The notes under the pieces were generated by a model that saw only the letters and a program-made list of their open reading frames with translations, was not told the origin of the DNA and ran no database searches. Source: a virus. From it: a DNA stretch of 27,917 bases. Shown piece by piece: positions 1-27,917 of the stretch (its first letter is position 1; every line of letters begins with the position of its first letter). The stretch covers positions 1-27,917 of the IMG/VR virus record IMGVR_UViG_3300006925_000106, one strand, 5' to 3'. The translations under genes were made by a program, and so were the position numbers.

Positions 1-1
1 A

Positions 2-121
2 ATAGAAGCCTTAGAAAAGGTAGTTCAAAGTCAGGCTGTAACTCTTGGACGTATGGATGAGAATATTAAGGCTATACGACACTCAGTGGAAAAGATGGCG
101 AATAGGGATACGGAACAGTAA
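2..121 (+). CDS. C-terminal end of a small coiled-coil protein (partial)
   Basis: An open frame enters from the left edge and ends with TAA at 119-121, giving the last 39 residues of a protein. The fragment is charged and helical, with regularly spaced hydrophobic residues (LEKVV, LGRMDENIKAI, VEKMA) as in a coiled coil. The next start codon follows the stop directly (TAAATG), so the two genes are probably co-translated. Position at the head of the virion-protein run suggests a late phage gene. The function is not recognisable from this fragment. Confidence 0.6.
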   Translation: MEALEKVVQSQAVTLGRMDENIKAIRHSVEKMANRDTEQ

Positions 122-589
122 ATGATTGAAGTTCTTGCATTAGCTGGTGCAGTTACTCAAATCAGTGGGGCTATAAGTAGTAGCATAAAAGCTGGCAGGG
201 ACGTATCTGATCTATTACCCCACTTTGGTAAACTTGCCAAGCTAGATACTGAAATACAACTGGCAGAAACTGGTAGGCACAAAGGTCCACTAGGTAGACT
301 TACTTCATCAGAAGAAGAAGGCTTTGCTATAGCCCAAGCAAAGATGAAGCATAAAGAGTCTATGGATGAACTTAGATCAGTGTGTAGACTGTATGGACCT
401 CCCGGCATGTGGGACATGGTGGTACGTGAACAGGCTGCTGCTAGACAACGACACAAAGAACAGCTTGATGCAGAAGCTAAAGCTAGAGATCAAATGTTTT
501 GGGGTATATCAGTAAGTCTAGGTGCTATAGTATTTATAGGTGGACTTGTACTAATGGTATATGGATTAAATGAAGCAGTAAATGGATAA
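122..589 (+). CDS. Small protein with C-terminal transmembrane anchor
   Basis: 155 aa. The first ~20 residues are hydrophobic and small-residue rich (MIEVLALAGAVTQISGAISS). Residues ~60-125 are charged and helical (EEEGFAIAQAKMKHKES, REQAAARQRHKEQLDAEAKARD), and residues ~128-149 form a clear membrane segment (GISVSLGAIVFIGGLVLMVY). The predicted shape is a helical stalk anchored by one C-terminal helix. The start follows the preceding stop immediately, and the end overlaps the next gene by 8 nt. A structural or membrane role such as spanin-like, holin-related or ejection accessory is possible, but nothing in the sequence decides it. Confidence 0.7.
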   Translation: MIEVLALAGAVTQISGAISSSIKAGRDVSDLLPHFGKLAKLDTEIQLAETGRHKGPLGRLTSSEEEGFAIAQAKMKHKESMDELRSVCRLYGPPGMWDMVVREQAAARQRHKEQLDAEAKARDQMFWGISVSLGAIVFIGGLVLMVYGLNEAVNG

Positions 590-2555
590 TAGTATGATAC
601 AATTCAAAGGATTTAAACCACAGGCTATGCAACGTATTGCAGGTACTATGGGCTATCAAGGCGACATGAATGGCTTTAATACGTTCTTACAACAAAACCC
701 TGACAAGATGCAACAAATGAATATGTATCAGAATAAGGCCATGCAGATGGTTAAAGGTGGCATGGTTAAGATGCAACAAGGTGGTACTGTAACGGGGAAT
801 ACTAATCCAATTACTGAAAAGGACTACAGTCAAAGTGACAAAGTGCCACCACAACAACCTGAGTATCAGGGTGAATCTATTACAGAGTTACAAGCACAAC
901 GTGCTATTGATCCCTCACTACCTTATGGTGCTACAGTACAACCAGTTGGAACACAAATAACAAGTGATCAAATGATTGATCCTAGAAGTGGTCAAGTTAC
1001 AGGCGATATTCAAACAGGTACAACACAGGTAACTGCTGCACAGGCTGATGTACCAACCGCAACTCCTGCTGCTACTATGGATGCTGCTAAATCATCTGAT
1101 GCTGTAGCTAATGCTGTAGCACAAACAACTGCAGCACAGGGTCAAGTTGATCCTAATGCAATTGTAAATGCACAGCAAGCTACATCAACTAGTGTAAGTG
1201 ATCTTGAAGCTGCTCAAGGTAAAGCCGTATTAATGGATAACCCTGTGCAACGTAAAGTAGAGCAAGGTGAATTAGTTAACCCTTCTGCTAATGCAGCCAC
1301 TGCTGCTAAGTTTACTGAAGAAGTACAAGCTGCGCAAGCTACTCCTACCAAACAGGCTACAGTTCAAGGTCAGCTTGATACATTAATGCAACAGTTTGAA
1401 GGTGGTGCTACACCTGCATGGGCTGCTGGTGCTATGCGTAATGCCACAGCTACTATGGCTGCACGTGGTTTGGGTGCTAGTAGCATGGCAGGACAGGCTC
1501 TTGTACAAGCAGCTATGGAGTCTGCACTACCTGTGGCACAAGCAGATGCAAAAACAATTGCATCCTTTGAAGCACAGAACTTGTCAAACCGTCAGCAACG
1601 TGCTATGCTTGCAGCAGAGCAACGTGCTAAGTTTATTGGTCAAGAGTTTGATCAATCATTCCAAGCACGTGTAATGAATGCAAGTAAGATTAGTGACATT
1701 GCAAACATGAACTTTACTGCAGAGCAACAGGTTGCTTTGGAAAATAGTCGTGCAGCAAACACTATGAACCTAGCTAACTTAGGCAACAGACAGGCACTTG
1801 TAATGTCTGAGGCTGCAGCCCTAGCCAACATGGACATGGCTAACCTGAATAACCGACAGCAAGCTGCTGTAATGAATGCACAGTCTTTCCTACAGATGGA
1901 TATGGCTAACTTAAATAATCAACAACAGACAGAATTGTTTAAGGCTCAACAAACAGTACAGTCTTTGTTTACTGACCAAGCTGCTGAGAATGCTTCACGT
2001 CAGTTTAATGCAACTAGTCAAAACCAAACTGATCAGTTCTTTGCTAACTTACAGACACAGGCATCACAGTTTAATACTTCACAGGCTAATGCCATTGCGC
2101 AGTTTAATGCAGGTGAAGCTAATGTAATGGAAAAGTTTGCTGCAGAAATGATGAACCAACGTGATCAGTTCAATGCACAAAACAGATTAGTGATTGATCA
2201 ACAAAATGCACAGTGGCGTAAGCAAGTAGCAACAGCAGATACTGCAGCTATTAATCGTGCTAATGAGATTAATGCAACTAACTTACTAAACATATCCAAC
2301 AATGCATACAATGATCTGTGGTCATACTATCAAGACAGCATGGAATATGCTTGGAATAGTACTGCGAATGAACGGGACAGACTTCACCAAATCACAATGA
2401 AGAAAATGGAAGTTGATGCAAGTGTTGATGCTGCTTCATTACTTGCAGATCAAGCATCTTCTAGTGCTTGGGGTAGTCTCGTAGCTACGATGTTTACTTC
2501 AAAGATAGGTGGTGACACCTTACTTGGTAAAGGTTTTGACTATCTATTTACATAA
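582..2555 (+). CDS. Gln/Ala/Asn-rich helical virion structural protein
   Basis: 657 aa, one of the two largest proteins of the late cluster. The N-terminus has a Met/Gln/Gly-rich stretch (MVKGGMVKMQQGG, ~56-68), followed by a low-complexity Thr/Ala/Gln region to about residue 260. A compact small-residue segment lies around 274-320 (PAWAAGAMRNATATMAARG). From ~330 to ~560 there are degenerate repeats containing NLSNRQQ, NLGNRQ, MANLNNRQQ and MANLNNQQQ, then QFNA and QFNT units, which suggests a long helical rod. Marine phages commonly carry proteins of this type among their virion components; a tail or internal rod role is inferred. It overlaps the upstream gene by 8 nt. An alternative in-frame ATG at 594 has a GGA seven bases before it and may be the true start. 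Confidence 0.8.
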   Translation: MDNSMIQFKGFKPQAMQRIAGTMGYQGDMNGFNTFLQQNPDKMQQMNMYQNKAMQMVKGGMVKMQQGGTVTGNTNPITEKDYSQSDKVPPQQPEYQGESITELQAQRAIDPSLPYGATVQPVGTQITSDQMIDPRSGQVTGDIQTGTTQVTAAQADVPTATPAATMDAAKSSDAVANAVAQTTAAQGQVDPNAIVNAQQATSTSVSDLEAAQGKAVLMDNPVQRKVEQGELVNPSANAATAAKFTEEVQAAQATPTKQATVQGQLDTLMQQFEGGATPAWAAGAMRNATATMAARGLGASSMAGQALVQAAMESALPVAQADAKTIASFEAQNLSNRQQRAMLAAEQRAKFIGQEFDQSFQARVMNASKISDIANMNFTAEQQVALENSRAANTMNLANLGNRQALVMSEAAALANMDMANLNNRQQAAVMNAQSFLQMDMANLNNQQQTELFKAQQTVQSLFTDQAAENASRQFNATSQNQTDQFFANLQTQASQFNTSQANAIAQFNAGEANVMEKFAAEMMNQRDQFNAQNRLVIDQQNAQWRKQVATADTAAINRANEINATNLLNISNNAYNDLWSYYQDSMEYAWNSTANERDRLHQITMKKMEVDASVDAASLLADQASSSAWGSLVATMFTSKIGGDTLLGKGFDYLFT

Positions 2556-2566
2556 GGACACATACA

Positions 2567-2770
2567 ATGGACGTTAATCCAGCATATATGGCATACACAA
2601 ACTTAGGTATAAAAGAGGAGGAAGCTCCTGTAAAACAAACAAAGAGCTTTGGTTTACTTTCTCGTAAAGGAAATAGTAAATCTAATGATACTAAAAATGA
2701 ACCTCTTGATCGTGTTCGTGGTTATGTCACTTCATTACGTAAAGCAAGAAAGCAAATAACAAATGGTTGA
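2567..2770 (+). CDS. Small hydrophilic protein of the virion cluster
   Basis: 67 aa. The start has a good ribosome binding site (AAGGA about 10 nt upstream). The protein is polar and basic, with a Lys/Ser/Asn-rich middle and a basic C-terminus (VRGYVTSLRKARKQITNG). It overlaps the next gene by 8 nt (ATGGTTGA). No family is recognised. Its place between large virion proteins suggests a small structural or assembly component. Confidence 0.65.
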   Translation: MDVNPAYMAYTNLGIKEEEAPVKQTKSFGLLSRKGNSKSNDTKNEPLDRVRGYVTSLRKARKQITNG

Positions 2771-3275
2771 AACACTTACTCCTACTATGGACTACCCTAT
2801 AGCTGGACAGGGTATGACTGCTGAACTAGGTAGCAGACCTTGGCAGAACCCACCACAGTATGCCTCTGTAGAAGAAGCACTTGAGTGGTATATACCTAGA
2901 CTTGTATCTGATGAGATGTATGAGGGTATAGTGGACACTATGGAACTTGGTGTACCCCTTACCACTATGGCTGATACCCTACAGACAGGTGGTGTTATGC
3001 AGGGCTTACACACAATTGATGTTGGTATGTTGGCTATCCCTGTAATCATTGAGATGCTTGCCTATATTGCAGAAGATGCAGGAATAGAGTATACTATGGG
3101 TACAGATAAACGCATTGACGATGACAAGATTAGTGATGTTAAGATTGCACTAGCTATGAAGAAGATGCGTGAAAAGCTACCAGAAGCTGTAGAAGAACGT
3201 GAAGAAGAGCCAGAGGTAATGGAAGATACACCAGTAGAACCTGCACCTAGTGGGCTTATGGCAAGGAGAGTGTAA
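2763..3275 (+). CDS. Virion-associated protein with hydrophobic central helix
   Basis: 170 aa. The first half is acidic and aromatic. A strongly hydrophobic helix lies around residues 85-105 (VGMLAIPVIIEMLAYIAED). The C-terminal third is charged (MKKMREKLPEAVEEREEEPEVMEDTP) and probably extended. Similar small proteins with one hydrophobic helix lie before the large internal proteins in marine podoviruses, where T7 has gp14, so a role in the internal core or ejection channel is possible. That is based on position. The stop is shared with the next start (TAATG at 3273-3277). Confidence 0.6.
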   Translation: MVETLTPTMDYPIAGQGMTAELGSRPWQNPPQYASVEEALEWYIPRLVSDEMYEGIVDTMELGVPLTTMADTLQTGGVMQGLHTIDVGMLAIPVIIEMLAYIAEDAGIEYTMGTDKRIDDDKISDVKIALAMKKMREKLPEAVEEREEEPEVMEDTPVEPAPSGLMARRV

Positions 3276-4495
3276 TGGCATTTAATTTAAATTTACAGGG
3301 GTTTGGTGCTGGGTTTGCTAGTACTATGGCAAGCACACTAACCGAACAACGTCAACGTCAAGAAAGACTACACGACGAAGCAACTAGTCTTGCTACTAGA
3401 CAACGACTAGCTAAACAAGCAGATCGTGAAGCTAAACAGACACAAATTGATGAATACACAGGCTTGCTTACTAGTTTGGGCATAGACCCAAAACATGTTG
3501 ATGCTATTGCAAAGAGTGGTTTAAGTGGTTTAAAACTACACGCAGGTTATGCACAAACCGCCTTTGAACAGGGTAAAGATTATAATACATTTTTAAGTGT
3601 TGCCCCAACAGCAGACTTAAATAATTCTGAAACTGCAGAAATAATTAGTGGTGCTACTAAAACAAAAACAGAGACAGAAACAGCTATACCTACAGGAGCA
3701 GAGAAATCTCCAGCCACTATTGGTGGTATAGGATTAGATAGAGATATGCTTTCTGGTTTATTCCCTAAAAAATCTGATGCCAATAGTTACGCACAAATGA
3801 AAGCACAAGCACTTGACTTAAAGTTAAAGGCTGAACAAGCTGGTGATACAGAACTTGCTAATAAATATGCTAGTCGAATACAAAGTATAATGGAGCAAGA
3901 AAGCCTAGAAGCAAAAGATACTGTTAAAAAGACAGGAGAGTACAAACCGCATACACCAAGTAGTGTTAATAGTCTGTATACTTCAAGTAGGGCTACTGCT
4001 GGTCAGTTGTTACAACAATCGGTAGGTGAACTAGGGCAAATAACAAGTGACCTAATGGGTAATCTGATGATTGCACCTATGCAGGAATATCTTGCATACT
4101 CCTTAATGAAATCAAGTGCTGTTGAAGAAGATAGAACTCTCATAGACTTTGCTAATGGTAGACAGTCAATGGCAATAGACGGTGTATCAAAGGCTGCTCA
4201 AAATAAATTCAATGAATTTAAAAGGCTTAATAACGTTGAACCTCAACCAAATGGTACTGTTACAGGTTTAAACGGTGTTAAATACTACCAAGCACCTAAG
4301 TCTAAGGCAGGTGATGTAGTAGACGTATCAAAAGTAAATCCTGCGGCTTCATTACATGCAGGTGGTGCATCTTCTTCGATGAACTACGGAGACACAGTAG
4401 TTATAGAGGATACTTTTGGTAACACTAGAATAGTCGTATATACAGGTGTACCAAATCCTTTAGCCGAAGGTGCTCCATATCTAATAATACAGTAG
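3275..4495 (+). CDS. Internal virion or tail-associated structural protein
   Basis: 406 aa. After a short Gly/Ala-rich start (LQGFGAGFASTMASTL), residues ~22-65 are a highly charged coiled coil (TEQRQRQERLHDEATSLATRQRLAKQADREAKQTQ is the region, split here only by position). The middle is Thr/Lys-rich, and a compact C-terminal domain (~310-406) ends in a beta-rich segment (YGDTVVIEDTFGNTRIVVY). It starts in a TAATG overlap and is followed 7 nt later by the 1240-aa gene. By gene order it corresponds to the T7 gp15 position, the middle internal core protein. Sequence alone does not prove this. Confidence 0.6.
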   Translation: MAFNLNLQGFGAGFASTMASTLTEQRQRQERLHDEATSLATRQRLAKQADREAKQTQIDEYTGLLTSLGIDPKHVDAIAKSGLSGLKLHAGYAQTAFEQGKDYNTFLSVAPTADLNNSETAEIISGATKTKTETETAIPTGAEKSPATIGGIGLDRDMLSGLFPKKSDANSYAQMKAQALDLKLKAEQAGDTELANKYASRIQSIMEQESLEAKDTVKKTGEYKPHTPSSVNSLYTSSRATAGQLLQQSVGELGQITSDLMGNLMIAPMQEYLAYSLMKSSAVEEDRTLIDFANGRQSMAIDGVSKAAQNKFNEFKRLNNVEPQPNGTVTGLNGVKYYQAPKSKAGDVVDVSKVNPAASLHAGGASSSMNYGDTVVIEDTFGNTRIVVYTGVPNPLAEGAPYLIIQ

Positions 4496-4502
4496 GTTAT
4501 TT

Positions 4503-7500
4503 ATGCAACAAAACAATACAAGTATGGGTATCTATTTTGATCAAAATAAAAACTCTACAACACAACCAGTAGGTATAAATCAACCTGTTGTTTTTGATCA
4601 AGATAAATTTAAAAAAGATGGTGGGGCAATTTACTTTGATCAAGACAAAGTACCCAGTAAACCCGAAGCACCAGAAACAATAGACCCAAACTACCAAGAA
4701 CAAAAGTTGTTGAACAACCCACCAGATGATGGGGCAGATGATACAACTATGTTGGGTAGTATTGCTAGTGATGTCGGTGGTTTTATTGGGAGTGGTGAAA
4801 TTATAACTGCACCACTAGAAGGTGTTGCTAAAGGTGTAGCAGAAGTAGGCCAGTTTCTTGATGAGACAGGTGAATACATTGAAGATAAATTAAATGTAGG
4901 CAGACTTATATTTAAAGACAATCCTGACAGCTTTCTTCCTACAATAGAATACTGGTCAAGGGATAAAGTACGTGAAGCAGGTTTAAAAGATTCCCTATTG
5001 AATGGGGTAATTAAAACTGCTGACGCAGCAGAAGAAGCCATACCCGATACCGATACTGTTACTGGTGTTTTCATAGAAGCACTAGCTCAGTTTGGTACGG
5101 GTTTTGCTTTATCAAGGAGAATATCGGGTATCGGTGGTGTAAAAGGTACACTGTTAAACTCTGCTGTTGCAGATGCTACTGCGTTTGATCCCTTTGAAGA
5201 AAACATATCTTCTATGCTGAAACAAAACGGTTGGGTAAAGGGTGCATTTGTCGATGCTCTTGCTACGGATGAGGATGCTAGTGCATTTCAGAATAGATTA
5301 AAGAATGCTGGTGAGGGTTTCATTGTAGGTGGTGCTTTAGAAGGGCTTACTGCTGCGTACAGAGCCGCACGTGCTACACGTAAAGCTAAAGAAGAAGTCA
5401 TAACCGATGGCGAAGTTTCTGAAACAACAGCCAAAGAGTTTGACGATGCCGCAGATGAAGTAGAGGCAATGGCTGCTAAACTACAGCAGGATGTAGATAA
5501 CTGGAAAGCTGGTAAGACAGACGAAATTGACAGTAAGCCTGACGAAGAAGCAGTTAAACAAGAAAGAATTAAGCACACTAAAAAGTACGACATTGATGCA
5601 GCTAAAGCAAACACAGAAGAACAGATAAAAGAAACAAAAGAGTTAGCAAGAAAAACTGCTGCAGCTAATCAGGGTATTGCACGTGAGCTAATAGAAAACT
5701 TTGAACGTAAACTTCTTGAAGACGAAGGTATAACTACAAATAAAATATCCTATGAAGATGCAAACGGTAACTTAGTGATTGATCCAGAACTTGCAAGGCA
5801 GGTATCAAGAGAAAAAATAAACTCTGTTGCAACTGTAAAACAAAAAACCGTACAAGATATTGTCTTCGGTAAATCCGCAGTGGAAGATGGTGAATACCTA
5901 GAGTTAGCCATGTCTGAGGGTGACACGTTTTCTGCTATACTAAAGCCAGAAAAGTTTGATGCCATCGTATCTATTGCAGCTAAATATAAAAATCAATTTG
6001 GTAAAGATTGGGATAATGCTGGTGATACTATTATTGATAAGCTGTTCAATCTTACAGTAGATAAAAAATTAATTGGTGGTGAAGAACTACTAACAGACCT
6101 AGCTAAGTACGGCCTTAACTTTGAAGACTACGTTATGACTGTAGTAGGATCAGGGTCAGAGGCAGGTAAAATACTTAATAAACTATCGCAGATTAAACGT
6201 GCTAGACCTTTAACATCTCAAGAAGAAGCAAGACAAAAGGCATTACTAAAAGAACAAGACAGAATACGTAGCACCTTTATGCGTATTGAAAATGTACGTA
6301 GAGGTATGATGGTATCTCAAGTTGCAACTGCTGCTCGTAACCTACAATCAGGTATAGTACGTGCTCCATTAGAAGCCTTGGGTAAGGTAATGGACGATGC
6401 ACTATATAACTTTGGTGAAGGTGGTTTTTCTGGTTTCGGTAGGACATTAGCATCAGCAGAAACTTGGCGTGGGGCGTTTCGTCATATGGATACTATGTTT
6501 AGAAATCAAAAGGCAGCAAAAGAATATACTCGTTTCTTTTTAGAGCAGCCTGAATTGGTAGACAGATTAGATACTTTCTACAATCAGATGGCTGATATGC
6601 AATTGAACATGGGGCGTGGGCAAGCTACTTCAAAAGCAGGTAAAGCTATAGATTCTATTGTGTCTAAAGGGGAAGACTTTTCTCATATACTTAACACGCC
6701 TAACCGTTGGCAGGAATTTATGCTGCGTAACAGTATGTTTTTGTCTGACATGGAACGTTTAGTAAAACGTGAGTGGGATGTAGATTTAATTGATGAAATA
6801 AATAAAGGTAATATACGTGACATTATGAGTGACTCTGGTAAGTTTAAACCAGAAGGCGCACGTTCTATTATTGATATTGCTGATGAGTCTATATATAATG
6901 CACTCGACTTAACCTACGCAAATAACCCTGACCTAAAAGTATTTAGAGATTTAAATAGTTTTATTGTACGTAATGGTCTTACAACTGTAATACCTTTCCC
7001 ACGGTTTATGTTTAAGAGTATGGAATTGCTTGCGAAGTATGGTGCAGGAGCATCAATACCCGTTACTAGACTAGCAATTAAAGCCGTAAAAGGTGCAAGA
7101 GGTAAGGACTTACGTACCTTAACACGACAAGAAAGAGATTTAATAGGTAAGAACATACAAGGTATTCCTCTTATTGGTGCAGGTATATGGTATAGGTTAC
7201 AAGAAGATTCTCCTGCAGAGTATCAGTTTATGAATGCTGATGATGGTATTGTCCTAGACACGTCAGCTATCTTTCCTTTACGTCCTATCTTATTGATAGG
7301 TGAGTTAGTCAAACAGGGTTTGCAGGGAACTATACCACGTTGGGCAGAGAGAAACCCACAGGAAATTGTAGAGGTTCTTACTGGTACAAACTTTAGAGTT
7401 GGTCCTTCTAACTTTATACTAAATGATATTGTTTCTACTGTATTTGGTGACACTGAAATAAATGTAAACACTGCACGTCAAGCAGGTGGCGCACTAGGGA

Positions 7501-8225
7501 ACTACTTCTCTACCTTCCTTGTGCCTTATGGTCAGTTGATTGACTCAGCAAGGGCAATGGGTCTAGCAAACAATGAGTACAAGGACATGGCTAACGAGCC
7601 TAGCCTTAGTAACAAGAACACCTTTTACGATAACCTAGAACGTCCGTTTAGATCAAGATACTCGCCAGACGATGACAGACCTAATCGTGAGTTTGTTTTA
7701 AAGGATGAGGCTGATCGTAAGAGAATGTCGGCAAAGGTTTTGTTTGGTCTTAACTTCCATTCTGCAGATACAGAGTATGCAAGATACTTAAAGAACAATG
7801 GTTTCTCTGAGTTTAAACTTGGCAGTAATTCACGATCACCGCAGCAACGCAGAGATGAGAATGTATACATTCGTCAGTATCTAAAGGCTCAAGTACCTGC
7901 ACTGCAACAGGCAGAAGAACAACTACGTAGACAGTGGGAAAATATGTCAGATGAAGCTAAAGAAGGATTGACATTTGACCAAGCTGTAGACACAAGAATA
8001 ATGTCTCCTTTTGAAAAGAACCTTAGAAAGATAAAGGCAAGACTACGTAAGTCCTCTGGTGCTGAACTGGATGAAGAAGTTAAAGCATACCTTGAATTAA
8101 ATAAAGTACCAAGAGCCAAGAAAAGAAGAGCTATAGCTGAGTATCAAATGCTAACAGGCGAAGTGCCTGACATGACTGATCCAACTACAGTACGAAAAGT
8201 AGTAACCATAGCAAAGAAAAAATAA
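4503..8225 (+). CDS. 1240-aa large internal/ejection virion protein
   Basis: The largest gene of the window and the last of the + strand run, matching the position of T7 gp16. The N-terminal 50 residues carry three copies of a short motif: IYFDQNK (~10-16), VVFDQDK (~29-35) and IYFDQDK (~43-49). Amphipathic segments follow (SDVGGFIGSGEIITAPLEG), then long charged helices (~290-400). The rest is mostly alpha-helical, and the C-terminus is Lys/Arg-rich (KKRRAIAEYQ, ending in IAKKK). Phage proteins of this size and position are usually ejected with the DNA and line a channel across the cell envelope. I saw no lytic transglycosylase motif, unlike T7 gp16. A bidirectional terminator begins just after the stop. 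Confidence 0.7.
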   Translation: MQQNNTSMGIYFDQNKNSTTQPVGINQPVVFDQDKFKKDGGAIYFDQDKVPSKPEAPETIDPNYQEQKLLNNPPDDGADDTTMLGSIASDVGGFIGSGEIITAPLEGVAKGVAEVGQFLDETGEYIEDKLNVGRLIFKDNPDSFLPTIEYWSRDKVREAGLKDSLLNGVIKTADAAEEAIPDTDTVTGVFIEALAQFGTGFALSRRISGIGGVKGTLLNSAVADATAFDPFEENISSMLKQNGWVKGAFVDALATDEDASAFQNRLKNAGEGFIVGGALEGLTAAYRAARATRKAKEEVITDGEVSETTAKEFDDAADEVEAMAAKLQQDVDNWKAGKTDEIDSKPDEEAVKQERIKHTKKYDIDAAKANTEEQIKETKELARKTAAANQGIARELIENFERKLLEDEGITTNKISYEDANGNLVIDPELARQVSREKINSVATVKQKTVQDIVFGKSAVEDGEYLELAMSEGDTFSAILKPEKFDAIVSIAAKYKNQFGKDWDNAGDTIIDKLFNLTVDKKLIGGEELLTDLAKYGLNFEDYVMTVVGSGSEAGKILNKLSQIKRARPLTSQEEARQKALLKEQDRIRSTFMRIENVRRGMMVSQVATAARNLQSGIVRAPLEALGKVMDDALYNFGEGGFSGFGRTLASAETWRGAFRHMDTMFRNQKAAKEYTRFFLEQPELVDRLDTFYNQMADMQLNMGRGQATSKAGKAIDSIVSKGEDFSHILNTPNRWQEFMLRNSMFLSDMERLVKREWDVDLIDEINKGNIRDIMSDSGKFKPEGARSIIDIADESIYNALDLTYANNPDLKVFRDLNSFIVRNGLTTVIPFPRFMFKSMELLAKYGAGASIPVTRLAIKAVKGARGKDLRTLTRQERDLIGKNIQGIPLIGAGIWYRLQEDSPAEYQFMNADDGIVLDTSAIFPLRPILLIGELVKQGLQGTIPRWAERNPQEIVEVLTGTNFRVGPSNFILNDIVSTVFGDTEINVNTARQAGGALGNYFSTFLVPYGQLIDSARAMGLANNEYKDMANEPSLSNKNTFYDNLERPFRSRYSPDDDRPNREFVLKDEADRKRMSAKVLFGLNFHSADTEYARYLKNNGFSEFKLGSNSRSPQQRRDENVYIRQYLKAQVPALQQAEEQLRRQWENMSDEAKEGLTFDQAVDTRIMSPFEKNLRKIKARLRKSSGAELDEEVKAYLELNKVPRAKKRRAIAEYQMLTGEVPDMTDPTTVRKVVTIAKKK

Positions 8226-8226
8226 A

Positions 8227-8251
8227 GGGGCTTAATTGCCCCTCTTTTTTT
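8227..8251. terminator. Bidirectional intrinsic terminator between convergent operons
   Basis: GGGGC (8227-8231), loop TTAATT, GCCCC (8238-8242), then TCTTTTTTT. An A-rich stretch on the left side (AAAGAAAAAATAAA) gives the reverse transcript its own U-rich tail. It lies between the stop of the + strand virion genes and the end of the - strand mazG gene, so it can end transcription from both sides. Confidence 0.9.
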
Positions 8252-8253
8252 GT

Positions 8254-8583
8254 CTATCGTTTGTCTCCACTTCCACCAATAGTACCTGCATTCTTTCTTG
8301 CTAGTAGCTTGGCTTGGTTCTGACCTGCTATCATACCTAGTGTGAGGTTGAGGTCAGTGGCTAGTGCCGCACAGTACCATAGTACATCCCCTATCTCACT
8401 GGCAATCTGTTCTCGCCAATCATCAGGACGTTTATCTGGACCGTCACGTATGAGCTTCTTAACTTTGTTAGCTACTTCACCTGCTTCCCCTGCCAAACCA
8501 AGTGCAGGGTATATTATTTTGTGCTGATCAGGATAGATAGCTGTACTTGATGCATTCCTTTGATACGAATTAAAGTCAGACAT
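8254..8583 (-). CDS. mazG: MazG-like nucleotide pyrophosphohydrolase
   Basis: 109 aa with this start. MazG-family enzymes hydrolyse NTPs or dNTPs (or related nucleotides) to the monophosphate and pyrophosphate. The metal-binding pattern is visible: E33xxE36 in GLAGEAGEVANKVKKL and E63xxD66 in SEIGDVLWYCAALA. The N-terminus (SYQRNASSTAIYP) is typical of short phage MazG proteins. I chose the ATG at 8583 because AAAGGAG lies 9 nt upstream; a 17-codon longer form (8634) would overlap the upstream gene by 59 nt. The chosen start overlaps the upstream stop by 8 nt. It is the last gene of the - strand run. In marine phages such proteins are discussed as nucleotide-pool or (p)ppGpp-related modifiers; the substrate here is unknown. 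Confidence 0.9.
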   Translation of the reverse strand: MSDFNSYQRNASSTAIYPDQHKIIYPALGLAGEAGEVANKVKKLIRDGPDKRPDDWREQIASEIGDVLWYCAALATDLNLTLGMIAGQNQAKLLARKNAGTIGGSGDKR

Positions 8584-8836
8584 GCTGTACTTCTCCTTTA
8601 GAAACTGCTCTGCCTCTGCCCGTAGTTCGTTCATACTCCTTAATCCTTTTTAGTTGATCATAGTAGGCTTTATTAAACCCACGTTCCCACTCACGATGTT
8701 GCATCGTATGGATGCTGAATGGGCTAGACAACTTGTGTCCACTCTTAAAGGCACTATAGCCCATCTGAAACTGCACACGTAATGGTGCATCGTACTTACC
8801 CAAGCCACGTTCTTTTCTGTTAAGTTTCTTTGGCAT
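8576..8836 (-). CDS. RMF-like small protein (possible ribosome modulation factor homologue)
   Basis: 86 aa with AAGGAG upstream of the ATG. The central part has the residue pattern of ribosome modulation factor: GYxAxxxG (GYSAFKSG), then a Pro-aromatic pair (SPF), then RxxWxxGFxxA (REWERGFNKA). The total spacing is close to that of the bacterial RMF (GYQAGIAG, CPY, WLGGWREA). RMF binds ribosomes and promotes inactive 100S dimers. This protein has longer basic tails at both ends. If the match is real, it may let the phage act on host ribosomes. The assignment rests on a motif read by eye, so it is tentative. Confidence 0.5.
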   Translation of the reverse strand: MPKKLNRKERGLGKYDAPLRVQFQMGYSAFKSGHKLSSPFSIHTMQHREWERGFNKAYYDQLKRIKEYERTTGRGRAVSKGEVQHV

Positions 8837-8847
8837 AGTAAATCTCC

Positions 8848-9294
8848 TTATGCTACGTTAATTAATTCAGCCTCTGTGTATGGGATGTGATAGAACTTCT
8901 CACCCTTCACAATGTTACGTCCGTATGCTTCACGTAATCTTTCCTTAGTCAAGCTAGTATCTTTGATACGCCACACTTGCTTTAGGTCTTTACGAAACAC
9001 GTAGAAGTTAAGCACCCCATTCTCTCCCTCATACTTCTCAATCAAACGTCCCTTACGTTCTGGTATACGTATCTCTGCCCAATGTGTAGGCCAATCCCCT
9101 GACCATGCGACCTTTACTTCTGCTTCATTAAAGTATGTATAGTCTTTCTTAGTTGATACTACATCTACATTGTAGTCCTCTTCTGCGTTTGTAATCTCGT
9201 GACCTACACTTTGCAGATATTGTACGAGGGTTGTTTTTGCTGGTGCATCATAGGCATCATACAATGCTCTACTAAACTGTTTACGTATTCCCAT
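8848..9294 (-). CDS. Putative PD-(D/E)XK-type nuclease-like protein
   Basis: 148 aa; AAAGGAG precedes the ATG. Residues ~40-62 read EDYNVDVVSTKKDY followed by FNEAEVKV. An acidic residue on a beta strand followed by E-x-K on the next strand is the pattern of a restriction-endonuclease-like core. The rest is beta/alpha with many Lys/Arg residues. The gene follows RNR across a short intergenic hairpin. Expected roles would be host DNA degradation or DNA processing. It could instead be a DNA-binding relative with this fold, since other core motifs cannot be confirmed by reading. Confidence 0.5.
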   Translation of the reverse strand: MGIRKQFSRALYDAYDAPAKTTLVQYLQSVGHEITNAEEDYNVDVVSTKKDYTYFNEAEVKVAWSGDWPTHWAEIRIPERKGRLIEKYEGENGVLNFYVFRKDLKQVWRIKDTSLTKERLREAYGRNIVKGEKFYHIPYTEAELINVA

Positions 9295-9322
9295 TATCTT
9301 TCTCCTTTTATTGTTGGTTTCC

Positions 9323-9342
9323 CCCCACCCCGTAAGGTGGGG
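9323..9342 (-). other. GC-rich intergenic hairpin after the RNR gene
   Basis: CCCCACC (9323-9329), a 6-nt loop, and GGTGGGG (9336-9342) form a perfect 7-bp stem, extendable by flanking TTTCC/GGAAA with a small bulge. It lies in the 54-nt gap between the nrdJ stop and the next gene on the - strand. No U-tract follows on the - strand, so it is more likely an RNA stability, processing or attenuation element than a standard terminator. Confidence 0.6.
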
Positions 9343-9348
9343 AAATTA

Positions 9349-11268
9349 TTATGTCAAGTCTACTATTTCACACACGTCACCAGAGCAAGCCATAGTTTGC
9401 ATTGCTACAGTGTTATCGTCTTTCTCGTACTCAGACAGCCCAGCCCAATTAATCTTCTTGGGCATAACAGATAGTAACATATCATAGTCACTCTTGCCAA
9501 CCTCTTGATACGGTGCTTGCTGATATGTGTGTTCATTGTATGGTAAAAATGACACACCTGACATCTCATCAAAATGTTTGTACACGAATGCACCCACCTC
9601 AAACCATTCATCCTTACGTACATTACAAGTAATGCTTGGCTTGTGCTCACACCAATGGCGTTGATACATGAGCCATGTCTCTAGCTGTTGAATGGCTGAC
9701 AGATCAGACGTTACAATAGCCTTACGAGGTGACTTAACAGGGAAGCTGAACACTGTAGTGGCATCAGGCTTCATAACGTCTGGCTCATTAGGTATACCTT
9801 GATCCTTCATAAACTGTGTCAAGGGGTCTTTATCATCACCACGCACAGTACGGATATAATAGGGACTATGGCGAGGGTGTATGCCAGAGGCACTATCCAC
9901 CAGTTGCGAGACTGTTCCTGACGGCTTGACGCAGCTAATAGCAGTAGCAACAGGTATACCAAGACGGTCAGCCCATTCAGCATTAGTAGATACAGCAATC
10001 CCACGTAGATGTTCAAGGGTCTTATCCAATCCTTTGTTTGCGGTAGTCATCAAGGGGTTGTCCATTATCCCTGTGAGAGACACACCGAGCAATCGTTCCT
10101 CTTCTGTATTTCGTTGCCACACCTTTCGCAGATATGGGAACTTTGTGTACGTGCTTTGGATCGTCCCAAGTATTGTGGCGAGTCTGACTTTTCTAGCCAA
10201 GTCTTCCAACGAATCTGTGGCACGTACCACAACTTCCGTAAGGTTACAGAACTGATATGGACGCAGAATAATTTCACTGCATGGGTTAGTTCCAAACTCC
10301 CAATCAGGGTCACGTCTACCATACTTTGCAGCTTGTTTCTTACTTGCCTCACGATTGAATATACCACGTTCACCACTCCCACTTTCTACTAATGACATCC
10401 ATTCACGCATGAAGGATACTGCATCTGGTTTCTCTGTATAACTAACACTGTTATTAGCTAATGCACGTTGTGGTTCATTCTCCCACCACTGTCCTGACTT
10501 AGCATGACGCATACGGTCATCACTCAGGTTACTCAATGAAATCATAGCTGACCTACGTACACCACCAACTACGACTACCTCACCAATCTTGCACATGATG
10601 TCGTGACATTCAATGCTAGATAGCCTACGTCCTTGTGCATCTTTAAATACCCGTACCACAAAGTTAAACAAATCCACCAGAGGTGCAGGTCCACTTGCCC
10701 TACCACCAAATGTTTTTAGTCTAGCCCCTGCAGGACGTACACGTGAAACATCCCACTGTGGTATCTCACCTGCCCAAAGAAGAGCCATCACTTGTCTGAG
10801 AGATTTAGCCCAACCTTCTTTGCTATCCTTCACAACGACTGTGGTATCACTGTCGAACAACTCAGGGACTTCGGGCAGCTTACTAATGAACTGCCTCTCA
10901 ACACTGAAGCCAACACCAGTACCACACAAGAGGATGAACATAGCCTCATCGAAGGACTTAGGGTCATCTATGGGTAAGTAGCTACAGTTGTACATGCAGG
11001 TGTTATCCCTGTCTGCTGCTGGACCTGCTGTCATCATGGATCGCATGGATGGCATAACCTGTAGGTCAAGTATTGCATCTGAGATTTCTACTGCTACACC
11101 ATTTTGAGGTGGGTCAGAACGGTCTAAGACTGTATCGACAACGTTGGTCATATAACGTCCTATAGTTTCAGCCCAATTCTCCCTGCGTCCTACATCGTCA
11201 AGCCATCGTGCATAACGTGACTTGTGTATGAAGGATTGATAGTCAGTAGATAGGTAGTTCTGTATCAT
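9349..11268 (-). CDS. nrdJ: Class II (adenosylcobalamin-dependent) ribonucleotide reductase, monomeric type
   Basis: 639 aa. It reduces ribonucleotides to deoxyribonucleotides by a thiyl radical generated with coenzyme B12. The active site can be read: redox cysteine C95 (MYNCSYLPI), the NPCSE motif with radical C330 and E332 (FGTNPCSEIIL), partner C341 (QFCNLTEVV), and the C-terminal thiol shuttle C628/C633 (ACSGDVCE, CxxxxC). SCVKPSGTVSQL is also typical. The layout matches the monomeric Lactobacillus leichmannii-type RTPR (739 aa), but this version is about 100 aa shorter. AGGAG precedes the start. Dependence on B12 means the host must make or import cobalamin. Such genes are common in marine podoviruses. 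Confidence 0.96.
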   Translation of the reverse strand: MIQNYLSTDYQSFIHKSRYARWLDDVGRRENWAETIGRYMTNVVDTVLDRSDPPQNGVAVEISDAILDLQVMPSMRSMMTAGPAADRDNTCMYNCSYLPIDDPKSFDEAMFILLCGTGVGFSVERQFISKLPEVPELFDSDTTVVVKDSKEGWAKSLRQVMALLWAGEIPQWDVSRVRPAGARLKTFGGRASGPAPLVDLFNFVVRVFKDAQGRRLSSIECHDIMCKIGEVVVVGGVRRSAMISLSNLSDDRMRHAKSGQWWENEPQRALANNSVSYTEKPDAVSFMREWMSLVESGSGERGIFNREASKKQAAKYGRRDPDWEFGTNPCSEIILRPYQFCNLTEVVVRATDSLEDLARKVRLATILGTIQSTYTKFPYLRKVWQRNTEEERLLGVSLTGIMDNPLMTTANKGLDKTLEHLRGIAVSTNAEWADRLGIPVATAISCVKPSGTVSQLVDSASGIHPRHSPYYIRTVRGDDKDPLTQFMKDQGIPNEPDVMKPDATTVFSFPVKSPRKAIVTSDLSAIQQLETWLMYQRHWCEHKPSITCNVRKDEWFEVGAFVYKHFDEMSGVSFLPYNEHTYQQAPYQEVGKSDYDMLLSVMPKKINWAGLSEYEKDDNTVAMQTMACSGDVCEIVDLT

Positions 11269-11270
11269 AT

Positions 11271-11429
11271 CTATTCTCCTAATACTTTAATTGTTTTTAT
11301 ACTCATTCCATCTACATCGTAGATAAACTCCTGTAGTGCTTCCTTGATTTCTTCATCAACAAAACCATCTACAGGAATAGGATATTCATCTTCGTCTAGT
11401 TCCAGTGTAAGATATACCTTAACCACCAT
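11271..11429 (-). CDS. Small acidic protein between DUF3310 and RNR genes
   Basis: 52 aa, beginning MVVKVYLTLELDEDEYP and ending IKTIKVLGE. The frame fills the gap between the DUF3310 gene (11 nt overlap) and nrdJ (stop 2 nt before the RNR start; the RNR ribosome binding site lies in its last codons). The alternating pattern at both ends and an acidic middle suggest a small beta-alpha-beta protein. No family is recognised. Tight packing on both sides supports it as a real gene. Confidence 0.6.
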   Translation of the reverse strand: MVVKVYLTLELDEDEYPIPVDGFVDEEIKEALQEFIYDVDGMSIKTIKVLGE

Positions 11430-11676
11430 CACCAGACTCTTCCTCTATTAACTGGTTTAGATACCACTGTGCTTTCTGCAAGTCCTCTACACCATTCTTA
11501 TATCTGTATCGCCATAGGTACTTCATAATGTTACCCTGTAGGTAGTACTGATAACCTTCCTCTCCTGTTGCGGCACGAATAGCATCAATACATTCTATAC
11601 CTGCATAGTTATAGTGATCGGGTGAGTTTACCATGTCTACATCTGCAGTTAGCTTGGGTTCTACTTTATCTGACAT
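11419..11676 (-). CDS. DUF3310 protein (T7 gp1.7-like, nucleotide-kinase-related)
   Basis: 85 aa; AAGGAG lies upstream. The signature VNSPDHYNYAGIECIDAI followed by GNIMKYLWRYRYKNGVEDL and KAQWYLNQLI is characteristic of DUF3310, the short domain shared with T7 gp1.7. In T7, gp1.7 phosphorylates dGMP and dTMP. Here the protein is short, close to the minimal domain, and lies beside RNR, so a role in deoxynucleotide supply fits. Whether this short form is catalytically active is inference. Confidence 0.85.
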   Translation of the reverse strand: MSDKVEPKLTADVDMVNSPDHYNYAGIECIDAIRAATGEEGYQYYLQGNIMKYLWRYRYKNGVEDLQKAQWYLNQLIEEESGDGG

Positions 11677-11686
11677 ACGTATCTCC

Positions 11687-12016
11687 TTATTTAAAGTTAA
11701 GTTCTATTACATTACTACCCTGTTTACTAGTTACCTTGGGTATTTTTTCTTGCTCTTCTTTTTGTACACTCTCTGCGTACTTGTACAGTACCTCTCTAAT
11801 CATTTCATTCTCTTCCATAGCAGGTACAGAAGCAAGTACCATATGCACAAGGCGCATTAAGTTTAGGTAGTCATCATCGTCAAGATAGTTTTCATCTGTA
11901 GTTGTGTTACCAACTAGCAACTCCCCTGTCCACTTACCTTTCTCGTCTAGAAATGGACTGATACGTATAATGAAATCATTAGGATCAAAGTCAAGTAGTA
12001 TTTTCTCATCTGCCAC
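11687..12016 (-). CDS. Conserved-looking acidic hypothetical protein
   Basis: 109 aa with a GTG start at 12014-12016, preceded by GAGGA; the upstream stop ends two bases earlier. The N-terminal half is beta-like (ILLDFDPNDFIIRISPFLDE) and contains an acidic loop (YLDDDDY). A helical segment follows (LMRLVHMVLASVPAMEENEM), then a polar tail. No family recognised. It lies between endonuclease I and DUF3310 genes. Confidence 0.65.
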   Translation of the reverse strand: MADEKILLDFDPNDFIIRISPFLDEKGKWTGELLVGNTTTDENYLDDDDYLNLMRLVHMVLASVPAMEENEMIREVLYKYAESVQKEEQEKIPKVTSKQGSNVIELNFK

Positions 12017-12018
12017 AT

Positions 12019-12471
12019 TTAATTCCTCTTCACTTTTTTGTGTGGGAAGTGTATCAAGTCAGGATGCATGTCCTTACCCTTCTCATTGAGCCATTCCTCT
12101 GGGATGATCCTGTCATAAAACGGAATCTTGTTTCTCTCGCACCACTGACCGTAGGTAGTCTTAGCACCCTTACTCAGCTTACGTCTACTACTTTCAAACA
12201 CAAACCTAATGTCTAGCTTTGGATGCTGTTTCTTAATAGCCGCATGTTTACGTCTGTCATCTGATGTAAACCTGCCCTTAGTTTCTATTATGATCCCATT
12301 AGGTAATACAAAGTCTGGTGTATAGGTGCGGTACATGAGGTCTTCCCATTCGATCTTGATGGCTTCATACTTAACTTTTACGCCATGCTCTACCAAATAG
12401 TCTTTGACTTTTATCTCAAGCCCACTCCTATACCCATACTTTAAAGCAGCAGCAAATTGCTTGCCGTTCAT
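12019..12471 (-). CDS. T7 endonuclease I-like Holliday junction resolvase
   Basis: 150 aa. It cuts branched DNA, resolving four-way junctions and replication intermediates before packaging, and helps degrade host DNA. The catalytic set of the T7 gp3 family is in place: E19 (YRSGLE), D53 (YTPDFVLPNG), E63 and K65 (IIETKGRF), almost exactly the T7 spacing (E20, D55, E65, K67). The basic region after it (DDRRKHAAIKKQHP) contacts DNA in the family. I start it at the ATG that overlaps the upstream stop (TAATG, 12471); a TTG five codons earlier is less likely. Confidence 0.93.
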   Translation of the reverse strand: MNGKQFAAALKYGYRSGLEIKVKDYLVEHGVKVKYEAIKIEWEDLMYRTYTPDFVLPNGIIIETKGRFTSDDRRKHAAIKKQHPKLDIRFVFESSRRKLSKGAKTTYGQWCERNKIPFYDRIIPEEWLNEKGKDMHPDLIHFPHKKVKRN

Positions 12472-12692
12472 TAGAACCTGAACCAATCAAGTGTAGGGAA
12501 ACTGGTTGCAGACGGATACCCAAGAGACTTTAATTCTTCTCTAATGGCTTCGTCAGCATCCTTACGTGTCTGCATTGCTGCTCGTAGTCCTGCATACTTA
12601 GCTTCATGTAATGCTTTCTTACGTACACGTACCTCTCGTTCCATACCTTCGATCTGCTCCTGCATCTCTTTTATTTCATCATCACCTAGCAT
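12471..12692 (-). CDS. Small coiled-coil protein between exonuclease and endonuclease I
   Basis: 73 aa starting at MLGDDEIKEM, where AAAGGAG lies 6 nt upstream of the ATG. Residues ~5-60 form a charged helix with heptad-like spacing (EMQEQIEGMEREVRVRKKAL). The end is aromatic (PTLDWFRF). Its stop overlaps the endonuclease I start. It may be a partner for a neighbouring recombination protein, which is inferred from position only. Confidence 0.65.
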   Translation of the reverse strand: MLGDDEIKEMQEQIEGMEREVRVRKKALHEAKYAGLRAAMQTRKDADEAIREELKSLGYPSATSFPTLDWFRF

Positions 12693-12703
12693 TGTTACTC
12701 CTT

Positions 12704-13546
12704 TCAATCTATGTAACCCACGATGGGTTTGTTCTTAGCCTGTGATACCCTAGAGGGTAACTCCTTAAGTGTAGGGTAACATTCAAATCTGTAGTCACAG
12801 AACTTGCAGTTACTATTTAACACCCTATTGCCAGTTGCCTTGCCCCTAAACGTTTCGGGTACAGGGTCAAAGCACCTTGCAAACTCGTTACTATCTACGG
12901 TAGCCACTGTATCATTTAACTTAGTAAGTTCTTCGTCCATGTCAAGACCTTCGGCAGCAACATATTTTATATTACCATTGGCCTTGTTCACTACCCACCA
13001 ACCACCTGCTTTCTTTCCAGATGCTTTAGCATATCCAGCCAGTTGTCCCACATAACCAAATGGGTCACTGGCTTTTAACGTTTGGTAGGAATCAAACTTG
13101 TTTCTGTATGACCAATCACTGGCAGACTTAACGTCATCAACAGCACCATTGATTACAAGATCGTATGATCCTTTTACTGTGGTCTTGTCTAGCTCTAGCT
13201 CTACGTAGTTGTCTTCATCCTCGTACTGTACTCCTGCTTCTGTGATGATACCCTTGAACGCAGCCTCTACGATGTCACCTAGCAGCATGTTCATAACGAA
13301 TGTTGTTGGTTTGGGCAACGCCTTCTCTGGTTTATTCTTCTCAAACCAAAGCTGACAAGTTGGCCTACCTATGTTTGACATACGTAGACGAAACTTATCA
13401 CGCCGATTGCCCCCACCAAACTGACGTTTAATAGCATCCATTACATCTTTACCAATCTGTTCTATTGTCTCTTCAGACATTGTTGATTTACCAGATGTAG
13501 CATCCTCAAGATACTGATTAATCGCCAGTTCAGCAGGGTGGTTCAT
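12704..13546 (-). CDS. Cas4/RecB-like PD-(D/E)XK exonuclease with Fe-S cysteines
   Basis: 280 aa. Nuclease motifs are visible: E94 (LGDIVEAAF), D129 (KGSYDLVI), D138-x-K140 (DDVKSAS) and the RecB-family motif QxxxY (Q168-Y172, GQLAGYAKA). Cysteines C64 (RPTCQLW) and C247, C250, C256 (NCKFCDYRFEC) are placed as in Cas4/AddB-type enzymes, where they hold a 4Fe-4S cluster. In the phage it probably takes the place of the T7 gp6 exonuclease, providing recombination ends and degrading host DNA. The start overlaps the upstream SSB-like gene (TAATG), matching joint function. Confidence 0.85.
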   Translation of the reverse strand: MNHPAELAINQYLEDATSGKSTMSEETIEQIGKDVMDAIKRQFGGGNRRDKFRLRMSNIGRPTCQLWFEKNKPEKALPKPTTFVMNMLLGDIVEAAFKGIITEAGVQYEDEDNYVELELDKTTVKGSYDLVINGAVDDVKSASDWSYRNKFDSYQTLKASDPFGYVGQLAGYAKASGKKAGGWWVVNKANGNIKYVAAEGLDMDEELTKLNDTVATVDSNEFARCFDPVPETFRGKATGNRVLNSNCKFCDYRFECYPTLKELPSRVSQAKNKPIVGYID

Positions 13547-14439
13547 TATACGAAGTCCTCTTCGTTAATGTCCACAAAGGCTTCTACTGTATCCGTATCC
13601 ACCTCTTCGTTCTTGTGCATATTCTCGTTCCACGAGTTGAGAATGTACGTATTGTAGTTCTCAATCCATGCAACGAAGTTACCAAACACTTCCTGTGCAT
13701 CGTTGTCCATGTCTAGTGTAGTGTTCAAGTCCAATTCTGTAACAGGAATATAGAAGCTGTTACCGTTAGGTAATGGTACTTCACTAGATGTTAGTGTGAC
13801 ATTGTGTTGTGGTGGTAGTCTACGCATCTTATTAAGATCAGCAAACACCTTGCCTACAATCTTGAAAGCATCACGGTTGTCAATCTCCCACACGAATGCT
13901 GTAGGTTCTACGTCAACAGAGTTACCCTCTGCATCTGTGGCATTGACAAGCTCCACCGTACCAAACAATGCACGAACACGTTTGATAGAACGGATCAAGT
14001 CCTTCATGCTATCAGGTAATGCAGCCCAATCTTTGATGAACCCTGCAGGTTTACCACAGTTAAACCCACCGTCATTATCCTTCATGTCACCATTGAGGTC
14101 ATTGACCATAACAGTTTTGATGTAACGATTAGGGGTGTGGTCTGTACCCTTAACGAACTTCTTGTGCATGAACCGTTGCAGGAATGGACGGATACGTACA
14201 CTCTCTGCGTAGTATGTGTCACCGTCAGGTACTTCTAGTTTGTATGTGCCACCTGACACAACCTCTAGCTTTACCTTCTTGCCACCCATATCCTGTTCAC
14301 CCATGATAGGTGAGTGATTGATACGCAAACGTGCAAGTGTACTTGACTTGCTACCTTGCGGTGCTGCATCTGCACCCATGCCCATTGCTTGAGCCATTGC
14401 GTTGTAGTTACTAGTGTCTATTGTTGTTACTTGAGTCAT
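13546..14439 (-). CDS. Phage single-stranded DNA-binding protein (gp2.5-like role)
   Basis: 297 aa; AAAGGAG lies 9 nt before the ATG. After a low-complexity N-terminus, the body is beta-rich with aromatic and basic residues (YYAESVRIRPFLQRFMHKK). The last ~25 residues are strongly acidic and end in EEDFV. An acidic tail with a terminal aromatic residue is the hallmark of phage SSBs such as T7 gp2.5, which use it to contact polymerase and helicase. Context agrees: it lies between DNA polymerase and exonuclease genes. The core sequence is unlike T7 gp2.5, so the call rests on the tail and neighbours. Confidence 0.75.
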   Translation of the reverse strand: MTQVTTIDTSNYNAMAQAMGMGADAAPQGSKSSTLARLRINHSPIMGEQDMGGKKVKLEVVSGGTYKLEVPDGDTYYAESVRIRPFLQRFMHKKFVKGTDHTPNRYIKTVMVNDLNGDMKDNDGGFNCGKPAGFIKDWAALPDSMKDLIRSIKRVRALFGTVELVNATDAEGNSVDVEPTAFVWEIDNRDAFKIVGKVFADLNKMRRLPPQHNVTLTSSEVPLPNGNSFYIPVTELDLNTTLDMDNDAQEVFGNFVAWIENYNTYILNSWNENMHKNEEVDTDTVEAFVDINEEDFV

Positions 14440-14478
14440 GTGTAAGTCTCCTTTTTGTTTTCACGAATCGTAGTTATA

Positions 14479-16521
14479 TCATGCCACATCTTTTGTGTCA
14501 AGCCAGTTTGGACCAATCTTTGCCTCTAATAATAGAGGTATATTAAAGTCTATGTCCCACTTGCGATTGACTATGGCGATCAGCTTATCATTAGCTGCTC
14601 GTATTACTTTTAGTACTGTCTCCTTTTCTCTTGGGTGTACATCAATTACTATTGAATCGTGTACTGTGTTTACTACACAACTGTGTAGCCTGTTTGCTGT
14701 TAGTAACTTATCTATGTATATCAGAGATATAGGTACTATGTCAGCCGTTGCGAACGATTGCACAGGATAATTTTTTATCTGTGTGAAATATGTCACACCA
14801 CCATAACGTCTACGTTGTACGTCAGGGAATGCGAACTCACGTCCAGATGGTGTAGTTATCTTGCCTGTGTTTAATGCCTCTTTAGCTAACCGTTTGTGCC
14901 AAGCAGCTATACCAGAATACTTTGTCGTAAACTGTTGGTAATATGCCGCTTCTGCCTGTGATCTACCAAAACCACTAGCACCATACAGAGGTGCAAAGGT
15001 ATGTGCCTTGGCTTCTTGACGTGACATGGGTTGACCTGCATCACTGATAACCTGTGCGGTGTAACTGTGTACATCAAAGCCCGTAGTAACCTCGTCAATG
15101 GCAGTCCTGTCCTGTGACAAGAATGCAGCCACACGAAACTCAAGTTGAGCAAAGTCAGCTTCCATTATCTGCCCACCTTCCCATCGTGATACAAACACTT
15201 TCTTCACAGGGAATGTACCACCACGTGGCATGTTCTGCATGTTGGGGTCTGCACCAGACAAACGACCTGTGCCAGTACGATGCTGCAACAAACGTACATG
15301 CAACTTACCGTCACTCTTTACGTGTGTGGCAATGCCCTCTACGAAGCTGCTAAGATATGTATCTACGGCAGACAGTCTACGTACACTACGTAGGAACAAC
15401 TCTGCTTCCTTCATGTTCTTGGAACGTGCAATACCCTCAAGAAACATAAGGTTTTCTTTGCCTGTGCCAAAGCCATTAGCACTTACCCACTTAGATGTAG
15501 GTGCAATAAACTTTAGACCTGCAATGGTAGTAGAGTCACGATACATGTAGCCAGAGGCATCACATGTGTTACACTTGTTTGTTCTGGCAAAGGGTGTGCC
15601 ATCTTTCTTGGTCTTTCTGATCTGGCCTGTGCCATAGCAGTCAGGACACTGGTATGCCTTTTGCTTGTACAAACGTTGGCTATGTGCATTGACTGTTCCA
15701 CGGTAGTCAGAGTCAGACATACGTTCATCGAATAGGTCTGCCCACACCTTCTTGTCGTGGGGTTTACGGCTGTAGATAACCCAAGACAATTGCTCTGGGC
15801 TGTTGAGGTTGATAGGTCTGTCACCCATGATGTCAGCAACCTGTTCCTCAAGTGCAATGAGAAGCATGTTACGTTCTTGCTCAAACTCACCACGTACTTC
15901 CATCAGTGCATCCATATCTACTTGAAATCCACGTTGATATATACGTGCAAGGTGTAATGCAAGTTGATTAGTCAGCTTGATAGTTGGGATAATCGTATGG
16001 CAAGCAGCATACTGACCGCCCAGATTATGGTACAACTGTTTCGTTGCATGTAGGTCAGCAGACAGGTACTCTGACAACTCCGCATGATCCATGTCACGTA
16101 CAGACTTACCATCCTTGAGCCATGCCTTGAGACTATCTTGCTTCTTTGTATCAAGGTCATACCGTTCAGCACAAGCCTCAAGGGATAGTGGTTCTTTCTG
16201 CCCACGTTGCAGTACATACTCACCAAGCATGGTGTCAAAGATTTCACCGTCATAGGTAAAGCCCGACTCCCATAGCCATAGTAAATCATGCGGTGCATTG
16301 TGTGCTATAAGTAAATGGGCAGCATCTAGTTTATCTTGTACTATACGCCGCCCATCTTTGGTAGGTTGTTGCTCTGCGTGATCGAATGTTACAATAGTTT
16401 CGTTCATGTGATCATCCAGCATACCCACCATAACTAATGTGTTGGTTGGTTCAAACGGATCAAGGTGCAGCTTGCCGTTACGTTTTGTTACTGTGTTTTC
16501 TACGTCAAGGGTCAGTATCAT
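14479..16521 (-). CDS. polA: Family A DNA polymerase with 3'-5' exonuclease and zinc-finger insert
   Basis: 680 aa. It replicates the phage genome. Proofreading domain: D6/E8 (LDVENT), N75-D79 (HNAPHD) and Y152-D156 (YLSAD). Polymerase domain: motif A with D456 (EADFAQLEFR), motif B R501xxxK505xxxF509xxxYG (RQEAKAHTFAPLYG), motif C H621-D622 (VHDSIVID). The position equivalent to E. coli F762 is Phe (F509). Between the domains (292-320) there is a CPDC...CNTC insert resembling a DnaJ zinc ribbon (CxxCxGxG, then CxxCxxxG), which most family A polymerases lack. AGGAG precedes the ATG. No 5'-3' exonuclease domain is present, as in T7. Confidence 0.96.
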   Translation of the reverse strand: MILTLDVENTVTKRNGKLHLDPFEPTNTLVMVGMLDDHMNETIVTFDHAEQQPTKDGRRIVQDKLDAAHLLIAHNAPHDLLWLWESGFTYDGEIFDTMLGEYVLQRGQKEPLSLEACAERYDLDTKKQDSLKAWLKDGKSVRDMDHAELSEYLSADLHATKQLYHNLGGQYAACHTIIPTIKLTNQLALHLARIYQRGFQVDMDALMEVRGEFEQERNMLLIALEEQVADIMGDRPINLNSPEQLSWVIYSRKPHDKKVWADLFDERMSDSDYRGTVNAHSQRLYKQKAYQCPDCYGTGQIRKTKKDGTPFARTNKCNTCDASGYMYRDSTTIAGLKFIAPTSKWVSANGFGTGKENLMFLEGIARSKNMKEAELFLRSVRRLSAVDTYLSSFVEGIATHVKSDGKLHVRLLQHRTGTGRLSGADPNMQNMPRGGTFPVKKVFVSRWEGGQIMEADFAQLEFRVAAFLSQDRTAIDEVTTGFDVHSYTAQVISDAGQPMSRQEAKAHTFAPLYGASGFGRSQAEAAYYQQFTTKYSGIAAWHKRLAKEALNTGKITTPSGREFAFPDVQRRRYGGVTYFTQIKNYPVQSFATADIVPISLIYIDKLLTANRLHSCVVNTVHDSIVIDVHPREKETVLKVIRAANDKLIAIVNRKWDIDFNIPLLLEAKIGPNWLDTKDVA

Positions 16522-16529
16522 GTTGTCTC

Positions 16530-16775
16530 CTAGTCTAGTTCGTCTAGTATTTCTACCTCTTTTCCATAAACGTTGTCAAGAGAATTATGAAAGTCTCTGT
16601 CTTCTGCGAAGTTTTGTATCGCAGTTACAACATCATCAACAGATAGTTTGTGTTTCTTTATAGCATTAGTTATACGATTAACATCAATTGCACTGGGCAA
16701 TTCAAACTCTTCTAGCTCTTCCGTTATATAACTTTTAGCTTCTAGTACTTTATCTTTCCATTCTTTAATAGACAT
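16530..16775 (-). CDS. Small acidic helical protein upstream of DNA polymerase
   Basis: 81 aa. The stop is 8 nt before the polymerase start, and its own start overlaps the upstream stop (TAATG), with AAAGGAG in front. Sequence is acidic and helical (KVLEAKSYITEELEEFEL, DVNRITNAIKKHKL, DVVTAIQNFAEDRDF). No family is recognised. A polymerase accessory role is possible from position. Confidence 0.65.
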   Translation of the reverse strand: MSIKEWKDKVLEAKSYITEELEEFELPSAIDVNRITNAIKKHKLSVDDVVTAIQNFAEDRDFHNSLDNVYGKEVEILDELD

Positions 16776-16984
16776 TAGCTTTTCTCCTTTGCTCGTTGTC
16801 TTTCCTGTTCAGTCATCGGTCTTATATAAGATAGTACCTTGCCTGTGTTCCACCTAGCTGCTTCCTTTTCAGCTTCATCTAGTGAGTCAAACATCCACAC
16901 ATCTGTAGAGTATGTCCACGGATTTTCTTTTCTTACTAAGGTGTACTCACCTTTTTCTATTTCAATCTCTATTACATATGGCAT
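16775..16984 (-). CDS. Small beta-rich hypothetical protein
   Basis: 69 aa. The pattern MPYVIEIEIEKGEYTLVRK, then TDVWMFDSLDEAEKEAARW, then KVLSYIRPMTEQERQRA suggests a small beta-alpha-beta fold. GGAGA lies upstream, and both ends are in TAATG overlaps with neighbours. Function unknown. Confidence 0.65.
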   Translation of the reverse strand: MPYVIEIEIEKGEYTLVRKENPWTYSTDVWMFDSLDEAEKEAARWNTGKVLSYIRPMTEQERQRAKEKS

Positions 16985-17127
16985 TACTTAGTCTCCCTAT
17001 CTCCAAAAATGTAAGGCCAATAAAGTTCTTTGGCATCAGCCCATGCTGCTCTCATACCGATTATAAAACCGATAGTGCCTGAACAAACTGCGATACCTGC
17101 TACTGAATATAGTTCTGCTTCACTCAT
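16984..17127 (-). CDS. 47-aa single-pass membrane protein
   Basis: A short frame with AAAAGGAG before the ATG. Residues ~6-26 are hydrophobic (LYSVAGIAVCSGTIGFIIGM), followed by an aromatic, charged tail (ADAKELYWPYIFGDRETK). It overlaps the upstream gene by 8 nt (ATGAGTGA) and the downstream gene by one base (TAATG), which supports translation. One membrane helix with a short N-terminus could be a small holin-like or membrane-targeting peptide; there is no direct evidence. Confidence 0.6.
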   Translation of the reverse strand: MSEAELYSVAGIAVCSGTIGFIIGMRAAWADAKELYWPYIFGDRETK

Positions 17128-17284
17128 CTTGTTTCTCCTTTTCTGTTTCTAACCCTGCCTTAACCAGAGCCACAAAGCCTACGTTAAATATAGCTGCAAA
17201 TGTTTGTGGATCACACTCTACTTGAAGAGTAGCCGAGCCATCTTCATGTTCTTCTATCTCTACTATTTTTACTTCAATCATCAT
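17120..17284 (-). CDS. Small acidic protein following ThyX
   Basis: 54 aa. It begins in an ATGA overlap with the thyX stop and ends overlapping the next gene by 8 nt. The N-terminus alternates (MIEVKIVEIEEHEDGSATL), followed by a hydrophobic helix (TFAAIFNVGFVALVKAGL) and a Lys/Glu tail. No family recognised. Coupling with thyX suggests co-expression in the replication operon. Confidence 0.6.
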   Translation of the reverse strand: MMIEVKIVEIEEHEDGSATLQVECDPQTFAAIFNVGFVALVKAGLETEKEKQDE

Positions 17285-17994
17285 CCTCTCCCTTTAGCTA
17301 GTGCCATCCATGACACAGGGAATAGCTCATGCATCTTAACACTGATCTGATTAGCAACCTCTTGTGTCTCAGCTTGAGTGTCACTGGCACAACGCAGTAG
17401 GCACATATCAGAGAAGGCATCCAATGACCCTGACCAGTACCACTCAGTCATAGTAGACTGTGGTAGTATCATACGTGCTTGTTCTGGGCAGACCTCATTA
17501 CGGATAAGTAAATCATATAGGTCATAACATTTGTGATGCCAACCTTCTATAGTTTCTTTCATATCGTAGTGGTTTATATCAAACTCGTGATATTCACCCC
17601 AACCAGAATCCTCTAATTCAGTGACCTCTATATCACTCGACCCTTGTTTTTTATCGTCACTTCGTTCACGCCATATTTTAGGCTCGTAAAATTTAGGATC
17701 GTCATCTACATACCTACGGCTAATCTCATTCCAACGCAGGAACTTATGCTTGACCAACTGCCTAGCTACAAACATTGGAGCTTTGACATGGAAAGTAGCA
17801 AAGCAGTGACCAAAAGGTGATGTATGTTTGTGCTTTGCTAAGTAGTATACTAACTTGGTGTCACGATCAGACAGGCCAAACTCCTGACCGATAGAAGGGT
17901 GTTTCCAATCACTCTTCTTACCAAAACTAACTCTAGCTGCATTAACGACAGACAGATCACTGCCCATGTGGTCTATGTGTGTTGCTTTAATCAT
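17281..17994 (-). CDS. thyX: Flavin-dependent thymidylate synthase ThyX
   Basis: 237 aa. It methylates dUMP to dTMP using methylene-tetrahydrofolate, FAD and NADPH. The signature normally written RHRx7S appears here as KHKFLRWNEIS (residues 82-92), with NE and the following RRY preserved. HTSPFGHCFATFHVKAP upstream and STMTEWYWSGSLDAF near the C-terminus are also typical. I place the start at 17994, where ATGA overlaps the helicase stop and GAGG lies 9 nt upstream; the longer form (18048) would lie inside the helicase gene. Together with RNR it supplies dTTP during replication. Confidence 0.95.
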   Translation of the reverse strand: MIKATHIDHMGSDLSVVNAARVSFGKKSDWKHPSIGQEFGLSDRDTKLVYYLAKHKHTSPFGHCFATFHVKAPMFVARQLVKHKFLRWNEISRRYVDDDPKFYEPKIWRERSDDKKQGSSDIEVTELEDSGWGEYHEFDINHYDMKETIEGWHHKCYDLYDLLIRNEVCPEQARMILPQSTMTEWYWSGSLDAFSDMCLLRCASDTQAETQEVANQISVKMHELFPVSWMALAKGRG

Positions 17995-19214
17995 GCTACG
18001 TACCTCGCAATCTTGTACTCTAGGTCTGTATGTACAATGCCATGCCACCCAGACAGTTTGTTCTTTACCACATTGATGTGGCGTTGATTGTCTTCTTCCT
18101 CTTGTCCCTCTACAGTGGGGTTCTTAGAGATCATCAGCATCAGGTCAGCCTCTGCTGCCTTACCTGTTCGTGATCCTTCCATCATGGCTTGGTTGAGTAC
18201 AACCTTACCCTCTGCCTCTGCTGATAGCTGAGACATGTAGAACACTGCACACTCTTGTTGCTTTGCAATCTGCCTAGCATGTACAGCATTAGCCTTGAGT
18301 GCTTCGTCAGGACGTGAGAAGCCACTAGTACGGGCAAACTTATCACCCATATCAAGTATCACAATGTCAGGCTTGTATGACTTGCATACAGACTCAACCC
18401 AGTTCATGTCACGACTAGTCGCATCCTTGAACATGATCTTGTCACGTATACGGTTGAAGATAGACAGTGCCTCTTGCTTGTGCTTCACAATCTCGAACTT
18501 GTCCAATCCAGTAGCTGCCGTGATATAACGATGGGCAACACGATGGTATCCCTCTTCGTTACACAACACAATAACACGTGCGCCCTGCCATGCAAAGCCA
18601 TTCGGACCTGCTACCAGTGAGGCGTGGAAGGATGTCTTACCAGTGTTAGGTCTAGCACCTACCTCAATCAAGTGTCCTGCATTGATACCCTCTACCTTAC
18701 GTGTAAGGGTAGGGATGTTGAACGTCCACTGTGACTCAAGGTCGGTCATGGCAAGGATAGTATCAAGGTTGATGTCTTCCCAATCAATACGCAGGTTAGG
18801 TGTGAAGTCATCACCATACTGCTCAAGCATATCACGTAGTGGCTCAAGGCTAGACTTGCTACCATTCACGTAGTCAAAGCCAAGGTTAGCAATGTCCTCA
18901 CCAATGACCTGTTGGAATAGCTTGGATAGTACCTCTTGTGCTATGTCACTGCCCATAGGCTGCTCCTTCTGTACCTGTTGGAACAGATGGCTGTATGCTT
19001 GCTTCTGTGCGGTAGTGAGGGTTGGGTTGTTAGCCATGAACAACGCCTCAATCTCCGCAGGTGTTACGGTACGTTCATAACGATCCATAGCAGTGTCGAT
19101 GGACTGCTTGATCTTACGTACATCTTTGCTGAATAGCCTGTCGGGACAACGTGCGCCACGATGCTCATCATAGAACTCTTTGTCCATGAGGCTACGTATT
19201 AATGATAATTCCAT
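17991..19214 (-). CDS. Replicative DNA helicase, DnaB/T7 gp4 helicase-like
   Basis: 407 aa. The C-terminal half is a RecA-type motor: Walker A G186-S195 (GARPNTGKTS), Walker B D283-D288 (DIVILD), and downstream GSRTGKAAEADLMLMISK and NVVKNKLSG segments as in DnaB-family ring helicases. The N-terminal ~150 residues are helical (QSIDTAMDRYERTVTPAEIEAL) and may take the place of the DnaB N-terminal domain. TAGGAGAC lies before the ATG. The primase is a separate gene just upstream, in contrast to the fused T7 gp4. The C-terminus overlaps thyX by 4 nt. Confidence 0.9.
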   Translation of the reverse strand: MELSLIRSLMDKEFYDEHRGARCPDRLFSKDVRKIKQSIDTAMDRYERTVTPAEIEALFMANNPTLTTAQKQAYSHLFQQVQKEQPMGSDIAQEVLSKLFQQVIGEDIANLGFDYVNGSKSSLEPLRDMLEQYGDDFTPNLRIDWEDINLDTILAMTDLESQWTFNIPTLTRKVEGINAGHLIEVGARPNTGKTSFHASLVAGPNGFAWQGARVIVLCNEEGYHRVAHRYITAATGLDKFEIVKHKQEALSIFNRIRDKIMFKDATSRDMNWVESVCKSYKPDIVILDMGDKFARTSGFSRPDEALKANAVHARQIAKQQECAVFYMSQLSAEAEGKVVLNQAMMEGSRTGKAAEADLMLMISKNPTVEGQEEEDNQRHINVVKNKLSGWHGIVHTDLEYKIARYVA

Positions 19215-19217
19215 GTG

Positions 19218-19982
19218 TCAGTCTCCTAGTGTTGTAAGGTTATCAAAGTCGGTAGGGTTTCTGTATTTCAAATCGTCAGTCAAGTACAGTATCTTTACTG
19301 TCTCAACGTGTTGTCGTAAGTCTCTTGCGAATTGCAATGTCTTGGGTAAAGCATCGGGGTCTAATGCAATTATTGCTGTTGAGAACTGCGACAAGTACCT
19401 CTTGTGTCCAGTGGACAATGATGTACCCAACACTGCGACCCCGACATATACACCACCATCACCTACAATAGCAGCACTCACGCAGTCCTCAACAACTACA
19501 GCCGTTTTACCACACCCATGAGCATATGGCAAGCTACTTTTTCCATATCTCTTCCACTTAGGTATACGTTTACCTAGTGATCGGCCTGTGGCATCGACCA
19601 TAACATTGTTGTGTACAACAGGGAACACCACACGATGTTCCTTCACGTCATACAACAACCCTAAATCTTGTGGGTCTATAGCCCACTCATCACAGAAAGG
19701 TTTGAGCTTCTTGGTATCACGTACAAACCAATCAGGCTTTGCGAAAGTTGCAGTGTGTGTCTCTTCTGCAACACTACCCAAAGACTTACGTATGTCTTCT
19801 GCACTCAGGGTAGTACGTGTACCACCAGATGCAGTGCAACTAGCCTTGTAACAATTCCATACGATAGAACCCATGTTGTTTGTAACAGTAAAAGTATTCT
19901 TAGTATTACATACAGGGCATGTCATACGTTTAGTCTCACCATTAACAAGTGATAAGTCACTTATAATATCTTTTATATTCAT
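19218..19982 (-). CDS. DNA primase with zinc finger and TOPRIM domain
   Basis: 254 aa. It makes RNA primers for lagging-strand synthesis. The N-terminal zinc finger has C22/C25 (CPVC) and C44/C49 (NCYKASC). A TOPRIM domain follows, with E165 (VVVEDCVSAAIVG) and the DxD-like pair D208/D210 (IIALDPD). It corresponds to the N-terminal primase half of T7 gp4, and its stop lies 3 nt before the separate helicase gene. Its start overlaps the integrase stop (ATGA), so its translation is tied to integrase translation. Confidence 0.88.
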   Translation of the reverse strand: MNIKDIISDLSLVNGETKRMTCPVCNTKNTFTVTNNMGSIVWNCYKASCTASGGTRTTLSAEDIRKSLGSVAEETHTATFAKPDWFVRDTKKLKPFCDEWAIDPQDLGLLYDVKEHRVVFPVVHNNVMVDATGRSLGKRIPKWKRYGKSSLPYAHGCGKTAVVVEDCVSAAIVGDGGVYVGVAVLGTSLSTGHKRYLSQFSTAIIALDPDALPKTLQFARDLRQHVETVKILYLTDDLKYRNPTDFDNLTTLGD

Positions 19983-21103
19983 AGTATATCACTTTCTATG
20001 TTGTTCGTTCCACTCAAGGATACACTTATGTTTCTCTGTGTCAAGGCATTATTTGCACTTGCATACGAATGCTTTAGATAAGGCTTAACAGAAGAGATAT
20101 GATTGTGTCCTGTCACCGACATGATCTGGTTGATTGGTACACCTTCCTTGTCCATCTGTGTTACTCCTGTCCTACGTAAGTCCATAAGCCGTAGCTCTTC
20201 GGGTAGTTTAGCTAGTCGCATAACCCTTCGACCTACCTTTGACAATCTTTCCATAGCATATGGATTGTATGTGCCATCAACAGGCCGTGGGTGTGGTGCT
20301 ACGTAAGTCTGAAACCCAAAGTCTTTCTTCTGTTCCTTGAGCATGTGCAACAGGCCATCCGATATGGGCAGGGTTACATCTGCCCTACGTTTACTCTGTT
20401 CCAGTTCAAGCATACTGTTATCAAAGTCTACGTTGTCCCACGTTAAGGTACGCATGTCACCCAGACGTTGACACCACTCGTATGCCATGTGAACAATCAA
20501 GCCCACATTTCTGTACTCAAAGTCACTGTATGCAACGTCAAGGAACTTGTTCACCTCACCGTGTGACCACACCACCTTGCGTTGTTCTGGTGACTTACGT
20601 TTGATGTTTGCCCAAGGATTGTACGTAGTGTGCTGCATATCAATGGCGTAGTTGTATACCCTACTGGCACATGTTGCCGCATGATTGGCAAAACTTATGC
20701 CACGTTTGACCCACTCTTCATATGCTTGCTTTGCAACCTTGGCGGTAACGTACTCATACTTACGCCACCCCATTGTCTGGTGCAGCACAGTGAGAAAGTA
20801 CCTATAATCTACTTTAGTTGTATCACGTAAGGCATTGAAGTCATTGGACATATAGTAATAGTTAATCAGATCAGTCACCTTGCTGCTTGACTTTATTCGT
20901 ACAACTTGTGCTTGTTCTTCACGATACGTATCAATCGCCTTGTTATGTTCACGTGCGATCTTGCGTACCTGTTTTAAGTCACATCCATATTCCTCACGTT
21001 TGACCACGCCCTCATTTACAAGGTTCTGTGGTGGGTTGAAACGGTATGAGATGTCACCCGTAGGTGACACTCGTTCTTGTACATATCGTGGCAGTTTAGG
21101 CAC
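19979..21103 (-). CDS. int: Tyrosine recombinase (phage integrase)
   Basis: 374 aa, GTG start at 21103 with AAGGAG 6-7 nt upstream. Residues ~70-170 form a SAM-like core-binding domain. The catalytic domain has R213 (WCQRLGDMRTL), K238 (QSKRRADVTLP), R310 (MDLRRTG), H333 (SVTGHNH) and the nucleophile Y342 (KPYLK), nine residues after H333 as expected. The usual His of HxxR is Met307 here. It would integrate and excise phage DNA. It overlaps the HNH gene by 8 nt and the primase by 4 nt, so it lies inside the replication operon. No attP site could be identified by eye. Confidence 0.92.
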   Translation of the reverse strand: MPKLPRYVQERVSPTGDISYRFNPPQNLVNEGVVKREEYGCDLKQVRKIAREHNKAIDTYREEQAQVVRIKSSSKVTDLINYYYMSNDFNALRDTTKVDYRYFLTVLHQTMGWRKYEYVTAKVAKQAYEEWVKRGISFANHAATCASRVYNYAIDMQHTTYNPWANIKRKSPEQRKVVWSHGEVNKFLDVAYSDFEYRNVGLIVHMAYEWCQRLGDMRTLTWDNVDFDNSMLELEQSKRRADVTLPISDGLLHMLKEQKKDFGFQTYVAPHPRPVDGTYNPYAMERLSKVGRRVMRLAKLPEELRLMDLRRTGVTQMDKEGVPINQIMSVTGHNHISSVKPYLKHSYASANNALTQRNISVSLSGTNNIESDIL

Positions 21104-21563
21104 ATTTATCTCCTTCGTAGCAACTTAACATTAGTAGTTCTTTTTCTGGCCTATATGTTACTCTACTTTTTACCCAAGCAGATTGTTCAGCAGCCTTTCT
21201 AATCTCAGCTACCATAGTGGAACTTAGCTCTGCCAATTCATCCTCATCCCAATAGGGCATACGCAGAGGCTTTTTGTATTTTTTCTTCAGCCAACCCTTT
21301 ATGTACTGCACACGTTCTATGACACTTAGCAACCTTAGATTACCCAATGCTGAATTACATTCAACACAAGATGGAACTTTATAAAACGACAGTTCTTTTT
21401 TTGCTTCTTCTTTTACTAAAGCTGTCCATGATATAGGCGGTATGTGATCTAGAACACACGCAGGTACACCACAATAAGTGCAGTCTCCATAACGATCACC
21501 CCTAACATCATAGAGGTGATCGTATACAAGTAAAGACGTAGCTCTATGGTTTTCGTGAGACAT
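21096..21563 (-). CDS. HNH-family nuclease
   Basis: 155 aa. Two CxxC pairs (C28/C31 in CTYCG, C66/C69 in CVEC) flank the catalytic DH (VLDHIPPISW, residue 40), and CNSALGN supplies the Asn. This is the zinc-stabilised HNH fold used by restriction, homing and phage packaging nucleases. The start directly follows the DUF932 stop, and the end overlaps the integrase. It could be a mobile homing nuclease or a phage processing enzyme; no intron or split gene is visible beside it. Confidence 0.82.
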   Translation of the reverse strand: MSHENHRATSLLVYDHLYDVRGDRYGDCTYCGVPACVLDHIPPISWTALVKEEAKKELSFYKVPSCVECNSALGNLRLLSVIERVQYIKGWLKKKYKKPLRMPYWDEDELAELSSTMVAEIRKAAEQSAWVKSRVTYRPEKELLMLSCYEGDKCA

Positions 21564-22409
21564 TTATGCAGCTTGTAGTTCGACAAACTTACTGTCAGAT
21601 ACCCACTTGCTCACCTCTTGCTCACGTGACCACATGCTGATAGCCTGTGTATCATTGCCAGTGTTACGTAGGTTGAACCCATTACGTTCATCAGCATACG
21701 ATGCATAGTTGGTGAAGGCAGAATACAATGCCCACTTGTTGTGACCACGTTGTGATGCTTCATGCATGTACAAACTGTACATCTTTTCAGCCTTACGTTT
21801 GGATGTGATCATGCTCTCAAGCAATGAGCTTACATCTACATACTTTAGGCTAGTCTCAGCCCACACCTGCATCTTTGCAGCTTGCTCATAGAAATCAGTA
21901 CGTGCTTTGGTTAGTTCATATATAAAACTTTCCATAGAAAAGTTAGATGTATTCTTCTTACGTACCTTGTCATAGTCACCACTGATCTGCCCATTGGTAC
22001 AGAAGAAATCAATAGCACCAAAGTACACTTGGTTAGAGCATGACCCATCAATACCATGTAATGATATGATCCTGTTACCAATCTCTGTACTGTGTTTCTC
22101 TGTCTTAACAACAGTTTTCATGTTGGGTAGGGTGATGTCAAGCATAGCCCATGCACCGTCACGTGCAGTGCGCCAGTTCATACGGGCATCTGCTACTTCA
22201 TGTGGGGTTAGTTCCTCAGTCACAGTGTCAAGGACACCACGATAGAAGTCACCGTGTGATGCACACTTGAAGCCTGTGCCTACGATACCAAGGTACTGAC
22301 CTGTATCTGTATTGATGACGTACTTCTTGTCATGCATTTTAGTTGGTTCAAACTCTACACCAAAGTCAAGATGCTCTGGTACGTGGAATGTTGTTGTATC
22401 TAATGGCAT
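21564..22409 (-). CDS. DUF932 (phage/plasmid-like) protein
   Basis: 281 aa. The organisation matches DUF932 / phage-plasmid-like TIGR03299 proteins: GQYLGIVGTGFKCASHGDF in the N-terminal part, central ISLHGIDGSCSNQVYFGAIDF with FCTNGQI, and a C-terminal helical region ending in WSREQEVSKW. Such proteins are widespread on phages and plasmids; their biochemical role is not established, although some are linked to DNA metabolism or defence. The start overlaps the upstream stop (TAATG), with AAGGAG in front. Confidence 0.82.
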   Translation of the reverse strand: MPLDTTTFHVPEHLDFGVEFEPTKMHDKKYVINTDTGQYLGIVGTGFKCASHGDFYRGVLDTVTEELTPHEVADARMNWRTARDGAWAMLDITLPNMKTVVKTEKHSTEIGNRIISLHGIDGSCSNQVYFGAIDFFCTNGQISGDYDKVRKKNTSNFSMESFIYELTKARTDFYEQAAKMQVWAETSLKYVDVSSLLESMITSKRKAEKMYSLYMHEASQRGHNKWALYSAFTNYASYADERNGFNLRNTGNDTQAISMWSREQEVSKWVSDSKFVELQAA

Positions 22410-22552
22410 TATTTATCTCCTTCTAACTGTGATCGTATATCCTCAAGCAACTTCTTTAGCTTACTTGAGTTTGCCATGCGTGTATTGGGAAGTATTTCCT
22501 CACACATCTTTAGTATTCTTAGGTTTAGTTCTTTAGTTATACCGTCACTCAT
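22409..22552 (-). CDS. 47-aa helical protein upstream of DUF932
   Basis: Begins MSDGITKELNLRILKMCEEI and ends LLEDIRSQLEGDK; leucines are spaced as in an amphipathic helix. Its stop overlaps the DUF932 start (TAATG), and its last codons contain that gene's AAGGAG. AAAGGA lies about 12 nt before the ATG, a little far. Upstream, 22553-22636 has no gene; it contains AT-rich TATATAAC-like sequence that could hold a promoter but gives no clear -35 match. Confidence 0.55.
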   Translation of the reverse strand: MSDGITKELNLRILKMCEEILPNTRMANSSKLKKLLEDIRSQLEGDK

Positions 22553-22636
22553 CTGTCATACTGTTCCTTTCATACTGTCTAAGGCAACTGTGCCATAGTT
22601 ATATAGTAATGTCCATGCCCTACTAAGGGGTGTTAG

Positions 22637-23023
22637 CTATTTGTAGAACAAGTGTGATCCAATTGTCACAGTATGTTCTAGTTCACTAGCCCAATAAGGA
22701 CGTACATAATTTGCATGGTAGTGTGTAGCACCACCTGTCATGTCAGCAGCCTCACCACGTAGTACATCAGCAGCTACCATAGTAGCATAGGCCATAGCAT
22801 ACGCATCCCTTGGCTTGTCTGACTTACCGTCACAGTACCAACTGAACTGGCATGTACGTCCCTTACGATGCTGCGTCACGACAGAGCATACATCACTAGG
22901 GAATCGGTTACTTTGTACACGGTTCATAACAACATGGGCTACGGCATACTGCCCTTCCATGCTATCACTACGTGCTTCAAAGTATACGTTTAGTGCAAGG
23001 CACATAAGTATTGTCTCAATCAT
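22637..23023 (-). CDS. SleB-type cell wall hydrolase (probable endolysin)
   Basis: 128 aa, close to the minimal SleB (Hydrolase_2) domain. Typical motifs are LNVYFEAR with probable catalytic E16, YAVAHVVMNRV, CQFSWYCDG and HYHANYVRPYWA ending in GSHLFYK. Enzymes of this family cleave peptidoglycan as lytic transglycosylases. No signal peptide is seen, so release would need a holin. It lies among early-type genes on the opposite strand from the virion genes. Its start overlaps the upstream stop (ATGA). Confidence 0.88.
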   Translation of the reverse strand: MIETILMCLALNVYFEARSDSMEGQYAVAHVVMNRVQSNRFPSDVCSVVTQHRKGRTCQFSWYCDGKSDKPRDAYAMAYATMVAADVLRGEAADMTGGATHYHANYVRPYWASELEHTVTIGSHLFYK

Positions 23024-23208
23024 CTGGTTTCACTCCACACACGAACTATAATTTCGTTTTTAACATTCTTACAGAGTTGAAAGTTGACTCCATTCAAGTC
23101 ACTGTTTTCATCTGTCAATAGTCCAACACAACAATCATATAGGTGATCTCTATCAATCCCATCATCATAATCATTCCACGCAGACCTTCGTTCAAAATAT
23201 ATAGGCAT
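23020..23208 (-). CDS. Small hypothetical protein upstream of SleB hydrolase
   Basis: 62 aa, acidic and aromatic (AWNDYDDGIDRDHLYDCC), ending in a beta-like segment (NEIIVRVWSETR). GAAAGGATAAGCTATG is its leader and is identical to that of the next upstream gene. It overlaps the hydrolase start by 4 nt. No family recognised. Confidence 0.6.
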   Translation of the reverse strand: MPIYFERRSAWNDYDDGIDRDHLYDCCVGLLTDENSDLNGVNFQLCKNVKNEIIVRVWSETR

Positions 23209-23219
23209 AGCTTATCCTT

Positions 23220-23459
23220 TCAGTGTCCATAATTACAACCCACTTTCCATATGTCACCATCTACTATACTGTGGCTATTATAAAAGCCACAACACCCAGA
23301 CTTTTCAGCAGTAACAAAATCACTTTTGTGTAAGCTATCACGCACACGGTAAGCTCTACGATTATCAACACACCCCTCATCTGAAAGATGTATTGTTATT
23401 TGGGTTTCAAGATCGTCCCACACTTCTTGTGGTACATTAGTAAAACTTGCTCTATTCAT
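23220..23459 (-). CDS. Small cysteine-containing hypothetical protein
   Basis: 79 aa. It has a helical first half (VPQEVWDDLETQITIHL) and a Cys/Gly-rich second half (KSGCCGFYNSHSIVDG, KVGCNYGH). The GAAAGGATAAGCTATG leader is shared with the following gene, which suggests a duplicated translation-initiation region. No family recognised. Confidence 0.6.
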   Translation of the reverse strand: MNRASFTNVPQEVWDDLETQITIHLSDEGCVDNRRAYRVRDSLHKSDFVTAEKSGCCGFYNSHSIVDGDIWKVGCNYGH

Positions 23460-23462
23460 AGC

Positions 23463-23573
23463 TTATCCTTTCGGTTTGGGTATAGGTAGACCTGACCAAT
23501 CGTCACATGGATCATCAGGCTGCACTGGCTTCTGCTCCTGATGTGTAGACGTTAATGTATATACGTGTTGCAT
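23463..23573 (-). CDS. 36-aa protein overlapping the end of its upstream neighbour
   Basis: Begins MQHVYTLTSTHQEQKPV and ends DDPCDDWSGLPIPKPKG. It uses a different frame from the gene at 23515-23871, overlapping its end by 59 nt. GGAGAG lies about 8 nt before the ATG, and the stop is 3 nt before the next start. The acidic CDDWSGLP part followed by Pro/Lys resembles tails of small phage proteins. The case is the strong ribosome binding site plus the way the frame fills the gap exactly. Unproven. Confidence 0.5.
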   Translation of the reverse strand: MQHVYTLTSTHQEQKPVQPDDPCDDWSGLPIPKPKG

Positions 23574-23871
23574 CGTGTAAACTCTCCGCATCTGATGACA
23601 GGCGTATCTCATTACCTGCATCTGCATATTGACCTAGCTTTTGTATGCTGATCATCTTATCGCCACGGCCTGACCGTCTAAAGAAGTTTACATTTACTTC
23701 TTCACCGTCAATGTACTCACCTATGATAGTAAGTTTGTTCCTGTTCTCAAAGAACTTGTCAGTATATTCCATGCCAAAGTCTTCCAATAGAAACTGTTGT
23801 ACAGTTTTGTTGGCATTGATCTCTGACTTGTTTAACATACGTGGGGTTAGTATGATGTATGCATCTGGCAT
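23515..23871 (-). CDS. Hypothetical protein under palindrome control
   Basis: 118 aa with AAAGGA about 8 nt upstream of the ATG; the palindrome lies 19 nt before the start. Sequence is mixed alpha/beta (AYIILTPRMLNKSEINANKTV, KLTIIGEYIDGEEVNVNFF) with a basic turn (RRSGRGDKMI) and an Ala-rich end. No family recognised. Confidence 0.65.
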   Translation of the reverse strand: MPDAYIILTPRMLNKSEINANKTVQQFLLEDFGMEYTDKFFENRNKLTIIGEYIDGEEVNVNFFRRSGRGDKMISIQKLGQYADAGNEIRLSSDAESLHDATRIYINVYTSGAEASAA

Positions 23872-23890
23872 TGTCTGTTCCTTTCAGATT

Positions 23891-23904
23891 GTCCAACATT
23901 GGAC
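23891..23904. promoter_or_regulatory. Palindrome copy 1 (candidate operator)
   Basis: GTCCAACATTGGAC followed by GTTT, 19 nt before the ATG of the 118-aa gene. The arms are 6 bp around a 2-nt centre. In the - strand RNA it could also fold as a 5-bp stem with loop AUGU. It lies 2 nt beyond the stop of the upstream gene. Confidence 0.7.
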
Positions 23905-23906
23905 GT

Positions 23907-24143
23907 TTACTGCACCGCCATTGGTGCTTCATGTATATAGCCGTAGTCACTGTATTCCTCTGCCTCATACTCTGCGACAGATACAAGTTCTACTTCTTTC
24001 TCTGGGTGAATGTGCTTCGCCATCAGCACTGCCATGCTGCAAGCACTAGCCCATCCATCAATGGCAGGGAAAGTATCATCAAGTGTGATGGTACTCTCCT
24101 GTCCACCAATGTCTAGGACTATTTCATATGCGTTAACTGTCAA
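23907..24143 (-). CDS. Small acidic hypothetical protein (TTG start)
   Basis: 78 aa. The start is TTG at 24143, in a TTGA overlap with the upstream stop; no in-frame ATG gives a reasonable alternative. The pattern is beta strands (AYEIVLDIGGQESTITL), a helix (GWASACSMAVLMAKHI) and a strand (KEVELVSVAEY), with a Tyr/Glu-rich end. Function unknown. Confidence 0.55.
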   Translation of the reverse strand: MTVNAYEIVLDIGGQESTITLDDTFPAIDGWASACSMAVLMAKHIHPEKEVELVSVAEYEAEEYSDYGYIHEAPMAVQ

Positions 24144-24406
24144 TTGCCTGTCACAGTCTCAGCCATAGCAGGGAATGCTGAACGTAGCTTCCACTCTGAG
24201 GTGTCCAACGCACGTGCATTGTCCATTGTCAGGTCAAACATTTCACGCATATTATTCTCTGCATCACGAATAGTTTTGTATGCAAGCACAATAGCATCAC
24301 GTTGTTCTTGGGTTAGTTGATCAGCACAAGCATTCTTTTCAGCATTGGCTGCATCACGTTGCTCTTGCCATGTAGCTTGGCTATCTGCGATTTCTTCTGG
24401 TGTCAT
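24140..24406 (-). CDS. Helical hypothetical protein
   Basis: 88 aa starting at MTPEEIADSQ, where AAGGAG lies 8 nt upstream and ATGA overlaps the upstream stop; an ATG nine codons earlier lacks such a site. It is almost fully helical and charged (WQEQRDAANAEKNACADQL, REMFDLTMDNARAL). No family recognised. Confidence 0.62.
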   Translation of the reverse strand: MTPEEIADSQATWQEQRDAANAEKNACADQLTQEQRDAIVLAYKTIRDAENNMREMFDLTMDNARALDTSEWKLRSAFPAMAETVTGN

Positions 24407-24618
24407 TGGTTTGTCTCCTTCAAGTGTTTCCATGCTACGTCAGTAACATTTTCTATTTGATAAATCAACTCCATAAAATCCCAATTCTCGTAGGGTGCAT
24501 AGGTGTTTTCCTTTACCCACTGCTCTAGTGTGTTGTCAGACCAACCGTTCCAGTATTCGGGTAAAGGTGTGGTCAGAAAAGAACCCGACATTTCTCTAAG
24601 CAATTTATCGTATGTCAT
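24403..24618 (-). CDS. Small Trp-rich hypothetical protein
   Basis: 71 aa. Contains five Trp residues (YWNGWSDN, EQWVKEN, YENWDF, VAWKHL) and is acidic overall. The start lies in a TAATG overlap and the end in an ATGA overlap. No family recognised. Confidence 0.62.
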   Translation of the reverse strand: MTYDKLLREMSGSFLTTPLPEYWNGWSDNTLEQWVKENTYAPYENWDFMELIYQIENVTDVAWKHLKETNQ

Positions 24619-25019
24619 TAGTACCTAGCTCCTTCTGCATATACGTATGGCCTCATAATACGATTACCTTGGGACATACGGGGTTCAAGTGATAGCACTG
24701 CACGTTTGGCAGTGTGTACTGGCATCACATCTTGTACATCCACAAACGATGCATGTTTGTATGGATTGTACATTACAAGACTATAGTCATTGTACTCTGG
24801 ATCAAAGTCATCAAAGTATGTTCCGACCATCTCACCACGTACAAACGCATGGACATTCTTTTTGCCCTCACGTAGTACACGGTTACGCCCTGCCTGACGT
24901 ACCACAAACGTAGGATTGTCTATGTGTACTTTGTCAGTGTGCAGTACCACCCTGCCCGTCTTACATGAACGGACAGAGAATGTGTGTTTGTGTAGATTGA
25001 AGTAGACTTCAACTCTCAT
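24618..25019 (-). CDS. Conserved-type phage hypothetical protein, basic
   Basis: 133 aa. The N-terminus is beta-rich (MRVEVYFNLHKHTFSVRSC), followed by RTGxVV-like strands and a basic core (VRQAGRNRVLREGKKNVHAFV) with repeated strands after it (YSLVMYNPYKHASFV). Proteins opening with VYFNLHKHxFSV and carrying GRxRVLREGKKNVHAFV occur in many phages without known function. AAGGAT lies upstream, within the end of the previous gene. Confidence 0.72.
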   Translation of the reverse strand: MRVEVYFNLHKHTFSVRSCKTGRVVLHTDKVHIDNPTFVVRQAGRNRVLREGKKNVHAFVRGEMVGTYFDDFDPEYNDYSLVMYNPYKHASFVDVQDVMPVHTAKRAVLSLEPRMSQGNRIMRPYVYAEGARY

Positions 25020-25025
25020 GGTTTA

Positions 25026-25364
25026 TTATCCTTGTGCTGCAATTTGGTTGTCAACATCATCTAGCCACGTGACCAGTACCTTACGAGTACGCATTAACTC
25101 CGCACGTTCCATGTTGTACTTGCCCTTAATCAGGCCAAGGGTTTTCAACACGTTTACACGATAGGCGATACGGCTAGGGTACTCATTGAGTGCCACTGCA
25201 ATTTCCTTAACGGTCATTGTGTCATACAAATCTACCAGTACCTCATCAATAGCAACGTAGTTGTATGTGTACTTACGTGCTTTCTGCATGTGGAAAGTAT
25301 GGTTCTCATACAGTGTAGGGTTAGATGTTTTTACTACTGGTGCATATGTGTTTGAATTTGTCAT
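25026..25364 (-). CDS. Helix-turn-helix-like protein, candidate regulator
   Basis: 112 aa; TAGGAG lies before the ATG. Residues ~44-85 look like a helix-turn-helix with a following wing: DLYDTMTVKEIAVALNEYP, then SRIAYRVNVLKTLGLIKGK. TVKEIAxAL and xVxxRVxxLKxxGLI are typical of winged-helix transcription factors. The N-terminus has many aromatic residues, and the C-terminus is helical. It lies inside the region that carries the repeated palindrome, so it is the best local candidate to bind it, though no binding evidence exists. Confidence 0.6.
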   Translation of the reverse strand: MTNSNTYAPVVKTSNPTLYENHTFHMQKARKYTYNYVAIDEVLVDLYDTMTVKEIAVALNEYPSRIAYRVNVLKTLGLIKGKYNMERAELMRTRKVLVTWLDDVDNQIAAQG

Positions 25365-25375
25365 TGTGTTAGCTC

Positions 25376-25519
25376 CTATGCTACTGATTTACGAAGGTTA
25401 AGTTTACTTTGACGTGCGATCTTACGTTCACGTTTCCAATCGTCACGTTTAGGTTTTTGTCCAACATTGGACGTTTTCTTTTTGCTCATCTTAATGAAGT
25501 TGCGCATCTCGTATTGCAT
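25376..25519 (-). CDS. Small basic protein with a palindrome inside its coding sequence
   Basis: 47 aa, MQYEMRNFIKMSKKKTSNVG to LNLRKSVA, very rich in Lys/Arg. AAAGGA lies 8 nt before this ATG; the later in-frame ATG at 25489 has none. It overlaps the upstream 52-aa gene by 29 nt in another frame. Codons for TSNVGQ coincide with the 14-bp palindrome at 25459-25472. A small basic nucleic-acid-binding protein is possible. Confidence 0.55.
   Translation of the reverse strand: MQYEMRNFIKMSKKKTSNVGQKPKRDDWKRERKIARQSKLNLRKSVA
25459..25472. promoter_or_regulatory. Palindrome copy 2 (within coding sequence)
   Basis: GTCCAACATTGGAC followed by GTTTT, identical in core to the leader copies, but inside the 47-aa gene and about 94 nt before the next start codon. 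Its place suggests a DNA-level site such as a roadblock or secondary operator, or fortuitous conservation. Confidence 0.6.
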
Positions 25520-25649
25520 TACGTTTGTCCTTTCCACGATTGCGTTTGGCTTTACTACCTTTCTTAGGCAGTATCACCTGTGGCGATTTACGTTCCTGTA
25601 ACATTGCTTTTGCCACAGGGTTGCGATATGTTACAGTTTTCTGTTTCAT
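25491..25649 (-). CDS. Small basic protein, possibly ArfA-like
   Basis: 52 aa. The first residues are MKQKTVTYRNPVAKAMLQ, followed by PQVILPKKGSKAKRNRGKD. It starts in an ATGA overlap with the upstream gene. The order NPxAKAxx...V..KKGxxxxRxxxxKR loosely resembles ArfA, the bacterial ribosome rescue factor (N-terminal helix, then a Lys/Gly/Arg-rich tail entering the mRNA channel). That match was made by eye and is weak; a generic nucleic-acid-binding peptide is an alternative. Confidence 0.55.
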   Translation of the reverse strand: MKQKTVTYRNPVAKAMLQERKSPQVILPKKGSKAKRNRGKDKRNAIRDAQLH

Positions 25650-26332
25650 CCGTTTGCTACCTTATCTGCTTTACGTTTGCTTGATCCATGTGCAGGGAAA
25701 CCAATGATTGCATTACGGTTTCTAGCACATAACTTGCATGTCTCACAAGACACATCATCTTTGATTACGGCAGGGCATACTACTACCTTACGTCCCTTCG
25801 GGGTAGTGGTGTTGGTCAACTGATCGGCAGGAAGCACCGTTGTCACAGGTGCAATGTCCATGTCATACAAGGCATCAGCATGTGCCAATGTATTGCCAGA
25901 CAGATTGACCACAAATCCCTTATCGTTCATACGTTTGACAACACTAGCATTATGCTTGCTAGTCAATACGGGATAGTGTGTATATGTCCAACCGTTTTTG
26001 CCAGTGTTAGCATCGGCAAGTTCATCATTGGCATCAGCATCAAGCTCATTGCCATCACCTGCCAAATCACCTGCCTGATTGTGCCGCCATAGTGTGCCGT
26101 CTTTCATGTTGTCAACAGTGTGGATCAACTCTTGCCAACCACCACCACGTTCACCACGTGTGACCTTTGCCCAGTGCATAGCTAGTGGGCCACCGTTTGC
26201 ATAGCATCCACCTTCGTTTGCATTGTTGAATGGGCAAGTACTAGGGCAAGTGTCAGCACTTGTAGTGGTTACTGGTATCTTACCAACCTTGCGGTTGTTT
26301 GATTTCATTGTGATGTGAACATTGTAAGACAT
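25646..26332 (-). CDS. Cysteine-rich conserved phage protein (Gp88/DUF7227-like)
   Basis: 228 aa; ACGGAG lies before the ATG, and a palindrome copy lies 19 nt before it. The N-terminal part has KVGKIPVTTTSADTCPSTCP, GCYANGGPLAMHW and LWRHNQAGDL; the C-terminal part has VVVCPAVIKD, SCETCKLCARNR and IGFPAHGSSK. This arrangement is typical of the phage Gp88/DUF7227 type. Clustered Cys (two in CPSTC, one in GCYA, and CETCKLC) suggest a metal or Fe-S site. The function is unknown. Confidence 0.7.
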   Translation of the reverse strand: MSYNVHITMKSNNRKVGKIPVTTTSADTCPSTCPFNNANEGGCYANGGPLAMHWAKVTRGERGGGWQELIHTVDNMKDGTLWRHNQAGDLAGDGNELDADANDELADANTGKNGWTYTHYPVLTSKHNASVVKRMNDKGFVVNLSGNTLAHADALYDMDIAPVTTVLPADQLTNTTTPKGRKVVVCPAVIKDDVSCETCKLCARNRNAIIGFPAHGSSKRKADKVANG

Positions 26333-26351
26333 TGTTTTACTCCGTAAGATT

Positions 26352-26365
26352 GTCCAACATTGGAC
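26352..26365. promoter_or_regulatory. Palindrome copy 3
   Basis: GTCCAACATTGGAC, 19 nt before the ATG of the Cys-rich gene and 17 bp downstream of the predicted -10 box at 26383-26388. The predicted transcript would begin at about 26376, which puts the site near +12 to +25. Confidence 0.75.
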
Positions 26366-26382
26366 GTTTCGATTTGGTAGTT

Positions 26383-26412
26383 AGTATACGTATACGTTAT
26401 ATATACTTTCAC
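26383..26412 (-). promoter_or_regulatory. Predicted promoter P1 within hairpin 1
   Basis: On the - strand, GTGAAA (26407-26412) is followed after 18 nt by TATACT (26383-26388). The -35 matches TTGACA at four of six positions and the -10 matches at five of six. It would drive the Cys-rich gene and those after it. The -35 box overlaps the hairpin's conserved loop and one stem arm. Confidence 0.5.
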
Positions 26413-26440
26413 TAAAGTATCAAGTATATATAACTTATAC
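26390..26440. repeat. Hairpin 1: 13-bp perfect inverted repeat with conserved loop
   Basis: GTTATATATACTT (26396-26408) and AAGTATATATAAC (26422-26434) flank the 13-nt loop TCACTAAAGTATC. The stem extends outward by five more pairs after one mismatch (26390-26394 with 26436-26440). The loop is identical to that of hairpin 2 at 27183-27195. It lies between the stop at 26440 and the palindrome. Confidence 0.85.
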
Positions 26441-26664
26441 TATACATAATGGTGGCTGTAAGTTTCATCCAAATCCTCAAATGCAGCATCCCATTCGTCG
26501 GGTGTGATGCCTGTCATAATGAACTCACGTTCATCAGCAGTAAGGTTGGGCATAGCATTCTGAATTAAAGTACCATTAGCCCATGCATCTAATTGTGCAA
26601 TTGTAACGTCAATGCTCATAGTGTGAGTATTGCCAGTGAGTTGAGATGTTTTTACGATTCTCAT
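26440..26664 (-). CDS. Small conserved-type phage protein
   Basis: 74 aa. Features are RIVKTSQLTGNTHTMSIDVT, QLDAWANGTLIQNAMPNLTA, then EREFIMTGITPDEWDAAF and an acidic His/Tyr-rich end. Similar small proteins (TGxxHTM...QLxxWxxGxLIQxAxPxL...REFxMTGITPxEWDxxF) are frequent in phages and have no assigned function. ACGGAG precedes the start, with the palindrome 20 nt upstream. Confidence 0.72.
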   Translation of the reverse strand: MRIVKTSQLTGNTHTMSIDVTIAQLDAWANGTLIQNAMPNLTADEREFIMTGITPDEWDAAFEDLDETYSHHYV

Positions 26665-26666
26665 AA

Positions 26667-26702
26667 TTAAACTCCGTTTATATTGTCCAACATTGGACGT
26701 TT
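26667..26702. promoter_or_regulatory. 36-bp leader repeat with palindrome copy 4
   Basis: This 36-bp stretch is identical to 27106-27141. It contains the - strand ribosome binding site ACGGAG and the palindrome GTCCAACATTGGAC (26685-26698), 20 nt before the start codon at 26664. A stop codon precedes the palindrome in the gene's frame, confirming that it is untranslated here. Confidence 0.8.
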
Positions 26703-26707
26703 AAGTT

Positions 26708-26813
26708 AGCAGGTAAAAGTACACTTGGGTTGTAGACGGGATGGCCTATCTTCACACCATTGATTATGTATAGTGAAAGTTAAATATAACTTCCAAGTGT
26801 ACTTATATCTGCT
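26708..26813. repeat. Long intergenic inverted repeat (21-bp arms)
   Basis: Arms at 26708-26728 and 26793-26813 pair at 19 of 21 positions (core AAGTACACTTGG with CCAAGTGTACTT). The 64-nt interior holds a second small hairpin (AAGTTA, AATA, TAACTT; 26777-26792) and TAGTGAAAGT (26771-26780), the reverse complement of a 10-mer shared by hairpins 1 and 2. It starts right after the stop of the 96-aa gene. A weak promoter match (TTGGAA, 18 nt, TATACA on the - strand) lies within it. Confidence 0.8.
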
Positions 26814-27103
26814 TAAACCCATTCGGCATGGATGTTGTCCTGTTCAAGCCACCGCATTGCAGTGTCAATGTCAGGCGCACCTGCTGCCATACAAGCATTG
26901 ATGGATGCATCTTCATCGGCACGTTCCTGTGCCAAGTCCTCTGCTACCCAATCGTAGTAACGTTGGGTTTGCTTTTCGAGTTCAGCAATGTTGTCTACGT
27001 CAATGCTATGACCATTACTATATGGTCTAACACCATGATACTCTTTGTGAGCATCACTATATGCTTGGTAAGCAATGGCATATTCTGTGAGGCGATTGTC
27101 CAT
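26813..27103 (-). CDS. Small acidic phage protein
   Basis: 96 aa, starting at MDNRLTEYAIAYQAYSDAHK. I chose 27103 because ACGGAGT precedes it, in a 36-bp leader identical to that of the 74-aa gene; the longer frame from 27166 would translate the promoter -10 box and the palindrome. The middle is helical (IAELEKQTQRYYDWVAEDL), with an end (DIDTAMRWLEQDNIHAEWV) seen in many small phage proteins. Function unknown. Confidence 0.7.
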   Translation of the reverse strand: MDNRLTEYAIAYQAYSDAHKEYHGVRPYSNGHSIDVDNIAELEKQTQRYYDWVAEDLAQERADEDASINACMAAGAPDIDTAMRWLEQDNIHAEWV

Positions 27104-27105
27104 AT

Positions 27106-27141
27106 TTAAACTCCGTTTATATTGTCCAACATTGGACGTTT
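27106..27141. promoter_or_regulatory. 36-bp leader repeat with palindrome copy 5
   Basis: Second exact copy of the 26667-26702 leader. The palindrome GTCCAACATTGGAC is at 27124-27137, 20 nt before the start codon at 27103 and 20 bp after the predicted -10 box (27158-27163). Confidence 0.8.
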
Positions 27142-27154
27142 TCAGTTTCGGTTT

Positions 27155-27220
27155 AGTATTATACATATGTTATATAACACTTTCACTAAAGTATCAAGTG
27201 TTATATAACTATGTAATACT
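27155..27220. repeat. Hairpin 2: 14-bp perfect inverted repeat, same loop as hairpin 1
   Basis: GTTATATAACACTT (27169-27182) and AAGTGTTATATAAC (27196-27209) flank TCACTAAAGTATC (27183-27195), the loop found in hairpin 1. The arms continue with ACATA/TATGT and AGTATT/AATACT, separated by bulges of 1 and 2 nt on one side, for about 25 pairs. Stem bases differ from hairpin 1 on both arms in a compensating way. Confidence 0.85.
27158..27186 (-). promoter_or_regulatory. Predicted promoter P2 within hairpin 2
   Basis: On the - strand, GTGAAA (27181-27186) is followed after 17 nt by a perfect TATAAT (27158-27163). The predicted start is near 27151, placing the palindrome at about +14 to +27. The layout is the same as in P1. 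Confidence 0.6.
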
Positions 27221-27226
27221 ATATAG

Positions 27227-27397
27227 TCAAGTGCCATAAAAAACCAACAAGGCAACCATCATTATGTATGGCACGACAACCATAAGGGCAACGGGATGCA
27301 GCATTGAGCCAAGCACAATGACGCAAATGCTAGTGACCAATGCCGTAGCACATAGCATAGCTATGGCAATGATTACTACAATGATACGATCAGCCAT
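27227..27397 (-). CDS. Two-helix small membrane protein
   Basis: 56 aa starting at MADRIIVVIIAI, overlapping the upstream stop by 8 nt. Two membrane segments are visible, residues ~4-29 (RIIVVIIAIAMLCATALVTS) and ~36-54 (VALMVVVPYIMMVALLVFY), with a short turn. A five-codon longer form from 27412 is possible. Size and topology would suit a holin or a membrane-acting early protein, but it is far from the SleB gene. Function not proven. Confidence 0.6.
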   Translation of the reverse strand: MADRIIVVIIAIAMLCATALVTSICVIVLGSMLHPVALMVVVPYIMMVALLVFYGT

Positions 27398-27674
27398 CAA
27401 TTTGCCCCACATATTTTGTTGCTTGCTTTAAAGCATGGGCAAGTTTATCGGCATTGAGAAATGCCATTGCATCCTCATCCATAGCCCAATCGTTACGTGT
27501 GGCATGTTTGATCAACCATAGGCCAATAGGCACAAACTTCCATGTGCCATTGCGGTCATCTATAAGGGCAATTTCAACCATGCCATTTTCAGAACCTGCC
27601 CCAACATTCTGGGCAATAGAGAACTCAAAACCTTTACCAAGGTTTATGTGTATGTTTGGTTGCTTATCCATCAT
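27390..27674 (-). CDS. Small hypothetical protein
   Basis: 94 aa, starting in an ATGA overlap with the upstream stop (MMDK; the second ATG is equally possible). Beta-like first half (GFEFSIAQNVGAG, MVEIALIDDRNGTWKFVP) and helical second half (MAFLNADKLAHALKQATKY). No family recognised. Confidence 0.6.
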   Translation of the reverse strand: MMDKQPNIHINLGKGFEFSIAQNVGAGSENGMVEIALIDDRNGTWKFVPIGLWLIKHATRNDWAMDEDAMAFLNADKLAHALKQATKYVGQIDG

Positions 27675-27901
27675 TCAACATCTTTCCATCCACTATCGTG
27701 GATTAATGTAGGTGCGATCCTATACATATCTTCGGGCGACCTAGTGTTTGCAATTAAATTGTCCAACGTTGGACTTTCCATCTCCTGCGCAAGGGCATGT
27801 GCAAATTGCTTTTCAGCAACATCAAGCACGTGCTGCTCTACACTTGCCTTTGTGTGCGGCAGCAAGTACCGCACACTTGTGTGATCTTTAGTGCGACCCA
27901 T
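27671..27901 (-). CDS. Small hypothetical protein with internal perfect palindrome
   Basis: 76 aa, MGRTKDHTSVRYLLPHTKAS to HDSGWKDVE. The start overlaps the stop of the partial upstream gene (TAATG). The codons for SPTLD overlap a perfect palindrome, GTCCAACGTTGGAC. Helical middle (VEQHVLDVAEKQFAHALAQ). No family recognised. Confidence 0.6.
   Translation of the reverse strand: MGRTKDHTSVRYLLPHTKASVEQHVLDVAEKQFAHALAQEMESPTLDNLIANTRSPEDMYRIAPTLIHDSGWKDVE
27761..27774. promoter_or_regulatory. Palindrome copy 6, perfect version, within coding sequence
   Basis: GTCCAACGTTGGAC is fully self-complementary over 14 bp, the only copy without a central mismatch. It lies inside the 76-aa gene, 86 nt before the next start codon. 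The flanking GTTT of the other copies is missing (CTTTCC instead). Confidence 0.55.
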
Positions 27902-27917
27902 TATGCCGCAGCTTTCG
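27901..27917 (-). CDS. C-terminal end of the upstream gene (partial)
   Basis: Only the last four complete codons (KAAA) and TAA lie in the window. The stop overlaps the next start (TAATG), as at many other junctions here. Nothing can be said of its function. Confidence 0.4.

Follow-up and report, generated by a model that had tools for sequence, protein, structure and literature searches.

A family of hairpins with a conserved loop recurs between the early genes of marine phages, and the two arms of its stems change almost entirely by Watson–Crick double changes. Here we describe the structure, covariation, strand, position and copy number of these hairpins, two of which lie in a stretch of 27,917 nucleotides of viral DNA (IMG/VR record IMGVR_UViG_3300006925_000106, called the window in the following). 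We give close to an even chance to the interpretation that the early polycistronic mRNA carries these hairpins as cis-acting elements in several copies, which work like the RNase III sites of phage T7.

Two hairpins in the early region of the window

The window belongs to an HMO-2011-type marine phage. Over the replication genes its DNA is 76% identical to CRP-345, 74% to CRP-1 and 69% to HMO-2011. From about 8.25 kb rightwards to its end, the window encodes its genes, the early ones among them, on the minus strand. Hairpin 1 is situated between the 74-aa gene and the DUF7227 gene, hairpin 2 between a 61-aa gene and the 98-aa gene (Table 1). As both hairpins are flanked by minus-strand genes, their functional strand is probably the reverse complement, with the loop GATACTTTAGTGA.

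An earlier note on this DNA had described two large hairpins with an identical 13-nt loop and with stems that differ yet pair perfectly. A stem search found both of them in the same place, with perfect stems of 13 bp (hairpin 1) and 14 bp (hairpin 2). The loop TCACTAAAGTATC is the same in both, and the block in common comprises 21 nt. No other perfect stem of 10 bp or longer (loop 3–22 nt) exists in the window; when the whole window was dinucleotide-shuffled 60 times, 0.62 such stems appeared on average and a 13-bp stem never. Folded as single strands, the hairpins were better than 200 out of 200 dinucleotide shuffles on either strand (z −4.3 to −6.2). The pairing continues beyond the inner stems as an imperfect outer helix. 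The arms of the two hairpins (AAGTATATATAAC versus AAGTGTTATATAAC) differ by one compensated substitution and one paired insertion, and the two window copies alone are therefore thin evidence for covariation.

Table 1. Hairpins and neighbouring features in the window
Feature	Position	Strand	Remarks
Hairpin 1 with outer helix	26384–26445	−	Inner hairpin 26396–26434: stem 26396–26408/26422–26434, loop 26409–26421, sense GATACTTTAGTGA
Hairpin 2 with outer helix	27154–27221	−	Inner hairpin 27169–27209: stem 27169–27182/27196–27209, loop 27183–27195, sense GATACTTTAGTGA
DUF7227 gene, 228 aa	25646–26332	−	Directly downstream (sense) of hairpin 1
74-aa gene, phrog_20898 (unknown)	26440–26664	−	Directly upstream (sense) of hairpin 1
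98-aa gene	26813–27109	−	Downstream (sense) of hairpin 2; without family match
TTGACT, putative −35-like hexamer	27225–27230	−	Upstream (sense) of hairpin 2; consensus match only
Small dyad GTCCAATGTTGGAC	26352–26365	−	Between hairpin 1 and DUF7227 gene start
Small dyad GTCCAATGTTGGAC	27124–27137	−	Between hairpin 2 and next start codon
Small dyad GTCCAATGTTGGAC	26685–26698	−	Downstream (sense) of third inverted repeat
Third, larger inverted repeat	26708–26813	−	Next intergenic gap; 21-nt arms, 64-nt loop

The third inverted repeat has an inner arm end (ACACTT/AAGTGT) similar to that of the hairpin family and a dissimilar loop. This loop contains a hairpin of its own, AAGTTATATTTAACTT, and a close relative of the whole repeat is present in the contig locus L177 (5484–5571).

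A small dyad, GTCCAATGTTGGAC, is usually found between a hairpin and the ribosome-binding site. Further copies in the window are located at 23891–23904 and 25459–25472, with a variant at 27761–27774. Within a genome the copies are mostly identical, whereas other phages have GTCCGATGTCGGAC, GTCCGACAGCGGAC or GTCCTACCTAGGAC, so that the dyad covaries between genomes. It is possibly an operator for a phage-specific regulator. The 112-aa protein encoded at 25026–25364, which gives weak matches to phage HTH regulators (phrog_323, phrog_3855), is a possible candidate for the regulator of this GTCC dyad. Two small, very basic proteins are encoded at 25376–25537 and 25491–25649.

A hairpin family in two phage lineages

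Relatives were found with a DUF7227 protein search and two DNA patterns, followed by a scan for GA...GA loops with paired flanks. The resulting family comprises 168 unique hairpins, 114 of them non-redundant, from two phage lineages sharing little else; these counts come from partly overlapping contig loci and the events are not independent. In each hairpin a small mismatch or bulge separates the outer helix (about 8 bp) from an inner helix of 11–14 bp, whose middle varies and which is closed by a loop of the form GA-N-YGA. The stems contain 18–24 pairs (median 20), with the mismatch or bulge zone around position 12–15.

Loops ending in YGA with Y=T (T-family) were found in the window, CRP-345, CRP-1, HMO-2011 and many contigs. 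The C-family loops are mostly GAGTATCTTACGA, which is the loop of 48 of the 168 unique hairpins, a number partly inflated because the pattern search used that sequence. The DNA polymerases of the C-family genomes match that of the window weakly (29–35% identity over part of the sequence, with no match in one of seven contigs), in contrast to those of the tested T-family contigs, which are 65–77% identical to it; the C-family genomes thus represent another lineage. The only proteins common to the window and the C-family loci compared are DUF7227, ThyX and a cell-wall hydrolase.

Among the isolates, HMO-2011 and CRP-345 have perfect stems and CRP-1 has a bulged stem; no perfect stem of this kind was detected in CRP-2, CRP-207 and CRP-603, of which 50 kb each were scanned. 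The exact C-family core did not occur in the GTDB species genomes, and a BLAST search of phage isolates with a 30-nt C-family stretch gave chance-level matches only. Near position 10986 of the locus L093 (minus strand), a loop GAGTATTACGA contains AGTATTAC, which resembles the loop where circular single-stranded DNA viruses are nicked. This likeness, which bears on a role at the DNA level, is probably due to chance.

Covariation and base pairing

The earlier note had proposed that pairing, and not only sequence, is kept, and had suggested a covariation analysis in related phages. In 38 diverged C-family sequences the covariation score was 0.625, compared with 0.198 for shuffled and at most 0.213 for slid partners. 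In the same sequences 186 cells were changed on both sides versus 57.5, and 16 of the 19 pairs showed a change on both sides. The proposal is borne out: the pairing is preserved while the stems change. A change of one arm only with the gene order kept, named in the note as the opposite outcome, can be looked for in the orthologous hairpins located 3' of the DUF7227 gene. Of these 15 hairpins, 14 have an outer helix in which all 8 bp are formed (the helix was not found in the fifteenth, in L021); among the 14 helices two covarying pairs were switched on both sides and no pair was half changed.

As the members were chosen by pairing, the paired fraction is inflated, and the controls together with a loop-anchored count weigh most. 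In this count, which used a filter of 5 of 8 Watson–Crick pairs, paired flanks were present at 68 of 69 occurrences of four loops, with zero G–T pairs in the nine positions counted. The 114 non-redundant members contain 2301 Watson–Crick, 28 G–T and 16 A–C pairs; within the inner helix there are 2 G–U versus 1116 Watson–Crick pairs. At stem positions 10–14, 17 G–T and no A–C pairs were counted on the sense strand.

The loop interior, that is the part inside the flanking GA and GA, pairs as well. On the sense strand it forms 2.59 bp on average versus 1.09 (maximum 1.45) in 200 shuffles, the commonest ends being GT..AC and AC..GT. In RNA folds the tandem G-A residues face one another, topped by a short helix.

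Placement and promoter-like sites

Of 265 copies, 222 lie between genes as judged from crude ORF calls. By the same calls, the inner stem starts a median of 11 nt past the upstream stop and ends a median of 32 nt before the next start, and in 139 of these 222 cases both neighbours are encoded on the same strand. Copies on both strands of one locus were found at 0 loci. The whole C-family contigs (39–57 kb) have 5–11 matches each among those listed, a number in which weak echoes of these sites on the reverse strand are also counted; the matches are mostly clustered in a few kb and the strong ones are on one strand. In annotated arrays, hairpins and small genes alternate at the start of the early operon.

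The hexamer TTGAC[AT] is present 22–60 nt before the loop at 40 of 76 first, 13 of 76 second, 2 of 35 third and 1 of 34 later copies (overlapping loci, not independent), which amounts to 3 of 69 for the third or later copies. With this hexamer mainly at the first and second copies, most copies look internal to a transcript. For the longer sequence CTTGACA, 21 occurrences were counted within 80 nt upstream of the hairpins versus 2 within 120 nt downstream, and the −35-like sites are at a fairly constant distance from the hairpin. Over the window as a whole, promoter-like sites are not in excess (8 versus 6.7 ± 2.6).

Proposed role in the early mRNA

If the hairpins work as suggested above, the early operon would be transcribed by the host RNA polymerase, and the hairpins would fold in the leader or in the gaps separating cistrons, immediately downstream of a stop codon and ahead of the ribosome-binding site that follows. 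With about 20 bp and a mismatch or bulge separating the outer from the inner helix, the stem would resemble the substrates of RNase III in T7 early mRNA. The RNase III cut, or the presence of the hairpin alone, would then keep the early cistrons apart and shield them. The conservation of the GA...YGA loop, with its tandem G-A mismatches and a mini-helix of 2–3 bp, implies a further loop-recognising factor, which could be of host or phage origin. We infer from the features of the family all three steps, namely the reading of the hairpin as RNA, the cut by RNase III and the binding of the loop.

Four points speak against this model. A conserved loop is more than cutting by RNase III alone would require. 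G–U pairs are nearly absent from the inner helix, which is unusual for a structure selected only as RNA and leaves room for a role at the DNA level. Where TTGACA precedes the loop by about 42 nt, transcription is predicted to start within the left arm of the hairpin, so that the RNA of that promoter would hold the inner part only. Lastly, perfect stems were absent from the scanned parts of the HMO-2011-type phages CRP-2, CRP-207 and CRP-603. With more reserve, we can imagine a broader picture: an undescribed phage RNA control element common to two or more marine lineages that are otherwise distinct. A single factor recognising the loop may in this case act on many early cistrons through strictly paired hairpins, the stems of which diversify within a genome.

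Alternative explanations

The coat protein of MS2 and the translational repressors of T4 bind RNA operators, and the hairpins could likewise be bound by a phage RNA-binding protein that tunes several early genes together at translation, without RNase III cutting. A conserved loop on a variable but paired stem is the pattern of a loop-recognised operator, and the copies precede ribosome-binding sites. In addition, the presence of hairpins in a DUF7227 locus goes along with a higher frequency of the two small basic genes (15 of 27 loci with hairpins versus 3 of 53 without, and 13 of 27 versus 2 of 53). They were not detected in the C-family lineage, however, so that this enrichment may be only phylogeny, and the long, strictly paired stems go beyond the needs of known operators; we regard an operator of this kind as unlikely. 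Similarly doubtful is an element acting at the DNA level, either as a hairpin or cruciform of the sense-strand DNA or as an inverted repeat read by a DNA-binding or strand-nicking protein, for instance in early promoter control, in recombination between early-gene modules or in replication. Covariation restricted to Watson–Crick pairs would be expected from DNA pairing, the −35-like sites keep a fairly constant distance to the hairpin, and the inverted repeat folds as single-stranded DNA on both strands. On the other hand, a sequence-specific duplex operator does not explain that the middle of the stem differs among copies of one genome, the −35-like site is mostly restricted to the first one or two copies, and G–T but not A–C is tolerated at positions 10–14. 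A tyrosine-recombinase site, with inverted arms around a spacer, was rejected, as the spacer varies in length and sequence among the copies of one genome.

The small genes with hairpins between them and the promoter-like hexamer at many first hairpins would fit a PeSL-like cassette, a module of promoter and stem–loop, described for T4-type phages, that allows early genes to be exchanged from phage to phage. This is improbable given that most later copies are without a −35-like site, that a terminator U-tract is absent and that the gene order around several copies is conserved. The missing U-tract (on average 2.5 T in the 10 nt after the hairpin, with six or more in 2 of 114 cases) also agrees with the earlier note, which had held that the hairpins are not standard terminators. 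Intrinsic termination between early genes is suggested by the position right after stop codons, but the stems are AT-rich in the lineage of the window and a terminator scan of the window picked neither hairpin, although its loop limit of 8 nt would exclude both anyway; we consider such terminators highly improbable. A sigma-70 promoter inside the hairpin (TTGATA-N17-TATAAC) was discarded as it fits some stems only. Promoters for a phage polymerase, finally, are largely refuted and receive next to no weight from us. For a T3/T7-type promoter read from the loop strand TCACTAAAG one could cite CACTAAAG, which resembles the T3 promoter core, but the TCACTAAAG core is not conserved across the family, and a PF00940 search that finds the T7 RNA polymerase (E 1e-109) found nothing in six HMO-2011-type isolates or 14 contigs. 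For an N4-type virion-polymerase hairpin there is a motif-B-like RxxxKx7YG in the 1240-aa virion protein, the largest protein of the window and the only one covered by this test; the motif showed no conservation across six relatives, and the family matched by the protein is one of internal virion proteins.

Novelty and significance

At the curated score of Rfam the family hairpins had no match, and the window region 26300–27300 had none even at E 1. The words hairpin, promoter and intergenic are absent from the HMO-2011-type genome paper, and a limited literature search gave nothing linking HMO-2011 with a stem–loop. The hairpin family, uncatalogued and recurring between early genes of many marine phages, suggests a shared early-gene control element. 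To our knowledge, early-gene control in HMO-2011-type phages has not been worked out. These phages are reported to be a dominant and broadly distributed marine viral group (PMC9038755). An element marking early cistrons in two lineages offers a concrete handle, testable in the cultured phages CRP-1, CRP-345 and HMO-2011. The family is also a possible addition to RNA family libraries and a marker of early regions in environmental contigs. The almost exclusive Watson–Crick covariation is unusual in itself and makes the question of RNA or DNA directly testable.

Comparison with known systems

The PeSL elements of T4-type phages consist of an early promoter and a stem–loop (PMC4503421). Like these, the hairpins are stem–loops separating small early genes, and a promoter-like site accompanies some of them; unlike these elements, they have a conserved tandem G-A loop, no terminator tail and, at most copies, no promoter-like site (an early promoter at each stem–loop is contradicted by the counts for first and third-or-later copies given above), and the phage of the window is not T4-type. 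The N4 virion RNA polymerase promoters also combine a conserved loop with a variable Watson–Crick stem and occur in several copies within an early region, but stem and loop are much longer here. Neither a virion RNA polymerase with conserved motifs (largest window protein tested) nor, in the six isolates and 14 contigs searched and with T7 as positive control for the isolates, a single-subunit RNA polymerase of the T7/T3 kind was found. With the operators of MS2-type RNA phages the hairpins share a conserved loop and a bulge, a stem free to vary as long as it is paired and a location near the ribosome-binding site; they differ in their many copies per genome and longer stem, and the binding protein is putative here.

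In T7, RNase III cuts the early mRNA at five sites (PMC4858673). The model site R1.1, situated between genes 1.0 and 1.1, forms a hairpin whose internal loop is asymmetric; it can be cleaved by an alphaproteobacterial RNase III (PMC6121014). Our computed fold of the R1.1 region was not clearly comparable with the family hairpins and is not counted as evidence; a fold of the locus L274 (3000–3060, plus strand), computed for the wrong strand, was likewise left aside. The sequences are unrelated, and the present family has a conserved loop, almost no G–U pairs, in some cases more copies, and a presumed cleavage. Both systems nevertheless have several intercistronic hairpins on the gene strand of an early region transcribed by the host (here according to crude ORF calls and with presumed transcription), and in both a stem of about two turns, with a median of 20 pairs in the present family, is interrupted by an internal loop or mismatch.
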